A model generated the notes under the pieces. That model searched no databases. It worked only from the letters and a program-made list of their open reading frames with translations, and was not told the origin of the DNA. Positions 1 through 64,000 of a stretch of DNA of 64,000 nt are shown piece by piece. The DNA comes from Spirosoma aureum (GTDB taxonomy: Bacteria > Bacteroidota > Bacteroidia > Cytophagales > Spirosomataceae): positions 8,597,001 through 8,661,000 of the forward strand of contig NZ_CP050063.1 of the NCBI RefSeq assembly GCF_011604685.1, written 5' to 3'. Made by a program: the position numbers and the translations under genes. Positions within the stretch are counted from its first letter, which is position 1, and the number at the start of each line of letters is the position of its first letter.

Positions 1-803
1 ACCCGGCCTGGGCCGAGCAGGATACCACGAAACAACGGGAGATGGATTATCGTATGGCAGTGTATGCCGCTCAGATTTACCGGATGGATCAGAATATCGG
101 GAAGCTGGTCGATTATCTCAAAAAGGCCGGTAAATTAGAGAACACGTTACTGGTATTCCTGTCCGACAATGGCGCCTGTCAGGAAGGGGGTGTCCTGGGA
201 GGAGGAGCTTTAACTGAAATCAACGACCCGGCCAAAGGCGGTGCCATATCGTACGGGGGCGTCTGGGCGAATGCCTCCAATACACCTTTCAAAGGATTTA
301 AGCATGTTTCGTACGAAGGCGGTATTGCGACTCCACTAATTATTCATTACCCTGCGGGTACGACAGGCAAGAAAGGCCGCATTACGTCGACACCGGGTTA
401 TCTGATCGACATTATGCCTACCTTCCTGGAGGCAAGTGGAGCGAAATATCCAACGGAAGCGAAAGGCCAAACGATTCACGCGATCGAGGGAAAAAGCCTT
501 TTGCCGGTACTTACGAAAGGGGCCCGCCAGCCGCACGAGTACATGTATTGGGAGCACGAAAATCACCGGGCCATCCGGTTTGGCAACTGGAAAGCGGTTG
601 GGACCATTGGTGCTCCCTGGGAGTTATACGATCTGGAAACCGACCGAACCGAACAGCACAATCGCGCTACCGACCACCCAGATCTGGTTAAAAAGCTCGA
701 TCAGCAGTGGTCTGCCTGGGCAAATACGCATCATGTTTTCCCCAAAGGATCAATGAAAACGGATTTTACTAAAGAGTGGAATTTCGTTAAGACAGCGGAT
801 TAG
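1..803 (+). CDS. Sulfatase (arylsulfatase family), C-terminal part
   Basis: The frame is open from the first bases, so the gene begins upstream and about 267 C-terminal residues are visible. They match the second half of formylglycine-dependent sulfatases: a metal-binding SDNGA stretch (bases 162-176), then NTPFKGFKHVSYEGGIATP, the usual lysine-containing substrate loop, then a C-terminal part with YMYWEHENHRAIR and ending WNFVKTAD. The N-terminal catalytic C/S-x-P-x-R site lies outside the window, so activity cannot be judged. Such enzymes usually hydrolyse sulfate esters of polysaccharides in the periplasm. No sugar-utilisation genes follow. The internal ATG at 42 is not the start. Confidence 0.9.
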   Translation, partial: PAWAEQDTTKQREMDYRMAVYAAQIYRMDQNIGKLVDYLKKAGKLENTLLVFLSDNGACQEGGVLGGGALTEINDPAKGGAISYGGVWANASNTPFKGFKHVSYEGGIATPLIIHYPAGTTGKKGRITSTPGYLIDIMPTFLEASGAKYPTEAKGQTIHAIEGKSLLPVLTKGARQPHEYMYWEHENHRAIRFGNWKAVGTIGAPWELYDLETDRTEQHNRATDHPDLVKKLDQQWSAWANTHHVFPKGSMKTDFTKEWNFVKTAD

Positions 804-1093
804 TTTTTCCGCCGTTAACAAGTACCATAAACAAATCACCCATGCCGTTCACTAAATCGTTCACGCATGCCGAAAGCGCAACCAATTGACAGTATTCCTT
901 TGGCAAATATCAAATTACCAGCATATAAATTTTGCTTACAAAGAATTTGTTAAAATAAAATTAAAGGCGTTTTCGGATCAAAGGTACTTTTTTTAGGTAT
1001 TAATTCGTACTTTCACAACACCCTATATACTAAGGGTTTACATTTTGCTTTACTTTTATTTTATCGTAGATAAATACAATAAAAGCCACTATC

Positions 1094-2260
1094 ATGTCTT
1101 CACAACTTACTCGTCGGGACTGGCTTCGCGCCAGCGGTTTGATGACGGCCGGGCTCAGTCTGAGTCGGTTCGCTCCCGCTGAAGCGGCCTCGACCGCCGA
1201 ACAGGCCCAGTCAGCATTCACAAATGAATTTGCCTTTACGACTCCACCCGACATGCCCAAATTACGGGCACGGTTATTCGCCAATGAGAACCCGCTCGGC
1301 ATTGCACCCAGCGCTAAAGAAGCACTGATAAAAGCTGCCGATATCGGTAATCGCTATGCCTGGATGGAGTTTAGCCAGCTGAAACAACTTCTCGCGACCG
1401 ACGAAGGGGTGAAGCCGGAAAATATTATGATGTCTCCCGGATCGTCGGATATTCTGATGGCCGCTGCCGACCATTTTGCCAAAGGGGGCGGTACCATTCT
1501 TACCAGCACCATGACCTATGACGATCTGCTTCAGCGTGCCGAAAAGTTTGGCGCCAAGATCAAGGCCATGCCCATGACGAAAGATTACAAGTTTGACCTC
1601 CCTTCGATCAAGGCAAACATCACGCCTGACGTAAAAATGGTCTATATCGTCAACCCGAACAACCCAACCGGTACTATTATTCCTACGGCTGAACTGGAAG
1701 CCTTCTGCCGCGAAGTAGCGCCAAAAGTCCCTGTGTTCATCGATGAAGCTTACATTGACTTCTACGAACCAGCCGATCGGCCAAAACTTGGTAAACTAGT
1801 AGCTGATGGTCTGAATGTGATTCTGGCCCGTACCTTCTCGAAAATCCACGGCTTTGCGGGTCTTCGTCTGGGCTACGCGATTGCCCAACCCGATATGCTG
1901 AAAACGCTTCATGCCTATACCAATGGCGAGTTTGCGGTCAGTATCACTACGCTTATGGCCGGAATCGCCAGCTATAAGGATAAGGACTGGCAGAATCACT
2001 GTCGCGCCGAAAATGCCAAAGCCCGGACTTACACGACCAAAGCCCTGACCGATATGGGCTATGAGGTAATTCCGTCATCGGCCAATTTCATCCTGTTCCC
2101 AATTCGTATGAAAACCAAAACGTTCGAAAACCAAATGTTTGCCAACGGCATCGGTATTCAAACGCGCGAGTTCAGCGGGCAGCCTTACTGCCGGGTGAGC
2201 GTTGGGACTATGGAGGAAATGGTCATGTTTATGGACGGATTCAAAAAAGTAGTGGGGTAG
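1094..2260 (+). CDS. Tat-exported PLP-dependent aminotransferase (HisC-like)
   Basis: A 388-residue class I/II aminotransferase resembling histidinol-phosphate aminotransferase. The core shows NPNNPTGT, the FIDEAY aspartate motif and ARTFSKIHGFAGLRLGYA, where K250 is the expected Schiff-base lysine. Unlike cytosolic HisC it begins MSSQLTRRDWLRASG followed by a hydrophobic stretch ending in AEA, a twin-arginine signal, so the folded PLP enzyme is probably exported. The substrate is unknown. HisC itself is unlikely because no his genes are near and the protein is exported. The next gene is a Tat-exported FAD amine oxidase, which suggests both act on amines or amino acids in the envelope. An unusually AT-rich 290-base leader precedes it. 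Confidence 0.88.
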   Translation: MSSQLTRRDWLRASGLMTAGLSLSRFAPAEAASTAEQAQSAFTNEFAFTTPPDMPKLRARLFANENPLGIAPSAKEALIKAADIGNRYAWMEFSQLKQLLATDEGVKPENIMMSPGSSDILMAAADHFAKGGGTILTSTMTYDDLLQRAEKFGAKIKAMPMTKDYKFDLPSIKANITPDVKMVYIVNPNNPTGTIIPTAELEAFCREVAPKVPVFIDEAYIDFYEPADRPKLGKLVADGLNVILARTFSKIHGFAGLRLGYAIAQPDMLKTLHAYTNGEFAVSITTLMAGIASYKDKDWQNHCRAENAKARTYTTKALTDMGYEVIPSSANFILFPIRMKTKTFENQMFANGIGIQTREFSGQPYCRVSVGTMEEMVMFMDGFKKVVG

Positions 2261-2268
2261 ACTAATGA

Positions 2269-2308
2269 ATACCATACAATGGATCGTCAGAAGTCCATTG
2301 TATGGTAT
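2269..2308 (+). terminator. Perfect 15-bp hairpin between aminotransferase and amine oxidase genes
   Basis: ATACCATACAATGGA (2269-2283) pairs perfectly with TCCATTGTATGGTAT (2294-2308) around a 10-nt loop. It starts 9 bases after the aminotransferase stop and ends 16 bases before the next ATG. There is no strong T-tract, so it may attenuate or stabilise the mRNA end instead of terminating fully. Confidence 0.6.
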
Positions 2309-2324
2309 ATTATTCATCAACTGA

Positions 2325-3899
2325 ATGACGAGAAGAGACTTTATTAATTCAACGAGTGCGAGTTACGCTAGTCTTCTGGCGTGGGGAATGCTTCAGCCCG
2401 CTCCGGCGTCGGCGTTAAATCTGCCAGCAAACGGTCGGCAGAGTGATGGAAAAGGTCGAAAAGTAGTGATTTTAGGGGCAGGTTTAGCGGGCATGGCTAC
2501 TGCCTACGAACTCGGCAAATTAGGCTATGACTGTACCGTTCTGGAAGCCCGCTCCCGCTCCGGTGGCCGCGTCTGGACAATCAGAGGTGGTACCAAGGAA
2601 ACTGAACTACATGGTGGTACCGCCCAAACCTGTTCATTTGAAGAAGGGCTCTATTTTAATGGTGGCGCAGCCCGAATTCCGCACCATCATCAGCTTACGC
2701 TTCATTATTGCCGGGAGTTAGGCGTGCCTTTGCAAATGTTCAATGGCAACAACGAAGCAGCTTACCTCTATAACGACGGCGGCACGGGCGATCTGGCAAA
2801 TCGCCGGTTACGCATCAAGGAATACCACAACGACATGCGCGGCTATACAGCCGAATTATTGGCCAAGGCATTGGATCAGTCGGCGCTGGACCAGCAGCTG
2901 ACCAAGGAAGACATTGAGAAATTGGTTGATTTCCTGAAAAACGAAGGTGATTTGAATACAGCTCACCTTTACAAAGGCACCAACCGGCGCGGCTATAAGA
3001 CTAAAGATCATCCCGGCGCAGGCCACAAACCCGGCAACGTTACGGATCCTTTCGGGCTAACCGATCTGCTTCGTTCGGGGTTCATGCAACCGGTGTTCTA
3101 TAACGTTGGCGACTATATTTACGAACAGCAAACAACGCTGCTTCAGCCCGTTGGCGGTATGGACGCCATTCCGAAAGCACTAGAGAAAAAACTGACGGGT
3201 AAAATTATCTTTAACGCGCCCGTTTCAGAACTTCGTAAAACCGAAACGGGTGTCCGGGTCGTGTACCAGAAAGACGGTAAACCGGTGGAAGTTACAGGTG
3301 AATTCTGTGTCTGTACGCTCCCTTTACCCATGCTGAAAAACATCGAATCGGATCTGTCGGGTACAGTGAAACGGGCATCTGATTTTGTGCCTTATATCAA
3401 AACGGGTAAAATAGGCCTTCAATTTAAACGACGATTCTGGGAAGAAGACGACTGGATTTATGGGGGTATCTCGCGCACCAACATGGATATTAACCAGATC
3501 TGGTATCCGTCATTCGGCTTCCAGGGCAAAAAAGGGGTCCTGATCGGTTATTATAATTTCTATAGTCGGGCAGAAGCGGTAGGAGCTCTATCCGTTGCTG
3601 AACGCGAAAAACTGGCCCTGACGCAAGGTGTCAAAATCCACCCACAATATCCGACGGAGTTTGATAATTCATTTTCACTGGCCTGGCATCGTGTTCCCTA
3701 TAGCGGGGGTGGTTGGGCTACTTACGACGATGCAACCCGGAAGAAATATTATCCAGCACTTATAGAACCAGATGGCAATATCTATTTTGCTGGCGAACAC
3801 ACAACCTACTTAACCGCCTGGATGGCCGGAGCATTCACCTCTGCTCACCGTACTGTCGAAGCGATTCACGCACGGGTGGGCGAATACACGAAGAAGTAA
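2325..3899 (+). CDS. Tat-exported FAD-dependent amine oxidase
   Basis: A 524-residue flavin monoamine oxidase. The N-terminus MTRRDFINSTSASYASLLAW is a Tat signal. The Rossmann motif GAGLAG lies at residues 51-56, with the ribose-binding E74 in TVLEARSRSGGRV. A GGMDAIPKALE segment and a C-terminal GNIYFAGEHTTY motif, which contacts the flavin, complete the MAO/L-amino-acid-oxidase fold. Length fits the family. It oxidises amines or amino acids to imines with release of peroxide; the substrate cannot be read from sequence. It lies 64 bases after the aminotransferase gene, separated by a strong hairpin, so the two may be co-transcribed at different levels. Confidence 0.9.
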   Translation: MTRRDFINSTSASYASLLAWGMLQPAPASALNLPANGRQSDGKGRKVVILGAGLAGMATAYELGKLGYDCTVLEARSRSGGRVWTIRGGTKETELHGGTAQTCSFEEGLYFNGGAARIPHHHQLTLHYCRELGVPLQMFNGNNEAAYLYNDGGTGDLANRRLRIKEYHNDMRGYTAELLAKALDQSALDQQLTKEDIEKLVDFLKNEGDLNTAHLYKGTNRRGYKTKDHPGAGHKPGNVTDPFGLTDLLRSGFMQPVFYNVGDYIYEQQTTLLQPVGGMDAIPKALEKKLTGKIIFNAPVSELRKTETGVRVVYQKDGKPVEVTGEFCVCTLPLPMLKNIESDLSGTVKRASDFVPYIKTGKIGLQFKRRFWEEDDWIYGGISRTNMDINQIWYPSFGFQGKKGVLIGYYNFYSRAEAVGALSVAEREKLALTQGVKIHPQYPTEFDNSFSLAWHRVPYSGGGWATYDDATRKKYYPALIEPDGNIYFAGEHTTYLTAWMAGAFTSAHRTVEAIHARVGEYTKK

Positions 3900-4000
3900 A
3901 TTTGTCTGGTCCAAGCCGCTATAGCGCATTACTCCTGCTTGGCAAATGAAAAGTATACTTACAAAACGGGCCAAGTAGGAGCTTGACCCAAATTATCTTT

Positions 4001-5020
4001 ATGAAACACAACCTGCTCTCGATTCTTATTTTCCTCTGTTGTGCTACTGCCACGCAGCTGCTTAGTCAACGCGTTTCAGCCCAGACAGCCTCAACCGCCA
4101 GCGCATCCACGCCGGGCATGACTCTTGAGCAACTGACTGCCATCAAGGCCATAAAAGTTGCCAATCTGGATAAAGACACCTACTTCAAATCGGGTGGTTT
4201 TATTTTGGACCGTTATGAGGAACGCCCTGCCTATGTTTTTGCATTCAGCGACGGAATAACGCGCAAGATCTATTTGTATAAGGTTTTTACTGCCGCCGAT
4301 ACGAAAGAACTGGGTCTCCTGGCCATTTACAAAAACGAGAAATCGGGCGACGTAAAATCATTTGTGATTCCCGGCGCATCGGCTGATCGTAAAGCATGGG
4401 ACGCTTACATCGACGACCTCAAGTATGTTGGCGAAAAAGAGGCTGGCCTGATGCCAACACTCACCTTTGTGCTGTCACGTGAAATGGCCAGCTTACTATC
4501 TGGTGGCGGTGGCAAATCAGAAGAAGGCGACGGAAAGAAAAAGGAAGAATACAATTTCTGCTTTGCGCCCGACGCTCCCGTAACGCTGGCCGATGGGTCT
4601 TCGAAAGCCATTCGTGACGTAAAAATGGATGATGTCGTATTGGGTTACGATGCGAAAACAAAAAACCTCACGCCTACCCGCGTAAAGAAAGTAGACGCCC
4701 ACAACGGCGACTTCACGCTGGCTGGCGTGTGGCTCTCTTCTGTTAATGACCTGACTGCTGACAATCGGAATGCACTAACCGCGCCAACATTGCTTGAAGC
4801 AACGGCTAACCACCCGGTCCTGACTGCCACAGGCCGGAAAGCCCTGGGAGAGGTAGAGGCTGGTGAGATTTTATACCGCTACGATGCTACAACTACTGGC
4901 GTTTCAGCGTATAAAGTTGTTCGGGTGGAGAAATCCGTACGATCCGTAAAGAACGTTTACAACCTGTCTACCGAGTCGGGTGCCTACCTGATTGGCGAGA
5001 CAGTTGTTCTCGACAAATAA
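4001..5020 (+). CDS. Secreted protein with C-terminal Hint (hedgehog/intein) domain
   Basis: From ATG 4001 (MKHNLLSILIFLCC) the product has 339 residues and a signal peptide; a TTG at 3983 is a weaker start. After an unrecognised domain of about 150 residues and a Gly/Lys/Glu-rich linker, a Hint domain begins at Cys187 in NFCFAPDAPVTLADGSS. It continues with DDVVLGYD and the block-B-like TANHPV (His at bases 4811-4813), and ends VYNLSTESGAYLIGETVVLDK. It lacks the terminal His-Asn and C-extein of a splicing intein, so hedgehog/BIL-like cleavage at the cysteine, or an inactive scaffold, is more likely. The N-domain resembles no family I know. A very strong terminator follows. Confidence 0.75.
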   Translation: MKHNLLSILIFLCCATATQLLSQRVSAQTASTASASTPGMTLEQLTAIKAIKVANLDKDTYFKSGGFILDRYEERPAYVFAFSDGITRKIYLYKVFTAADTKELGLLAIYKNEKSGDVKSFVIPGASADRKAWDAYIDDLKYVGEKEAGLMPTLTFVLSREMASLLSGGGGKSEEGDGKKKEEYNFCFAPDAPVTLADGSSKAIRDVKMDDVVLGYDAKTKNLTPTRVKKVDAHNGDFTLAGVWLSSVNDLTADNRNALTAPTLLEATANHPVLTATGRKALGEVEAGEILYRYDATTTGVSAYKVVRVEKSVRSVKNVYNLSTESGAYLIGETVVLDK

Positions 5021-5040
5021 ATCAACAGGAGACTTTCTAA

Positions 5041-5101
5041 AAGCCCCTCTCCTTTTCGTATTCTGGATGACTAAATCAGAATACGAAAAGGAGAGGGGCT
5101 T
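5041..5101 (+). terminator. Perfect 25-bp hairpin terminator
   Basis: Bases 5041-5065 are the exact reverse complement of 5077-5101, with an 11-nt loop. The stem begins AAGCCCCTCTCC and the right arm ends in GGGGCTT followed by CATTT. It lies 20 bases after the Hint-protein stop and separates that unit from the thiolase promoter. Confidence 0.85.
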
Positions 5102-5138
5102 CATTTAAAAGAGAGATTTGCATTTTAACCCAAACAAA

Positions 5139-5169
5139 TTGCCGTATTCAGCTTTTGCCCGTACTTTTG
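5139..5169 (+). promoter_or_regulatory. Bacteroidota-type promoter for the thiolase gene
   Basis: TTG at 5139-5141 and TACTTTTG at 5162-5169, spaced 20 bases, fit the Bacteroidota -33/-7 consensus (TTG, then TAnnTTTG). Transcription would start near 5176, about 40 bases before the thiolase ATG. Confidence 0.6.
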
Positions 5170-5183
5170 CCGGACCAAAAACC

Positions 5184-5199
5184 AGTATGCAAGCATACT
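5184..5199. promoter_or_regulatory. Palindrome in the thiolase leader, possible operator
   Basis: AGTATGC-AA-GCATACT is a perfect 7+2+7 palindrome just downstream of the inferred transcription start. The position fits a repressor site (for example a TetR-type fatty-acid regulator), but no such regulator is in the window. Confidence 0.35.
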
Positions 5200-5216
5200 A
5201 ATTTTTCGACAGGATT

Positions 5217-6425
5217 ATGGCTGAAGCCTTCATTTATGATGCCGTTCGAACACCTCGTGGGCGAGGCAAGAGCGACGGTTCGCTGCATGATGTGCAGCCT
5301 GTTCAACTCCTCACGAGTGTCCTGCGCGAACTGCGCGACCGCAATCAACTCGATACGTCGCTCGTCGACGATGTTATTATGGGTTGTGTTACCCCCATCG
5401 GTGAGCAAGGTGCCGACATTGCCCGTACTGCCGCCCTTGAAGCCGGATACGATGAGTCAGTAGCGGGGGTTCAGCTCAATAGGTTCTGCTCGTCGGGGCT
5501 GGAGGCTATCAATATGGCCGGAGCTTATGTCATGTCGGGGCAAGTCGATGCTATTGTAGCCGGTGGCGTCGAATCGATGTCACGGGTGCCAATGGGTTCC
5601 GACGGAGGGGCGTTGTTCATGAATCCGCTGATTGTGGCTCGTCATAACATAGTGCCACAAGGCATTTCTGCCGATCTGATAGCTACTAAATACGGTTATT
5701 CGCGTTCAGACGTCGATGCATTTGCGGCTGAGTCATACCGTCGGGCAGTAGAAGCACAGGCTGATAATCGCTTTCATAAGGCACTCGTGCCACTTAAAGA
5801 TGAGATTGGCATCACCGTTCTTGATCGGGATGAAGGCGTTAGGCCCGGCACAACCACCGAGAGTCTGGGTAAACTCAAACCCGCTTTCGAAAGCATGGGC
5901 CAAATTGGTTTAGATAACCTGGCACTACTCAAATATGCCCAATTCGATAAAATCAATCACGTACATCACGCCGGTAATTCATCTCAGATTGTCGATGGAG
6001 CCGCCGGTGTTCTGATTGGTAGCAAAGCCTTTGGCGAACAATCGGGCCTGAAGCCACGCGCTCGCATTAAAGCCTTTGCCGTTGTCGGTTCTGAACCAAC
6101 CATCATGCTCACGGGCCCAATTCCGGCTACCCGTAAAGTGCTTAAACGAGCGGGCATGAGCATCAGTGATATTGATCTGTTCGAAGTCAATGAAGCCTTT
6201 GCGGCTATACCGCTTCTCTTTATGGACGAATTCGCCGTCGATCATAGCCAGTTGAATGTCAACGGTGGCGCCATAGCCTTAGGGCATCCATTGGGCGCAA
6301 CCGGAGCCATTATTTCGGCTACGCTCATTGATGAACTGGAACGCTCCGGCAAACAGTTTGGTCTCTCAACGCTCTGTATTGGGGGCGGCATGGGCATTGC
6401 AACAATTTTCGAACGGGTTAATTAA
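5217..6425 (+). CDS. Acetyl-CoA C-acyltransferase (thiolase)
   Basis: A 402-residue thiolase. The acyl-accepting nucleophile is C91 in [13 protein letters not shown]. The C-terminal [18 protein letters not shown] supplies the catalytic histidine and [11 protein letters not shown] the second catalytic cysteine. It cleaves 3-ketoacyl-CoA to acetyl-CoA in beta-oxidation, or runs the reverse condensation. The downstream FadJ-like enzyme on the same strand supplies the preceding steps and supports a degradative role. Its stop codon overlaps tail to tail with the PIN gene on the other strand. The ATG start follows a recognisable promoter. Confidence 0.93.
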
Positions 6426-6880
6426 GCGATATCGCTAACCGAACGAATGAGTTGGATGCCTTCATCGCGGCAGACGCTTTCGAAATCACCATCGTAACTG
6501 GCAATCCAATCAATGCTACTGAGTTTGCAGGTTGCCAGAATTAGCGCATCATTTGGAAGCAGGTTGTATTTTTCCATGTAGCGCAGATAAAGCGGAATAA
6601 CAGTGTGACCCGGCTCCAGAAAGGTAAATTTTGACAGAAGGTTTATTGGACTATGAGCTGTAACAAGTAGTGGGATAGTGCTGTCACGCTTTAATGTTAC
6701 TGGCGCTTTCTTCCCCTCAATGGCCAGCCAGTAATAAGTAAATTCGCTTAATACGATCTGATTAATACAAAGATTGAACTTAGTAGCTGATGACAAATAG
6801 TTGAATAGCTCAACCTCTGTTTTTTTTGCCCACTCAACCAGAATAGAGCTATCCAAAAAGATGTTATTGTTCATAGGCAT
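6422..6880 (-). CDS. PIN-domain protein, probable VapC-type toxin
   Basis: 152 residues (146 if the second ATG at 6874 is used) with a PIN-like pattern: an N-terminal FLDSSILVEW aspartate, an SEF glutamate, NDALILATC and a C-terminal ASYDGDFESV. These four acidic positions make the metal site of PIN ribonucleases, which in TA systems cut tRNA or rRNA. It overlaps the end of the small upstream gene by 17 bases, as is usual for antitoxin-toxin pairs, and its last bases overlap the thiolase stop. Function is inferred from family and gene pairing. Confidence 0.8.
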   Translation of the reverse strand: MPMNNNIFLDSSILVEWAKKTEVELFNYLSSATKFNLCINQIVLSEFTYYWLAIEGKKAPVTLKRDSTIPLLVTAHSPINLLSKFTFLEPGHTVIPLYLRYMEKYNLLPNDALILATCKLSSIDWIASYDGDFESVCRDEGIQLIRSVSDIA

Positions 6881-7094
6881 TTAAGTCATCCCAATTGAAG
6901 CTGGGATCTGGTGCGGGTAACTTGTCAAAAAAAGCTTGTGCCGCTTCAGCGAGTGTTTGCCCGTGTACTTGCTCCTCACGTACTGGATGAAATTCAATAA
7001 CTAATGCCTGATCACGCATTTCGTCTGGTACGTTAATAATTAATTGACCATTTTCCGGCTTTTGAATGAGTCGAATAGCTCCCATAAACAGCAT
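6864..7094 (-). CDS. Small protein, probable antitoxin of the PIN toxin
   Basis: 76 residues (73 from the ATG at 7085, MGAIRLIQKPENGQ). The N-terminal half looks like a short beta-rich domain (LIINVPDEMRDQALVIEFHP). The acidic, aromatic C-terminus (FFDKLPAPDPSFNWDDLNAYEQ) fits a disordered toxin-binding tail. I do not recognise a named DNA-binding family. The call rests mainly on size and on its overlap with the PIN gene. It would be transcribed from the short divergent region it shares with the FadJ-like gene. Confidence 0.65.
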   Translation of the reverse strand: MLFMGAIRLIQKPENGQLIINVPDEMRDQALVIEFHPVREEQVHGQTLAEAAQAFFDKLPAPDPSFNWDDLNAYEQ

Positions 7095-7111
7095 TATTTA
7101 TTGAGTAAAGT

Positions 7112-7129
7112 TACAAAAGAACTTTTGTA
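7112..7129. promoter_or_regulatory. 18-bp palindrome abutting the FadJ-like start codon
   Basis: TACAAAAG-AA-CTTTTGTA is a perfect 8+2+8 palindrome whose last base is the A of the ATG at 7129. It lies in the 34-base divergent gap to the antitoxin gene, so a protein bound here could affect both. It could be an antitoxin operator, or chance in an AT-rich gap. Confidence 0.35.
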
Positions 7130-9291
7130 TGATCTATTACACTGTTGACCAGAACGTGGCTATCATTTCGTGGGAAATGACGTCGACTCCAATGAACGTC
7201 CTCAACGACGAATCAATCCCTCAGTTTGAAGCGGCTTTACAACAGGCATTTACCGACGAGTCGGTGAAGGGCATTATCATCACATCGACCAAACCTGAGT
7301 TTGTGGCTGGTGCCGATCTGAAAATGATCCTTCGCAATAATGATAAAGATCCGGCCCAGATGCTGAAAGTCTCGTCGGAATTGAACCGTGTGTTTCGCCG
7401 TATCGAAACATCGGGCAAGCCAACTGTTGCGGCTATCAATGGTACAGCGCTCGGAGGAGGTTACGAGATCTGTCTGGCCTGTCACTACCGCGTTGCCTTA
7501 ACCAATCCGAAAACATTAATTGGTTTAGTCGAAGTGACCATTGGCTTGTTACCCGGCGCAGGGGGTACACAACGGCTTCCCCGTATGATTGGTATGCAGG
7601 CAGCCCTGCCATTGATTCTGGAAGGCAAAAAAGTAGGTGTTCAGGAGGCAAAAAAACTCGGTATGGTCGACGACATTGCCGACAGCCCGGCCGAAATGCT
7701 GGAGAAGGCGCATGCCTGGATTGCTGCTAATCCCAACCCACTCAAACCCTGGGATGAAATCGATCGCAAGACAGGCAAGATTGTCGGTAAAGACAATTTC
7801 AAGGTTCCGGGCGGTAACGTTCAAAGTATTGTTGGTGCACAAACTTTCGGGGCAGGAACGGCCATGCTGATGGATAAAACCAAAGGTAATTACCCCGCTC
7901 CACTCGAAATCATGGCCTGTGTATACGAAGGCTTACAGGTCAATATTGACCGGGCTTTAGCGATCGAAGCGCGGCATTTTGTGAAGGTGGCAACATCAAA
8001 AGTGGCCAAGAATCTTATCCAGACGATGTTTCTGGGAATGAACGAAGCGAATAAAGGAGCCAGTCGGCCTAAAGACATACCCAAAACAGATGTCAAGAAA
8101 CTGGGCATTCTGGGGGCAGGTATGATGGGCGCCGGCATTACCTATGTAGCTGCACAGGCAGGCATCGAAGTCATTCTCAAAGATGTATCGGTTGAAGCCG
8201 CCGAAAAGGGTAAGGATTACTCACGAAGTCTGCTAAAAAAAGGCGTTGAACGCGGTAAAGTAGACCCGCTGAAAGTTGACGGAATCCTCAATCTGATCCA
8301 CCCTACTGCCAATGTTGAGGACTTACAGGGATGTGATCTCATCATCGAGGCTGTGTTTGAAAACCGCGACTTAAAAGCGCAGGTAACGAAAGAAGCGGAA
8401 CCTATGCTGGTCGCTACTGATGAATCAGCCGGGGGAGTCTTTGGTTCAAATACATCTACCCTACCCATCAGCGAACTGGCTCAGGCATCGGCTAATCCAG
8501 CCAATTTCATCGGTATTCATTTCTTCTCGCCCGTCGACAAAATGATGCTCGTTGAGCTCATTATGGGTAAGCAGACCTCCGATTACGCGCTGGCCGTTGC
8601 CATCGATTTCACCCGAAAAATCCGAAAAACACCTATTGTGGTCAATGATTCACGAGGGTTCTATACGTCGCGCTGTTTCGGTACGTATTCGAGCGAAGGG
8701 ATGGAACTGCTCAAAGATGGCGTTCATCCAATCCTGATCGAAAATGGTGGAAAAGTCGCCGGAATGCCAGTCGGACCGCTGGCCGTTACAGATGAAGTTT
8801 CCCTGGACCTGGTCTACAAAATTGCAGATCAGGGGATAAAAGACGGATTCTTAAGCGAAGATGACACGAGTTATCAGGTTGCAAAGCAGTTTGTTAACTT
8901 GGGACGGTCTGGTAAAAAAGCGAAAGCCGGGTTCTATGACTATCCGGAAGGAGAGCCAAAGCATATTTGGTATGGTCTAACCGATTTGTTTCCGCTGACC
9001 GATCAGCAACCCTCGCTCGATGAAGTAAAAACCCGTTTACTCTACCGTCAGGCTATTGAAGCGATTCGGTGTTCTGAGGAAAACGTTGTCCGGACGAAGT
9101 TAGACGCCGATCTGGGTTCAATTCTGGCGTGGGGTTTCCCAGCCTACACGGGTGGAGCCTTGTCGTTTGTAGACTTCGTGGGTATCGACACGTTCATAAA
9201 AACCTGCGATCGACTCGCCGACCAGTATGGCGAGCGTTTCCGCCCGACGGCGAAATTGCGTGAACGTGCAGAGCAGCGGGAATTGGTTTAG
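7129..9291 (+). CDS. Multifunctional enoyl-CoA hydratase / 3-hydroxyacyl-CoA dehydrogenase
   Basis: A 720-residue FadJ/FadB-type enzyme. The N-terminal crotonase domain has FVAGADLKMI (oxyanion hole), GTALGGGYE with E113, and GLVEVTIGLLPGAGGTQRL with E135, the two catalytic glutamates. The C-terminal half carries the NAD-binding GAGMMGAG at 329-336 and GIHFFSPVDKM with catalytic H464, followed by DSRGFYTSR. It hydrates trans-2-enoyl-CoA and oxidises the 3-hydroxyacyl-CoA, feeding the thiolase at 5.2-6.4 kb. Unusually, the two beta-oxidation genes are separated by a TA pair on the opposite strand instead of being fused in one operon. Confidence 0.93.
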   Translation: MIYYTVDQNVAIISWEMTSTPMNVLNDESIPQFEAALQQAFTDESVKGIIITSTKPEFVAGADLKMILRNNDKDPAQMLKVSSELNRVFRRIETSGKPTVAAINGTALGGGYEICLACHYRVALTNPKTLIGLVEVTIGLLPGAGGTQRLPRMIGMQAALPLILEGKKVGVQEAKKLGMVDDIADSPAEMLEKAHAWIAANPNPLKPWDEIDRKTGKIVGKDNFKVPGGNVQSIVGAQTFGAGTAMLMDKTKGNYPAPLEIMACVYEGLQVNIDRALAIEARHFVKVATSKVAKNLIQTMFLGMNEANKGASRPKDIPKTDVKKLGILGAGMMGAGITYVAAQAGIEVILKDVSVEAAEKGKDYSRSLLKKGVERGKVDPLKVDGILNLIHPTANVEDLQGCDLIIEAVFENRDLKAQVTKEAEPMLVATDESAGGVFGSNTSTLPISELAQASANPANFIGIHFFSPVDKMMLVELIMGKQTSDYALAVAIDFTRKIRKTPIVVNDSRGFYTSRCFGTYSSEGMELLKDGVHPILIENGGKVAGMPVGPLAVTDEVSLDLVYKIADQGIKDGFLSEDDTSYQVAKQFVNLGRSGKKAKAGFYDYPEGEPKHIWYGLTDLFPLTDQQPSLDEVKTRLLYRQAIEAIRCSEENVVRTKLDADLGSILAWGFPAYTGGALSFVDFVGIDTFIKTCDRLADQYGERFRPTAKLRERAEQRELV

Positions 9292-9340
9292 TATCAGATT
9301 GACAATTCTCTGAAGCCGATTTTGGCGTGCAACGGTTTAT

Positions 9341-9390
9341 ACTCGCCGTCTCTATCAATAGACCGTCGTCTATCGGTAGAGACGGCGGGT
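9341..9390. terminator. Long hairpin, bidirectional terminator
   Basis: Arms 9341-9363 and 9368-9390 (23 bases each, 4-nt loop CGTC) pair with only three imperfect positions; the outer arms read CGCCGTCTCTA and TAGAGACGGCG. It lies between the convergent FadJ-like (+) and AraC (-) genes. The TAGAGAC arm recurs in the repeat at 27133-27228. Confidence 0.65.
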
Positions 9391-9453
9391 TACAGCGGGA
9401 AAGTAAATTATCGCATCAGCGATTCAATTCAAGGCGCCTAAGTCGGAGGTGGT

Positions 9454-9485
9454 CTATCATCAGGATTTGAAAAGCCTGGTGATAG
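9454..9485 (-). terminator. 11-bp hairpin downstream of the AraC gene
   Basis: CTATCATCAGG (9454-9464) pairs with CCTGGTGATAG (9475-9485), with one G-T pair and a 10-nt loop. It is 50 bases past the AraC stop on the minus strand. The surrounding bases 9391-9534 contain no convincing gene. Confidence 0.45.
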
Positions 9486-9534
9486 CTAAACAGACAGTTT
9501 TTGAATACCTCTGTTGCGACGATGAGCTTACCCG

Positions 9535-10557
9535 CTATAACACCTGCTTTATTTCCCGTTGATAACTAACCGGCGTTGTCCCGGTCCAGCGCCGGAACGC
9601 CCGATTGAACGCACTCAACTCGTTATAGCCCAGTATATACGACACTTCTTTAACGGGGTAATGACCCGATTGCAAATAATGCAAGGCTAAGGATTTTCGG
9701 ATTGAATCGGTCAGTTGCTGATAGGTTACGCCCTCTTCCTGTAGTTTTCGCTGCAAACTCCGACTGCTTACATTCAAATTGGCCGCAATGGCGTCAAGGG
9801 TAGGAACCCCCAGATAAGCATTCGCAAGCAGGAATTTATTGATTCGCTCACTGAGTGCTTTTGTATTCGTGAACGCATCATTCATGGCACTCACCTTCCG
9901 GAGCAGTAGCCCCTGTAATTCATAATCAGCCGTCAGAATAGGCTCATCCCAGTATTTATGATCAAACTCGATCAGATACGCACTACTGTTCTGAATTGAT
10001 CGACAACGCAACACCCGTTCATATTCCGGCAAATCAGGTCCTTCAACCGGAAGCATTACCCGAATCGACTGCATTTTACGCAGGATCAGCCCATCGACCT
10101 CGTGGAGCGTAAAGGCCATAAAAAAGTCCATTTTCTGCCGAAAAGCAACCGGCGATTCACGTCGACGTTCTTCATTCGGAATAAATCGAATGGCAACCGC
10201 CTGATTGGACTGATCCAGTTCCATCACGAATGCGTCTGTAATCAAATGGGCAAAAGCAACAGCGTGATTCAGTGCTTCGCCAATGGTGCGGCTATGCCGG
10301 ATTAGTTCGCCTACAACCCCCAGCGCTGTCGCCTGTAGTGATTCACCAAAATGAAGACCAAATAAGGGGTCTTGGCTCAGATCAGTGGCATTAAGCCAGA
10401 GTTTATTGACCTGTTCGGTAGTCAGTTGGTCTTTTGTTTCGCTTCTCAGATCATCTATTTCCAACCCTGATTGACTGCATAACTCGTCGACAGATGTATT
10501 CTTCTGAACGGCATAGGCCAGCAGGTTGAGCGCTAAAAGTTTCTGATAGTCTTGCAT
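9535..10557 (-). CDS. AraC-family transcriptional regulator (Arabinose_bd-type sensor)
   Basis: 340 residues. The N-terminal 200 residues resemble the Arabinose_bd/OruR-type sensor domain (LFGLHFGESLQATALGVVGEL). The C-terminal 100 form a double helix-turn-helix: LDAIAANLNVSSRSLQRKLQ and VSYILGYNELSAFNRAFRRW, the second being the AraC signature. Regulators of this subtype often control amino-acid, lipid or hydroxyacid use. The divergent neighbour at 10.7 kb could be a target, but the sequence does not prove it. Confidence 0.9.
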   Translation of the reverse strand: MQDYQKLLALNLLAYAVQKNTSVDELCSQSGLEIDDLRSETKDQLTTEQVNKLWLNATDLSQDPLFGLHFGESLQATALGVVGELIRHSRTIGEALNHAVAFAHLITDAFVMELDQSNQAVAIRFIPNEERRRESPVAFRQKMDFFMAFTLHEVDGLILRKMQSIRVMLPVEGPDLPEYERVLRCRSIQNSSAYLIEFDHKYWDEPILTADYELQGLLLRKVSAMNDAFTNTKALSERINKFLLANAYLGVPTLDAIAANLNVSSRSLQRKLQEEGVTYQQLTDSIRKSLALHYLQSGHYPVKEVSYILGYNELSAFNRAFRRWTGTTPVSYQREIKQVL

Positions 10558-10656
10558 GAAGTAAAGTTACTGAAATATCTGACCATGAATTTCCTGGTGT
10601 CGTGAAATGGTAATTGGTTGGCGTTCGAAGGTAAAACGAACCCGTAGATGCCCCAA

Positions 10657-10664
10657 TACCTTTG
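10657..10664 (+). promoter_or_regulatory. Possible -7 element upstream of the SnoaL-like gene
   Basis: TACCTTTG matches TAnnTTTG. It lies between two candidate start codons (10648 and 10678) and so favours the ATG at 10678. No clear -33 TTG is correctly spaced, and the leader would be very short. Confidence 0.3.
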
Positions 10665-10677
10665 TCAAAAAAACGAC

Positions 10678-11199
10678 ATGAAAACAATCGCCCTAGCACT
10701 AATGATCGCTCTGAGTCATTCCGCAACACCTCAATCAGCCACTGAAAATCCAACAAAATCCGATCGTCAGATGACCACAAACCAATCAAACAAAAAAACT
10801 ATGGAAACGCAATCAATGCAGGTAGTCAGTGATTTTTTAATCGCCGTTCAGCAGGGAAATCAGGCAAAACTGGCGTCATCTTTACACCCGGATATCGAAT
10901 GGAGTCAGCCCGGCAACAACCGCTTCTCCGGCACAAAAAAATCGAGTGCAGAGGTTTTTAAGATGGTAGGCGGCATGTTTGACGTATCATCCAACACACT
11001 GGCCTTGACTGATGTGAAGGTTCTTACGGCCAACGGAAATAGCGTTGCCTGCCTGGTACACTGGAAAGCAGTTCAGCCTAACGGCGGCATACTCGATGTC
11101 GACAACATCGACGTCTACACGGTTGAAAATGGCCAGATTACCAAGGCTAAAGTATACTCTGCCGATGTAGCGCACGAAGATGAATTCTGGCTCAAGTAA
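10678..11199 (+). CDS. Secreted SnoaL-like / NTF2-fold protein
   Basis: From ATG 10678 the product has 173 residues and begins with a signal-like MKTIALALMIALSHSATPQS, then a polar linker. A cone-shaped NTF2/SnoaL domain follows: MQVVSDFLIAVQQGNQAKLA, HPDIEWSQPG, VDNIDVYTVENGQITKAKVY. These features match polyketide-cyclase-like or ketosteroid-isomerase-like proteins of unknown substrate. A second in-frame ATG at 10801 (METQSMQVV) would give a cytosolic form without the signal. The gene is divergent from the AraC regulator and ends before a clear terminator. Confidence 0.75.
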   Translation: MKTIALALMIALSHSATPQSATENPTKSDRQMTTNQSNKKTMETQSMQVVSDFLIAVQQGNQAKLASSLHPDIEWSQPGNNRFSGTKKSSAEVFKMVGGMFDVSSNTLALTDVKVLTANGNSVACLVHWKAVQPNGGILDVDNIDVYTVENGQITKAKVYSADVAHEDEFWLK

Positions 11200-11220
11200 A
11201 CCGACATAAAGGCATAGAAG

Positions 11221-11255
11221 AACAAGACCACTGCGATATGAGCGGTGGTTTTGTT
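11221..11255 (+). terminator. Terminator after the SnoaL-like gene
   Basis: AACAAGACCACTGC pairs with GCGGTGGTTTTGTT around GATATGA, with two G-U-compatible positions and a T-rich 3' side. It directly touches the ancestral-looking copy of the rnhB tail (11255-11293). This suggests it once served as the shared terminator between convergent SnoaL and rnhB genes. Confidence 0.7.
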
Positions 11256-11293
11256 TATAAAAGCCGAAAGCTCATGCGGTGGTACTTCGTTGG
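11255..11293 (-). repeat. Second copy of the last 12 codons and stop of rnhB
   Basis: These 39 bases match 12616-12654 in the same orientation at 38 of 39 positions. The one difference (C at 11285, T at 12646) is synonymous: the minus strand still reads TKYHRMSFRLL-stop. No rnhB sequence continues beyond it. It is a detached gene end, 1361 bp from the functional one, with the AAA ATPase gene in between. Confidence 0.9.
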
Positions 11294-11367
11294 AACACTT
11301 CCTTTTATTTTGTTTTTAAAGGCTATTTCTCAAACATATATCTGTCGACAAAGCAAATAATGGCTAA

Positions 11368-11412
11368 AAAGTATTACTTTGTGCATAGAATAATAACACA
11401 AAGTAATACTTT
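11368..11412 (+). promoter_or_regulatory. 16-bp inverted repeat immediately upstream of the AAA ATPase
   Basis: AAAGTATTACTTTGTG (11368-11383) and CACAAAGTAATACTTT (11397-11412) are exact reverse complements 13 bases apart. The right arm ends on the base before the ATG at 11413. The left arm holds TTACTTTG, near the -7 consensus. It could be an operator or a leader hairpin occluding the ribosome site, giving autoregulation. Confidence 0.6.
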
Positions 11413-12600
11413 ATGATCTATAGACAATTATATCAAGATCTCGAAGATCATTTATCAAAGAAACAAGCTACTGTTATCACAGGGATGCGCCGAGTTGGTA
11501 AGACAACGGCTGTACGTCATCTCTTGGCACAGGTTCCTCATACGAACAAACTATTTCTGGATCTGGAAAAAGCAGAAAACCGATATTTGCTAAATCAACC
11601 CATGTATCGTGATGTTGAGCTGGACTTGCAGGTTCAGGGTGTGGATCTGACAAAACCTGCCGTTATAGCGATTGACGAAATTCAACTGGTCAGAAACGCC
11701 CCCAGCGTTATTAAATACCTATATGACACCTACACTATCAAATTTTTACTGACAGGGTCCAGTTCATACTACCTGAAGAATCACTTCTCAGAAAGCCTGG
11801 CTGGACGAAAGCGAATCTTCGAGATGTTTCCCCTCAATTTTGCTGAATTTGTTGCCTTCCGGGGAATAGATACAAAAACGCTAAAACCATTTATCCGGCA
11901 CTCATACCAGCAAAGCTACTACCTGAAATACAAAGAGTTATACGAAGAATTTCTTCGATATGGTGGTTTCCCCGAGGTTGCACTGGCTGATACAGATTCG
12001 GACAAAGCTAGCTACCTGAGCGACATTATTAATGCCTATATTGAGTTAGACATTCGCCTGTTATCTGATTTTTCGGCCAGCGATGACCTGGTAAGGCTTG
12101 TAAGATTGATAGCAGCCCATACGGGCAGTAAAATAGACTACCAAAAGTTAGGGAGCTTATTGGGTATTAATCGAAATAAAATTAAAGACTATCTGACACT
12201 ACTTGAGTATACATATTTCATCCAAAGTGTACCGGCCTTTAGCCGAAATACTGGTCGTGAGATTTCTCAACAACGCAAACTGTATCTTGCCGATACGGGT
12301 CTGCTAAATCAACTGGCCCACCTGAATAGTGGTCAGGTTTTTGAGAATGCCATTGCCAATCAATTACGCTGGTTAGGGCAGGTACAATTCTATCAACGTA
12401 AAACAGGCCAGGAAATCGATTTTATTCTGAATGGACAGTTTGCTGTTGAAGTAAAAGAGACACCAACATTGAGTGATCGATCAACCTTGCAAAAAAGAGC
12501 AGCTAGCATTGGCCTAACCGACCTGATGCTAATTGGCCGCCATCCGGCACCCAGCGATTTTAGAAACTTTATCTGGGGTGGCAATCTACTACCAGACTGA
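11413..12600 (+). CDS. AAA ATPase with C-terminal DUF4143 domain
   Basis: 395 residues. The AAA domain has Walker A TGMRRVGKTT (residues 23-32) and Walker B AVIAIDEIQ with D88-E89, then a LTGSSSYYL sensor segment. The C-terminal third is the DUF4143 domain, ending QRKTGQEIDFILNGQFAVEVKE, which resembles a PD-(D/E)XK nuclease core (E..D...EVK). This family is common, sporadic and of unknown function; roles in defence or as mobile cargo have been proposed. The gene is visibly more AT-rich than its neighbours and is bracketed by the two rnhB-tail copies, so it was probably acquired as a single-gene insert. Confidence 0.88.
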   Translation: MIYRQLYQDLEDHLSKKQATVITGMRRVGKTTAVRHLLAQVPHTNKLFLDLEKAENRYLLNQPMYRDVELDLQVQGVDLTKPAVIAIDEIQLVRNAPSVIKYLYDTYTIKFLLTGSSSYYLKNHFSESLAGRKRIFEMFPLNFAEFVAFRGIDTKTLKPFIRHSYQQSYYLKYKELYEEFLRYGGFPEVALADTDSDKASYLSDIINAYIELDIRLLSDFSASDDLVRLVRLIAAHTGSKIDYQKLGSLLGINRNKIKDYLTLLEYTYFIQSVPAFSRNTGREISQQRKLYLADTGLLNQLAHLNSGQVFENAIANQLRWLGQVQFYQRKTGQEIDFILNGQFAVEVKETPTLSDRSTLQKRAASIGLTDLMLIGRHPAPSDFRNFIWGGNLLPD

Positions 12601-12615
12601 AACGACAAGCCAAAC

Positions 12616-12654
12616 TTATAAAAGCCGAAAGCTCATGCGGTGGTATTTCGTTGG
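12616..12654 (-). repeat. rnhB tail, copy within the intact gene
   Basis: This is the partner of the 39-bp repeat at 11255-11293; here it forms the functional end of rnhB. The two copies define a 1361-bp unit containing the AAA/DUF4143 gene. Confidence 0.9.
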
Positions 12655-13191
12655 CCCGAACTTCCGGATAGCCTCCCGATGAACAGGCGTTGGATAACCT
12701 ACATTCCTGGCCCATCCATAAGCAGGAAACTCCAGTCCAAGTTGCTCCATCAAATCGTCTCGGTAGGTTTTGGCCAGCACTGAAGCAGCTGCAATCGACA
12801 GAAAATGAGCATCGCCCTTTATAATGCACGTGTGCGAAATCATCGGATACGGTACAAAGCGATTGCCATCAACCAATAAATGCTCCGGTTGAATCACAAG
12901 CGCATCGACGGCACGATGCATGGCCAGAAAACTCGCTTTCAAAATATTAATCCGATCAATATCCTCGTGCGAAACTTCGGCCACTGCCCACGCCAGCGCA
13001 TCGCGTTTTATGTCGGTGCGGAGTGTTTCCCGTTGCGTGCGGGTCAGTTGTTTAGAGTCGTTCAGAATCGGATGCGTATAGTCTTTGGGTAAGATCACCG
13101 CAGCAGCTACTACCGGACCAGCCAAACAGCCGCGCCCAACTTCATCCAACCCAGCTTCGATTGCGTCAGCATTATAATACGATTTAAGCAT
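12616..13191 (-). CDS. rnhB: Ribonuclease HII
   Basis: 191 residues, the usual length. It begins with AIEAGLDEVGRGCLAGPV, where D16 and E17 are metal ligands; D108 in LLVDGN and D127 in KGDAHFLSIAAASVLAKT complete the acidic active site. It removes ribonucleotides and primers from RNA-DNA hybrids in the cytoplasm. It lies 60 bases after the Bat operon on the same strand and may be co-transcribed. Its 3' end is the junction with the inserted ATPase cassette and appears to have been restored without changing the protein. Confidence 0.95.
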   Translation of the reverse strand: MLKSYYNADAIEAGLDEVGRGCLAGPVVAAAVILPKDYTHPILNDSKQLTRTQRETLRTDIKRDALAWAVAEVSHEDIDRINILKASFLAMHRAVDALVIQPEHLLVDGNRFVPYPMISHTCIIKGDAHFLSIAAASVLAKTYRDDLMEQLGLEFPAYGWARNVGYPTPVHREAIRKFGPTKYHRMSFRLL

Positions 13192-13251
13192 ATGCGATTC
13201 GGTTTACAACATTCGGCTTATGGTTTGCAACGGCATACCGAATACAGCGAA

Positions 13252-14328
13252 TTAATCTTCCAGTATATTTCCGACAATGGTGGTTTTCAGACACAATGCA
13301 AACAATAGAAATGAGATGGCCCAGTATAAATAAGCCCGATAGCAATCCTGTACATCTTCGTAGACCAGCATTCGAACAGGCGCTTTTTCCAGGCGGTCGA
13401 TCTGGGCAAAAACAGACCGCAATCGACCGGCATCGATTGCCCGAAAAAAACTGCCACTGCCAATACCGGCAATCGTTTTCAGAATACCCTCATCAATGGT
13501 CGAAGCCGACGTGCCGGAACGGGTAACCCGACCAACAGCAATGGTATAAAGCCGGATATTAAACGCTTTGGCTAACCGAGCTGCCGTAATGGGATCGAGG
13601 TTACCAGCCGTATTATCACCATCGCTGATCAGAATCACGATCTTACTCCGCTTCTTTACAGATTGCGTTGAATCCTGGCTTAACACACCAGATTCGCGCA
13701 TCCGGTTAATGCAACGAGCCAGTGCATCGCCAATGGCGGTACCCGATGCGTCGATCATCTTGTCGTCAAGTTCGCTTAAATACTGCTTCAGCAAGTCATG
13801 ATCGGTCGTGAGTGGGCACAAAGAAAACGCTTCTCCGGCAAAAACAACCAGACCAATGCGGTCGCTTTTGCGACCATTGATAAACGTTTGGGCAACCCGT
13901 TTAGCTGCTGCCAGACGATTGGGCGGCAGATCGGTTTCGGTCATAGACGACGACACGTCCATAGCCAGCATTATATCAATTCCTTCTGACTGCTCCACAC
14001 GATGCGTTTCCACAAGCTGAGGCCGCGCCAGGGCTACCAGTAAAAGACTCATGGCGATTAAGATGCTACCGGGCAACAGAAATCGCAACGAACTAATCAG
14101 AATCTGATTGGCTCGAACCGCATTCTCGTTAAGCCGCTCAGCCTGACTCCGCCCCCCTATCGACCCCAGCGACAGGTTTAGGCGTTGTTGTCCCCCCCGA
14201 TGCAGGTAGTACCGTATTGCCAATAGTAACCCTATCGTTGGAATCAGGTAAAGAGCCAACGGATTAGTGAACCGAAATTGCGCCCATAGATCCGGGTCAA
14301 ACCAGTGAAATGAGTACCAGGGTTCCAT
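13252..14328 (-). CDS. BatA-like VWA-domain membrane protein
   Basis: From the ATG at 14328 (MEPWYSFHWFDPDLW) it has 358 residues. An upstream extension to 14490 would overlap the preceding gene and is rejected. It has an N-terminal membrane segment (ALYLIPTIGLLLAIRYYL), a second at GSILIAMSLLLVALARPQ, a VWA domain with MIDAS DVSSS from D124, and a C-terminal membrane helix. This is the BatA/BatB architecture of the Bacteroides aerotolerance operon. The start lies one base beyond the upstream stop, so translation is probably coupled. Confidence 0.88.
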   Translation of the reverse strand: MEPWYSFHWFDPDLWAQFRFTNPLALYLIPTIGLLLAIRYYLHRGGQQRLNLSLGSIGGRSQAERLNENAVRANQILISSLRFLLPGSILIAMSLLLVALARPQLVETHRVEQSEGIDIMLAMDVSSSMTETDLPPNRLAAAKRVAQTFINGRKSDRIGLVVFAGEAFSLCPLTTDHDLLKQYLSELDDKMIDASGTAIGDALARCINRMRESGVLSQDSTQSVKKRSKIVILISDGDNTAGNLDPITAARLAKAFNIRLYTIAVGRVTRSGTSASTIDEGILKTIAGIGSGSFFRAIDAGRLRSVFAQIDRLEKAPVRMLVYEDVQDCYRAYLYWAISFLLFALCLKTTIVGNILED

Positions 14329-14329
14329 G

Positions 14330-15340
14330 TTACGAAAAAGTTGACGACTCCGCGTTCTCTGACAACGTTGCTGACGTGGCAGGTACTGACGATGTCTGCA
14401 TGACATATCGACGACGACGATAGGCCTGACTAGCGACATCGCGCAACACCCGCAGCGCATCCGGCGACTGTGCCGAAAACGTTCCGCCATAAATCATACG
14501 ATCGGCTTCCCGCAGCGCATCGGCAACACGATCGTCGCCGGTGCGATCCGCAATTTCAGGGGTTGTCAGCGATGCATAAGGTTGTCGTTCCAGTTGCTCC
14601 AGATATGTTTTCCAGAGAATAACGGCCTGATTAGCACTTTCGGGGGCTGTATCGGCATTTAAGCTTCGACTTAGCCGGGCATAATTCCGCAAAAACCGTT
14701 TATGTTGCTGATAAAGCTGATAGATACGTAATTGTCGGCGAATCGACTGGCCAAACAGCAGATAGATCAGCGTTAATAATGCTGTTGCCACGAGCAGAAC
14801 TTCACCTAAAACCGGATAATTAAACTGCTGTTGCAAGCGGGCCAGCTGCGTTTGTGACGCCAGGGTCAGGCTTTGGGTCGGCGCGGTACCCGCGCCCGGC
14901 AATATAAGTTTCGAACGCAAAAATACGGTATCGACCTGAGTGGTCAGGTAGGTACAATCACTGGCATTAATCAATCGAATAGGTACCTGCAATAATTGAA
15001 CTGAATCAGTTTCAAACGAAATGAGCGTATAAACGGCACTGTCGCGGCTAATCGCAGCAAGGCCTTCGCCCGTTGTCTGCGTCGGCGAAACGCTTATTTC
15101 TTTCACTCGAAATGGAAGAAAATGCCGGGATGTGTCGGGAAAAAGGACCTCAGCCGATGGCGGATGTCGATAGGTAAGCGCATAGCGAAACGGCCGTCCG
15201 ATTTCAATACTATCGTCCAGAAATTGCCCTTTTAGCGCTGGTTTCGCAGGTGGCTGCCCCCACAACGACACTGTAAACAGGCAGAGAATACTAAGTAATC
15301 GAATTGTATGAGCCACTAATCTGCCTTTGTCAGAATTCAT
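14330..15340 (-). CDS. BatD/DUF4381-like exported membrane protein
   Basis: 336 residues. A signal peptide (TIRLLSILCLFTVSLWGQPP) precedes a beta-rich extracytoplasmic domain. A single membrane helix (GEVLLVATALLTLIYLLFGQ, about residues 183-202) then leads to an Arg-rich cytoplasmic helical region. The order of domains and its place between DUF58 and VWA genes fit the BatD/DUF4381 component of MoxR-associated Bat systems. It overlaps the DUF58 stop by 4 bases. Function is inferred from context; sequence similarity alone is weak. Confidence 0.7.
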   Translation of the reverse strand: MNSDKGRLVAHTIRLLSILCLFTVSLWGQPPAKPALKGQFLDDSIEIGRPFRYALTYRHPPSAEVLFPDTSRHFLPFRVKEISVSPTQTTGEGLAAISRDSAVYTLISFETDSVQLLQVPIRLINASDCTYLTTQVDTVFLRSKLILPGAGTAPTQSLTLASQTQLARLQQQFNYPVLGEVLLVATALLTLIYLLFGQSIRRQLRIYQLYQQHKRFLRNYARLSRSLNADTAPESANQAVILWKTYLEQLERQPYASLTTPEIADRTGDDRVADALREADRMIYGGTFSAQSPDALRVLRDVASQAYRRRRYVMQTSSVPATSATLSENAESSTFS

Positions 15341-16203
15341 TGATACTTTCTGATCCGAAATAAGTCAATAAGCTTCGGTATAAAATCTTCCTGCGAATCG
15401 AGCACCAGATAATTGGCATTAAATTGTTTACAAAGCCGCTCCAGCCGGGCTTGGTTTTGCTGAAACGTTTCGCGCAGACGGTTTCGGAATGAGGCCGACG
15501 AGGTATTGAGCCAGACCGTCCGGCCATTTTCGGTATCGTGAACCGGAATAATACCAAGCCGGGGTAAATTCACCTCGCGCTGGTCATAAAAATGAATAAC
15601 GACCAAATCGTGTTTTCTTGCCAGTGCCTTCAGATTATGTTCGTAACCCTGATCGATAAAGTCGGAGAGCAGGATAACGACACTACGGCGTTTAAGACAG
15701 TTCAGCGTAAACAGCAACGCATCAGCCAGGTTAGTGCGGGCCGACTCTGGCTGTAACTTAAACAGGCTCATTATCAACTGATAACCCGTTTTTAAGCTGT
15801 TTGACGGCTTGATATATCGCTCCTTCTGATCCGAAAAACAGTATAAACCAACGTGGCTGGCTTCGCGAATGGCCGACATGGCCAGCACACCACAAACCTC
15901 TTTGGTGGCATCTAATTTAGCCCGGTGCTGCGGGCCGACCTGCTGTGATGCGCTAACATCGACGACAAAAAAAACGGTCTGATCTTTCTCTTCCCGAAAT
16001 ACTTTTACGAACGTACCGTGCCCTTTTGACGACACGTTCCAGTCGATAGCCCGCACATCATCGCCGTACTGATAGATACGTAAATCACTGAACTCCAGTC
16101 CTGATCCTTTAAAAACTGATCGAAAGCTACCGCGCATCTGCGAGTTGACTGCCTTTCGGATCTGAATATCGAAATTACGTAGCCGGGCCAAGAACTCGTC
16201 CAT
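15337..16203 (-). CDS. DUF58-domain protein of the Bat operon
   Basis: 288 residues with the DUF58 hallmark SDLRIYQYGDDVRAIDWN followed by a degenerate VWA domain (FFVVDVSASQ). These proteins are partners of MoxR AAA ATPases and BatA/BatB. It is the first gene of a three-gene minus-strand unit. The usual moxR gene is not upstream: the neighbour past 16203 is a divergent gene. The ATG at 16203 fits family starts (MDEFLARLRNFDIQ). Confidence 0.9.
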   Translation of the reverse strand: MDEFLARLRNFDIQIRKAVNSQMRGSFRSVFKGSGLEFSDLRIYQYGDDVRAIDWNVSSKGHGTFVKVFREEKDQTVFFVVDVSASQQVGPQHRAKLDATKEVCGVLAMSAIREASHVGLYCFSDQKERYIKPSNSLKTGYQLIMSLFKLQPESARTNLADALLFTLNCLKRRSVVILLSDFIDQGYEHNLKALARKHDLVVIHFYDQREVNLPRLGIIPVHDTENGRTVWLNTSSASFRNRLRETFQQNQARLERLCKQFNANYLVLDSQEDFIPKLIDLFRIRKYQ

Positions 16204-16286
16204 ATCAATTAGGCGTTATGTTATTTTAACAACCAATCCCGAACTTTGACACGCCGGATTATCTTACAAAATTAACGCTTAAAACT

Positions 16287-16670
16287 ATGCGTTGGCATCT
16301 GATGAAACAAACCATCTGGATGGCCCTGGCAATGCTTGGTATAGGACTGTTGCCGAGTTGCCAGTCCGCCGAAGATAAACGCCCGGAAAATCTAATTCCT
16401 GAGGATCGTATGGCCGATATTCTGACCGAAGTACATATGGCCGAATCGCGTGTCAGCCGTTTGGGGCTTCGATCGATCGATTCGTCCAATTTAGCGTATA
16501 AGCATCTGGAAAATCAGATTTTCAGGAAATTTAAGGTAGATACAGCGGCCTATACGAAAAGCTATACGTATTACTCATCGCACCCGAGTGAAATGGAAGC
16601 CATCTATAAGCAGGTAGTCGATAACCTGAAAAAGAAAACGGAAGTCTCAAAAAAACCAACCCGTTCATGA
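16287..16670 (+). CDS. DUF4296 lipoprotein
   Basis: 127 residues with a lipoprotein signal (MLGIGLLPSCQS, lipobox LLPSC). The rest matches DUF4296, small Bacteroidota proteins with LIPEDRMADILTEVHMAESR and a central KYKVD-like region, here FRKFKVDTAAYTKSYTYYSS. Function is unknown. Its last codons overlap the protoporphyrinogen oxidase start by 4 bases, so the two are translationally coupled. A start at residue 6 (MKQTIW) is also possible. Confidence 0.85.
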   Translation: MRWHLMKQTIWMALAMLGIGLLPSCQSAEDKRPENLIPEDRMADILTEVHMAESRVSRLGLRSIDSSNLAYKHLENQIFRKFKVDTAAYTKSYTYYSSHPSEMEAIYKQVVDNLKKKTEVSKKPTRS

Positions 16671-18013
16671 CTATTGGCATTATCGGCGCAGGAGTTTCGG
16701 GGCTTGCACTCGCCTATGAACTCCAGCAGCAAGGTATAGACTATCACATTTGGGAATCAGCCGGACGAGCCGGTGGCTACATTGGCTCACAATGGGCAAC
16801 AGGACCAACAGGACAACAATATCTGCGCGAGTTAGGTCCTAATTCGTTGCTTGGCGACGCTGATCTATTGCTTTGGCTCGACAAACTGGGCATCACGCCA
16901 GAATTGACGTTCAGTAAACCCGTCAGTAAAGCGCGCTATATTTTTCGCGATGGTCAGTACCGGCAGTTACCATCAGGTCCGCCATCGCTTTTGTTCGGCA
17001 ATTTTTTTAGCTGGAAAACCAAACTGGCTATCTTACGCGAGCGGAACAACAAAACGAAATCGCCCGAAGGAGAAACATTAGCGCAATTTTTCAGGCGCCG
17101 TTTTTCCAATGAGATTGTCGATTATGCGCTGGCACCGTTTGTTGGCGGAATTTACGCGGGCGACCCCGAACATCTGCTTGTCTCCGAAACATTTCCAATA
17201 CTTCTGCACTATGAAAAAGAGTATGGATCGGTACTGCGGGGGTTGATAAAAAATCAATCGGCCGCTGGACGTCGCCAGTCGTTCAGTTTCCGGGATGGCA
17301 TGCAGGCATTGCCCAACGCCCTGGCCAACCGGCTCACTAATCTGTCGCTCAACGACCCGGTCGAGCGTATTACCCGAACCAGCGACGGCTGGCAGGTCGA
17401 AGCAGCAACCGGCACCCAAACCGTTGATACACTGGTACTGGCTATTGGCACTGATGCAGCCTCCCGACTGGTAGCAGCTACCTACCCTGATTTTGCAGCT
17501 GCGCTTCGCGAGGTCGAATACCCACCCATGACCGCCATTCACTCGGTCTATAAACGGGCTGATGTTCAGCATCCTCTAAACGGTTTTGGTGGACTGAATC
17601 CAAAAGTCGAGGGTCGTTTTGCATCTGGACACATCTGGAGCAGTTCCATTTTTGAGGGTCGTTGCCCCGACGATGAAGTACTGATTACGACAATGGTGGG
17701 TGGCCAGTCGGGTGAGCGCAACGCTCGCCTTCCCGATAGCGTACTGTTCGAAAAGGTTCATCAGGAATTAAGTACCAGTTTTGGAATAACGGCAAAAGAA
17801 CCTGTTTTTCGAGCTCTCACTCGCTGGGAACGAGCCATTCCGCAGTATGATTCCAGGATAGTGGCGGTAAAGCAGCAGGCTGAAGCTGTTGAGAAAGATG
17901 GGTTGCTGGTATGTGCCAATTGGTATAAGGGTGTTTCGCTCTCCGATTGTCTTGGTAAAGCCCGGCAACTGGCTAATCAATTGAGCAGCAAATCACTGAT
18001 TAACAAATTTTAA
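16667..18013 (+). CDS. Protoporphyrinogen oxidase (HemG/HemY type)
   Basis: 448 residues. The N-terminal FAD motif is IIGAGVSGLALAYELQQQGI, followed by the GRAGGYIGS flavin loop. It carries the characteristic RELGPNSL, APFVGGIYAGDP and a C-terminal NWYKGVSLSDCLGKARQLA that closes the FAD site. It oxidises protoporphyrinogen IX to protoporphyrin IX late in haem synthesis, using oxygen. Length fits the oxygen-dependent family. The start overlaps the upstream DUF4296 gene (ATGA). Confidence 0.9.
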   Translation: MTIGIIGAGVSGLALAYELQQQGIDYHIWESAGRAGGYIGSQWATGPTGQQYLRELGPNSLLGDADLLLWLDKLGITPELTFSKPVSKARYIFRDGQYRQLPSGPPSLLFGNFFSWKTKLAILRERNNKTKSPEGETLAQFFRRRFSNEIVDYALAPFVGGIYAGDPEHLLVSETFPILLHYEKEYGSVLRGLIKNQSAAGRRQSFSFRDGMQALPNALANRLTNLSLNDPVERITRTSDGWQVEAATGTQTVDTLVLAIGTDAASRLVAATYPDFAAALREVEYPPMTAIHSVYKRADVQHPLNGFGGLNPKVEGRFASGHIWSSSIFEGRCPDDEVLITTMVGGQSGERNARLPDSVLFEKVHQELSTSFGITAKEPVFRALTRWERAIPQYDSRIVAVKQQAEAVEKDGLLVCANWYKGVSLSDCLGKARQLANQLSSKSLINKF

Positions 18014-18035
18014 TAGTTATTTTGTACAAAAACTA

Positions 18036-18068
18036 CCAATATCGTTGTTGTAATAGTACCGATATTGG
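18036..18068 (+). repeat. 9-bp inverted repeat before the glycosyltransferase
   Basis: CCAATATCG (18036-18044) and CGATATTGG (18060-18068) are exact reverse complements, 15 bases apart. They lie between the protoporphyrinogen oxidase stop and the GTG start at 18095. It could be a weak terminator or an operator; no T-tract follows. Confidence 0.4.
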
Positions 18069-18094
18069 CCACTTGCTAACCCACTCAATAGGTC

Positions 18095-18895
18095 GTGAAA
18101 GAACGTCTGGTAGTAATTCCCACTTATAATGAAATTGAGAACATTGAAGCTATTATCCGTAAAGTGTTCTCACTGCCAGAGCCGTTCGATCTACTGATCG
18201 TTGACGATGGCTCACCCGATGGAACGGCCCGGCGCGTTCGTGATTTACAGGAGGAATATAATGGGAGTGGTTCGCCGTCCCGGTTGCATCTGCTCGAACG
18301 GCGTGGTAAACTCGGCCTGGGCACGGCGTATATCGATGGGTTTAAATGGGCCTTATCACGGGGTTACCAATATCTTTTCGAGATGGACGCCGACTTCTCG
18401 CACAACCCCGATGACCTTATCAAGCTTTATCATGCCTGCGCCGATGAAGGGCCCGACCGCGCGGATGTAGCTGTTGGCTCTCGCTATATTCGTGGGGTTA
18501 ACGTTGTCAACTGGCCAATGGGGCGGGTGTTGATGTCCTATTTTGCCGGCGTGTATGTGCGGTTCATTACCGGCATGTCGATTATGGACCCAACAGCAGG
18601 TTTTGTGTGCTACCGTCATGATGTACTGGAAGTGATTCTTCACAACCCAATCAAATTTGTCGGTTATGCCTTCCAGATCGAAATGAAATTCACCTGCTGG
18701 AAGTACGGTTTTCGAATTAAAGAGGTGCCCATCATTTTTACCGACCGTACAAAGGGCGTTTCTAAAATGTCTACCAAAATCTTCAAGGAGGCAGTTTTCG
18801 GTGTTCTGCAAATGAAAGTCAGTAGTTTTTTCCGACACTACATTCCACGCCGACAAGCCGCCGAAACAATGGCCGAGCCGGTTGATGCGGTTTAA
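18095..18895 (+). CDS. Polyprenol-phosphate mannosyltransferase-like GT2 enzyme
   Basis: 266 residues from a GTG start. Typical features of dolichol-phosphate mannosyltransferases: VVIPTYNEIENIEAII, the nucleotide-binding LLIVDDGSPDGTA, the metal-binding MDADFSHNPDDL, then GSRYIRGV and FTDRTKGVSKMSTKI. There is no multi-span C-terminal membrane region, as in the short soluble DPM1-like form. It would transfer a sugar from GDP-mannose (or similar) to a polyprenyl phosphate on the inner face of the membrane, for glycan or glycoprotein assembly. Confidence 0.9.
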   Translation: MKERLVVIPTYNEIENIEAIIRKVFSLPEPFDLLIVDDGSPDGTARRVRDLQEEYNGSGSPSRLHLLERRGKLGLGTAYIDGFKWALSRGYQYLFEMDADFSHNPDDLIKLYHACADEGPDRADVAVGSRYIRGVNVVNWPMGRVLMSYFAGVYVRFITGMSIMDPTAGFVCYRHDVLEVILHNPIKFVGYAFQIEMKFTCWKYGFRIKEVPIIFTDRTKGVSKMSTKIFKEAVFGVLQMKVSSFFRHYIPRRQAAETMAEPVDAV

Positions 18896-18910
18896 TCTAG
18901 AGCGTTTTAT

Positions 18911-19726
18911 ATGCTACTGGTTGGAAATAGCCTTTACTGGACACGTCGCTTACTTGGCGAACAGTTAACGACTATTGGGCTACACGCTGGAGATGCTGTT
19001 ATGGTGCATGCTGGCTTACGTTCGGTGGGACCAATGCTTAATGGCCCAGATGCACTGATTGGGGCCATTCTGGATGTAATTGGTAGTGAAGGTACGCTGC
19101 TTTGTTACGTTAACTGGGACTCGCAGCATGAGAATGCGCTCGATGAGACGGGACGAGTACCGAATGCGCTTAAACCAGATATTCCTCCTTTTCATCCTCT
19201 ATATTCCAGAGCGAGCCGTGATCATGGCGCTTTTGCTGAATTTGTCCGCACAACTCCTGGTGCTCAGCGCAGTTTAAATCCGGGCGCATCAGTCGTCGCC
19301 ATTGGTGGACGGGCCAGCTGGTTTATTGCTGATCATCCACTCGACTACGGATATGGGCCGGGTTCGCCCTTTGCAAAGCTGGTCTCTATATCGGGGAAGG
19401 TTCTGATGATTGGCGCACCCCTCGATACGATGAGCCTGCTTCATCATGCCGAGCACCTGGCTCAGATACCGGGCAAACATATCCGCCGAATGGAGGTCCC
19501 ACTACAAATTAATGGCCACGTTGATTGGCGTATGATTGAAGAATTCGATACAGTCGATCCGGTAGTCGATGGCCTCGAAGCTGACTATTTCAAAACCATT
19601 GTCGAAGAGTTTCTGGCCACAAAGGGTGGAAATGAAGGAATCATTGGTGCCGCCCCCTCCGTTCTAATCTCTGCCGCCGATATCGTTCCCTTTGCCGTTC
19701 GGTGGCTGGAGCAGCGATTTGGTTGA
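18911..19726 (+). CDS. Aminoglycoside N(3)-acetyltransferase family protein
   Basis: 271 residues with AAC(3) family segments: MVHAGLRSVGPMLNGPDALI, GTLLCYVNWDSQ, SLNPGASVVAIGGRA, YGYGPGSPFAKL and MIGAPLDTMSLLHHAEHLA, the last containing the active-site histidines. The family transfers acetyl from acetyl-CoA to an amine; members include resistance enzymes and housekeeping homologues of unknown substrate. It lies 15 bases after the glycosyltransferase, probably in one operon, which argues for an acceptor in sugar or lipid metabolism over drug resistance. Resistance is unproven. Confidence 0.85.
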   Translation: MLLVGNSLYWTRRLLGEQLTTIGLHAGDAVMVHAGLRSVGPMLNGPDALIGAILDVIGSEGTLLCYVNWDSQHENALDETGRVPNALKPDIPPFHPLYSRASRDHGAFAEFVRTTPGAQRSLNPGASVVAIGGRASWFIADHPLDYGYGPGSPFAKLVSISGKVLMIGAPLDTMSLLHHAEHLAQIPGKHIRRMEVPLQINGHVDWRMIEEFDTVDPVVDGLEADYFKTIVEEFLATKGGNEGIIGAAPSVLISAADIVPFAVRWLEQRFG

Positions 19727-19812
19727 ACAAATTACAGCAAGTAACACCATTCTTTTCTACTAATCTACGCTGTATACCAGTGCAATATCATTTTAACATT
19801 GAACACTTAATC

Positions 19813-20229
19813 TTATAATGCAAAATTTACGGGAAGGTTGTAACGACAAGCTACCGATCGTCCCTGCTGCCTGGCGGGTATCCAATTCGGCATACTCTGG
19901 ACTAGTCGTACCGCTTCGGCATCTAAATCAGGGTCAACACTTTTTAGTGCACGGACTTGTTGAATTGCCCCATCCTCAGAAACAATAAAGGTAATGAAGA
20001 CACGGCCTTGAATTCTGGCCTTTCGGGCGGCCTCCGGATAACGCAGATTGGTCCGAAAATACTGCATCAATTTGTTCATACCCCCCGGAAACTCGGGTTG
20101 CTGTTCGACGACGGTAAAGATTGGGCGATTCTGGGTAGAACCTGAGTCAAGGTGAGACTGCTGTGCCCGAGAGGGAAGCCAAAGTGCTCCAACCAGTAAG
20201 AAAATAAGCGAAATAGTCCGCATAGCCAT
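19813..20229 (-). CDS. Secreted TonB C-terminal-domain protein
   Basis: 138 residues from ATG 20229 (20223 also possible; the frame extends to a GTG at 20283). A cleavable signal (ISLIFLLVGALWLPSRAQ) is followed by one TonB_C domain: FPGGMNKLMQYFRTNLRYPE, ARIQGRVFITFIVSEDG, VRLVQSMPNWIPARQQGR. The proline-rich spacer and uncleaved membrane anchor of energy-transducing TonB are missing, so it is probably a free periplasmic domain and not a motor partner. It stands alone, convergent with the AAC(3)-like gene. Confidence 0.85.
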   Translation of the reverse strand: MAMRTISLIFLLVGALWLPSRAQQSHLDSGSTQNRPIFTVVEQQPEFPGGMNKLMQYFRTNLRYPEAARKARIQGRVFITFIVSEDGAIQQVRALKSVDPDLDAEAVRLVQSMPNWIPARQQGRSVACRYNLPVNFAL

Positions 20230-20462
20230 TGTCTTTTTAGACGGTCGATTTACTAGTATTGATAGTGTATTAAAGTTAGTCACCTCTTTTATACGAACGG
20301 AATACTTTTGAGGGTGTGGTCAGTTAATATCTGGAATTCAGACTACTAGGCCTAAATAACCCTTAATGATAGCCTCTCTGACTGCGTCTTGTAAGACTAA
20401 TTACATAGCCGGATTTAGTACGCTACTCACTACCTAATAAGCCAGCCACTCCTGACACAAAG

Positions 20463-20498
20463 TTTGACCATTGGCTTTTCTTCGGCATTCTAACTTTG
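20463..20498 (+). promoter_or_regulatory. Bacteroidota-type promoter for the LytS/LytTR operon
   Basis: TTTG at 20463-20466 and TAACTTTG at 20491-20498 match the -33 and -7 words. Spacing is 24 bases from the first TTTG, or 17 if the TTG at 20471-20473 is used. The kinase ATG follows at 20537. Confidence 0.5.
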
Positions 20499-20536
20499 GC
20501 TTCATGATCGACCCACATAAACGAAGTTGATACCCA

Positions 20537-21802
20537 ATGAAACGTAGCCATTTAACCATTACCGCGAGTCTGCTTTTTATAGTGATGCTGGGCATTCATA
20601 GGTTGTACGCGCAGTCTATAAATCAATCTTCATTGATTGTATACCTCGCCAGAACTGACGTTCATCCCCAAAATGCTGCGTTCCTGTACTTTATTTTATC
20701 ATTGCCGACAGATTTTGTTGCTTTGACTAAATATAGCAGCTACCCCTTGAAAAATCGATTATCTCTTTACTGGAAATGTCAATTGGCCGGTTGGTCGCTG
20801 GCGGCCCTTTATTGGGGATATACCGGTATCACAGGCGGGACATTCAACGTTGCGTTAGGCCTTCTTCAATTTGTAACGGATGTTGCGGCTTATAGTCTGA
20901 TTACGCACCTGTACCGGAATTTCGCGTTACGCCACGGATGGACAGACCTGGAAATCAATCCGTTGCTCAAACGGATAATCCCAGCCGTTTTTGTCCTGGG
21001 ATTTGTATATCTGGTAGTTACTGCGGCTAAAATCTTTTTATTCCGATTGTGGTTTCAAACTGGCCCGGTTCAAAGTTTTCCTCTGTTTATTGAGCTTAAT
21101 GGAGTAGCGATTTTTATTGCCGGTATCCGGCTCATGTCCATCTGGCTGCTTGCTTATCATTTATACCACTATGCACAACGGGAAGTCAGATCAACCCGAG
21201 AGAAGGCCCGACTGGAAATCACAACCCGGGATGCCCGTTTAAATAACCTCTCGGCTCAGCTTAACCCGCATTTACTGTTCAATTCGCTGAATACCATTAA
21301 GGCGCTGGTCATTGATGAACCAGAGTCAGCCAGGCGGGCTATTGACCTGCTATCAGATTTACTACGTACGGGGCTGTATACTGGGGATGATGTACTTATT
21401 TCGGTAAAAGATGAACTCACCCTGGTGATGGATTATCTGGAACTGGAAAAACTTCGCTTCGAAGAACGATTGACGTATCAGGTGCAAATGGATGATAGCC
21501 TGACATCGGTGCGGATACTGCGCTTATCCATTCAGACATTGGTAGAGAATGCGATTAAGCATGGAATAAGCACGCGGAAAGAAGGAGGTTGTGTCCGTAT
21601 CCAGCTCTCAGAAGAAGCCGGATTTCTTACGATCACGGTCCAAAATCCGGGCCGTCTCGACGCGCGTATACCCATAACCGGCTTAGGGATTGCCAATTTA
21701 AAGGAACGACTGCAACTGACCTTTAATGACAGAGCTAATTTGCACTTACTGAACGAACCGGAAGGAATTGTTTCAGCGATTGTACGGATACCAATCACAT
21801 GA
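20537..21802 (+). CDS. LytS/YehU-type sensor histidine kinase
   Basis: 421 residues. After an N-terminal hydrophobic segment, several further membrane helices (about residues 70-220) form an extracytoplasmic or membrane sensor. A coiled linker leads to the His_kinase domain with LNPHLLFNSLNTIKAL (phosphorylated His) and the ATP-binding ENAIKHGIST, with a glycine-rich GLGIANLKERL. It pairs with the LytTR regulator overlapping it by 4 bases. The stimulus is not evident. The peptidase gene 25 bases after the regulator is a candidate target or operon member. Confidence 0.92.
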   Translation: MKRSHLTITASLLFIVMLGIHRLYAQSINQSSLIVYLARTDVHPQNAAFLYFILSLPTDFVALTKYSSYPLKNRLSLYWKCQLAGWSLAALYWGYTGITGGTFNVALGLLQFVTDVAAYSLITHLYRNFALRHGWTDLEINPLLKRIIPAVFVLGFVYLVVTAAKIFLFRLWFQTGPVQSFPLFIELNGVAIFIAGIRLMSIWLLAYHLYHYAQREVRSTREKARLEITTRDARLNNLSAQLNPHLLFNSLNTIKALVIDEPESARRAIDLLSDLLRTGLYTGDDVLISVKDELTLVMDYLELEKLRFEERLTYQVQMDDSLTSVRILRLSIQTLVENAIKHGISTRKEGGCVRIQLSEEAGFLTITVQNPGRLDARIPITGLGIANLKERLQLTFNDRANLHLLNEPEGIVSAIVRIPIT

Positions 21803-22497
21803 AGAAGATAAGCGTACTGATCATAGATGATGAGCGTCATGCCCGAATGGAGCTCAAACGGCTGATCGCTGGCTTTCCCGAACTGGATTGTATTGGTGAA
21901 GCCCGAAATGCCGATGAAGCACAACAGCTTATCGAAGATAAACACCCGGATCTGTTGTTTTTAGATATCCAGATGCCCGAACGGAGTGGATTCGAATTGC
22001 TGCAAGCTTTAGATAATGTACCGGAAGTCATCTTCGTCACGGCCTTTGATCAGTATGCCATAAAAGCGTTTGATGTGAATGCACTGGATTACCTGTTGAA
22101 ACCAATCCGGGCAGAACGGTTTGCACAGGCCATCGCTAAACTGACCATGAAAGCTGCTTTTTCGGGCCAAAACAAGCAGATTTTCGTAAAAGACCGCGAT
22201 CAATATCATTTCATCCGGTGGGAAAAAGTCTACCTGATTGAATCGATGGACAATTACGCCCGGTTATTTTTTGAGGAGAAAAAGGTCTGGCTGAAACGCT
22301 CACTGAACCAGCTCGTCAAAACACTGGACGAAGCTATGTTCTTCCGGATCAACCGGGCACAGGTGGTCAACATGCATTTTATCCAAACGATCAATACATC
22401 TGAAAATAGCCGACTAACGATTACGCTCACGACAGGGCAAACGCTGAAGGTTTCGCAACGTCAATCGGCCCGGCTAAAAAACGCAGGAAAAATCTAA
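21799..22497 (+). CDS. LytTR-family response regulator
   Basis: 232 residues. The receiver domain has VLIIDDERHAR, the phospho-acceptor in LLFLDIQMPERSG, and the VTAFDQYAIKAFDVNALDYL stretch with LKPI typical of this class. The C-terminal LytTR DNA-binding domain runs from IFVKDRDQYHFIRW to RLKNAGKI and includes FFRINRAQVVNMHFI. It is translationally coupled to the upstream kinase and would bind direct repeats in target promoters. Confidence 0.95.
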   Translation: MKKISVLIIDDERHARMELKRLIAGFPELDCIGEARNADEAQQLIEDKHPDLLFLDIQMPERSGFELLQALDNVPEVIFVTAFDQYAIKAFDVNALDYLLKPIRAERFAQAIAKLTMKAAFSGQNKQIFVKDRDQYHFIRWEKVYLIESMDNYARLFFEEKKVWLKRSLNQLVKTLDEAMFFRINRAQVVNMHFIQTINTSENSRLTITLTTGQTLKVSQRQSARLKNAGKI

Positions 22498-22522
22498 GCC
22501 AATCGGTAAACTAAAAAATGAC

Positions 22523-24793
22523 ATGAAGGAAAAACTCATGATGGGATTGCTATGTCTTCTCCTGACCTCTATAGGCCAGGCACAGTTCTTTACCCTGGCA
22601 GCGGTAAACGCGTCCGACAGCCTTGGCGTTGCTCAGGCGATGCCCGAACTAGCCAGAAAAGTTTTAGCCAGTTATCAACCACAAGCAGATCAAAAGGCCT
22701 TTTTTGATGCTGTTTTCCGTCTGCAATTAGTCGCCGGTCAATACGCAGAAGCCCAAAAGAGCATTGCATCCTTGCGGTTGCGGTCAAAAGACACCTTCGC
22801 CGACTTACTCTTTAAACAATATGAATTATTTGCCGAAGCCCGTTTAAGGCAAAGGCAGAATGGAGCCAGTTTTGGAACAAATTTCAAACCGAGGTTGACT
22901 ACCCTTTTTGCAGGGTTGGACGATCGAAGAGCAGTCGCTATTTCAACGGCTTTTAGTAGCCGGGATGGGATCATTGGCTTGCAGAATGACCTGAACAATC
23001 ATTTATCGACGGCAAAAAAGGATAGCCTGACCCTGTCCGAAGCCATAGCGCTTTGTAGTAGCTATAACACCTTACAGGTCTATAAACAGATTGAGGCTAT
23101 TGCCCTGCCAGTGGTAAAGGCTGATGAAGAGCGTCGGTTTATTCGTGACGACAGCGTGCTGATTAAAACGAAGGATGGAGCAACGCTATCGGCGGTAGTC
23201 GTTCGTAAACGAGGGATTACGGCTCCTCAACCCACGGCCTTGCTCTTTTTTATTTATTCGAATACAGATCGAAGTTTGGCTGAAGCAAAATATGCAGCAG
23301 CGCGAGGGTACGTGGGGATCGTTGCCGATGCCAGGGGAAAACGACTCAGTCCAGATCCGGTAGCGCCTTATGAACATGAAGCCAAAGACGTTAATTCGGT
23401 GATTGACTGGATCGTTAAGCAGCCCTGGAGTAATGGAAAGGTGGGTATGTATGGAGGCAGTTATTCTGGTTTCGCCCAGTGGGCAGCGACGAAGTACCTG
23501 CATCCGGCCTTAAAAACGATCGTGCCCTATGTAGCGGCCATTCCGGGCCAGGGCTTGCCGATGGAAAATAACGTATTTCTGAACGCCAATTATCAGTGGG
23601 CGTTTTATGTAACGAATAATAAGTACGTCGATAATGAGGTGAATAACGACAATCAGCGATGGCGCCGGATGCGCAACCAATGGTATCAGACCGGTGCCGC
23701 ATATAGTAAGATCGACAGCATTGACGGAACGCCTAACCCGTGGTTGCAGCGTTGGCTGAAGCATCCTGACTATGATGCGTTCTGGCAAGGCATGGTACCG
23801 TATGGAAAAGAGTTTGCCAATATTACGATTCCGGTATTGAGCATTACGGGTTATTACGACGACGGACAGATTTCGGCTCTGCACTACGTCACCGAGCACT
23901 TTAAACACAAGCCCAATGCTGATCATTACCTGATCATTGGCCCTTACGATCATTTTGGTGCACAACAGGGAGGACTGCCCGTTTTGCGTGAGTACAACGT
24001 AGACCCCGTTGCGTTGATCGATACGAAAGAAATTACGTTTAATTGGCTGAATTATGTGCTTAAGGGTGGCCAAAAACCAGCTCTATTGAAAGACAGGATC
24101 AATTATGAGGTTATGGGAGCCAATGCCTGGCAACATGCGCCATCCATCGAAAAAATGAGTAACACGAGTCTGATACTTTATCTGACAGATCAGAAAGACG
24201 GAGACAATTATCGGCTGACCAGGCAAAAGCCCAAAATACCCAGAGCACTTAAACAGGAAGTTGACCTGGCCGACCGCACTACCTGGAACAATGATTACTA
24301 TCCAGACCCGATCGTCAGAAAAACACTAAACCGGAGCAACGGCCTGTTTTTTATCAGCGATCCTTTCGATCAAGAGGTTTCCATCAATGGACTGTTTTCG
24401 GGAGAACTGAAAGCGATCATTAATAAAAAAGACATGGATATAGGTGTCGTACTTTACGAAGTGACACCGCAGGGTGAGTTTTTCGAGCTGTCGTACTATT
24501 TAGGCAGGGCAAGCTATGCCCGAGATGCGAGCCATCGAAATCTGTTAAAGCCCGGCGTTATGGAAACCATTCCGTTTTCGAAAACAAGACTGGTCAGCCG
24601 TCAATTGCGAAAGGGAAGCCGCTTGCTCGTCGTTTTAAATATCGACAAAAACCCCTTTGCCCAGATCAATTACGGCACCGGCAAGGACGTAAGCCAGGAA
24701 ACGATCCGAGATGCCGGTTCCCCCTTAACGATTGAGTGGTTTACCGATAGTTTTATCAAAATTCCCGTTCAGGAAAATCCCGCTCGTTTCTGA
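22523..24793 (+). CDS. CocE/NonD-family hydrolase (X-Pro dipeptidyl-peptidase-like)
   Basis: 756 residues with a signal peptide (LMMGLLCLLLTSIGQAQ). A helical N-terminal region of about 200 residues precedes the alpha/beta-hydrolase domain: nucleophile S313 in YGGSYSGFAQWA, an acidic turn at GYYDDGQ and the catalytic histidine in GPYDHFGAQQ. The C-terminal jelly-roll (from about residue 560) is the PepX_C domain. Members cleave X-Pro dipeptides or esters; specificity is not readable. It is secreted to the periplasm and lies 25 bases after the LytTR gene, so is likely in the same transcript. Confidence 0.88.
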   Translation: MKEKLMMGLLCLLLTSIGQAQFFTLAAVNASDSLGVAQAMPELARKVLASYQPQADQKAFFDAVFRLQLVAGQYAEAQKSIASLRLRSKDTFADLLFKQYELFAEARLRQRQNGASFGTNFKPRLTTLFAGLDDRRAVAISTAFSSRDGIIGLQNDLNNHLSTAKKDSLTLSEAIALCSSYNTLQVYKQIEAIALPVVKADEERRFIRDDSVLIKTKDGATLSAVVVRKRGITAPQPTALLFFIYSNTDRSLAEAKYAAARGYVGIVADARGKRLSPDPVAPYEHEAKDVNSVIDWIVKQPWSNGKVGMYGGSYSGFAQWAATKYLHPALKTIVPYVAAIPGQGLPMENNVFLNANYQWAFYVTNNKYVDNEVNNDNQRWRRMRNQWYQTGAAYSKIDSIDGTPNPWLQRWLKHPDYDAFWQGMVPYGKEFANITIPVLSITGYYDDGQISALHYVTEHFKHKPNADHYLIIGPYDHFGAQQGGLPVLREYNVDPVALIDTKEITFNWLNYVLKGGQKPALLKDRINYEVMGANAWQHAPSIEKMSNTSLILYLTDQKDGDNYRLTRQKPKIPRALKQEVDLADRTTWNNDYYPDPIVRKTLNRSNGLFFISDPFDQEVSINGLFSGELKAIINKKDMDIGVVLYEVTPQGEFFELSYYLGRASYARDASHRNLLKPGVMETIPFSKTRLVSRQLRKGSRLLVVLNIDKNPFAQINYGTGKDVSQETIRDAGSPLTIEWFTDSFIKIPVQENPARF

Positions 24794-24797
24794 TTCT

Positions 24798-24827
24798 CTG
24801 GAGACCTGCTTGGGGGTAGGTCTCCAG
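24798..24827 (+). terminator. Terminator after the CocE-type gene
   Basis: CTGGAGACCT and AGGTCTCCAG are perfect 10-bp arms around a 10-nt loop, 4 bases after the stop codon. It closes the LytS-LytTR-hydrolase unit. Confidence 0.75.
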
Positions 24828-24894
24828 ACAACTGGAAGGGTAGTAAGAAAGTACTAATCTACGGGCAGATCGGTCGATTCAGAAACCGTTCAGA

Positions 24895-25443
24895 TCAACT
24901 AGTCAGCATATCAATAAACCTTGCTCCACTTTCGACCAGAGATGCGTCATTGTTGAGTATCAATAAATTCGGATGATGAACCGGTGGAATCTGCTGATTG
25001 CGCTCGATCCGGGCGTTGATCTCTTCTGTTGTTTCACGGCCTCGGTCGGTTAGTCGCTGCCGCAGTACATCGGGGCTCACGTCGATTAGAATAATCCGCA
25101 TTTCCGGGAAACGCTGGCTGGCTGTTGGCAGGTATTTCCGTGAGCCGTTGACAACGACATTAGCCCCCGTACTCATCCAGGATGTGATTTCAATACCAAT
25201 GCCATAAAAATTCTGGTGACTCTGCCAGTCGAGCGCAAACAGGCCTAATTCCCGACGGTTAAGAAATTCGGACTGCGTCAGGCAAACGTGGTTTTCGCCA
25301 CCGGCATCCATCGGGCGCGTAATGTAACGGTGAGCAAACAGAATTGGTAATCGACCGGCTACCTGCTCTCGGGCATAGGTCATCAACGCATCTTTACCAG
25401 ACCCCGATGGGCCAATTACATAAAACAATTTCCCTCCTGCCAT
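24895..25443 (-). CDS. Ribose 1,5-bisphosphokinase-like protein (PhnN family)
   Basis: 182 residues with the Walker A YVIGPSGSGKDALM and the guanylate-kinase-like fold. PhnN features include HRYITRPMDAGGENHVCLT, FALDWQSHQNFYGIG and DVLRQRLTDRGRET. PhnN phosphorylates ribose 1,5-bisphosphate to PRPP at the end of C-P lyase phosphonate breakdown. No other phn gene is nearby, so here it may serve a general PRPP-salvage role or act on another nucleotide-like substrate. Its gene is separated from the upstream DUF167 gene by 104 bases. Confidence 0.8.
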   Translation of the reverse strand: MAGGKLFYVIGPSGSGKDALMTYAREQVAGRLPILFAHRYITRPMDAGGENHVCLTQSEFLNRRELGLFALDWQSHQNFYGIGIEITSWMSTGANVVVNGSRKYLPTASQRFPEMRIILIDVSPDVLRQRLTDRGRETTEEINARIERNQQIPPVHHPNLLILNNDASLVESGARFIDMLTS

Positions 25444-25547
25444 GGTCGATGTGATGAATTGTCAGCCAGTGCCGGCAAAATCAATAAATCTGAGCTATCG
25501 GCTTCCGTTCAACATCGGATCAGTTATTCGATGCGAGCACAATAAAA

Positions 25548-25817
25548 CTAGGATTTCCTTAAAATCTGCTCCCGTAACTGTTCATAATCCTCATTATTGA
25601 TAGCTACCTCAATCCGTTTGTGCGGGTTTGAAAATCCAGCTACGATGGTTATGCCTGACTTAGCGATACCAAATTGTTTAGCCAGAAATTCGATCAGGTA
25701 GGCATTGGCTTTGCCATCCTGAGCAGGCGCTTTTATTTTAACCATAAGAAGCCCGGCAGCGTCATAGAACAGTTGGTCTACTTTGCTGCCGGGCTTAACT
25801 TTCAGGTGTAGGATCAC
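25548..25817 (-). CDS. DUF167 (YggU-type) protein
   Basis: 89 residues matching the small DUF167/YggU fold: LKVKPGSKVDQLFYDAAG, VKIKAPAQDGKANAYLIEFL and the ITIVAGFSNPHKRIEV segment. Function is unknown. It begins 5 bases after the tautomerase stop, in one minus-strand operon with that gene and the RmlD-like reductase. Confidence 0.9.
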   Translation of the reverse strand: MILHLKVKPGSKVDQLFYDAAGLLMVKIKAPAQDGKANAYLIEFLAKQFGIAKSGITIVAGFSNPHKRIEVAINNEDYEQLREQILRKS

Positions 25818-25822
25818 GTTCG

Positions 25823-26212
25823 TTAAATAGTCACGTTGTAATTCAGCTTAATCTCATCACCAGTCGAACCCCGAAAGCCCCAGTTATGCGCCGGACTTTC
25901 CAGAATACAGATTTCAAGATCGGTTACGGCTAATCCTAGTTGCTCAGCAATGCGTTCATAGAGTAAATGAATCAGCTTTTTCCTGGTCTCAACAGTACGT
26001 CCTTCCATCATGATAAACTCCAGAATAACATAGCGTTCTGAAGCCGTTGCAGGCATGAAGAAGTCCTCTTTATCAAGATAGAAAAATCGGTGTGCGCGCT
26101 TATTCTGAGGAAACTGTAGCGCGTCTACCACACACGAATGAACCACCTCCGAAAGCTGGTCTCGAATGGGCAATAAGTGCTCCCGAACACCATAAATCTT
26201 TACCTGACTCAC
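25823..26212 (-). CDS. Tautomerase-family protein
   Basis: 129 residues similar to the longer tautomerase-like proteins (KIYGVREHLLPIRDQLSEVV, KRAHRFFYLDKEDFFMP, ILESPAHNWGFRGSTGDE). In this subgroup the chain starts with several residues before the beta strand, so a free N-terminal proline, the usual base, is absent; catalysis is uncertain. The gene overlaps the RmlD-like gene by 4 bases and is followed by DUF167. Confidence 0.8.
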   Translation of the reverse strand: MSQVKIYGVREHLLPIRDQLSEVVHSCVVDALQFPQNKRAHRFFYLDKEDFFMPATASERYVILEFIMMEGRTVETRKKLIHLLYERIAEQLGLAVTDLEICILESPAHNWGFRGSTGDEIKLNYNVTI

Positions 26213-27123
26213 GCTGGTTGCTTTAACTGGCTAGCCAAAACGGCAATACCCTCTTCAAATGTATGCGGGTCATAACCCAGTACCGTATGCGCTTTATCGA
26301 GAATAAATCCGGTACGTGGAGGACGACGGGCAATCTGTGTAAAGGTCGATGCGTCGGCCTGCGTGATCAGCGATTTGTCCAATCCGAAATAATCGGCCGT
26401 TTTAATCGCCATGTCATACGGCGTCAGTACCTCCTTGCCCGAAATATTGAAAATACCTGCTGCTTCTTTATCGGCGATGAGGTAGCAACCCATTGCCAGA
26501 TCTTCGGCCAGCGTCGGGCTACGCCACTGATCCGTTACGACCTTAATGTTCTTGCCATCTTCGAGTGACTTTTTGACCCATAAAATGATATTGCTGCGGC
26601 TCATGTCGTGAGCTATACCATATACGAGTACTGTCCGCGCAATAGCCCAACGCAACCCACCCGAATGTTTCACTGCCGACTCACCAGCCTGCTTGCTCCA
26701 GCCATAAAAACTAATTGGATTAGCTTCGGCCGTTTCGTCATAGGGGCCAGCCTCTCCATCGAAAATAAAGTCGGTTGACACGTGAACCAGGAAAGCATCA
26801 ATGGCCCGGCAGGCTTCAATGATATACTCAACGGCATGAACGTTCTGTGCCCAGCAATCATCTTTCTGAATTTCACACTTATCCACATCCGTCATGGCGG
26901 CTCCGTGGATAACTACGTTCGGGCGCACATCACCGATCACATCATGTACTTCCTGACGGTTGGTGATATCCATTGAGCGATAGGTATAGCCTTCTAAATA
27001 AGGCAGCCGATTACCACCGCGTGCCGTAGCGATTAAGTCGACATCCGGCTGCTGCACCAGCAAGTCGACCAATTTTTGCCCCAGTAAACCATTGGCACCC
27101 GTGAGAAGAATTCGTTTTTTCAT
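26209..27123 (-). CDS. dTDP-4-dehydrorhamnose reductase-like SDR (RmlD family)
   Basis: 304 residues of the extended SDR fold. The NADP motif is LLTGANGLLGQKLVDLL; the catalytic set is in HVSTDFIFDG (Ser/Thr) and YGWSKQAGE (Tyr-x-x-x-Lys); a downstream GIFNISGKEVLTPYDMA matches RmlD proteins. RmlD reduces dTDP-4-keto-rhamnose for surface glycans. No other rml gene is in the window, so a different nucleotide sugar or another substrate is possible. It is the first gene of a coupled operon with the tautomerase and DUF167 genes. Confidence 0.85.
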   Translation of the reverse strand: MKKRILLTGANGLLGQKLVDLLVQQPDVDLIATARGGNRLPYLEGYTYRSMDITNRQEVHDVIGDVRPNVVIHGAAMTDVDKCEIQKDDCWAQNVHAVEYIIEACRAIDAFLVHVSTDFIFDGEAGPYDETAEANPISFYGWSKQAGESAVKHSGGLRWAIARTVLVYGIAHDMSRSNIILWVKKSLEDGKNIKVVTDQWRSPTLAEDLAMGCYLIADKEAAGIFNISGKEVLTPYDMAIKTADYFGLDKSLITQADASTFTQIARRPPRTGFILDKAHTVLGYDPHTFEEGIAVLASQLKQPA

Positions 27124-27132
27124 AATTTTCTG

Positions 27133-27228
27133 TGTAGAGACCGGTCTGCCAGCGCAGTCTTCTGACTAAATGGCTTTGCCGGTACGTTTTAGAATTGACG
27201 CAGGTAAGACGCAAATTACGTCTCTACA
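27133..27228. repeat. MITE-like 96-bp element with 9-bp inverted ends
   Basis: TGTAGAGAC (27133-27141) and GTCTCTACA (27220-27228) are exact reverse complements and bound a 96-bp block between the RmlD-like gene and the cyclophilin gene. Inside it are a 10-bp palindrome AGACCGGTCT at its left and GACGCAAATTACGTC near its right end. The right arm contains the cyclophilin stop codon (27224-27226). The TAGAGAC arm also occurs in the hairpin at 9341-9390. It may be a small non-autonomous mobile repeat, or simply a terminator family. Confidence 0.45.
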
Positions 27229-27928
27229 AGTATTGATAGCCGTACTGTTTTTTAATCTTTTTTTTCTTTATCCAGGAACCAGTCATACTCATGCGAACGT
27301 CCTGATTTGGGCGATCCATTTCATTACGAGGCTGTTTAACAATGCTGTCGACTACAGCTAACCCATCAATTACTTCGCCAAACACGGTGTAGTTGCCATC
27401 CAGATGTGGAGCTCCCCCCAGCGTTTGATACACTTTTTTCTGCTCATCGGTTGGCAAACGGCCTTTCATTGTTTGAATCCGGGCAATTTGCTTCTGAAAA
27501 TCCTCATCGTTCCAGACACGTCCCTGCACAACATAGAACTGACAACCGCTTGATGCTTTCTCGGGGTTATTATCACGAGCAGCAGCCAGCGCGCCTTTTT
27601 TATGAAAAAGCGCCGGCACAAACTCCGCCGGAATTTTGTAGTCTACAGCGCCCATACCTAAGGGTTCGTCGGCCTGCGACTTGCGCGAGTTCGGATCACC
27701 TCCCTGAATCATAAACATTGGGATGATTCTGTGAAATAACAAGCTATCGTAAAATTTCTGATTAACGAGTTTAATGAAGTTTTCTTTATGTTTCGGAGTC
27801 TGGTCATACAGCACGAGCCGCATGGTGCCAAACCGGGTATTGAGCGATACGAGATAGTCTTTTTTCTTGCGATTTTGGCCCATTGTCAGCAAGGGCATGA
27901 GCAGGAAAACAAGCAGAAGTTTGCGCAT
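27224..27928 (-). CDS. Exported cyclophilin-type peptidylprolyl isomerase
   Basis: 234 residues. A signal peptide (KLLLVFLLMPLLTMGQ) precedes the cyclophilin domain: GTMRLVLYDQTPKHKENFIK, LLFHRIIPMFMIQGGDPN with the catalytic Arg in the HRI segment, then a family-typical SGCQFYVVQG and YTVFGEVIDGLAVVD. It would assist folding of periplasmic or outer-membrane proteins. Its C-terminus (KKKIKKQYGYQYL) is basic and ends within the right arm of the inverted-repeat element, so the last residues may have been set by that insertion. Confidence 0.92.
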   Translation of the reverse strand: MRKLLLVFLLMPLLTMGQNRKKKDYLVSLNTRFGTMRLVLYDQTPKHKENFIKLVNQKFYDSLLFHRIIPMFMIQGGDPNSRKSQADEPLGMGAVDYKIPAEFVPALFHKKGALAAARDNNPEKASSGCQFYVVQGRVWNDEDFQKQIARIQTMKGRLPTDEQKKVYQTLGGAPHLDGNYTVFGEVIDGLAVVDSIVKQPRNEMDRPNQDVRMSMTGSWIKKKKIKKQYGYQYL

Positions 27929-27959
27929 TAGGCTATATAAGTTACGGTAAACGTTAAAC

Positions 27960-28586
27960 TCAAAGGGCTACCCGGTTCTGAAATACATCCTTCAGGCGCT
28001 GGTCGTGCGTAACAACAATCAGACTAGCACCGATCTGTTCCGATTGTTCGCGCAGGAGCTTTACGACCCGTGCGGTGTTCTCATCGTCGAGGCTGGATGT
28101 TGGTTCATCGGCCAGAATAATATCGGGCTGATTCATGACCGCCCGCGCAATACTGACCCGCTGCTGTTCACCCTGACTCAACTGATGGGTTTGCTTAGGC
28201 AATTGATCGCCAAAACCTAACTGACTGGCCAGATCGCGGGCGCGGTTTTTGTCCTGCGGCTTACTGGCCAGATAGTTGGCCAATACCAGGTTATCCAGTA
28301 CCGACAGCGAACTGACAAAATGAGGCTTCTGATAAATAATACCAACGTGCTTGGCCCGAAAAGCCGCCGTTTCGGCTGGACTCAGTTTCGTCAGGTCAGT
28401 CTGGTCAATAACGACCGAACCGCCCTTTGGTCGAAGCAGTAAAGCCAGTAGGTGCAGGAAGGTTGTTTTTCCCGTACCGGATCGCCCCAGAATCAGAAGG
28501 GCTTCGCGGTTAGCGCAGTATACATCCGGAAATGCGAACTGTTTCGCAGGACCGTATTCAAACGTGAGTTGATTTGTTGCCAGCAT
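27960..28586 (-). CDS. ABC transporter ATP-binding protein (LolD/MacB-like)
   Basis: 208 residues from ATG 28586 (MLATNQLTFEYGPAKQ); an upstream start at 28619 adds an unlikely MPIFVSTRPNP. Walker A LGRSGTGKTTFL, Q-loop IIYQKPHFV, signature LSQGEQQRVSIARA, Walker B IILADEPTSSLD and H-loop VVTHDQR are all intact. The short compact form with SSLDDENTARVV resembles LolD/MacB-type ATPases that power lipoprotein or peptide export with a FtsX-type permease. No permease gene is adjacent, so its partner is elsewhere. Confidence 0.9.
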   Translation of the reverse strand: MLATNQLTFEYGPAKQFAFPDVYCANREALLILGRSGTGKTTFLHLLALLLRPKGGSVVIDQTDLTKLSPAETAAFRAKHVGIIYQKPHFVSSLSVLDNLVLANYLASKPQDKNRARDLASQLGFGDQLPKQTHQLSQGEQQRVSIARAVMNQPDIILADEPTSSLDDENTARVVKLLREQSEQIGASLIVVTHDQRLKDVFQNRVAL

Positions 28587-28743
28587 CGGATTCGGGCGAG
28601 TACTCACAAAAATAGGCAAAAGTATGGCAGGCTGAATAATTCATGAATAATGTACACTAGATAATGAATAATTTTACCGGCCATTACGTACAGGGCTTTC
28701 GCCGGGGATTGCGCTACGATTAACCATAATTCCCGTATGAGTT

Positions 28744-29358
28744 GTGACTCGGCTCCCGGAAAAAGCCCCATTATTCAGTATAACCTTGAAACGCATCGCC
28801 CTCTTTGCTTCCGGTTCCGGCTCGAACGCCGAAAAAATTGCAACTTATTTTGCTGACAATGCTGACATAGACGTTTCGCTGATTGTCTCCAACAATCACA
28901 AAGCGGGGGTTATCGAACGGGCCCGCCGGCTTCATATTCCGGTTTTGTTATTTGATCGGAAAACATTTTATGAAACGGATAAAATCACGCAACTCCTGAT
29001 CAATCAGGAAATCGACCTCATCGTCCTGGCTGGCTTTATGTGGCTGATGCCGAGCGATTTAGTTCGTTCCTTTCCCAATAAAATCGTTAATATTCACCCG
29101 GCTTTGCTACCTAAATTTGGTGGAAAAGGAATGTATGGCCACTTTGTTCATGAAGCGGTCGTAGCGGCTGGTGAAACCGAATCCGGCATTACGATTCATT
29201 ACGTAAATGAACGATATGATGAAGGCCAGGTCATTTACCAGGCTAGCTGTCCGGTCCTACCAACAGACACGCCGGATGATGTAGCCCGGAATGTTCAGGT
29301 ACTTGAGCACACGCATTATCCACGTGTTATAGCCGAAGTTCTGGCAGGACTTTCCTGA
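28744..29358 (+). CDS. purN: Phosphoribosylglycinamide formyltransferase
   Basis: 204 residues from GTG 28744; the conserved part begins KRIALFASGSGSNAEKI at residue 16, so the true start may be TTG 28786. The fold has VSNNHKAGVIERA, LAGFMWLMP, the catalytic NIHPALLPKFGGKGMYG (Asn, His) and ETESGITIHYVNERYDEGQV (Asp). It transfers formyl from 10-formyl-THF to GAR in purine synthesis. It is monocistronic, divergent from the ABC ATPase and closed by a terminator. Confidence 0.93.
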   Translation: MTRLPEKAPLFSITLKRIALFASGSGSNAEKIATYFADNADIDVSLIVSNNHKAGVIERARRLHIPVLLFDRKTFYETDKITQLLINQEIDLIVLAGFMWLMPSDLVRSFPNKIVNIHPALLPKFGGKGMYGHFVHEAVVAAGETESGITIHYVNERYDEGQVIYQASCPVLPTDTPDDVARNVQVLEHTHYPRVIAEVLAGLS

Positions 29359-29388
29359 TGTATGAGTAGGGTTTGAACCCGTTGAGTG

Positions 29389-29412
29389 AGGTCAGGTTGA
29401 AAAACCTGACCT
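29389..29412. terminator. Perfect 10-bp hairpin with GAAA tetraloop
   Basis: AGGTCAGGTT-GAAA-AACCTGACCT lies 31 bases past the purN stop, between purN and the convergent Rph-like gene. A smaller GGGTTTGAACCC palindrome precedes it. It can act in both directions. Confidence 0.7.
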
Positions 29413-29497
29413 ATGCGGATCAAGAAGCCTAAATACGATACTTCTCCACATCGATTGCTTTACTGACTAAGTCACGGATTAATAAGACCTCCCCCTT

Positions 29498-32218
<2,721 letters not shown>

Positions 32219-32234
32219 TTATACTTTTCTGCAA

Positions 32235-32690
32235 TTATTTGTTGTTGAGTTGATTCGTCGTCTCATTCATGATGTCAATTGCTTTCAAAAAGTAGGCTTC
32301 AATGATTTTGGCTTCCTCGTCTGAAAATGAAGCGATCAATTTTTCTGACTTGCTTCGGAATTCTTTGTAGAGTGGTACCAGGAGTGCCATTATAGTTGGG
32401 GTGTTTGGTACAATGAAGACCTTCCGTCTGTCGTCTTCAGCAAATTGTCTTTTCACCAGGTTTTTTTTTTCAAATCTGTCGATCAAACCGGTAACCGCAC
32501 CCGTCGTCAGACCTGTTAAGGTCGACAGCTCTCCTGCCGTCATTTGCCCTTTTTCCATTAAAAATCCCAGGTATTTATGGTCAGTTCCTGAAAGCCCCGC
32601 TTTTCGGGCAACGGCTTCGTGCATCTGAATGGAGGTGTATGCATACTGCTGGCTCAGTTTTCTGATCTGTTTGAGTAGGTCCTCATCCAT
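32235..32690 (-). CDS. MarR-family transcriptional regulator
   Basis: 151 residues with the winged-helix core: KGQMTAGELSTLTGLTTGAV (recognition helix region), LIDRFEKKNLVKRQFAEDDR and the wing RRKVFIVPNT, flanked by dimerisation helices. It is 19 bases upstream of the Rph-like gene on the same strand, forming an operon. A palindrome overlaps its own promoter region, suggesting autorepression relieved by a ligand, perhaps the compound the enzyme modifies. Confidence 0.92.
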   Translation of the reverse strand: MDEDLLKQIRKLSQQYAYTSIQMHEAVARKAGLSGTDHKYLGFLMEKGQMTAGELSTLTGLTTGAVTGLIDRFEKKNLVKRQFAEDDRRKVFIVPNTPTIMALLVPLYKEFRSKSEKLIASFSDEEAKIIEAYFLKAIDIMNETTNQLNNK

Positions 32691-32701
32691 ATTATATCTT
32701 A

Positions 32702-32721
32702 TTAGCTAAATATCTTAGCAA
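32702..32721 (-). promoter_or_regulatory. Probable MarR operator
   Basis: TTAGCTAA-ATATC-TTAGCAA is a near-perfect dyad (GCTAA/TTAGC arms exact). It lies between the -7 element (32722-32729) and the marR start (32690), where bound MarR would block transcription of its own operon. Confidence 0.5.
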
Positions 32722-32753
32722 CAAAGATAATTGTAAATTTGAAACCTGTCCAA
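32722..32753 (-). promoter_or_regulatory. Promoter of the MarR/Rph-like operon
   Basis: On the minus strand, TTG (32753-32751) and TATCTTTG (32729-32722) are spaced 21 bases, a full Bacteroidota -33/-7 match. The transcript would start near 32715, inside the operator dyad. Confidence 0.6.
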
Positions 32754-33166
32754 GAAATTTTTGATAAAAAATCACAAGCACTGGCAGAGCGATCTATTGA
32801 AGGAATCTATCAACAGGGTATTGGGGACAGGATTAAAGCCACTTGAGCTTACCTGGAATGATCAGCCGTAAAGTATTTGTATCCGCTCTTTATTTTCCTG
32901 ATTTATAACAGTTTACCTACTTTATTAATCTTTCCTACTATAACTATACATTTTGATCCGCATATCTCCTAAAAACAAAATACATATCAGCTCATATTGT
33001 AAACATGGGCCGTATTTTTTATTTATTTTGTCTGCAATTTCTTTTGAATGGGTTGTACCAGTAAAAGGTTTTCTACCTGCAAAACGTGGTTTACAGTTAT
33101 TGATCCATCTGTTCGTTCTTCAACAAAAAAAGCTGGATTCTTTACGGATCAATAACACAGATACTT

Positions 33167-33547
33167 ATGAAAAACGTATTCGTATTCGTGGTACTAGTCA
33201 GTATGACGGGCTGCTTTAAGCCTATGGTGTACCTGCAGCATAAGAATCACTATCCCGTTGACGTATTTTATGAAGATCAACGACCTGAACGACCATTTGA
33301 TCCGCTACAGGATCTGGAATTGAAAGGAGAAGTACCGCTGACTCAGCGGCAATCGGAGAATCAACGGATGCTCAGTCGGGGAAATGACGTGCAGCAGAAA
33401 GAACTAATGCTGGCACGGTTGACAATGCAGGCGAAAAAGATTGGTGCAGACGCACTGGTAGCCGTTCGATATACGTACTACACATCGACAACCGACAACG
33501 GCTATGTAATGACTGGCCTTGCCGTGAAATATAAAAAAGAAAATTAA
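33167..33547 (+). CDS. Small lipoprotein of unknown function
   Basis: 126 residues. A short lipoprotein signal (MKNVFVFVVLVSMTGCFK) gives Cys16 as the lipidation site. The mature part has no family I can name with confidence. The C-terminal AKKIGADALVAVRYTYYTST followed by GYVMTGLAVKYK resembles the YbjQ/heavy-metal-binding type of beta domain, where a helix with an IGADA-like turn precedes a strand. It is convergent with the DUF4834 gene, with no spacer. Confidence 0.75.
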   Translation: MKNVFVFVVLVSMTGCFKPMVYLQHKNHYPVDVFYEDQRPERPFDPLQDLELKGEVPLTQRQSENQRMLSRGNDVQQKELMLARLTMQAKKIGADALVAVRYTYYTSTTDNGYVMTGLAVKYKKEN

Positions 33548-33781
33548 CTACTTAACTTCTTCGTAGTCAACGTATTCACCACCCGTATAGCGAGAGCCCG
33601 AGTCTTTTCCAGGTCGGGGTTCTACCCGAATTTCGCCCTCCCGGCGACCACCCCGGCCGTTGCCCTGTTGTTTCTGTTGCTTCACTAACTGCCGGCCGAC
33701 CAGCAGATAAAAGACAAATCGGCGCACGGGCGGTACGAACAGAATAACAAGGGTGATGATGAAGAGATATTTAAACAGCAT
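33548..33781 (-). CDS. DUF4834 small membrane protein
   Basis: 77 residues: an N-terminal membrane helix (FKYLFIITLVILFVPPVRRF), a basic KQQKQQGNGRGGRR linker and an acidic, tyrosine-rich tail (GGEYVDYEEVK). This is the DUF4834 layout found in Bacteroidota. Function is unknown. It ends one base after the convergent lipoprotein gene. Confidence 0.85.
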   Translation of the reverse strand: MLFKYLFIITLVILFVPPVRRFVFYLLVGRQLVKQQKQQGNGRGGRREGEIRVEPRPGKDSGSRYTGGEYVDYEEVK

Positions 33782-33913
33782 GTCCGAGTATTGTTAATAG
33801 TAAAATAACGCTGGGGCGGGTCGTTTAGTTTTTTGTTACGCTGAACGGCTTTTATTCAGGTTAATCGGTCGAGACGTGTTTACCTGGATAATAGCCGTTC
33901 AGCTATGAACCAA

Positions 33914-35458
33914 CTACTGTCCATACAAGGCTTTTCCGGCCGCTTCATACTTATCACCCGCCGACCATTGTGGCCGCATTGGCCGATCGGCAATCAAACG
34001 GGCCGCATAAGCAAACGCCTGACAAAATTTCTGAACGTAGTTAAAATCGAGCGATTCGGGGTTATCGATAGCCTGATGATAATATTTCCCAATGGCTTCG
34101 TCGAAGGCTTTAAAGCCAGCCGAAAAAGTAGGTGCCGGAATTCCTTTGGCAGCAAAATTAACATTGTCTGATCGATCAAATAAGCCCTGCTCGGGAGCTG
34201 GTTCAGCAAATACACCCAGACCGAATGTTTTCGCGGCTGTTTCAATTTCGTTTTTCGCGCCGGTTCGTTCCAGCCCAATTACCGAAACAATCGTGGTATC
34301 ATTATAGCCGGCGCCATCGGTATTAAGATCGAAAATTGTTTGTTTGAGCGGTACCAATGGATGTTCGGCGTAGTAGCGGCTTCCAAGCAGACCAACTTCT
34401 TCGCCTGTTAGTGCAAGCACCAGAATCGACCGTTTCGGGCGTTGCTGCGAAAGTGTTTTGGCTGCTTCCAGGATAGAGACTGTTCCGAATGCATTATCCC
34501 TTGCTCCATTAAAAATGCTATCGCTGGGCTGGTAAGCACTGCCGCCCTGTTTGCCAACACCTACATGGTCAAAATGGGCCGACAAGATGACGTATTCGCT
34601 TTTAAGCTTGGGATCAGTGCCTTCGATAATGCCAGCCACATTAGCTGATGACACCGACGTTCGCGGTCGACCCGAGGTTCGAAACATAACCGTTTGACCG
34701 GCCTCTTTTAATTGCTTGTATTGGTTATTGGCGTTATTAACCCATACATGTGCCAGGGGAGTACTTCCGCTCTCTCCCACTGGAATAGAAACCTGCTCGC
34801 GGCTGAAATACTGGTTCACAAAACCCCAGGGAATGGATTCACTGTAGAGTTCGATTAGCGCAGCAGCTCCTTTACTGGTAGCCAGTTTACGCTTTTCGGC
34901 CGAAGCCCGAAAAATTTCGCCCGGTCCTTTTGCATCAGGAGACCCGCCCTGTGCTACTAAAATACGCCCTTTTACATCGCGTCCTTTGTAGCCATCCTCA
35001 CCATCGGTAAGGCCATAGCCAACATAAACAACCTCACCCGATACATTGGTCGGGCCGCCCGCCATAACGACCAGCTCTTTGCCCAGCCGGAGCGTATCTT
35101 TACCCATGATCAAGGTAGCACTACTGGCAGCCTTCACTTTTTCCAGGCCAATTTGCTGAAAATAATCGGTTTGGCCGGGAGGAGTTTTTAAACCTAATTG
35201 TCGGAATTGCTCAGCGATGTAACGGGCTGCTACCTGATTACCAGGCTCACCTGTTCGGCGCCCCATCAATTCATCGGAAGCCAGAAAGCGGGTATGGCTC
35301 TCAACCTCAGCCCGTGAAATAGTGAATTCAGGCAGTTTAGCTGCTAACGGGGCCTTAGAGCGCAAAGCTGTTTGTTTTGCAGATCCGGTCTGGGCCTGCA
35401 ATGATCCGGTAGTTAATACCAGACCGGCCACTATAGCTACAAGAGAAGATGTTTGCAT
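33914..35458 (-). CDS. Exported M28-family zinc peptidase
   Basis: From ATG 35458 (MQTSSLVAIVAGLVLTTG, signal ending LQAQ) it has 514 residues; an upstream start at 35497 lacks a signal-like beginning. The N-terminal half carries a PA-like insertion. The catalytic M28 domain shows zinc ligands and catalytic acids in order: SAHFDHVG (His), NGARDNAFGT (Asp), TGEEVGLLGS (Glu-Glu), DLNTDGAG (Asp) and a late YYHQAIDN (His). It is an aminopeptidase acting in the periplasm or at the cell surface. It stands alone, divergent from the DUF6044-like gene. Confidence 0.92.
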   Translation of the reverse strand: MQTSSLVAIVAGLVLTTGSLQAQTGSAKQTALRSKAPLAAKLPEFTISRAEVESHTRFLASDELMGRRTGEPGNQVAARYIAEQFRQLGLKTPPGQTDYFQQIGLEKVKAASSATLIMGKDTLRLGKELVVMAGGPTNVSGEVVYVGYGLTDGEDGYKGRDVKGRILVAQGGSPDAKGPGEIFRASAEKRKLATSKGAAALIELYSESIPWGFVNQYFSREQVSIPVGESGSTPLAHVWVNNANNQYKQLKEAGQTVMFRTSGRPRTSVSSANVAGIIEGTDPKLKSEYVILSAHFDHVGVGKQGGSAYQPSDSIFNGARDNAFGTVSILEAAKTLSQQRPKRSILVLALTGEEVGLLGSRYYAEHPLVPLKQTIFDLNTDGAGYNDTTIVSVIGLERTGAKNEIETAAKTFGLGVFAEPAPEQGLFDRSDNVNFAAKGIPAPTFSAGFKAFDEAIGKYYHQAIDNPESLDFNYVQKFCQAFAYAARLIADRPMRPQWSAGDKYEAAGKALYGQ

Positions 35459-35603
35459 GGTGATTGGGTTTACCGGTAAAATTACGAAAAACCCCAACGG
35501 CTTTGCAGGATTCCCTACCTCTCGGCGATTTTCAGTAATTTCGTTTTTCGAACCCGCACCGGATTTTTAATAATCCAGCAGATTTGGACTCGTAAATTGC
35601 GTT

Positions 35604-37358
35604 ATGCCTGTTCTTCCTCTTTCACTTGTCAACTCATCCACTGCTTCATCCGAAAAGACGTATTTGCGAATGGCCATTGGCCTGTTAGTGCTTTATGTTT
35701 TTCCGTATGTCTGGCTCGGCGAAGGTGCTCATTTAACTATTCACGATAATCTGGATAGCGATTTTCTGTATCTGTATCTTCTGAAGATTACTGGCACGGC
35801 CTTCAATTTCGACCTAAATACAGTTATTCCGAACGCGATGAGTGGCGGGAATTTCACGGGTATTCCCCGTTCGGCTTTCCGTACGGGCCTGAATCTTGAA
35901 GTGCTCTCGTTCTGGCTATTTCCGCCTTATACGGCACAGGTCCTCAATTTTACCGCCGTACACGGTATTGGTTTTTGGGGCATGTACCTGTTGCTGAAGA
36001 AACATATTTTACCCGCTCATCAGTGGGCTTTCACACGAGTCGCTATCGCCTTTTTGTTCGCAGTAGTACCTTGCTACACCGTGCATGGTGCATCGGTCAG
36101 CGGGCAACCACTACTCCTGTTCGCCTTTCTGAACCTGCTGACGCAAACAAGCCGCTGGACCGATTGGCTGATCATTGTTCTCTTTCCGTTTTACTCCTTT
36201 TTTGTCTGGGCTGGCTTATTTATCTGCATAGCCTTGGGCGTAATTGGGCTGATAAGCCAGTTCCGCCATCGAATGGTCAACTGGCCGTTCCTGCTCGGGC
36301 TGGCTTTACTGTCGATGGTATATTTGGCCAGTGAGTGGGAGCTGATTTATGCGTTTCTCAATCAGACCTACGTTTCTGAACGGGTTGAGTTCGATTATGC
36401 GCAACTCCGCTCCATGAAAATTCTGGATAGCCTTCGCCGAAGTGCCGATTTGTTTGTCTGGCCTATGTTCAATACGGGCGCCTTTCTAACGCTGGGCATT
36501 GTAGCGGTAAGCGGTTTAGCGGCATGGCGAGCCTTTCAGCGGCATAATCGTCGAACCGTTTGGTGGCTCGTGAGTTTGCTGATCATCGCTGGTGTCTTCT
36601 GCCTGATTCATGGCTTTTATCATTACCTCATCGTATGGCTCGGCGATGGTTCACTGGGAATGAAATTCCGGGTTTTTCAGTTCGATCGTTTCTATTTCCT
36701 GCTTCCTACGTTGTGGTTTTGCCTGCTGGCTTTATCCCTCCAGCAATTCAGGGCAAATGGGCGCTGGAATCGTCTGGTTCTGGCTGGCCAGCTCTTGCTG
36801 ATGATCGTGGCCAACAAAGAATGGTGCCTTAATGTCGGCAAGCTGGCTGGGTTTGTCACAGAAGCGCAGCATCCATCCTTCCGGGCCTTTTTCGCGGAAA
36901 AACAATTCGCCCAAATTCGCGACTACATCCATCGACCGCAGGCCGACTACCGGGTAATCTGCCTCGGCATGCATCCATCGGTTGCACAGTTCAATGGGTT
37001 TTATACGCTGGATAGTTACCAGAATAATTATCCTCTTCCTTACAAACACGCTTTTCGGAAGATCATTGCGGCTGAACTGGCCAAAGGTACCCGCCAAATG
37101 CGGGTTTATTATGATGCGTATGCCTGCCGTGTTTACCTCTACACGGCTGAACTAGGCATGAACTATCTGTTCGGCAAAACCCAAACCGAGTCGGTTAGTC
37201 ATCTCCAGATTGATACTGATGCGTTGAAAGCTCTTGATGGTGAATACGTCGTATCGGCGGTACCGATCCTCAACGCAGCTCAAAATCGACTACGTCTGGA
37301 AAAAGTATTTGATGAGCCGGAAAGCTACTGGCGAATATGGTTGTATCGGGTTCAATAG
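35604..37358 (+). CDS. Multi-pass membrane protein, DUF6044-like
   Basis: 584 residues with about ten hydrophobic helices (for example MAIGLLVLYVFPYVWLGEG, VAIAFLFAVVPCYTVHG, FPFYSFFVWAGLFICIALGV). After the first helix comes HLTIHDNLDSDFLYLYLLK, with an early aspartate-rich loop such as many membrane glycosyltransferases of the GT-C fold have. The C-terminal 180 residues are soluble (HSIGMHPSVA-like to the end). I place it near DUF6044; a sugar-transfer role is a guess from the topology. It is monocistronic. Confidence 0.75.
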   Translation: MPVLPLSLVNSSTASSEKTYLRMAIGLLVLYVFPYVWLGEGAHLTIHDNLDSDFLYLYLLKITGTAFNFDLNTVIPNAMSGGNFTGIPRSAFRTGLNLEVLSFWLFPPYTAQVLNFTAVHGIGFWGMYLLLKKHILPAHQWAFTRVAIAFLFAVVPCYTVHGASVSGQPLLLFAFLNLLTQTSRWTDWLIIVLFPFYSFFVWAGLFICIALGVIGLISQFRHRMVNWPFLLGLALLSMVYLASEWELIYAFLNQTYVSERVEFDYAQLRSMKILDSLRRSADLFVWPMFNTGAFLTLGIVAVSGLAAWRAFQRHNRRTVWWLVSLLIIAGVFCLIHGFYHYLIVWLGDGSLGMKFRVFQFDRFYFLLPTLWFCLLALSLQQFRANGRWNRLVLAGQLLLMIVANKEWCLNVGKLAGFVTEAQHPSFRAFFAEKQFAQIRDYIHRPQADYRVICLGMHPSVAQFNGFYTLDSYQNNYPLPYKHAFRKIIAAELAKGTRQMRVYYDAYACRVYLYTAELGMNYLFGKTQTESVSHLQIDTDALKALDGEYVVSAVPILNAAQNRLRLEKVFDEPESYWRIWLYRVQ

Positions 37359-37408
37359 GGCGGTATAGGGTTCGTTTTTTGCCTGTCCCAGGCACTTCGT
37401 CTGTTGGT

Positions 37409-38302
37409 TTACCGCTTGTAATGCTGACGGGCAAATCGCATGAACGTATCGGCCAGCCCTTCGCTAACGCCCTGTAACTGAATCGAATAAAACTCCCTGT
37501 GAATAGCAAGACCCTGTACATCAAGCACTTTTAGGATGCCCGCGCGTACTTTGTCCTGCACGGCAAAAATCGACACGAAAGCCATACACCGCGAGCTACC
37601 CAGATACGACTTGATACTCTCGGTGCTGCCCAGTTGCATTTCGATGGTTAGATCAGTAAGCCGAAGCCCCACGCCCCTGAGCGCGTGTTCGATGACTTCC
37701 AGCGAACCCGATCCCCGTTCCCGCAACAGGATAGGAACCGTTCTTAATTCGTCGAGTGTAATCTCATCGCGGTTGGCCAGCGGGTGGTCGGCCCGGCAGA
37801 CGAGTACCAGTTCATCTTTCACAAAGGGCGTGTATCGAATATCACTATGATGCGTTCGTCCTTCCACCAAACCCAGTTCAATATCATTGTGGAGTAACTG
37901 TTGTTCCACTTGTTCGGTATTACCGCTCAGGAGCGAAATGGTGATGTCGGCCGAATGCTCGTGAAAACGAGCCAGCACGGGTGGAATGACGTATTGGGCA
38001 ACGGTTGTGCTGGCCCCAAGCCGAAGCGTTCCACCCGGCTGACCTTTGAGTCCGTTCATGTCGAATTCCAGCTGGCGATAGGTGGCCACAATGGTTTCGG
38101 CATGACGAAGCAGCAAACTCCCGGCTGCCGTTAAGCTAATCTGATTACCCCTCCGATCGAATAGAGCCGTACCAAAATGGTGTTCTAACTCCTGAATATG
38201 TTTCGTTACAGCGGGCTGCGTCACGTACAGTTCGGCAGCCGCTTTGGTAAAGCTAAGCCGTTTGGCAACCGTATAGAAGACGTTCAGGCGAAAATCGAGC
38301 AT
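37409..38302 (-). CDS. LysR-family transcriptional regulator
   Basis: 297 residues from ATG 38302 (MLDFRLNVFYTVAKRLSF); an upstream ATG at 38332 would extend into the DsrE gene. The winged helix is RLSFTKAAAELYVTQPAVTK, followed by the long linker helix and a periplasmic-binding-like effector domain (GTLRLGASTTVAQYVIPPVL). It starts 8 bases after the DsrE gene in what looks like one operon with the TsdA-like cytochrome, so it may sense a sulfur compound. Effector and targets are not readable. Confidence 0.92.
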   Translation of the reverse strand: MLDFRLNVFYTVAKRLSFTKAAAELYVTQPAVTKHIQELEHHFGTALFDRRGNQISLTAAGSLLLRHAETIVATYRQLEFDMNGLKGQPGGTLRLGASTTVAQYVIPPVLARFHEHSADITISLLSGNTEQVEQQLLHNDIELGLVEGRTHHSDIRYTPFVKDELVLVCRADHPLANRDEITLDELRTVPILLRERGSGSLEVIEHALRGVGLRLTDLTIEMQLGSTESIKSYLGSSRCMAFVSIFAVQDKVRAGILKVLDVQGLAIHREFYSIQLQGVSEGLADTFMRFARQHYKR

Positions 38303-38310
38303 GGCCAATG

Positions 38311-38769
38311 TTACGGACGAATGATAGCCCAACCCTCCTGTTCGCGGATGATGAGTTCGCCGTTGGCCGTTGGTACATAGCTAATGATGGGAAACAATTC
38401 ATCGCGGCTGATTTTCCGAATCCGCATGGTGTTTTCGCACATAGCCATAATGACTCCCTGTTTTTGCAGGCTTGTGACTTCTTTCTCAAAATACGGCTTG
38501 TCTTTTCGGTATGTAGCTACCGCTCCGCCGTATACTACAAGTTCGACCTCTAATTTACCTTTCAGGCGTGGGTCGTTCAGCGCATTTTGAATATTGGCCA
38601 ATGCATGCCGGATAACGGCGGTATCGGCGGTATTGAGCTGGTAAACAGCACGATATCGGTCTTTTGTTGGTTGAGCTCCATGGAACACACCGGTTTCGTT
38701 TGTTTGAGCCATAGCTGGAGCTAAAGCACTCAGGAAAGCCAGCATGAACAGATAAGTCAATTTCATCAT
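38311..38769 (-). CDS. Exported DsrE-family protein
   Basis: 152 residues with a signal peptide (LTYLFMLAFLSALAPAMAQ). The DsrE-like alpha/beta domain follows: RAVYQLNTADTAVIRHALAN, VELVVYGGAVATYRK and GVIMAMCENTMRI, where C111 sits at the place of the conserved sulfur-carrying cysteine. Cytosolic DsrE/TusD relatives relay persulfide sulfur; this one is exported. It lies between a TsdA-like cytochrome and a LysR gene, which supports a role with sulfur compounds. Confidence 0.88.
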   Translation of the reverse strand: MMKLTYLFMLAFLSALAPAMAQTNETGVFHGAQPTKDRYRAVYQLNTADTAVIRHALANIQNALNDPRLKGKLEVELVVYGGAVATYRKDKPYFEKEVTSLQKQGVIMAMCENTMRIRKISRDELFPIISYVPTANGELIIREQEGWAIIRP

Positions 38770-38853
38770 GATATTAGTTTTTGATTTTGAGTAAACAGCA
38801 TATTTGCTGGGAGCCGGATCCTGGTCTGGTTCCCAGCAAATGCGTTGGTAAAG

Positions 38854-39813
38854 CTACTTCACTTTTCGCGCATCGGCAATCGGCAGAAAGGGACCAAATT
38901 TGTGTTGCCGTTCACTGAATGAGTCTGCATACGGACCAAATGGGAAATCAACGGGCTTGCTGGCTACCTTGGGCCAGTCGCTACTCTGATCTTTATGTGG
39001 CCGGGGCATAGCATTAATGAAAGCCGCTACATCCCAGGCTTCTTCGTCGCTTAGCTGCGGACTGGCATACGTGGAACCAAAAGGCATATTGTTTTTGACA
39101 TAACCCGCAAAGTTCGACAATCGGTATAACCCGGCGCCGTCGTTATAGCTATGCGGGCCCCACATCGGCGGATACACATACTCTGAAGCACCGGCCACTT
39201 TAATACCTTCACCTTTTACACCGTGGCAGACCTGACATTTAGCCACATAGACCACACGACCTTTTGTTGAATCGGCCTCCCGATCCAGATAGGCCAACTT
39301 AGCCAGCCCCACTCCATCGGGTCGCTGCCCCCTGGGAACGTCGGAACCCAGCCATTGGATGTAAGCCACAATAGCCTTCATCTCACGGCTCGTGCTATCA
39401 GGGGCTCTGCCGCCCAGACTACGCTCAAAACAATCGGATACCCGCTTCACAATAGATTCGACGGCACCCGAGCGATCACGAAATTTCGGGTAAGTTGAAA
39501 AGACAGCCGAATAGTTGTTTCCCAGCACTTTTGTTCCAGCTTCAAGATGGCAATTCTGGCAATTCATGCCATTGGAGAGATGCTTGACCGATCCGCTCGG
39601 CCCTAAATATTTCGCCGTATGGGCAATCAACTCGCGACCATACCGGATCTGCTTTCCCAGATCACCCGCTGGAATCCGACTATCAGCTGGTGGACGCCAA
39701 TAGTCGGGTGGTGTCAGCGCCAGCAGAGCTATAACCAAAACAACCAGACCAGTGAGCCCATAAACCCCTTTTCGGGTAATTATCGAACGAATGTCAACAA
39801 CGTTATTTTTCAT
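38854..39813 (-). CDS. Dihaem c-type cytochrome, thiosulfate dehydrogenase (TsdA)-like
   Basis: 319 residues: an N-terminal membrane anchor or signal (residues 17-35) and two haem sites, CQNCH (85-89) and CQVCH (193-197). Between them lies RVSDCFERSLGG with C128, at the place where TsdA has the axial cysteine ligand of haem 1. The second domain has KNNMPFG, with M243 as a candidate haem-2 ligand. TsdA joins two thiosulfates to tetrathionate and passes electrons to cytochromes, or runs in reverse. The gene starts 3 bases after the ABC permease/peptidase stop, hence one operon. Assignment within dihaem cytochromes is inferred. Confidence 0.8.
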   Translation of the reverse strand: MKNNVVDIRSIITRKGVYGLTGLVVLVIALLALTPPDYWRPPADSRIPAGDLGKQIRYGRELIAHTAKYLGPSGSVKHLSNGMNCQNCHLEAGTKVLGNNYSAVFSTYPKFRDRSGAVESIVKRVSDCFERSLGGRAPDSTSREMKAIVAYIQWLGSDVPRGQRPDGVGLAKLAYLDREADSTKGRVVYVAKCQVCHGVKGEGIKVAGASEYVYPPMWGPHSYNDGAGLYRLSNFAGYVKNNMPFGSTYASPQLSDEEAWDVAAFINAMPRPHKDQSSDWPKVASKPVDFPFGPYADSFSERQHKFGPFLPIADARKVK

Positions 39814-39816
39814 GGT

Positions 39817-42800
39817 CTATGGCAAATCTACAGTTACCAGATTATCGTCAGATACGCGGTCGATCAGCTTGTTATAAGGGTCGATACCTGCTTTGACTGG
39901 TTTTCCCTTCACAGTCACTTCGATAACGTGTTCGCCCGGTGTCAAACTACGTTTTTGCATAAACAAAGGTACTTTCATTGTCAGACCATCTTTGTTCTTG
40001 CTGTCGTCGGTTAGAACGGCGACATCGACAATGACCGGACCTTTGCCCTTCGAAAGTTCTTTACCCGCTTTGTCGTAATATTCCGTTGCCGAACGAACAT
40101 ACAACTTCACACGGTATTGCCCATTTCCTAAAGGCTTTGCTTCAGCTTTGGTGATGCGGTTGTCATAGAGGGTCAGTTTCTCGAAACTATCGGTCAGCCA
40201 GGTCTTCAGCGAATCGGGTGTGGCCGATTTGAGAAAGCCATACCATTCCAGCGAGGTAGTAAACGGCGCTTTCTGCCGGAAACGAGCCGCTTTCATGTAG
40301 TCGTTCATGGCTTTATTGACCCGATCTTCGCCAATATAATCCTGCAAGGCATACATCAGCATCGAGCCTTTGTTATACCAGATATACGAACGGGTGTCGT
40401 TGTCGAGCATATTCGCTTCGAACTTGTCTTCATTGGATCGACCCCGCAGGTATTGATCAAGACTATACTTCAAAAATTTCGGCATGGCATCGGCTCCATA
40501 CCGCTCTTTTAGCACCATCAGGGCCGAATATTCGGCCATTGTTTCGGAAATCTGATTGGAACCGCGAGTCCGGCTGGGCATAACCTGGTGTCCCCACCAC
40601 TGGTGCGCCACTTCGTGAGCCGTTACATAATAGGCATAATCGGTCTTGTTCGGATCGCGAAAATCGCCAACCCAACCAAATTCTTCCGAATAAGGCACGG
40701 TTGTCGGAAACGACTGCGCAAATGAAGCATACCGTGGGAACTCCAGCACCCGCAAAACCGGATAGGGATATGGAGCGTAGTTTTTTGTGTAGTAACTCAG
40801 GGATGCTTTCATGCTGGCGATGAAGCGATCCAGGTTGCGGTCGTGACCCGGATGGTGGTAGACTTCCAGAGCCACCGTTTGTCCATCGGCCCCTTTCCAC
40901 GTATCGCGTTTGATCCCATATTTCGCCGAGCACATACTAAAGAAATAGTCCGAAAAACCGGGTAGTTTGTAGTTAAAATACGTTCGTGGTTTCCCGTCCG
41001 GGCCAGCTGACGTCCAGGTTTTCAATAACCGACCGGGCATAATAGCGGTTTGATCGGGCGTGGTCGAGATGGTTCCTTCGAAAGTGACCCAGTCCGCATC
41101 ATCGGTAAACAGGAAATCACGCAGACCGCGCGGATCGTTTTGAGCAGGCACTGTCCATTGTTTAATGGGCAATCCATATTTCTTCCGGTATTTGTCGCTT
41201 GTCAGCTCAAATCCCTCATTGTAGCCAAAGCCAGGAAAGATACTCACATTGAAGAATGTGCCGTTGGCGAGAACATCGCGGCTATCGCCACTGTTGCTGA
41301 AACCAACGTATTGTCCCGTCACAGCCATGTCCATCCGGGCTGTATCGCCGGGGTTCAGGCGCTTCGGCAAACGATAAATATAATAACCTAACTTACTATC
41401 ATTCAGCACCAAGGCAGGAGCTTTACCATCGACCAGCAGTTTGGTTAACTGCCGGTGAAAGTTATCGGCCGGAAGAGTCAGGTGCAGTGAGTCGATTGAT
41501 TGGTCGCCTTTATTAACCATCACAAACGCCCCCGAAGCAACCGCTCTGAATTCATCCGGAAATACATCAACATTGACTTTTGCACCGGTGATTTTCGGTT
41601 GCAGCACATCAAGGTATTTGTGGTATGTTTTCTCAAATGTAGCCTGTTGCTCGCGTTGCTCATCGGCCGATAAATAGCGGTTTTTAACGCTGACATTGGT
41701 GTATATCCACGCACCCATACTCACAAACGCGAGCAAAAGAAGAGCAAACATCGTTATCGAAATCCGGCCCATTCGTTGCCGGGCCAGTTGCCAGCGCGAT
41801 TTAAGACTCGTATCGGCTCCCCGGTTCCAGAACCACAGGGCAACGACTAAAAGTACACCTCCGAAGGCATACCAATACAGCCGGAATGAAGCTAGTGCGG
41901 TCAGGTAATGGCCAAAACCGTTCATGTCTGAGATTTGAACGGTGCCGCCTGAAAAGGGAATTGCCAACCGGTAGTTGAACTCGGCAAACTGTGGCACAGC
42001 CCAGATCACGACATACACGGCTAATGTCACGATATGGCCCACAAACTTCTGGTTGACCATTGTATGGACAAAAAACGCCAGCATCACCAACTGAAAATAC
42101 TGCGTGAAAGCAACGCCGTACACATCCCGAAAATAGAGCGGCAGTTCGTAGTTGAAGTACCCTTTAACCGTCTGATTGAGCACGCCTGACACGATGATAA
42201 GGGTACAGAGCAGCAAGCAAACGTAAATCATCGACAGGAGCTTAGACCCGTAGTTCATCCAGTCGGGTACGGGCAGCGCGTCAGCAATTGTATCGTAATG
42301 AACCACCTTATCCCGATGAACGACTTCGCCGGTATAGAAAATCAGGACGATCAGTACAAAGAAGAAAAAGGTGCCATTTCGTGCTTCGAGCATTGCGTAA
42401 GTCGTTGGCAGCGACGAGGTACCGAATATTTGTGCGCCAAACCAGCCATCTAAAAAGAGAAACAAAACGGCACCGATTAGAATGGCAATGAAATAGGGGT
42501 CCCGAACAATATTGCCAAACTCCAACCAGGCTTGCCGAAACATCTGCCTGATGTAAGCTCCGGTTTGAAAAACAGGCTTTGGCGTGGGCAAACTTGCCAG
42601 CGATGGCACGACCTCGTCTTCTTCACTGGCTTTTCCTTTTTTGCGTAACGACGCCCGACGTGACGACGCCCGACCCAGCTTTACGGCCAGAAAGCGCGAA
42701 AAGCTAAACCGCACTATCGTCAGGATAAACACCAGCAGTGCCACACCTGCCCAAATAAGTCGGTTGGTTAGCAGATCGCCTTCCAGTTGCACCAAAAGCG

Positions 42801-43494
42801 CGTTCTGCTCTACCGGCGACCAGTATTTAGTAGCGGCATCGTAGGCGTATGATCCGAATGGATCAAGTAGATTGACAAGGTGTTTATTCTCCAGGTCCTG
42901 CGACAGCGTAGACCCTAACAGGTAACCGATAAACAGAAGAATACTACCGGCGTAGGTCGTGAATATCTGCCGGGAAAAAGCTACTAACCCAAAGAAGACA
43001 CTGCCGACCAGAAACATATTCGGGACGACGAACAGCATGAATGGATACGCATAATCACGAAACCGGATAGGTCCGAAACGTTCGGTATTGTCTGCCAGAT
43101 TAAAGACAGGTCCTAACAACGAACCAATAACAATGCCCAGCATACCGACAGCCATTATGCCCAATAAGACAACGAATGAGCCCAAAAAACGGCCCAGCAA
43201 ATAGCCCCGCTCGGTAATTGGAAAGCTGAAAAAGTAGTTTTTCGTATTGTGCTCGATGTCTCGGTAGACTGGCACGCCCATGATCGCCGATGCGATCAGC
43301 ATCCCGAAAATGGTCAATACAACTACAAACTGGCTGATGGCATACGGTGAGTTGACATTCGTTTTCTCCGATGCCGGGCCACTACCATAAATGACAAAGA
43401 GAAACGTAAACAGAAACAGAATAAGCGCGTATAGGTAAGTGGCGGGTCGTTTTAACCGGTAGGCTAGTTCGAAGCGGAAGATTTCGGTAAACAT
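39817..43494 (-). CDS. ABC-2 permease fused to M1-family peptidase
   Basis: 1225 residues. The first half has two ABC-2-type membrane modules of about six helices each (from FRFELAYRLKRPATYLYALI and again from about residue 330), separated by an Arg/Lys/Glu-rich cytoplasmic linker. The C-terminal half, from about residue 640, is an M1 aminopeptidase with zinc site HEVAH (960-964) and E984, plus YYVTAHEVAHQWWGH. The HEXXH-to-Glu spacing is 19, as I recall for this fusion family. The cognate ATPase is the next gene upstream. Export of a substrate coupled to surface peptide cleavage is likely. An in-frame 15-bp tandem repeat lies in the linker. Confidence 0.9.
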   Translation of the reverse strand: MFTEIFRFELAYRLKRPATYLYALILFLFTFLFVIYGSGPASEKTNVNSPYAISQFVVVLTIFGMLIASAIMGVPVYRDIEHNTKNYFFSFPITERGYLLGRFLGSFVVLLGIMAVGMLGIVIGSLLGPVFNLADNTERFGPIRFRDYAYPFMLFVVPNMFLVGSVFFGLVAFSRQIFTTYAGSILLFIGYLLGSTLSQDLENKHLVNLLDPFGSYAYDAATKYWSPVEQNALLVQLEGDLLTNRLIWAGVALLVFILTIVRFSFSRFLAVKLGRASSRRASLRKKGKASEEDEVVPSLASLPTPKPVFQTGAYIRQMFRQAWLEFGNIVRDPYFIAILIGAVLFLFLDGWFGAQIFGTSSLPTTYAMLEARNGTFFFFVLIVLIFYTGEVVHRDKVVHYDTIADALPVPDWMNYGSKLLSMIYVCLLLCTLIIVSGVLNQTVKGYFNYELPLYFRDVYGVAFTQYFQLVMLAFFVHTMVNQKFVGHIVTLAVYVVIWAVPQFAEFNYRLAIPFSGGTVQISDMNGFGHYLTALASFRLYWYAFGGVLLVVALWFWNRGADTSLKSRWQLARQRMGRISITMFALLLLAFVSMGAWIYTNVSVKNRYLSADEQREQQATFEKTYHKYLDVLQPKITGAKVNVDVFPDEFRAVASGAFVMVNKGDQSIDSLHLTLPADNFHRQLTKLLVDGKAPALVLNDSKLGYYIYRLPKRLNPGDTARMDMAVTGQYVGFSNSGDSRDVLANGTFFNVSIFPGFGYNEGFELTSDKYRKKYGLPIKQWTVPAQNDPRGLRDFLFTDDADWVTFEGTISTTPDQTAIMPGRLLKTWTSAGPDGKPRTYFNYKLPGFSDYFFSMCSAKYGIKRDTWKGADGQTVALEVYHHPGHDRNLDRFIASMKASLSYYTKNYAPYPYPVLRVLEFPRYASFAQSFPTTVPYSEEFGWVGDFRDPNKTDYAYYVTAHEVAHQWWGHQVMPSRTRGSNQISETMAEYSALMVLKERYGADAMPKFLKYSLDQYLRGRSNEDKFEANMLDNDTRSYIWYNKGSMLMYALQDYIGEDRVNKAMNDYMKAARFRQKAPFTTSLEWYGFLKSATPDSLKTWLTDSFEKLTLYDNRITKAEAKPLGNGQYRVKLYVRSATEYYDKAGKELSKGKGPVIVDVAVLTDDSKNKDGLTMKVPLFMQKRSLTPGEHVIEVTVKGKPVKAGIDPYNKLIDRVSDDNLVTVDLP
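42645..42674 (-). repeat. 15-bp GC-rich tandem repeat in the ABC permease linker
   Basis: GTAACGACGCCCGAC (42645-42659) and GTGACGACGCCCGAC (42660-42674) match at 14 of 15 bases. On the minus strand they encode RASSR-RASLR in the cytoplasmic linker; the frame is preserved. It has the same 15-bp period as the repeat at 30458. Confidence 0.7.
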
Positions 43495-43657
43495 GGCTAG
43501 TCTATAAGTAGTAGAAACGAGTAATAGGAGTAGGGAGAATCAGTTATCGTTTAGCTTCAACGGTATTATAGTAAGCCGTCAATAGCCGGGCCACTTCGTC
43601 AAGATTATTCTGAAGTGGTTCTGTATTCGCATAGTCAAGATCTTGAGATAGCTACGA

Positions 43658-44554
43658 CTAAACCGTAACTACATCCATCTTTTCTGTAATCTTGGCGAAA
43701 TAGACATCTTCTAAATCCGGAGCAACCGGCTCAAAATCAGCCAGCGGCAGGTCACTATAAGCGTGAAGACGGGTCTTACCGCCTTTGAGCTGGGTTGAAA
43801 TCACCCGGTGGGATTGCCGGTAGGAATCGATTTCAGTTTTTTCAACAAATTTCTGCCAGATTTTCCCCTTCAGATCAGCCACTAAATCATTAGGATCGCC
43901 GGTAGCAACGACTTCGCCGAGGCATATGATTGCCATATCGGAGCAAAGGTTCGTTACATCCTCAACGATGTGAGTGGATAGAATGACAATTGTGTTTTCG
44001 CCAATTTCAGACAGCAGGTTATGAAAACGATTCCGCTCGGCGGGGTCAAGCCCAGCGGTAGGCTCATCGACAATAATGAGTCGTGGGCTCCCGATCAATG
44101 CCTGCGCAATGCCAAAACGCTGCTTCATCCCGCCCGAATAAGTGCCCAGATTCTTCTTGCGAACCTGGTATAAATTCACCTTCTGCAAAAGCCCTTCAAC
44201 AATCTCTTTCCGTTCACGACCGTTGGCAATTCCTTTGAGCGAAGCGATGTGATCGAGCATTGCTTCGGCCGTTACGCGTGGATAAACGCCAAATTCCTGC
44301 GGCAGGTATCCCAACACCCGGCGCACAGCATCTTTCTGGGTCAAAACATCCAGATCTTCGGTCAGGCCCGTAAGTCGTACACTACCACTGTCGGCTTCCT
44401 GTAGCGTTGCAATCGTCCGCATCAGTGAGGATTTACCCGCACCGTTTGGGCCAAGTAAGCCAAACATGCCCTGCGAAATAGTCAGCGAGACGTTTTTTAA
44501 CGCCCGAACACCGTTAGCATATGTTTTTGATAGACCTTGAATTTCGAGTTGCAT
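43658..44554 (-). CDS. ABC transporter ATP-binding protein, partner of the permease/peptidase
   Basis: 298 residues. Walker A LLGPNGAGKSSLMRTI, Q-loop GYLPQEFGVYPRVTA, signature YSGGMKQRFGIAQAL, Walker B RLIIVDEPTAGLDP and H-loop LSTHIVEDV are all present. The C-terminal 80 residues are a family-specific extension (KIWQKFVEKTEIDSYRQS). It is 163 bases upstream of the permease/M1 fusion on the same strand, so the two form a complete transporter. Confidence 0.93.
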   Translation of the reverse strand: MQLEIQGLSKTYANGVRALKNVSLTISQGMFGLLGPNGAGKSSLMRTIATLQEADSGSVRLTGLTEDLDVLTQKDAVRRVLGYLPQEFGVYPRVTAEAMLDHIASLKGIANGRERKEIVEGLLQKVNLYQVRKKNLGTYSGGMKQRFGIAQALIGSPRLIIVDEPTAGLDPAERNRFHNLLSEIGENTIVILSTHIVEDVTNLCSDMAIICLGEVVATGDPNDLVADLKGKIWQKFVEKTEIDSYRQSHRVISTQLKGGKTRLHAYSDLPLADFEPVAPDLEDVYFAKITEKMDVVTV

Positions 44555-44736
44555 ACTGAAAGGGAATGAAGATTTGGCATTACAGAACTAAAAACGAATA
44601 TCCTAAATGTACCTGAAAACACTAGCCAAACTTTTTCAGACGGTAGTTATTGAGTCCGAAAGGCACAAAAAAACTCCGCCAGCAGCGAAGTAAGGTAGTT
44701 ATTCAGGTTAATAAGCCCAACAGATTACGAAGAGTA

Positions 44737-46656
44737 TTATGTTGAATTTACCTTAAGCCCGGACTCATCCAGCTTCGAAAACGGCGAATTATTGCTGATA
44801 TACTCAGGAATAAGCTCTTTCAGAATGCCAACTAATGTCATATCATCAGCATCCCTAAGGGCCACCGCGAGACATGCCATAGATTTTTGCAATAAAGCCG
44901 AATCGAGCGGCTGAAGACGGGCTATTTTAATCTTTGGATGATGGGTTGGCAAACAATCTTCGCTGGCACTCAGCAATTCTTCGTACAGCTTCTCGCCCGG
45001 TCGTAAACCCGTAAAGTGCAATTCAATATCTTTATTTACTTCGTAGCCCGACAAACGAATCATTTGAAAAGCCAGATCAGCAATGCGAACGGGTTGGCCC
45101 ATATCAAATACAAATACTTCTCCGCCACTACCCATTGCAGCGGCCTCAAGAACCAGCTGGCAGGCTTCCGGTATGGTCATAAAATACCGAGTGATATCAG
45201 GATGTGTCACCGTAACCGGGCCTCCCGATTCAATCTGGTGCTTAAACATCGGCACTACCGATCCGCTGGAACCCAACACATTACCAAATCGGGTTGTGAT
45301 AAAATGAGTGGACGAGCTAGCATTCAAACTCTGTACATACAGTTCGGCAAAGCGTTTGGTCGCTCCCATTACGTTCGTCGGGTTAACGGCTTTATCCGTC
45401 GAAACCATCACAAATTTCCGTACGTTAAAGGCCACCGCTAAATCAGCAATGATTTTCGTACCCACTATATTGACCTTAATTGCTTCATAAGGATGTTCTT
45501 CCATGAGCGGCACATGCTTATAAGCGGCCGCATGGAAGACAAACGCAGGCTGGTATCGTTCGAATAATTTACGCATCCGCCCTGCGTCAGTTACGTCGGC
45601 AATCTGGCTCCTTATTGCAAGGCCCTGAATAGAGTTCCCCGGCTCTTTACGAAGTTTGAAAACCAGATTATACAACCCCGATTCGGATTGATCCAGCAAT
45701 ATAAGCTCGCGCGGACTATGGGCTACTAACTGATGAGCCAGCTCACTACCGATCGATCCTGCTGCCCCTGTCACCAGCACGACCTGTCCACGAATCTGTT
45801 TGCCGATGGCGTCATTGTTTAGCTGGATGGCTGGGCGTCCCAGCAAATCTTCGATTTGAACATCGCGGATTTGACGAGTGCTCAATCGCCCATTTATCCA
45901 GTTCTGCGTTGACGGCACCATTTTGGCAACAACCTGATAACGAAGTAGAAAATTGGCAATCTCGTTTCGGCGGTTAGCTGGCAGGTTGTTAATAGCCAGA
46001 ATTACTTCGGGACTGTTCGTCGTTCGGAGAAACAGGGTAGCCGCCTGAATCGGATTAAATACGGGTACGCCCTGTACCGTTTTCTGAACTTTGGCTGGAT
46101 TGTCATCAATAAATCCCAGAATACGATAATCGGGATTACGTTGCAGAATGCCTTTCGTATGAATACCCATCACACCTGCACCATAGATTAGTACAGGCCG
46201 CGATTTACTGATTGGCCTTGTGATCAATAACTGGTACAGGTATTTGGTAGTGAACCGAATAGTGACCAGCAGTACGATACTAATAAAATAGTCAATGACT
46301 AAAATAGAAGCTGGAATATAGAGCTTTGGATCACTGTAAATCACTTTCAGGCTATAGGAGCCAAGGCCAGCCAGTAGGCTACTAAGCGTAACGGCCTGCC
46401 CGATCAATTGCACATCTTCTATCCCGGTATGTCGTATAACGCCCGCAAAGGGTCGAATCCAGAGGAACAATAAGAATCGGCAAAACAGCAAACCCCAAAA
46501 GTGATTCCAATGCCAATTAGCCGGTTCAATTGCAAAATTGAATCGCAAGGCCCAGGCGCAGATGAACGATAAAACAGTTATTGTCAGGTCGACCAGCAGG
46601 ACAACCAAACGAGGGGCAAATCGAGTAGCAACCTTCGCTGACAGTAATTGCTTCAT
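44737..46656 (-). CDS. Membrane-bound NDP-sugar epimerase/dehydratase (CapD/WbpM type)
   Basis: 639 residues. Four N-terminal membrane helices (residues about 18-135) and a CoA-binding-like domain (PVLIYGAGVMGIHTKGILQR) precede the extended SDR domain: NAD motif LVTGAAGSIGSELAHQL, then VSTDKAVNPTNVMGATKRFAE with the catalytic Lys. This is the architecture of WbpM/PglF/CapD, which make 4-keto-6-deoxy sugars (UDP-GlcNAc 4,6-dehydratase) for capsule, LPS or glycoprotein glycans. It is monocistronic, with a good promoter upstream. Confidence 0.92.
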   Translation of the reverse strand: MKQLLSAKVATRFAPRLVVLLVDLTITVLSFICAWALRFNFAIEPANWHWNHFWGLLFCRFLLFLWIRPFAGVIRHTGIEDVQLIGQAVTLSSLLAGLGSYSLKVIYSDPKLYIPASILVIDYFISIVLLVTIRFTTKYLYQLLITRPISKSRPVLIYGAGVMGIHTKGILQRNPDYRILGFIDDNPAKVQKTVQGVPVFNPIQAATLFLRTTNSPEVILAINNLPANRRNEIANFLLRYQVVAKMVPSTQNWINGRLSTRQIRDVQIEDLLGRPAIQLNNDAIGKQIRGQVVLVTGAAGSIGSELAHQLVAHSPRELILLDQSESGLYNLVFKLRKEPGNSIQGLAIRSQIADVTDAGRMRKLFERYQPAFVFHAAAYKHVPLMEEHPYEAIKVNIVGTKIIADLAVAFNVRKFVMVSTDKAVNPTNVMGATKRFAELYVQSLNASSSTHFITTRFGNVLGSSGSVVPMFKHQIESGGPVTVTHPDITRYFMTIPEACQLVLEAAAMGSGGEVFVFDMGQPVRIADLAFQMIRLSGYEVNKDIELHFTGLRPGEKLYEELLSASEDCLPTHHPKIKIARLQPLDSALLQKSMACLAVALRDADDMTLVGILKELIPEYISNNSPFSKLDESGLKVNST

Positions 46657-46729
46657 TACAGGCTTTTATCGTTACAAAGTCGATGTGGTTACGAGCACAG
46701 TAGTCAATAAAAACTGACTATTCGACTAG

Positions 46730-46759
46730 CAAAGATAAATAAGTGACTTAACCTGGCAA
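46730..46759 (-). promoter_or_regulatory. Promoter of the CapD/WbpM-like gene
   Basis: On the minus strand, TTG (46759-46757) and TATCTTTG (46737-46730) are 19 bases apart, a full Bacteroidota match. The transcript would carry a leader of about 70 bases before the ATG at 46656. Confidence 0.65.
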
Positions 46760-46871
46760 GGGATTATGTAACTTTTATACAAATTTAATTTCCATATAAA
46801 TAGACCTTCTACCAGCAAGTAGATTAACTAAAAGGCTTTCTGATAAGCTCCTAAAAAACTCCGTATACAGC

Positions 46872-47384
46872 TTATGCTTTTGGGCGCTTATAAAGGGGTA
46901 CGGTACTGCATGGTTCGCCAAAAAGTAGGCTTTGCACGACCGGGCGTAATACACGAGTTAATTCGACAAATGCAGCCGTTGGAACCGGAACTTTAGAACA
47001 TCCTTTTACAACGACACGAGCATCCCGGTAATCGTCAGGATTAATCTGCGCAATAGCATCGAAATAGAGCTTTTCTTCCAGATCGGTGAGATTTCCGAAG
47101 ACAATCGTATTAGCGAAGGGTTGCAGTTGGATCGTCAGCAGCATATAAGCCCAGGTTGGCACGATCGCATCTTCGGTACAGGTAATGGCTACATTCTTGC
47201 CGTCGTACTGGCTCCAGTCGTGCTCTTTCAGAAAAGCCCGAAAGTCTTTCTCCTTAAGAATCAACCCCATATACAGGTTATCTTTCAAATCATAGACAAC
47301 CCGTTCGCCAGGGTGATAAAACGATTCCAGATCAAGCGACACAAGGCCACTTGTAGCAACACGGTTAATAATCTCAGTTTCCAT
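46872..47384 (-). CDS. DUF2480 protein
   Basis: 170 residues from ATG 47384 (METEIINRVATSGLVSLDLE). The frame extends upstream to 47441 but the family starts here. Conserved DUF2480 parts: GERVVYDLKDNLYMGLILKE, VAITCTEDAIVPTWAYMLL and VVVKGCSKVPVPTAAFVELT. It is a cytoplasmic Bacteroidota protein of unknown function, divergent from dnaN by 235 bases. Confidence 0.9.
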   Translation of the reverse strand: METEIINRVATSGLVSLDLESFYHPGERVVYDLKDNLYMGLILKEKDFRAFLKEHDWSQYDGKNVAITCTEDAIVPTWAYMLLTIQLQPFANTIVFGNLTDLEEKLYFDAIAQINPDDYRDARVVVKGCSKVPVPTAAFVELTRVLRPVVQSLLFGEPCSTVPLYKRPKA

Positions 47385-47570
47385 TCGTCCTGTTGAATTG
47401 ATATACAGCTTGCAATCAGAAGCGTATAAGCCGAGAATCATCGTTGTGCCATGATTCCATAAAATCGCATACTATTGACTGTTCACCATTTTCTTTGCAA
47501 CAACCCTTTACCATCGAAAGGTTCTTTATACCCGTTGACAAAAACCCGCCGGACAGTCCACATTTTTTGC

Positions 47571-47578
47571 TACTTTTG
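47571..47578 (+). promoter_or_regulatory. Likely -7 element for dnaN
   Basis: TACTTTTG matches TAnnTTTG, 42 bases before the dnaN ATG. A clear TTG at the expected spacing is lacking; TTGACA at 47535-47540 is too far upstream for this promoter type. Confidence 0.45.
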
Positions 47579-47619
47579 TCTTTACATCTATTTATGAACT
47601 GCCCTTAAACGATTGGCCC

Positions 47620-48741
47620 ATGAAATTCATCGTTTCCTCGTCCGTACTGCTAAAAAACCTTCAAAATATTAACGGCGTCGTGGCAACTAACCCGATTGTG
47701 CCGATCCTGGAAAATTTCCTGTTTCGCATTGACGATGGTACGCTGACCGTAACCGCTTCGGACCTGCAAACGACCATGACAACGGAAATTCCGGTCGATG
47801 CCTCCGAGAACGGAGCCATTGCCATTCCGGCCAAATTGTTGCTCGATACACTTCGTAGCCTTCCCGAACAGCCCGTAACGGTAAATATTGATACAGAGAC
47901 ATTTGGAACTGAAATTCTGACCGACAATGGTCGCTATAAACTTTCGGGTGAAAACCCGATTGATTTCCCCAAACTACCGACTGTCAACAAGAGCATGTCT
48001 GTTGAGATGTCTTCTGACATATTACTGGGAGCGATCAATAATACGGTTTTTGCAACTAGCACCGATGATCTTCGTCCAGCGATGACTGGGGTATATCTGC
48101 AACTGAGTCCTGAAAATGCCACCTTCGTGGCTACCGATGGGCATCGGCTCATTCGCTACCGTCGGACTGACCTCGGCGCATCGTCCAGTTCATCGATCAT
48201 TATCCCACGGAAGGCGTTGCAGTTGCTGAAAGCATCCTTACCCGACAACGTTCCGGTCACGGCTGAATTCAGCCAGGCGAATGCATCTTTTACGTTCGGA
48301 CCAACCCAGCTGATCTGTCGGTTGATCGATGAGCGTTTTCCTGATTACGAAAACGCGATTCCGACCAACAATCCGAATGTAATGACCATCGGCCGGACTG
48401 ATCTGCTTAACTCGCTGAAACGGATCATGATCTACGCCAATCGGACTACCCATCAAATTCGGCTGTCGCTCAAAGCAAATTCACTGACCATTTCGGCCGA
48501 AGATCTGGATTACTCCAACGAAGCCAATGAGAAACTCCTTTGCGACTACGATGGCGAACCGATGGAGATTGGCTTCAACGCCAAACTGATGTCGGAAGTA
48601 TTGAGCAACCTCAGCGCAAAAATGGTTTCCCTTGAACTATCGGCTCCCAACCGCGCGGGTCTGCTGATTCCGGCCGATAAAGAAGAAAACGAAGACATTC
48701 TGATGCTGGTAATGCCAGTTATGCTGAATACATACGCGTAA
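47620..48741 (+). CDS. dnaN: DNA polymerase III beta subunit (sliding clamp)
   Basis: 373 residues, full length, with three DnaN domains: KFIVSSSVLLKNLQNINGVV at the start, then VYLQLSPENATFVATDGHRL, and a C-terminal EENEDILMLVMPVMLNTYA where the MPVM clamp motif closes the third domain. The dimer encircles DNA and tethers polymerase. It is not next to dnaA or recF here, as is common in Bacteroidota. A 22-bp perfect inverted repeat follows the stop at once. Confidence 0.97.
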   Translation: MKFIVSSSVLLKNLQNINGVVATNPIVPILENFLFRIDDGTLTVTASDLQTTMTTEIPVDASENGAIAIPAKLLLDTLRSLPEQPVTVNIDTETFGTEILTDNGRYKLSGENPIDFPKLPTVNKSMSVEMSSDILLGAINNTVFATSTDDLRPAMTGVYLQLSPENATFVATDGHRLIRYRRTDLGASSSSSIIIPRKALQLLKASLPDNVPVTAEFSQANASFTFGPTQLICRLIDERFPDYENAIPTNNPNVMTIGRTDLLNSLKRIMIYANRTTHQIRLSLKANSLTISAEDLDYSNEANEKLLCDYDGEPMEIGFNAKLMSEVLSNLSAKMVSLELSAPNRAGLLIPADKEENEDILMLVMPVMLNTYA

Positions 48742-48745
48742 CGGG

Positions 48746-48790
48746 AATGGTGAACGATGAGTACTGAATCAGTACTCATCGTTCACCATT
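48746..48790 (+). terminator. Perfect 22-bp inverted repeat after dnaN
   Basis: Bases 48746-48767 are the exact reverse complement of 48769-48790 with a single central base; the arms start AATGGTGAACGATGAG. It begins 4 bases past the dnaN stop. The next gene's frame runs back into it (ATG at 48757), which is why the MFS start is placed at 48802. Confidence 0.8.
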
Positions 48791-48801
48791 CATTATTCTT
48801 T

Positions 48802-50028
48802 ATGGCCCCCAAACGTACGGCTCCGGCCCTTATTTTCATTTTCATTACGCTCCTGATTGATGTTACGGGACTAGGTATCATTATTCCAGTCTTCCCGAAA
48901 CTGATTGAGCAACTGATTCATGGTAATATTAGCCAGGCAGCGCACTGGGGCGGTTTATTGACATCTTCCTATGCGCTCATGCAGTTTGCCTTCTCACCGA
49001 TTCTGGGTGGTTTGAGCGATCGGTTCGGACGCAGACCCGTACTTTTATTCTCCCTTTTTGGTTTTGGCCTCGACTATATCCTTCAAGGCTTTGCACCCAG
49101 TATTGGCTGGCTATTTCTGGGCCGAATACTGGCGGGTATTACGGGAGCCAGCTTCACGACCGCAACCGCCTATATTGCCGACGTTAGCCCTCCCAAGAAA
49201 CGGGCGCAGAACTTCGGATTGGTCGGAGCAGCGTTTGGTGTTGGCTTTATTCTAGGTCCTGCCATTGGTGGATTTCTTGGACAGTATGGACCGCGAGTGC
49301 CGTTTTTTGTTTCGGCGGGACTAACAATGGTCAACTTTCTATACGGTTATTTTATCCTCCCGGAATCACTCCCCGTCGAGCATCGTCGACCTTTCGACTG
49401 GCGACGTGCGAATCCGGTCAGTTCACTGGCGCGATTAGGAAAATATCCTGTCATTCTTGGTTTAGTTGCCTCGCTGGTTCTGGTTTATATTGCTGGATTT
49501 GCCGTACAGGGAACCTGGACGTTCTACACGATGGAAAAATTCAAGTGGAATGAAAAAACCGTGGGTTTATCACTGGCCGCCATTGGTGTATCGTTTGCTG
49601 TCGTGCAGGGTGGCCTAAGCCGGATCATTATTCCTAAATTAGGTCAGCAACGGTCGGTTTATGTCGGTATGCTGTTCAGCGCCATTGGCTTCGCTCTGTT
49701 TGCTTTTGCGAATCAGAGCTGGATGATGTTTGCTTTTATGACTGTGTATGCAATGGGCGGTATTGCCGGGCCATCGATACAGGGTATCATTTCGAATCAG
49801 GTTCCAGCTAATGAACAGGGTGAATTACAGGGCGCCCTGACCAGCCTGACCAGCACGACATCTATTGTTGGTCCATTCATTATGACAAACCTGTTTTCCT
49901 TCTTCACCGCAACCACTGCTCCCGTTTATTTCCCTGGTGCACCGTTCGTATTGAGCTCTGTTCTCATTCTTATCAGTGCCGTCTTGGCCAGACGTGGACT
50001 AAATCGTGAGCAGGTAACGACTAGTTAG
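48802..50028 (+). CDS. TetA-like MFS transporter
   Basis: 408 residues from ATG 48802 ([18 protein letters not shown]); the longer frame from 48757 begins inside the terminator. Twelve membrane helices are predicted by eye. It has the MFS motif [21 protein letters not shown], and the [16 protein letters not shown] helix-1 pattern of the TCR/Tet family. Members export drugs or metabolites by proton antiport; the substrate is unknown and resistance cannot be claimed. It is monocistronic. Confidence 0.88.
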
Positions 50029-50193
50029 CCTCCTTGGGGCCAATCTTCCATATACTTGGATTTTGCAATAGAACAGGCTAAATACGGCTTAACTTAGCTA
50101 TGTTATAGCTGGCACTTCAGTATATTATTTCACAGCACCTGGCTGATACTGGCTATTCCATGTATTTTTGACTAAAAACACCTATTTTCTGTC

Positions 50194-50218
50194 GCGCAAA
50201 TAATTGTTTGATTTGCGC
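50194..50218. promoter_or_regulatory. Inverted repeat upstream of the SDR gene, possible operator
   Basis: GCGCAAAT (50194-50201) and ATTTGCGC (50211-50218) are exact reverse complements with a 9-base spacer, about 46 bases before the -7 word at 50264. The size and spacing suit a dimeric regulator. Confidence 0.4.
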
Positions 50219-50263
50219 AAGTATCCGTTTGATTCAGGTAAGCCTCATTCTGTTGCCCGGTTC

Positions 50264-50271
50264 TACTTTTG
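50264..50271 (+). promoter_or_regulatory. Likely -7 element for the SDR gene
   Basis: TACTTTTG, 92 bases before the SDR ATG at 50364. No well-spaced TTG is seen, as is common at activated promoters. Confidence 0.35.
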
Positions 50272-50363
50272 TCCTACACAAGCTGCACGTTGTGAGCACC
50301 AGTAAAAGACAGTTAAGTACAGGTAACACAACTGCCAGATCTTGTCTCTGAACAAAATCAATC

Positions 50364-51215
50364 ATGGATACAGCAACTAAAAAAGTATGGTTTGTGACCG
50401 GTGCCTCCAAAGGGCTGGGACTCGTATTGGCACAAAAATTATTGCAGCAGGGATACGCCGTAGCGGCTACATCCCGGAATCAGAGGGAGCTTGCCGACGC
50501 CGTTGGCAATACGACAGCTTCTTTCCTGCCTTTAGCGGTGAATCTTACCGATGAAAACAGCGTCCGGCAGGCTATCGACACCACAATTCGCACTTTTGGC
50601 GGGCTGGATGTGGTCGTTAACAATGCCGGATATGGTTTATCGGGTAGTGTTGAAGAACTGACGGATCGGGAAGCCCGCGACAATTTCGAGGTTAACGTAT
50701 TTGGCTCCCTGAATGTGGTCCGGCAGGCAATGCCTTTTCTGAGACAACAGAACTCTGGCCATATCCTTAATATTTCGTCAATTGGTGGTTTTTTCGGCTC
50801 CTTTCCCGGATGGGGCATCTACTGCGCCACGAAGTTTGCGGTAGAAGGATTTTCGGAGTCGTTAGCAACTGAGGCCAAAGCTTTCGGGATTCATGTCACG
50901 ATTGTTGAACCTGGCTATTTTAGAACGAACTTCCTGACCGCTGGATCGATGAGTGTTTCGCAAAACCAGATCGACGCGTATAAGGAAGTTCGGGAGTCGC
51001 AGCACCTTCACCAGCATGTTCTGAACGGAAATCAGCAGGGCGATCCGGAAAAGGCAGCACTGGCTATGATTCAGATTACTACCGAACCGAATCCACCCGT
51101 GCATTTATTCCTTGGCCAGGACGCGTATGATATGGCCAATGCGAAAATAAGTGCGGTTCAGGAAGAACTGGAGCGCTGGAAAGAACTTACGGTTTCTACA
51201 GGCTTTGATGCGTAA
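50364..51215 (+). CDS. Short-chain dehydrogenase/reductase
   Basis: 283 residues of the classical SDR type: WFVTGASKGLGLVLAQKLL (cofactor motif), VVNNAGYGLSGSVEELTD, catalytic Ser in NISSIGG and the YCATKFAVEGF Tyr-x-x-x-Lys. The substrate is unknown; close relatives are annotated only as SDR oxidoreductases. It is monocistronic, with a nearby inverted repeat upstream and a strong terminator behind, which points to its own regulation. Confidence 0.92.
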   Translation: MDTATKKVWFVTGASKGLGLVLAQKLLQQGYAVAATSRNQRELADAVGNTTASFLPLAVNLTDENSVRQAIDTTIRTFGGLDVVVNNAGYGLSGSVEELTDREARDNFEVNVFGSLNVVRQAMPFLRQQNSGHILNISSIGGFFGSFPGWGIYCATKFAVEGFSESLATEAKAFGIHVTIVEPGYFRTNFLTAGSMSVSQNQIDAYKEVRESQHLHQHVLNGNQQGDPEKAALAMIQITTEPNPPVHLFLGQDAYDMANAKISAVQEELERWKELTVSTGFDA

Positions 51216-51224
51216 TCGCTTTAT

Positions 51225-51263
51225 AAAAACGGCCTGTTCCGATCATCGGGACAGGCCGTTTTT
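51225..51263 (+). terminator. Intrinsic terminator after the SDR gene
   Basis: AAAAACGGCCTGTTCC pairs with GGGACAGGCCGTTTTT around a 7-nt loop, ending in a T-run. It is 9 bases after the stop. Confidence 0.9.
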
Positions 51264-51309
51264 GTAGTCAATAACTGACAGTACACCCATCCGAGCTAAA
51301 TCAAAGCTT

Positions 51310-51474
51310 ATGGCATTGCACGTGAAGCCAATAAGTAGGATTAATGACCAGGATCTATTCCAGAGAAAACGTACCCAAAGCTTTCAACGCAAGCAACAAC
51401 TAGTTCGAGCAAGACGATATTACCACCAACCTAGGTCCTATAATAGATCAAAAAAGGCCAGGTCGATTCGCTAA
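51310..51474 (+). CDS. Possible 54-residue basic protein
   Basis: An open frame (ATG 51310, stop 51472-51474) encodes a very basic product rich in Arg, Lys and Gln, for example RKRTQSFQRKQQLVRARRYY and RSYNRSKKARSIR. It resembles no family known to me. It lies in a 536-base gap between a terminator and the convergent YceI gene, without a clear promoter. It could be a remnant or a chance frame. Confidence 0.25.
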   Translation: MALHVKPISRINDQDLFQRKRTQSFQRKQQLVRARRYYHQPRSYNRSKKARSIR

Positions 51475-51539
51475 TTAAGGCCCAGCATCAGGATCGTTGT
51501 CTGGTATCTTGCGTTTCCTGTTGATGATTTGATCCGCGC

Positions 51540-51737
51540 ATGCATTTTTCCCGGCAGCAAAGTGAACACGACAAAGGTGTATGTTCGACCTTTGTTCTCA
51601 AATCAAGGAAAACCTATATTTTCAGGGCTTTCGTCGGGAACAACATTGCGTTTGATACGGCTCCTGACGAAAGCCCTGACGTTGAAAAGGCTTTTGGATT
51701 GGCAGCGATCGTTTCGTTTGAGCCTTTACGCTACTGA
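51540..51737 (+). other. Unexplained segment with a long spaced inverted repeat
   Basis: Bases 51622-51639 and 51662-51679 are reverse complements at 17 of 18 positions, spaced 22 bases (core CAGGGCTTTCGTC and GACGAAAGCCCTG). Two overlapping open frames (51529-51747 and 51540-51737) cover it; neither resembles a known protein. The longer C-terminus (DTAPDESPDVEKAFGLAAIV) could be a gene remnant. A structured RNA or terminator is also possible. Confidence 0.3.
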
Positions 51738-51799
51738 TAGTTGTTAGGCATATAGATTACTTGCCTGCCGGGCCATATGATGGTAAACAAACGGTATAG

Positions 51800-52357
51800 T
51801 TACAGTGTAAATACGACCGTAAATTTGAGCAGCATCCCGTCCTCTGTTTTCATGCCCATAAGCGATGGGCGTTCAATGGAATAATCGCTCATATTGACCG
51901 GGAATTCGCCAGTCAGTGTCATTTTTCCACCAGCATCTTTCCGACTAACCTGCATAGTAACTGGCTTCGTAACGCCATGAAATGTCAGATTACCTTTAGC
52001 CGTCAATGCCCCATCTTCGCCCGCTTTAATGTCAGAGCTGACAAAGGTTACATTCGGATATTTCAGCCCGTCAAGCACTTCCATGGCGTGCGAGTCGCGG
52101 TTGTTGTTATCACTATCGAATGAAGACACTTTAATGGAGACAGCTACGTTTTCGGGCTGTTTCGCTTCATCATTATAGATCACGGCACAATTGACGTCGT
52201 GGCTGACCCCTTCCCATTTATGAAGCGGATGTTTGGCCGCATAGGTAACTGTCGAAAGCGATTTGTCGGCCATAAGTTTACGCTTAGCCATTGGACTCAC
52301 AAAGGCGCAGAGAATCAGTATGGCTAGCCAATAGCCACGAGTAACTGGATAGTTCAT
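51800..52357 (-). CDS. YceI-family periplasmic protein
   Basis: From ATG 52357 (MNYPVTRGYWLAILILCAF) it has 185 residues with a signal peptide. The YceI lipocalin-like barrel is evident: STVTYAAKHPLHKWEGVSH, AVSIKVSSFDSDNNNRDSHA, KAEGDLTFHGVTKPVTM-like (here AKGNLTFHGVTKPVTMQVSR). YceI proteins bind isoprenoid-like lipids and are often encoded with cytochrome b561. Here it is downstream of a four-helix membrane protein and a Rieske protein, which suggests a shared electron-transfer job. Confidence 0.92.
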   Translation of the reverse strand: MNYPVTRGYWLAILILCAFVSPMAKRKLMADKSLSTVTYAAKHPLHKWEGVSHDVNCAVIYNDEAKQPENVAVSIKVSSFDSDNNNRDSHAMEVLDGLKYPNVTFVSSDIKAGEDGALTAKGNLTFHGVTKPVTMQVSRKDAGGKMTLTGEFPVNMSDYSIERPSLMGMKTEDGMLLKFTVVFTL

Positions 52358-52496
52358 AATTGTAGGGGATTGGTAATTAAGGGAAATAGCAATGGAGAAC
52401 GTAAGGAAGTGGGTAATTGTGGTGTAAAAGGTATGTATAGCCTCTCGTCCCGACAACTACCCAGTTACCCATTCACCTGCTCACCAAGTACCGAAA

Positions 52497-53186
52497 TCAG
52501 AATGTAAGTGAAACAATTGAAGCGGCATAGGCTCCAAAAGTTCCGTAAGCAGCCGCCCGGTGATAGGGTTTCAGATCAGGATGATCCTCAATCATATGGG
52601 CCAGTATATTTGTTGCAACCATACCCGTCAGGTGAACGATGGCGAGGTATTTATGCAGTTTGATCGAGGTGAACCCTTTCTTGGTTCCTACTACCGGTGG
52701 TGGAGCCGTCAGGGATAGAGCCAGGGTGGTCCCATACGCAATGTTGATAAACGTAGCCGAGCGCTCATGCCACTTTTTTGTATCGACATACTCCTGCCCT
52801 TTCGCATTGTAGAGCTTTGCGCCCAGCAAGCCCTGCGCTATAAACCCGGCCAATGTAACAAAACCACCGATTTGGTGCGTTATCAGCATCGTCCGCCGAA
52901 CTTTTAGTTCGTTGGCTCGCCCTTCGGGCGTTAGAGGGGCCACATTCATGGCTCTCAACAAACCTTTGGGACCCCAGAATACCCGCTGTGTAAATATCAT
53001 TTTTCGGGGCAGCAACGGCTGGGCATCGGTTGAATCGGCCAAACCCGCAAGTAGTGCGTCGGCAGCGTTATTATCTTTGGGCGACAATGTATCGACAGCT
53101 ACACTCGTCTTCACCGCCGTCGAATCCTGAGCTTGCAACGAGCCAATCCCGAACGATAGGAGTACGGCAACAAAAAAGTATTTCAT
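52497..53186 (-). CDS. Four-helix membrane protein, possible b-type cytochrome
   Basis: 229 residues with a signal (YFFVAVLLSFGIGSLQAQ), a 65-residue exported region and four membrane helices from residue 100. Histidines are placed in or at the ends of helices: MLITHQIGGFVTLAG, KKWHERSATFINIAYG, IKLHKYLAIVHLTGMVA and LAHMIEDHPDLKPYHRAAAYG. This pattern could bind haem as in cytochrome b561, but I see no family match. Neighbours are a Rieske protein upstream and YceI downstream on the same strand; E. coli yceJ-yceI has an analogous layout. Confidence 0.7.
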   Translation of the reverse strand: MKYFFVAVLLSFGIGSLQAQDSTAVKTSVAVDTLSPKDNNAADALLAGLADSTDAQPLLPRKMIFTQRVFWGPKGLLRAMNVAPLTPEGRANELKVRRTMLITHQIGGFVTLAGFIAQGLLGAKLYNAKGQEYVDTKKWHERSATFINIAYGTTLALSLTAPPPVVGTKKGFTSIKLHKYLAIVHLTGMVATNILAHMIEDHPDLKPYHRAAAYGTFGAYAASIVSLTF

Positions 53187-53203
53187 TGAACGGGAATTTG
53201 TAG

Positions 53204-53728
53204 TTAAGCCGTAACGGTCAATTTGTTACCGTCAGCACTGAGTGTCGTTTTATACAATTTCATAGCAGCCTGGCCGGAAATTATAGCTACGGTTACACTT
53301 CCGTCTGTAGCATACGTTGAGCCATGAGCATTACAATAAAAATTATCGGATGCCAGTTGGTATGAAACCAGATCCTGGTGCTCATGCGTACAGTCTCTTT
53401 GTATAGTTACGTACTTACCCCCTTTAGTATTGGCAATCAACACATTACCCACTTTCACAAACTCACCTACTGTTTTAAGTTTAGAAAAATCAGCGTTTGT
53501 CAGATCAACCGTAAAGTTAATGGCGCCTTTTGCTGTTTCGGCGTTACCGGTTAAACCAGAACTTGTCGTGGGCGTACCCGGAGTCGGTGATGGATCATCG
53601 CTCTTGCTGGAACAGGCTGTTAGTCCCGTACCCATACAATAAAAAGCCATTAGAGCTGCGCTGCTCATACCAAGGCTCCGCAAAAATTCACCACGCTTCA
53701 TTTGGTCGGTCGTTGGATTGCTATTCAT
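53204..53728 (-). CDS. Rieske [2Fe-2S] lipoprotein
   Basis: 174 residues (165 from the ATG at 53701, MKRGEFLRSLGMSSA). The N-terminus has a KR-type Tat-like signal and a possible lipobox, GLTACSS. The cluster ligands are C113 and H115 (DCTHEHQ) and C132 and H135 (YCNAHGST), the Rieske pattern C-x-H...C-x-x-H. The disulfide cysteines of bc1-type Rieske proteins are absent, so this is a simple low-potential type. It starts a three-gene minus-strand cluster with the membrane protein and YceI. Confidence 0.88.
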   Translation of the reverse strand: MNSNPTTDQMKRGEFLRSLGMSSAALMAFYCMGTGLTACSSKSDDPSPTPGTPTTSSGLTGNAETAKGAINFTVDLTNADFSKLKTVGEFVKVGNVLIANTKGGKYVTIQRDCTHEHQDLVSYQLASDNFYCNAHGSTYATDGSVTVAIISGQAAMKLYKTTLSADGNKLTVTA

Positions 53729-53807
53729 CTGTTTGTAGGTTGTTTAATGTAGCTACACTGAATGACGTTTGATACTACTACTCGTACTCGTTTACTGCCT
53801 GGAAAAG

Positions 53808-55397
53808 TTAAAGCTTATACCGCAGGGATAGGAACGCTCCGGTACTTAACAGATCAATCTTAAAAAAACCAACTCCCTTCAGAGGAACTTTCATAAATGG
53901 CTCTACCTGCCATGAAAGCCGTCGACTCACGGCCCGTTCATAACCCGCCGACAGATTTAGCTGGCTAAACCCGTAGCCGCCAGAACTGGTACTCCACTGC
54001 GACGGAACATTATAGGTATGGGGAGGATAATTTTCATACGTATAATCCTCTTTTAGCATGATGTATGATGTTACTCCACCGCTTACAAACCAACGACTTG
54101 GCTGCAATCGATTATCCAACCGAGGGCGCAGGGCGATGTCATACCGGACATTAACTGGAATATCAAGGATGTTACATTGGCCACTGATACCGCCTGGTTT
54201 CGCCGGAAATTTTTTCCAGTATTCGGCATCGGCATCATACTGTGACGAGGTCGCCTTGTAAACTTTGGTACTCCGGATCACGCCCGTCTGAACGCTCCAG
54301 CGCGGTGACAGCCGATACTCCAACATGACACCAACATTAGTACCCGGCCGGGAAAAGTTCTGTAAACCAATCGAACTCAGGTCAGGAGCAACCGCCACCC
54401 GAACACTTAGCCCTCGCGATGATACCGGCGTTACTTTAGGCATAGCTAACGGCTCCGATTTTTCTGGTTGAGTAATTTCCCGGCTTGCCAGTCCTGGCAG
54501 CTTTATCAATTGCCACGGCCGAATTGACAATTCGGTTAATGATGGCAATGTAACTGGCGCATTCTCAGTGGTTTCAGCTACCGTTGCAACTGGCGTGTTT
54601 AACGTACTATTCGAACCATCAACTGGTACTACTTCGCCACCGTTCTTTGCCCTTTGCTTACGTAAAGAACCGGTAGAATTTACGACATAGGCAGACGTTG
54701 ACGCAGGAAAAAAATCGCGTTTAGCTAAAGCGACCGGTTTGTTGCCCGATCGCGTTGACACGTCTTTCCCTTGCTTCCGAAGTACCCCGGAGCGACGATT
54801 ATTCCGGGCGACCAAACGGGCTGAACGTGTCGCTACAACTGCTGCTACTGGATTTGAATTCTCAGTATCCGTTTTGTCTCTATACGACGCCACCGGGCCT
54901 TTTGTTGCATCAGCGCCAGTATTTATACTTAACGCTGATGCTGGCTTGTCGGCCCGTACAGCGGGGCTGGTCCGTTCAGAAGCTGCCTTTTCTGCTGCCA
55001 CTGTCGGTGTTGAACCGGCGACTGTAGAAAACGTTTCTGCTCCTTCCGGCTTTGTTGTCACAGACTCGTCATCGGCTGATCGGGCGGCTTCAGCCCGCGT
55101 GGTTTGTTTCGGATTAAGCGTTGGAGCAGTATTGCGTTTCGCCACCCGTTCCGCGACAGATTTTGTACCAACAGAAGGCTCTTTCTGGTAAACAAACCAC
55201 ACTCCGCCTATCAACAATAACAGCAGAAGAGGCACCCCCCAGGGTAACCATTTCTTCCATAAAGCAGCCCGGTCACGGTCATCCAGTTTATCCTTCATGG
55301 CCTCCCAAGCCGCCGGATCATATGGGGTATCGGACTCTTCAGTCGATTTTCTGAAGAGTCCGTCCAATTGGTCATCGGTTAGCTCTTGCATACTCAT
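53808..55397 (-). CDS. Membrane-anchored protein with outer-membrane beta-barrel domain (sigma-factor partner)
   Basis: 529 residues (527 from ATG 55391). A cytoplasmic N-terminus (LTDDQLDGLFRKSTEESDTP) precedes one membrane helix (WGVPLLLLLLIGGVWFVYQK), then about 220 low-complexity Ser/Thr/Lys/Arg-rich residues. The C-terminal 200 residues look like a porin-like barrel (VGVMLEYRLSPRWSVQTGVI to LSTGAFLSLRYKL). This combination commonly follows ECF sigma genes in Bacteroidota and is thought to serve as anti-sigma-like sensor. The start overlaps the sigma gene end by 26 bases. Confidence 0.78.
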   Translation of the reverse strand: MSMQELTDDQLDGLFRKSTEESDTPYDPAAWEAMKDKLDDRDRAALWKKWLPWGVPLLLLLLIGGVWFVYQKEPSVGTKSVAERVAKRNTAPTLNPKQTTRAEAARSADDESVTTKPEGAETFSTVAGSTPTVAAEKAASERTSPAVRADKPASALSINTGADATKGPVASYRDKTDTENSNPVAAVVATRSARLVARNNRRSGVLRKQGKDVSTRSGNKPVALAKRDFFPASTSAYVVNSTGSLRKQRAKNGGEVVPVDGSNSTLNTPVATVAETTENAPVTLPSLTELSIRPWQLIKLPGLASREITQPEKSEPLAMPKVTPVSSRGLSVRVAVAPDLSSIGLQNFSRPGTNVGVMLEYRLSPRWSVQTGVIRSTKVYKATSSQYDADAEYWKKFPAKPGGISGQCNILDIPVNVRYDIALRPRLDNRLQPSRWFVSGGVTSYIMLKEDYTYENYPPHTYNVPSQWSTSSGGYGFSQLNLSAGYERAVSRRLSWQVEPFMKVPLKGVGFFKIDLLSTGAFLSLRYKL

Positions 55398-55950
55398 CGT
55401 AATTAAAGTGCTTCAATAATTGGCGTAGATTCTCCCGTGCTCGTGCCAGATTTGACTTCGAAGCGCCGACTGAGATACCAAGCTGAGCCGCAATTTCGTC
55501 ATGCGTAAATCCGTCGATCACGTATAAATTAAATACTAATCGGTAAGCGGGCGACAACCGCTGAATCAGGCTCATCAATTCTTCATGAGCCAGCTGACTA
55601 TATGCATCCGACGAGTCCGTCACGGCAATTTGATCGGCCTGATCAACGTCTTCATGGTAAAAATGTCGCACTTCCTGCCGGTAGTGATCTACCGCAGTAT
55701 TGATCAATATGCGTCGTAACCAGCCCTTAAATGGCTGAGTCGGTTCATACTGATCCAATCGAGTAAATACTTTCAAAAAACCATCGTTCAATACCTCCAA
55801 CGCTCCCTCACGAGTGGGTGCATACCTTAGGCAAACACTCATAGCATAGCCATAGAATTGCCGGTAAAGCAATTCCTGACTGCGCCGGTGGTTGCGGAGG
55901 CAACCAGCCAGCAGTTCAGGCAGTGCAGGTATGTTCGACGCGTTGGACAA
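55372..55950 (-). CDS. ECF-family RNA polymerase sigma factor
   Basis: 192 residues. Region 2 (LLYRQFYGYAMSVCLRYAPT to FKGWLRRILINTAVDHYRQE) and region 4 (LSPAYRLVFNLYVIDGFTHD, EIAAQLGISVGASKSNLARA) are complete, as in ECF factors lacking regions 1 and 3. It directs RNA polymerase to a regulon that probably includes its own operon. The overlapping barrel protein downstream is the likely regulator. Confidence 0.93.
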   Translation of the reverse strand: MSNASNIPALPELLAGCLRNHRRSQELLYRQFYGYAMSVCLRYAPTREGALEVLNDGFLKVFTRLDQYEPTQPFKGWLRRILINTAVDHYRQEVRHFYHEDVDQADQIAVTDSSDAYSQLAHEELMSLIQRLSPAYRLVFNLYVIDGFTHDEIAAQLGISVGASKSNLARARENLRQLLKHFNYDEYARANR

Positions 55951-56042
55951 AGTATAAGCTTACATTTTTGGGTTTACGCCGGACCGCCGAAGCGGTTTTG
56001 GATTTACGAGGTACTAATCGAGAACCCAAACCAAGGCAACAA

Positions 56043-56891
56043 TCAACTATTCGGCGCTACAGGTGATGTTGCATTGACCACTGGCCAAACGCCAGGCTTT
56101 GGCACACTTACTCCTTTTGTACTACCTCGCTGACCCTGGTCGGCACCAAAATAATAGAGGGGCCATCCTTTATAGGTCAGTTGTGTTTTTCCATACGATG
56201 TTATAGTCGTAAAATCATTCTTTGTAAGTGCCGAAGGAATTTCGCCAATCGTAGCCGATGTTTCAAATATTGGCCAGGTAGGATTATTGCTCAAATCGGC
56301 CTTGGTATATTTGTTTACGTTCTTTTTATCACTGGCAAATGCATAGAGCGTACGACCAAGGCTGTCGGTCAAAAACAGCGAATTACCCGTACCTTCTTTT
56401 GTATCAAATGTATAGCTTTTGCCATCATTTCCGACCAGTTGCCGCGAGGCAAGCATGACAGTATAATTAGTTTTGGCTACCATCCAGACATTTCCAACAT
56501 TCTCACCGGCAACATCGCCGGCTTTGGCATCATTTTTAAAATAATAAAGTGGCCAGCCTTTGAAGGTTGTTTGTTTGGCTCCATCGGCACGGGTAATCGT
56601 TGCAAAGTCAGTAGCTTTCAGTCCACTGGCCAACGTAGGCGTTTCTTTATAATACACGGGCCAGTTATCCTTACAGGCTCCCGAGCAATTAGCGTCACCG
56701 GCAGCATCTGCTGCAAAGAAATAGAGCGTTTTGCCCCCTTCACCGGTTAGTACCTTGCCGAGTGTGGTTGTTCCCAATCCCAAATCAGGCTCGGTTGCAG
56801 GAGTGTTGTCGTCTTTGCTACAACCAAACAAGGCAACTACCACTAAAGCCGTTAGGGCCAACAGGCGACTACTGTAAACGGATGATTTCAT
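56043..56891 (-). CDS. Lipoprotein with COG4315-type secreted repeats
   Basis: From ATG 56891 (MKSSVYSSRLLALTALVVVA) it has 282 residues; the lipobox is ALFGCSKD. Two or more repeats share a pattern GKTLYFFAADAAGDANCSGA-CKDNWPVYY and SLGRTLYAFASDKKNVNKYT-x-PTWPIFE, followed by LTYKGWPLYYFGADQ. This matches the COG4315 secreted repeats of unknown function, sometimes linked to electron transfer or metal stress. Its own N-terminus lies beyond the sigma/barrel pair on the same strand, with a gap of 92 bases. Confidence 0.85.
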   Translation of the reverse strand: MKSSVYSSRLLALTALVVVALFGCSKDDNTPATEPDLGLGTTTLGKVLTGEGGKTLYFFAADAAGDANCSGACKDNWPVYYKETPTLASGLKATDFATITRADGAKQTTFKGWPLYYFKNDAKAGDVAGENVGNVWMVAKTNYTVMLASRQLVGNDGKSYTFDTKEGTGNSLFLTDSLGRTLYAFASDKKNVNKYTKADLSNNPTWPIFETSATIGEIPSALTKNDFTTITSYGKTQLTYKGWPLYYFGADQGQRGSTKGVSVPKPGVWPVVNATSPVAPNS

Positions 56892-57053
56892 TGTATCAAC
56901 TGTGTTATAAGATGAGAAATAGAACAGTTGAACCGGTTCAGTCGTCAATACGGAATGGTTCAAAAAAGGGTTGCGTTGGGTTTGAAAAATAAATGCAAAG
57001 ACTTCATTTTCTGGCCAAATTCACGTAAAATTGACCGTAAATAACAACCCACT

Positions 57054-57293
57054 ATGACTGATCACGAGCGCATTGATGAATTGGAACGTAAGGTTGCTCT
57101 TCTGCAGGCCAAACAGGATGAGCAGACAACCCGCCTGAATCAAGTAGTGTCGCGGCTGACCTTTCTGGAAGCCCGGCAGTATCGGCTCATGAAGGAATTG
57201 GGAATCGAACCAACAGCACTTGAAAGCCCTACCGTTGCCCAAACGGACGCCCAGGAAATCCTGCGGACTATTCCTGTTCACCGTTTGAATTAA
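57054..57293 (+). CDS. Small coiled-coil protein, SlyX-like
   Basis: 79 residues. Residues 4-45 form a heptad-rich helix (ERIDELERKVALLQAKQDEQ, TTRLNQVVSRLTFLEARQYR) as in SlyX-type proteins. The tail is polar. SlyX function is unknown. It precedes gldG by 66 bases on the same strand and may share its transcript. Confidence 0.7.
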   Translation: MTDHERIDELERKVALLQAKQDEQTTRLNQVVSRLTFLEARQYRLMKELGIEPTALESPTVAQTDAQEILRTIPVHRLN

Positions 57294-57359
57294 ATCCAGT
57301 AAGACCGGGCATTTCTCACCAAAAGACTTTATAAGCCCGGTTGCTCGTTATAGTCCAGT

Positions 57360-59027
57360 ATGAAATCCGCTTCTTTGCGCACACTTCTTAGTATTGCGGC
57401 CCTCGTTGCCATTAATACCTTATCGGCATTTGTCTTTTTCCGGCTTGATCTGACGCAGGAAAAACGATACACCTTATCTGATGCGACCCAAACCCTGCTG
57501 GCCAATCTGCCCGACGACGTTCATGTAGACGTTTACCTGACCGGCGATCTTCCCCCAGCCTTCAAACGGCTCGAAAATGCGGTTCGCGAAACGCTCGACG
57601 AATTTCAGGCTGAAGCCGCAAAAAAGATCACTTATCGATTCATCGACCCAGACGATCTTACCAGCGTCGAAGAAAAGAATAAACTGATTGACAAGCTCCA
57701 GCAACGGGGCTTGTTACCAACCAATCTGGTGGCTAATGAAGGGGGCAAGCGTACCGAAAAACTGGTATTTCCGGGCGTCGTTGTCTCCTATAAAGGAAAA
57801 GAGGCCGGAGTACTGTTGCTGAAAGGAAACAAAACGGCCTCTAAAGAAGAGCAGTTGAATCAGTCGTATGAAGGTGTTGAGTTTCAGCTGGCTACCGCGA
57901 TTCGAAAACTAACCCAGACCGAAGGCAACCGGCGAAGCGTTGGGTTACTTTACGGACATACGCAGGTTCCGCCCTCACGTTTCGCTGATTTGCTGGCTTC
58001 TGTGCAGGAAAACTACGACCTGTTTTTCATTGATATGACTAAACCAGGACCCATTGCCAACCTGGATGCGGTGCTGGTTCCGAAACCCGATCGCCCTTTT
58101 TCGGAAGACGAAATCTTTAAACTCGATCAGTTTGTCGTGAAAGGTGGGCGGGCTTTGTTTTTCGTGGATGGACAACGCGTAGACAGCGTAAACAACGAAG
58201 GCACTTATGCTCAGCCGATTAACCTTGGCCTCGATGATCTGTTTTTCCGGTGGGGGGTTCGCATTAACCGCGATGTGGTGAAAGATTTTTACTGTGCTCC
58301 CATTCCGCTCAACGTAGGCAATATTGGCGACAAGCCTAATGTTCAGCTGGTTCCCTGGCGGTTCTATCCGCTGCTCAACAATTTTGGCACGAGCGGAAAC
58401 CCGATCGTACGCAATCTCGATGCTGTGCTCGGTCGATTTATCAGCACACTCGACACCGTGCAATCGGCAGGCATCCAAAAAACTCCACTTCTGCTTACAT
58501 CCCAGTACACTAAAATTCTGAAAGCACCTGCCCTAATCTCATACAACGAAGCTCGGCAACAGCCCGATCCAAAGACCTATAACGACGGTGTTCAGATCAT
58601 TGGCTGTCTGCTCGAAGGAAAATTCCAATCGTTGTTTACAAACCGGATTCTACCGGGCGATGCGCGTTCCAATGGTTTCCAGGCGGTCGGTGTACCCTCT
58701 CGGGTGCTGGTCTGCTCCGATGGCGACATGATTGTCAACGATGTTGATTTTAAGCGAAATGCGCCTTATCCGCTGGGTTTCGACAGGTTCACCCGCAACA
58801 CGTTTGCCAATAAAGATTTTGCCCTTAACGCGATTGATTACCTGGTTGATCCGAATGGTGTTATTGCCGCCCGTGCACACACCGTCATGCTCCGTCCGTT
58901 AGACAAAATTCGCGTTAATGCCAACCGCACTGGCTGGCAGGTCCTTAATTTACTCGGTCCATTGGCATTAGTTGGATTGGTTGGCGCAGTCTGGCAAGTA
59001 GCGCGGAAGAGAAAGTATGGACGTTGA
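57360..59027 (+). CDS. gldG: Gliding motility ABC transporter subunit GldG
   Basis: 555 residues with an N-terminal membrane helix (SLRTLLSIAALVAINTLSAF), a long periplasmic domain of the GldG/ABC_transp_aux fold (LTQEKRYTLSDATQTLLANL, RYTLSDA being the usual start) and a C-terminal helix (VLNLLGPLALVGLVGAVWQV). GldG works with GldA (ATPase) and GldF (permease) and is needed for gliding in Flavobacterium. GldF is normally encoded just upstream; here only a small coiled-coil gene precedes. Motility of this organism is not implied by gldG alone. Confidence 0.87.
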   Translation: MKSASLRTLLSIAALVAINTLSAFVFFRLDLTQEKRYTLSDATQTLLANLPDDVHVDVYLTGDLPPAFKRLENAVRETLDEFQAEAAKKITYRFIDPDDLTSVEEKNKLIDKLQQRGLLPTNLVANEGGKRTEKLVFPGVVVSYKGKEAGVLLLKGNKTASKEEQLNQSYEGVEFQLATAIRKLTQTEGNRRSVGLLYGHTQVPPSRFADLLASVQENYDLFFIDMTKPGPIANLDAVLVPKPDRPFSEDEIFKLDQFVVKGGRALFFVDGQRVDSVNNEGTYAQPINLGLDDLFFRWGVRINRDVVKDFYCAPIPLNVGNIGDKPNVQLVPWRFYPLLNNFGTSGNPIVRNLDAVLGRFISTLDTVQSAGIQKTPLLLTSQYTKILKAPALISYNEARQQPDPKTYNDGVQIIGCLLEGKFQSLFTNRILPGDARSNGFQAVGVPSRVLVCSDGDMIVNDVDFKRNAPYPLGFDRFTRNTFANKDFALNAIDYLVDPNGVIAARAHTVMLRPLDKIRVNANRTGWQVLNLLGPLALVGLVGAVWQVARKRKYGR

Positions 59028-59409
59028 CCGAAGCCGGGGAATCAACCGTTTTGGCATTAGTACCCGCAATTTCACCTGATAATCAACCTAGGCAGATGAA
59101 AACTCAAGATCAATCAACAACGGATCAAACACCTCATCAGCGAACCGTATCGATTATAGAACGGCTCATTGCTGATAAGCGGCAGGCGTAAAAGGACATC
59201 TCATACCGACCCAACAATTCAGGCAGCTGTTGCTGAATTAAAGCGTAGACGTGACGAACGTGGAGCAGCAGCCAGCTAACTATGATTTTCAGTTTGTTGG
59301 TGATTAGCGAAATACCATGCGAATCCGCATCTGAGGGAAATCAGTCTCGCTTTTATTGATCTGGTGGCAGATTACAATGCCGGAAAGTAGGCTTTTTCTT
59401 ACATAAGGC
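59028..59409. other. 382-bp gap with gene remnants
   Basis: Besides the frameshifted frame at 59096-59279, a third stretch ending at 59390 reads LAKYHANPHLREISLAFIDL-VADYNAGK before a TAG, with no start codon. The segments follow one another on the plus strand in different frames, as in a decayed gene. No promoter or terminator is clear. Confidence 0.4.
59096..59279 (+). pseudogene. Short decayed gene with frameshift
   Basis: ATG 59096 starts MKTQDQSTTDQTPHQRTVSI-IERLIADKRQA, which stops at 59189-59191. In the next frame, coding-like sequence resumes at 59193: RTSHTDPTIQAAVAELKRRR-DERGAAAS, with a stop at 59277. Joined, they give about 60 residues of a small charged protein. One indel near 59190 would explain it. 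Family unknown; a small antitoxin-like protein is a guess. Confidence 0.4.
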
Positions 59410-61089
59410 CTATTCTACAGCGAATCTTACAAGCCATTGTGCTACTGTTGCACCGCTTAGATTAAAGACCAGATTCGGGAATAAGCCCAAAATTAACGCC
59501 ATCAGGCCCAGTGGAATAAGCAGAAGTTTTTCGCGTGCAGTCAGGTCGGTCAACACAGTTGACGTACCTTGCTGGCTCTCAAAGGGACGCACCCAGGTCT
59601 GACCAAAGTACATACGCTGGAGTGTCCAGAGAAAATACGCAGCGGCCAGTAAAATACCAGTAGTCGCAACAGCGGTAAGCCAGCCAGGTAACCACTCAGA
59701 CTGGAAGCTGCCCATCAGCGTAAACAGCTCACCAACAAACCCCGAAAATCCCGGCAAACCCAGCGATCCGAAAAAAGCCACAGCCGTCAGGGTCGTGTAC
59801 TGCGGCATCGGCTGCATCAGCCCCCGGTACGAATCGATCCGGCGATCGTGGGTGCGGTCATATAGAACGCCTGCGATCAGGAAGAGCATAGCCGATAAAA
59901 TTCCGTGGCTTACCATCTGGTAAATAGCGCCGTTAATGCCTTCCGCCGTTAACGAGGCCACACCCAGCAAGACAAATCCCATGTGCGACACCGATGAATA
60001 AGCAATCAGCTTCTTGACATCGGTCTGTGCCAGCGCATTTAATCCACCATAGACAATTGATAGGGTGCCCAACATGGCAAGTGTCTGCGCATATTCGGCC
60101 GCCCCATCGGGAAAGAAGTTCCAGGCAATACGCAGGAAACCATAACCGCCTATTTTAAGCAAAACCCCCGCCAGTACAACCGATACGGGCGTGGGAGCTT
60201 CTACGTGGGCATCCGGTAACCACGTATGTAGCGGAACGATAGGCAATTTGATCGCAAAACCGATAAATACCGCCCAAAATGCCAGCATTCGGCCCGGAAT
60301 TCCCATCACGATTGGTTCAGAAGCCGGATTTAGAAAAGCGTCTGGTAGATAATTGCCTCCATCGGCCAGAAAACGCATATCGAACGTATGGACGATCTGG
60401 CCCGGATTCAATTGTCCATTCTGGAGATAGGTCTGAATCATCCGGATGGTATCATCGGTCACGGTCAATGAATCAGGAATCAGCCCGGCGGCAACTGCCG
60501 TACTGACAGGGTCCATAACCGACAGATATAGGCCGATCATGACCAGTAAGATCAACAATGACCCGAGCAGTGTATAGAGGAAAAACTTGATGGATGCATA
60601 CTCCCGGCGCGGTCCGCCCCACAGGCCAATGAGAAAATACATCGGCAGGAGCATAAATTCGAAAAACAGGAAAAACAGGAAGAAATCAAGCGCCACAAAA
60701 CAGCCCATGATGGTGCCGGTCAGTAACAGATAGAGCGAATAATAGGCTCTCAGGCGGTTCGTCATGTTCCAGGATGACACCACACCAATAACCATAACCA
60801 CTGCCGACAGAATAACCAATGGCAGGCTAAAGCCGTCGACACCAACCAAATAGTCGATGGATGCAATACCTAAGTTGCCAAGCGGCAAGGTAATCCAGTC
60901 CGCTTTTTCCAGTAATTGATAGCCCCCTATCGTTGTGTCGAAAAGCGAATAAGCAACGCCCGCCAGCACCAGATTAGCCAGTGTAACGATCAGGGCAATT
61001 AACCGAAATTGCGTTCGTTGACTCGCGGGCAGCAATGCAACCAGTAAAGACCCAACCAACGGCAGAAAAATAAGTAACGAAAGAACCAT
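59410..61089 (-). CDS. nuoM: NADH-quinone oxidoreductase subunit M
   Basis: 559 residues with about 14 membrane helices. The proton channel residues appear in LLPMYFLIGLWGG with a helix-5 glutamate in FFEFMLLPM, in KLPIVPLHTWLPDAHVEAPT and in KKLIAYSSVSHMGFVLLG, which are NuoM landmarks. It is one of the antiporter-like subunits of complex I. It follows nuoL on the minus strand. NuoN is normally next but is not here. Confidence 0.93.
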   Translation of the reverse strand: MVLSLLIFLPLVGSLLVALLPASQRTQFRLIALIVTLANLVLAGVAYSLFDTTIGGYQLLEKADWITLPLGNLGIASIDYLVGVDGFSLPLVILSAVVMVIGVVSSWNMTNRLRAYYSLYLLLTGTIMGCFVALDFFLFFLFFEFMLLPMYFLIGLWGGPRREYASIKFFLYTLLGSLLILLVMIGLYLSVMDPVSTAVAAGLIPDSLTVTDDTIRMIQTYLQNGQLNPGQIVHTFDMRFLADGGNYLPDAFLNPASEPIVMGIPGRMLAFWAVFIGFAIKLPIVPLHTWLPDAHVEAPTPVSVVLAGVLLKIGGYGFLRIAWNFFPDGAAEYAQTLAMLGTLSIVYGGLNALAQTDVKKLIAYSSVSHMGFVLLGVASLTAEGINGAIYQMVSHGILSAMLFLIAGVLYDRTHDRRIDSYRGLMQPMPQYTTLTAVAFFGSLGLPGFSGFVGELFTLMGSFQSEWLPGWLTAVATTGILLAAAYFLWTLQRMYFGQTWVRPFESQQGTSTVLTDLTAREKLLLIPLGLMALILGLFPNLVFNLSGATVAQWLVRFAVE

Positions 61090-61096
61090 ACGTAGC

Positions 61097-61112
61097 GCGG
61101 ATTCGAATCCGC
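61097..61112. repeat. 16-bp palindrome between nuoL and nuoM
   Basis: GCGGATTCGAATCCGC is a perfect palindrome in the 57-base gap, followed by a smaller CGGGCTTCAACCCG hairpin at 61128-61141. Such pairs of hairpins could process the transcript or be small intergenic repeats. Confidence 0.5.
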
Positions 61113-61146
61113 AGTCATTGACCTAAATCGCGGGCTTCAACCCGTG

Positions 61147-63054
61147 TTACAAAATCCACCAAAGCAACACCAGCAGGCCCACTACAGCTGCCGTAATGTA
61201 CGACTGCACACGCCCATTCTGAACGGAGCGGGTTAACCGTCCGGCCTGACCGGCCAACCAGGCAGCACTGTTCACAATGCCGTCGACACCAAAACGATCA
61301 ACGACATGCGTAATCTGCGCCAGAACCACCGTTGTCACACCTGCACCGTTCACGACTCCATCGACCACACGCTGATCGGTACGGTTGAGAAGCAGCGCCA
61401 GTTTGTGTATCGGCCTAATAATGAAGTATTGGTAAACCGTATCTAAAAAACCATACTTAAGCGAAAGACGCACATAGCTTCGGGTATAACTGGGTTCACG
61501 CATCTGAAAGCCAAACCAGCCGCCCGCCAGTACAAGACTAATGGAAACCGGAGCCAGCCACCAGCTGGCCGCTTCTTCTGCTACGGGCACTAACCGGAAA
61601 AACCAGCTCGAATGCCCCGATAACGGATTTAGGGCAAACCAGAACCATACAGACAACACGGCTAAAATTACGACTGGTCCCCGCATGAGCCAGTCTGGTT
61701 CATGAACGTGCGTTATTGGCTCGGACCGGTTCTGGTATTCGCCGAAAAAAATCAGCCGCCACTGACGAGCCATGTATAAAGCGGTCAAACCAGAAGTTCC
61801 TACCAAAAGTACCGGCACCAGATAAGCCAGTTTATTGGTCTGTACATTGGCCCAGCCAAAAGCACCGCCCAGAATAGCCTCTTTCGATAAAAATCCGGCA
61901 AAGAAAGGCAATCCAGCCAGGGCTGCCGCACAAACCGTGTAGGCAATGAATGTTGTTGGAATCGCCTTCCGCAAGCCGCCCATCAGACGCATATCCTGCG
62001 TGTTGACTGCGTGAATCACAGCGCCAGCGCTCAAGAATAAACCGGCTTTAAAAAATGCATGAGTCAGCAAATGGAACATGGCTCCACCAACATTGCCGGT
62101 ACCCATACCAGCCACCATCAGACCCAGTTGTGAGACCGTTGAAAAGGCCAGCACTTTTTTGATGTCGGTTTGAAAAACAGCCGAATAGCCACCCCAAATG
62201 GTTGTTGTGGTGCCAATGACCGCAATGAAAACCAGCGCATCCGGTGACAGCAGTGGATGAATTCGGGCCAGCAGAAAAATACCAGCCGCCACCATCGTAG
62301 CGGCATGCAACAAGGCCGATACGGGTGTTGGCCCTTCCATGGCATCGGGCAACCAGGTCAACAGCGGAAATTGTGCCGATTTTCCAACACAACCCATAAA
62401 CAGGCATAAACCGATAGCTGTTGGCGGAATGGCCTGTATGCCACTGGCCAATAAAGCATTAAATTCAAGTGTATCGAAATAATAGTACGTCAGGAAAATA
62501 CCGAGCAAAAAACCGATGTCGCCCACACGGTTCATCAAAAAAGCCTTTTTAGCTGCTTTCGATGCGGCAGGGCGTTCGGCATAAAAGCCAATCAGCAGGT
62601 AAGACGCCAGACCAACCAGTTCCCAGAAGGCATACATTACCAGCAGATTACCAGCCAGGACGATTCCCAGCATGGCCCCGATAAATAATTGCAGGTAAGC
62701 GAAATAGCGGGATAGCTTCGGTTCATCATGCAGGTAGGAGAGCGAATATACCTGCACCAGTAAAGCCACAAAATGGACTACTACGAGCATAAGCCCACTG
62801 AGCACATCCAGCCGGAAACTAACGCCAAACGATACACCCGACACCGTTGCCCAGTCGGTCTGGATCGTAACCGCTTGTTCGGGCATTGTTGCCGCCAGGA
62901 ACACCGACACTAGCAGGCCAATTCCTGTCGACAGAATTGCCAGCTTACCCGAAACCAGTCGGCTTAGGCCCGTCAACGCCAGAAATCCGGCGAAGGGGAG
63001 CCCCAGTAAGGCAATCATCAGCAGGGAACTTAGTTGGGGAGTGTCGTCAGGCAT
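61147..63054 (-). CDS. nuoL: NADH-quinone oxidoreductase subunit L
   Basis: 635 residues with about 16 membrane helices. Landmarks of NuoL: VMYAFWELVGLASYLLIGFY, FPLLTWLPDAMEGPTPVSAL with the conserved Lys before it (GKSAQFPLL), KKVLAFSTVSQLGLMVAGMG and the C-terminal long amphipathic helix region. It translocates protons or sodium in complex I. Upstream is a divergent dioxygenase gene and no nuoK, so L and M are separate from the other subunits. Confidence 0.93.
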   Translation of the reverse strand: MPDDTPQLSSLLMIALLGLPFAGFLALTGLSRLVSGKLAILSTGIGLLVSVFLAATMPEQAVTIQTDWATVSGVSFGVSFRLDVLSGLMLVVVHFVALLVQVYSLSYLHDEPKLSRYFAYLQLFIGAMLGIVLAGNLLVMYAFWELVGLASYLLIGFYAERPAASKAAKKAFLMNRVGDIGFLLGIFLTYYYFDTLEFNALLASGIQAIPPTAIGLCLFMGCVGKSAQFPLLTWLPDAMEGPTPVSALLHAATMVAAGIFLLARIHPLLSPDALVFIAVIGTTTTIWGGYSAVFQTDIKKVLAFSTVSQLGLMVAGMGTGNVGGAMFHLLTHAFFKAGLFLSAGAVIHAVNTQDMRLMGGLRKAIPTTFIAYTVCAAALAGLPFFAGFLSKEAILGGAFGWANVQTNKLAYLVPVLLVGTSGLTALYMARQWRLIFFGEYQNRSEPITHVHEPDWLMRGPVVILAVLSVWFWFALNPLSGHSSWFFRLVPVAEEAASWWLAPVSISLVLAGGWFGFQMREPSYTRSYVRLSLKYGFLDTVYQYFIIRPIHKLALLLNRTDQRVVDGVVNGAGVTTVVLAQITHVVDRFGVDGIVNSAAWLAGQAGRLTRSVQNGRVQSYITAAVVGLLVLLWWIL

Positions 63055-63178
63055 TCGTTATTGGTCAGAATTGGCCGCAAATATCCCCATTATCCCGTGG
63101 GGAAGCAAATTACTATCCATGTAAACCATATTAGCTTTTTAGGCATATTTGTAAAAAAAAACCCATCCCTACCTTATT

Positions 63179-64000
63179 ATGACTACTGCCCAAACCATTA
63201 ATCTCCCCTGGGTTGAATCGCCTTTTTTCAACAGGGAATTACAACAAGTCAATCTCGACCCCGTACTTGCCGAACAGATTCGCCGATATGCCGAAGACGG
63301 GTATCTGATTTTTGATCCGGAGATTGATGAATCAGTGCTTGATGAGGCCCGCCGGGAAGTTGAACCGCTCTACGGTAACGAACTTCGGAAACAGGACGCC
63401 TGGAAGACCGTTTCGGCCGTTCGAACCATTGCCACGGCACCTAAAATTATGGAAATGCTCCGGGTACTCTATCGTCGCGAGCCAATTCCATTCCAGACCC
63501 TCAATTTTCCGGTTGGCACTCAGCAGCGCACGCACTCCGATTCGATTCACTTCAATTCCATTCCCCAGCGCTTTATGTGTGGTGTCTGGGTTGCGCTGGA
63601 AGATGTTCGTGCTGATAATGGACCGCTTCATTATTACCCTGGCAGTCATAAATTACCCTTCTACGACTTGATTGATATGGGCCTGAAAGGCTCGGAAGCG
63701 CAAACGGTAGAGGAGATTTATGGCGGTACATACAAAAAATACGAAGAAAGGCTGGACGAAATCATTCAGGCGCATGGCCTGAAAAAAGAGACGCTGAATA
63801 TGCCCAAAGGTAAGGCGATCATCTGGTCGGCCAATCTATTACACGGGGGCGAGAAAATCCTCACACCCGGCTCATCCCGCCATAGTCAGGTAACCCATTA
63901 TTTCTTCGAAAACTGCGTTTATTACACCCCTTTACGCTCCGACGCTACGATTGACAAACTCTACATTCGCAAGATTACCAATATCGCAACCGGTCAGACT
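63179..64000 (+). CDS. PhyH-family Fe(II)/2-oxoglutarate dioxygenase, N-terminal part
   Basis: 274 residues from ATG 63179; the frame runs off the window. It has the dioxygenase core: THSDS with iron ligands H119 and D121, DNGPLHYYPGSHKLP typical of PhyH, and LLHGGEK with the third ligand H222, followed by R234 for 2-oxoglutarate in GSSRHSQ. Phytanoyl-CoA-hydroxylase-like enzymes act on varied small molecules. It is divergent from nuoL by 124 bases. Confidence 0.88.
   Translation, partial: MTTAQTINLPWVESPFFNRELQQVNLDPVLAEQIRRYAEDGYLIFDPEIDESVLDEARREVEPLYGNELRKQDAWKTVSAVRTIATAPKIMEMLRVLYRREPIPFQTLNFPVGTQQRTHSDSIHFNSIPQRFMCGVWVALEDVRADNGPLHYYPGSHKLPFYDLIDMGLKGSEAQTVEEIYGGTYKKYEERLDEIIQAHGLKKETLNMPKGKAIIWSANLLHGGEKILTPGSSRHSQVTHYFFENCVYYTPLRSDATIDKLYIRKITNIATGQT

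Follow-up and report, generated by a model that had tools for sequence, protein, structure and literature searches.

A candidate phage-defence gene between two copies of the rnhB end in Spirosoma aureum, and similar footprints around other small units

In a 64,000-nucleotide stretch of the Spirosoma aureum genome (the window), the end of the ribonuclease HII gene rnhB is present twice, and a single ATPase gene lies between the two copies. How could one gene arrive at such a place, leaving the gene it joined intact and a piece of that gene behind? The rnhB gene (12616-13191, minus strand) is an intact frame of 191 aa with a match to RNase_HII (PF01351, E 2.4e-40), and its last 12 codons and stop make up the proximal 39-nt copy of the repeat (12616-12654, minus strand). 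The distal copy (11255-11293, minus strand) is an orphan rnhB tail that matches the proximal one at 38 of 39 positions, in direct orientation and at a spacing of 1361 bp; the single difference (AAA/AAG) is synonymous. The repeat exceeds chance, and a search of both strands of the window that tolerated up to 13 mismatches found no third copy. The orphan tail adjoins a hairpin (11220-11256; -22.8 kcal/mol, z -8.3), next to which lies a SnoaL-like gene (10648-11199, plus strand; PF12680, E 5.1e-10), the convergent neighbour of rnhB in relatives by synteny.

The insert and the empty site

The segment between the two copies (11294-12615) has a G+C content of 41%, with 26% in its leader, compared with 48% for the window. 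Its sole frame of at least 100 aa encodes an AAA_14/DUF4143 ATPase of 395 aa (11413-12600, plus strand; AAA_14 E 1.5e-29, DUF4143 E 2.8e-28), and neither the list of open reading frames nor Pfam gave a transposase match in the insert. The residues G29, K30, D88, E89, D336, E346 and K348 are invariant in 51 relatives and belong to what we take to be the AAA+ ATPase and PD-(D/E)XK-type motifs. The PADLOC profile PDC-S01 matched residues 1-342 of the 395 (E 3.4e-68), and the inserted ATPase thus resembles, by sequence, a bacterial virus-defence gene, PDC-S01 being listed as a phage-defence candidate of PADLOC in the accessible parts of two papers (PMC12988326, PMC13356809). The former describes PDC-S01, in the text available, as a fusion of an ATPase with a PD-(D/E)XK member and ranks it fourth in frequency among the defence systems of prokaryotes (PMC12988326). 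A structure model of the window protein (mean pLDDT 91) had Cdc6/Orc1 and Apaf-1 structures at the head of the matches listed by Foldseek; because no stand-alone nuclease was among the 50 matches listed, the nuclease fold of the ATPase is unconfirmed. The only solved structure found as a relative by sequence was 2fna.

Abutting the start codon of the ATPase gene is a palindromic leader (11368-11412, plus strand), a perfect inverted repeat with 16-bp arms (11368-11383 and 11397-11412) and a 13-nt loop, which is likely operator-like and perhaps autoregulatory. An inverted repeat upstream of the DUF4143 gene beat all 20 shuffles in 50 of 89 loci. Among relatives the start-codon palindromes vary in sequence, with size and place often kept; this variation suggests a DNA-binding specificity that may change together with the ATPase protein. 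The coordinates, base composition and Pfam matches all agree with the first-pass annotation of this DNA, which had described a single AT-rich AAA/DUF4143 gene with a palindromic leader, bracketed by a 38/39 direct repeat of the rnhB end.

That annotation had also proposed an insertion at the rnhB end, with the distal copy as the original end of the gene, and a comparison of the junction across Spirosoma bears out both points. We found rnhB in 34 of 36 genomes of the genus and read about 15 kb beyond it in the downstream direction at 32 of these loci (all except those of G025 and G028). In genome G004 the segment between the copies is missing and there is one tail copy only: the rnhB stop runs straight into a hairpin (-18.9 kcal/mol, z -3.5) next to SnoaL, as the orphan tail does in the window. 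The flanks of the window, once joined, were identical to G004 at 1138 of 1230 positions, and the neighbouring SnoaL, AraC and FadJ-like genes (FadJ named from sequence) were 95-96% identical to those of the window. G004 therefore represents the empty site, and since its rnhB end lies directly at the hairpin and SnoaL, the distal copy marks the original rnhB end, while the proximal copy keeps rnhB whole. SnoaL lies within about 125 nt of rnhB in 8 of the 32 loci.

A second rnhB tail (at least 66% identity) was present in 3 of the 32 loci, namely the window itself (G000), G006 and G017. Instead of an ATPase, the insert in G006 and G017 is a two-gene RelBE-like toxin-antitoxin unit of about 0.7 kb, consisting of a RelE-family toxin (PF06296, E 1.6e-6) and an upstream frame of 69-72 aa, for which Pfam gave no match in G017. 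The pattern is thus not peculiar to DUF4143 genes, since RelBE pairs use the same rnhB end. In alignment columns, the repeats measured 39 in G000, 70 in G017 and 107 in G006 (15 of them a gap in the G006 orphan), and all three end at the rnhB stop or at most two bases from it. The rnhB tail of G006 is not the same as that of G017, and each orphan matches its own rnhB, so that the events were either recent and separate or have been continually homogenised.

An ATPase at this junction without a duplication, which the first-pass annotation had named as evidence against its own reading, was found in G021 (82% identical, no orphan tail). This case fits an older or differently formed insertion and shows that duplication is not obligatory. 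In G007 an ATPase (79%) lies between AraC and FadJ, and the rnhB-SnoaL junction is uninterrupted. A palindromic intergenic REP-like repeat (GGCGCGAGTATTCACTCG-like) recurs in Spirosoma genomes, for example at 5062-5123 and 6408-6469 of locus L067 and behind rnhB in L069, and the G007 ATPase sits between two such elements.

Flanking repeats around related genes and other cargo

We searched 681,139 bases, made up of the window and 39 loci picked for their rnhB or ATPase gene, for direct repeats with E<=1e-4, at least 80% identity and a spacing of 250-6000 nt. Of the six that were found, five flank either a DUF4143 gene or a toxin-antitoxin pair, and the sixth (L081) flanks neither. Flanking duplications were then sought at other DUF4143 genes, a check that the first-pass annotation had suggested, in 9 genus loci and the best 80 of 167 named loci (89 in all, 86 with usable flanks). 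A direct repeat shared by the left and right 1.2-kb flanks (E<=1e-3) was present in 23 of the 86 loci compared with 1 of 340 mismatched pairs; among these 23, L116, L120, L145 and the long L134 match look like two-copy neighbouring gene families, and the repeats of L148 and L154 are short (22-25 nt). A further 35 family-level DUF4143 loci, with a partial match in G433 set aside, comprised 14 that were the same as named loci, one without a left flank and 20 that were tested; in the 1.2-kb flanks of these 20, no repeat was found (mismatched pairs 0/153). Repeats that tightly bracket the gene occurred at 13 of 84 DUF4143 loci compared with 6 of 345 other genes of the same loci. With all loci pooled, the count was 13/104 versus 6/345 (Fisher 2e-5), and 10/104 (p 7e-4) without three doubtful cases, L113 (operator-like palindrome), L098 (intergenic repeat of 76% identity) and L134 (unexplained).

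The repeats in the tight set are 34-167 nt long. They cover the end of a prolyl oligopeptidase gene twice (G011, 75 nt; G014, 115 nt; ATPase cargo in both), the ends of a methyltransferase gene (L180, 167 nt) and a 2-phosphosulpholactate phosphatase gene (L109, 34 nt), and the start of the D-Tyr-tRNA deacylase gene dtd (L170, 95 nt); the remaining DUF4143 flanking repeats include intergenic DNA. In L113 and L144 the flanking repeats hold an operator-like palindrome on either side of the ATPase, an arrangement that may differ from duplicated targets.

RelE-type genes gave a similar picture. From at least 50 matches, 30 loci were tested, and flanking repeats were present in 8 of them (one, L201, weak) compared with 1 of 232 mismatched pairs; setting aside the rnhB loci of G006 and G017, which had prompted the search, leaves 6/28. 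These repeats are 44-176 nt long and include the start of dnaE in G023 (the gene being named from sequence), two gene ends, one of a carbon-nitrogen hydrolase gene in G009 and one of a ClpB-type gene in G006, and also intergenic DNA. The dnaE start is the second favoured place (G023, G020 and G008), and the insert there in G020 carries a PIN-domain gene (E 9e-26). In G008 (L272) three copies of the dnaE start (621-669, 2177-2344 and 6872-7039; 86-95% alike) are separated by two different inserts, the larger with a PDC-M16A-type helicase, a reverse transcriptase and a WYL-domain gene, the smaller with two frames that have no Pfam match; judged by sequence, this is a stack of insertions at one gene start. 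In G012 (L274) a RelBE unit and an AbiEii-type gene are stacked directly upstream of dnaE, where a direct repeat was sought and none was found, and AbiEii matches adjoin dnaE in several Spirosoma genomes. Repeats around AbiEii loci (3 of 29 tested versus 4 of 224 control pairs, p 0.03) are weak at best as a pattern, because in each of the three loci over 900 nt separate the end of the left copy from the match.

Among control genes, AraC-type loci showed repeats in 0 of 17 testable cases (30 loci taken), and rnhB, taken as the bracketed gene, in 1 of 32 (E 0.001). The low rates among mismatched pairs and among other genes of the DUF4143 loci rule out chance repeats as an explanation. Altogether, the cargo found within the footprint consists of AAA_14/DUF4143 and RelE-type genes, a PIN-domain gene and a helicase with reverse transcriptase; it includes no restriction-modification gene.

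Allele-like copies and a proposed route of arrival

If the unit had simply duplicated its target, the working copy would afterwards gain synonymous changes and the orphan unbiased ones; with a random synonymous fraction of 0.31 for the observed changes, a synonymous fraction of 0.47 is then expected. Across 14 coding repeats, 70 of 100 differences were synonymous and 30 were not, compared with about 47 synonymous differences expected (binomial p 3e-6). None of 200,000 rounds of a stratified simulation reached 70, and with any single case dropped the value was at most 0.0003. The seven ATPase cases alone gave 36/47 (p 1e-5). All nine differences in the 168-nt copy of the G008 dnaE start are synonymous, and both copies match G020 at 155 of 168 positions; in L180 the figure is 13/16. 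Near or below expectation were the G020 dnaE start (11/21), ClpB (5/9), DUF1016 in L157 (1/4) and G017 rnhB (0/1). The excess implies that several copies diverged as working genes, and they look like alleles of two strains. The window locus contributes one difference only, a synonymous one, and the allele argument rests on the other loci. In alignments, the orphans of the prolyl oligopeptidase gene and dnaE were no closer than the functional copies to any one relative, and no clear recombination breakpoint was seen in rnhB (G000 versus G004) or in dnaE.

We lean towards an insertion with a long, variable target duplication, in which the gene arrived beside the gene end of another strain through homology-anchored recombination; we hold this to be somewhat better than an even proposition. 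The unit would be a compact single gene, a promoter/operator with a PDC-S01-type AAA+ ATPase, already present in donor-strain DNA beside the donor's version of the target gene. Homologous recombination within the gene common to both strains would bring in the unit together with the foreign gene end, keeping the gene whole and leaving the recipient's own end as an orphan. The second joint might form inside the recipient gene by one-sided, homology-facilitated joining, or a small circle of unit and gene end might integrate; an integrase would not be needed on either route. The empty site in G004, the duplicated tails at 3 of 32 rnhB loci with two kinds of cargo, the flanking repeats around DUF4143 and RelE-type genes and the synonymous excess speak for this explanation. 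The repeats of 39, 70 and 107 columns at rnhB, together with those at gene starts and in intergenic DNA elsewhere, argue that there is no fixed attachment site. Of the earlier proposal of homologous or gene-end-replacing recombination through a coding-sequence end, the recombination route is thus retained, in line with the synonymous differences at other loci, and the defined attachment site is given up: the repeats differ in length at one and the same gene, which rules out a fixed site, and other targets are gene starts (dtd, dnaE) or intergenic.

Several findings count against the favoured explanation. The copies of the window locus differ at a single site, and no donor emerged from the prolyl oligopeptidase and dnaE alignments. 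Most units reach no further than about 80-140 nt upstream of the start and 3-100 nt past the stop, and random donor fragments would not give such borders; this tight trimming is the least explained fact, and a small circle would account for it better than one-sided joining. G021 lacks a duplication, the 20 further family-level loci lack repeats, and the AbiEii pattern is weak at best.

The rival that survives best is plain target duplication, which we regard as unlikely but serious: the unit would have been joined into a staggered break or copied in by template switching, duplicating some tens to about 180 nt, and later differences would have built up as the orphan decayed neutrally, perhaps with a shuffling of alleles as well. 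It accords well with variable repeat lengths, tight unit borders and the near-identity of the copies at G000 (38/39) and G017 (69/70, the one difference changing an amino acid). The 70 synonymous differences per 100, the nine of nine at G008 dnaE and the 13 of 16 in L180 weigh against it, although a plain duplication at the outset, followed by shuffling among strains, would produce such an excess as well.

A site-specific integrase acting in trans on gene ends as attachment sites, as for many islands that restore gene ends, is considered improbable. It would explain the restored ends and the repeated use of rnhB (three times), the prolyl oligopeptidase gene (twice) and the dnaE start (G023, G020 and G008). 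Yet Pfam matched no integrase in the inserts that were searched, where several small frames have no match, the repeat length varies at one gene, and the targets include gene starts and intergenic DNA. Homing-like mobility of the ATPase itself, with a PD-(D/E)XK-like part cutting the target and repair copying the unit in, likewise has very little probability. The invariance of D336, E346 and K348 and the description of PDC-S01 as a fusion with a PD-(D/E)XK member, in the available part of PMC12988326, are in its favour, but RelBE and PIN inserts without the ATPase show the same footprint, and no motif common to the targets was noticed, no motif search having been made. A coincidence of an ordinary insertion and a local duplication of the rnhB end could account for a single locus, and for G021 without duplication, but is hardly credible given the recurrence across loci and cargo and the low control rates. 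A transposon or insertion sequence does not fit the missing transposase match in the insert or the long, variable repeats.

The similar footprint around some ATPase relatives and around toxin-antitoxin pairs suggests that such genes need not encode a mobility enzyme and can spread by way of ordinary gene ends. One may go further and see Bacteroidota defence and toxin-antitoxin genes as a class of 'gene-end-armed' cassettes, each a self-contained unit with a copy of a core-gene end, spread between strains by host homologous recombination alone (possibly by way of a small circle formed by crossover between the repeats), restoring the gene entered and able to stack at preferred genes, rnhB and dnaE among them; we offer this generalisation as a tentative one, with the balance clearly against it. 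In the present insert, PDC-S01 travels without a visible mobile element. If homology at gene ends does move PDC-S01 and small toxin-antitoxin pairs, this would help to explain the turnover of stand-alone defence genes without integrases, and recent arrivals and their donors could be found by a simple footprint, a whole gene with an orphaned gene end next to it.

Relation to known insertion systems

Islands that enter gene ends by tyrosine recombinases duplicate the gene end and restore the gene. The loci described here share these two features but differ in that no integrase is seen and the repeat has no fixed core, and an integrase-driven gene-end island does not suit a single-gene insert without an integrase, with repeats of unequal length at one gene.

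For the arrays of type VI secretion (T6SS) effector-immunity modules in Vibrio cholerae, homology-facilitated illegitimate recombination has been proposed (PMC5361080). As far as the accessible text of that paper goes, the likeness is that a shared stretch anchors the event, a module is added, the older part is left as an orphan and rounds can stack, as at the G008 dnaE start. Our loci, by contrast, have an unrelated core gene as anchor and, as module, a single gene or operon that stands by itself. The available parts of the papers on PDC-S01 (PMC12988326, PMC13356809) do not mention its mode of insertion, and a narrow literature search for the footprint outside the restriction-modification pattern returned nothing relevant, by which its absence from the literature is not shown.

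The closest parallel lies in restriction-modification genes. If the explanation favoured here is right, the 'long target duplication' pattern known from these genes since 2000 becomes testable. Insertion with long target duplication is said to have been described for restriction-modification genes of Helicobacter pylori by Nobusato et al. in 2000. In the accessible parts of later accounts, restriction-modification units are inserted with long, variable target duplications, on the order of 100 bp, recognised by comparison of related genomes (PMC1643837, PMC3031569, PMC3874152). So far as these texts allow a comparison, our loci likewise show a single unit of a selfish type, variable long repeats, and both occupied and empty sites. 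They differ in cargo, which is PDC-S01 and RelBE, and in host, the genomes being mostly Bacteroidota; moreover, the end of a core gene is restored here, one such end has been hit by different cargo, and the copies at several loci look allelic. Because the footprint is shared and the cargo is wider, we class the present cases as a variant of insertion with long target duplication. The footprint itself is known from restriction-modification genes; new are its carriers, PDC-S01 and RelBE, the reuse of one site and the allele evidence.
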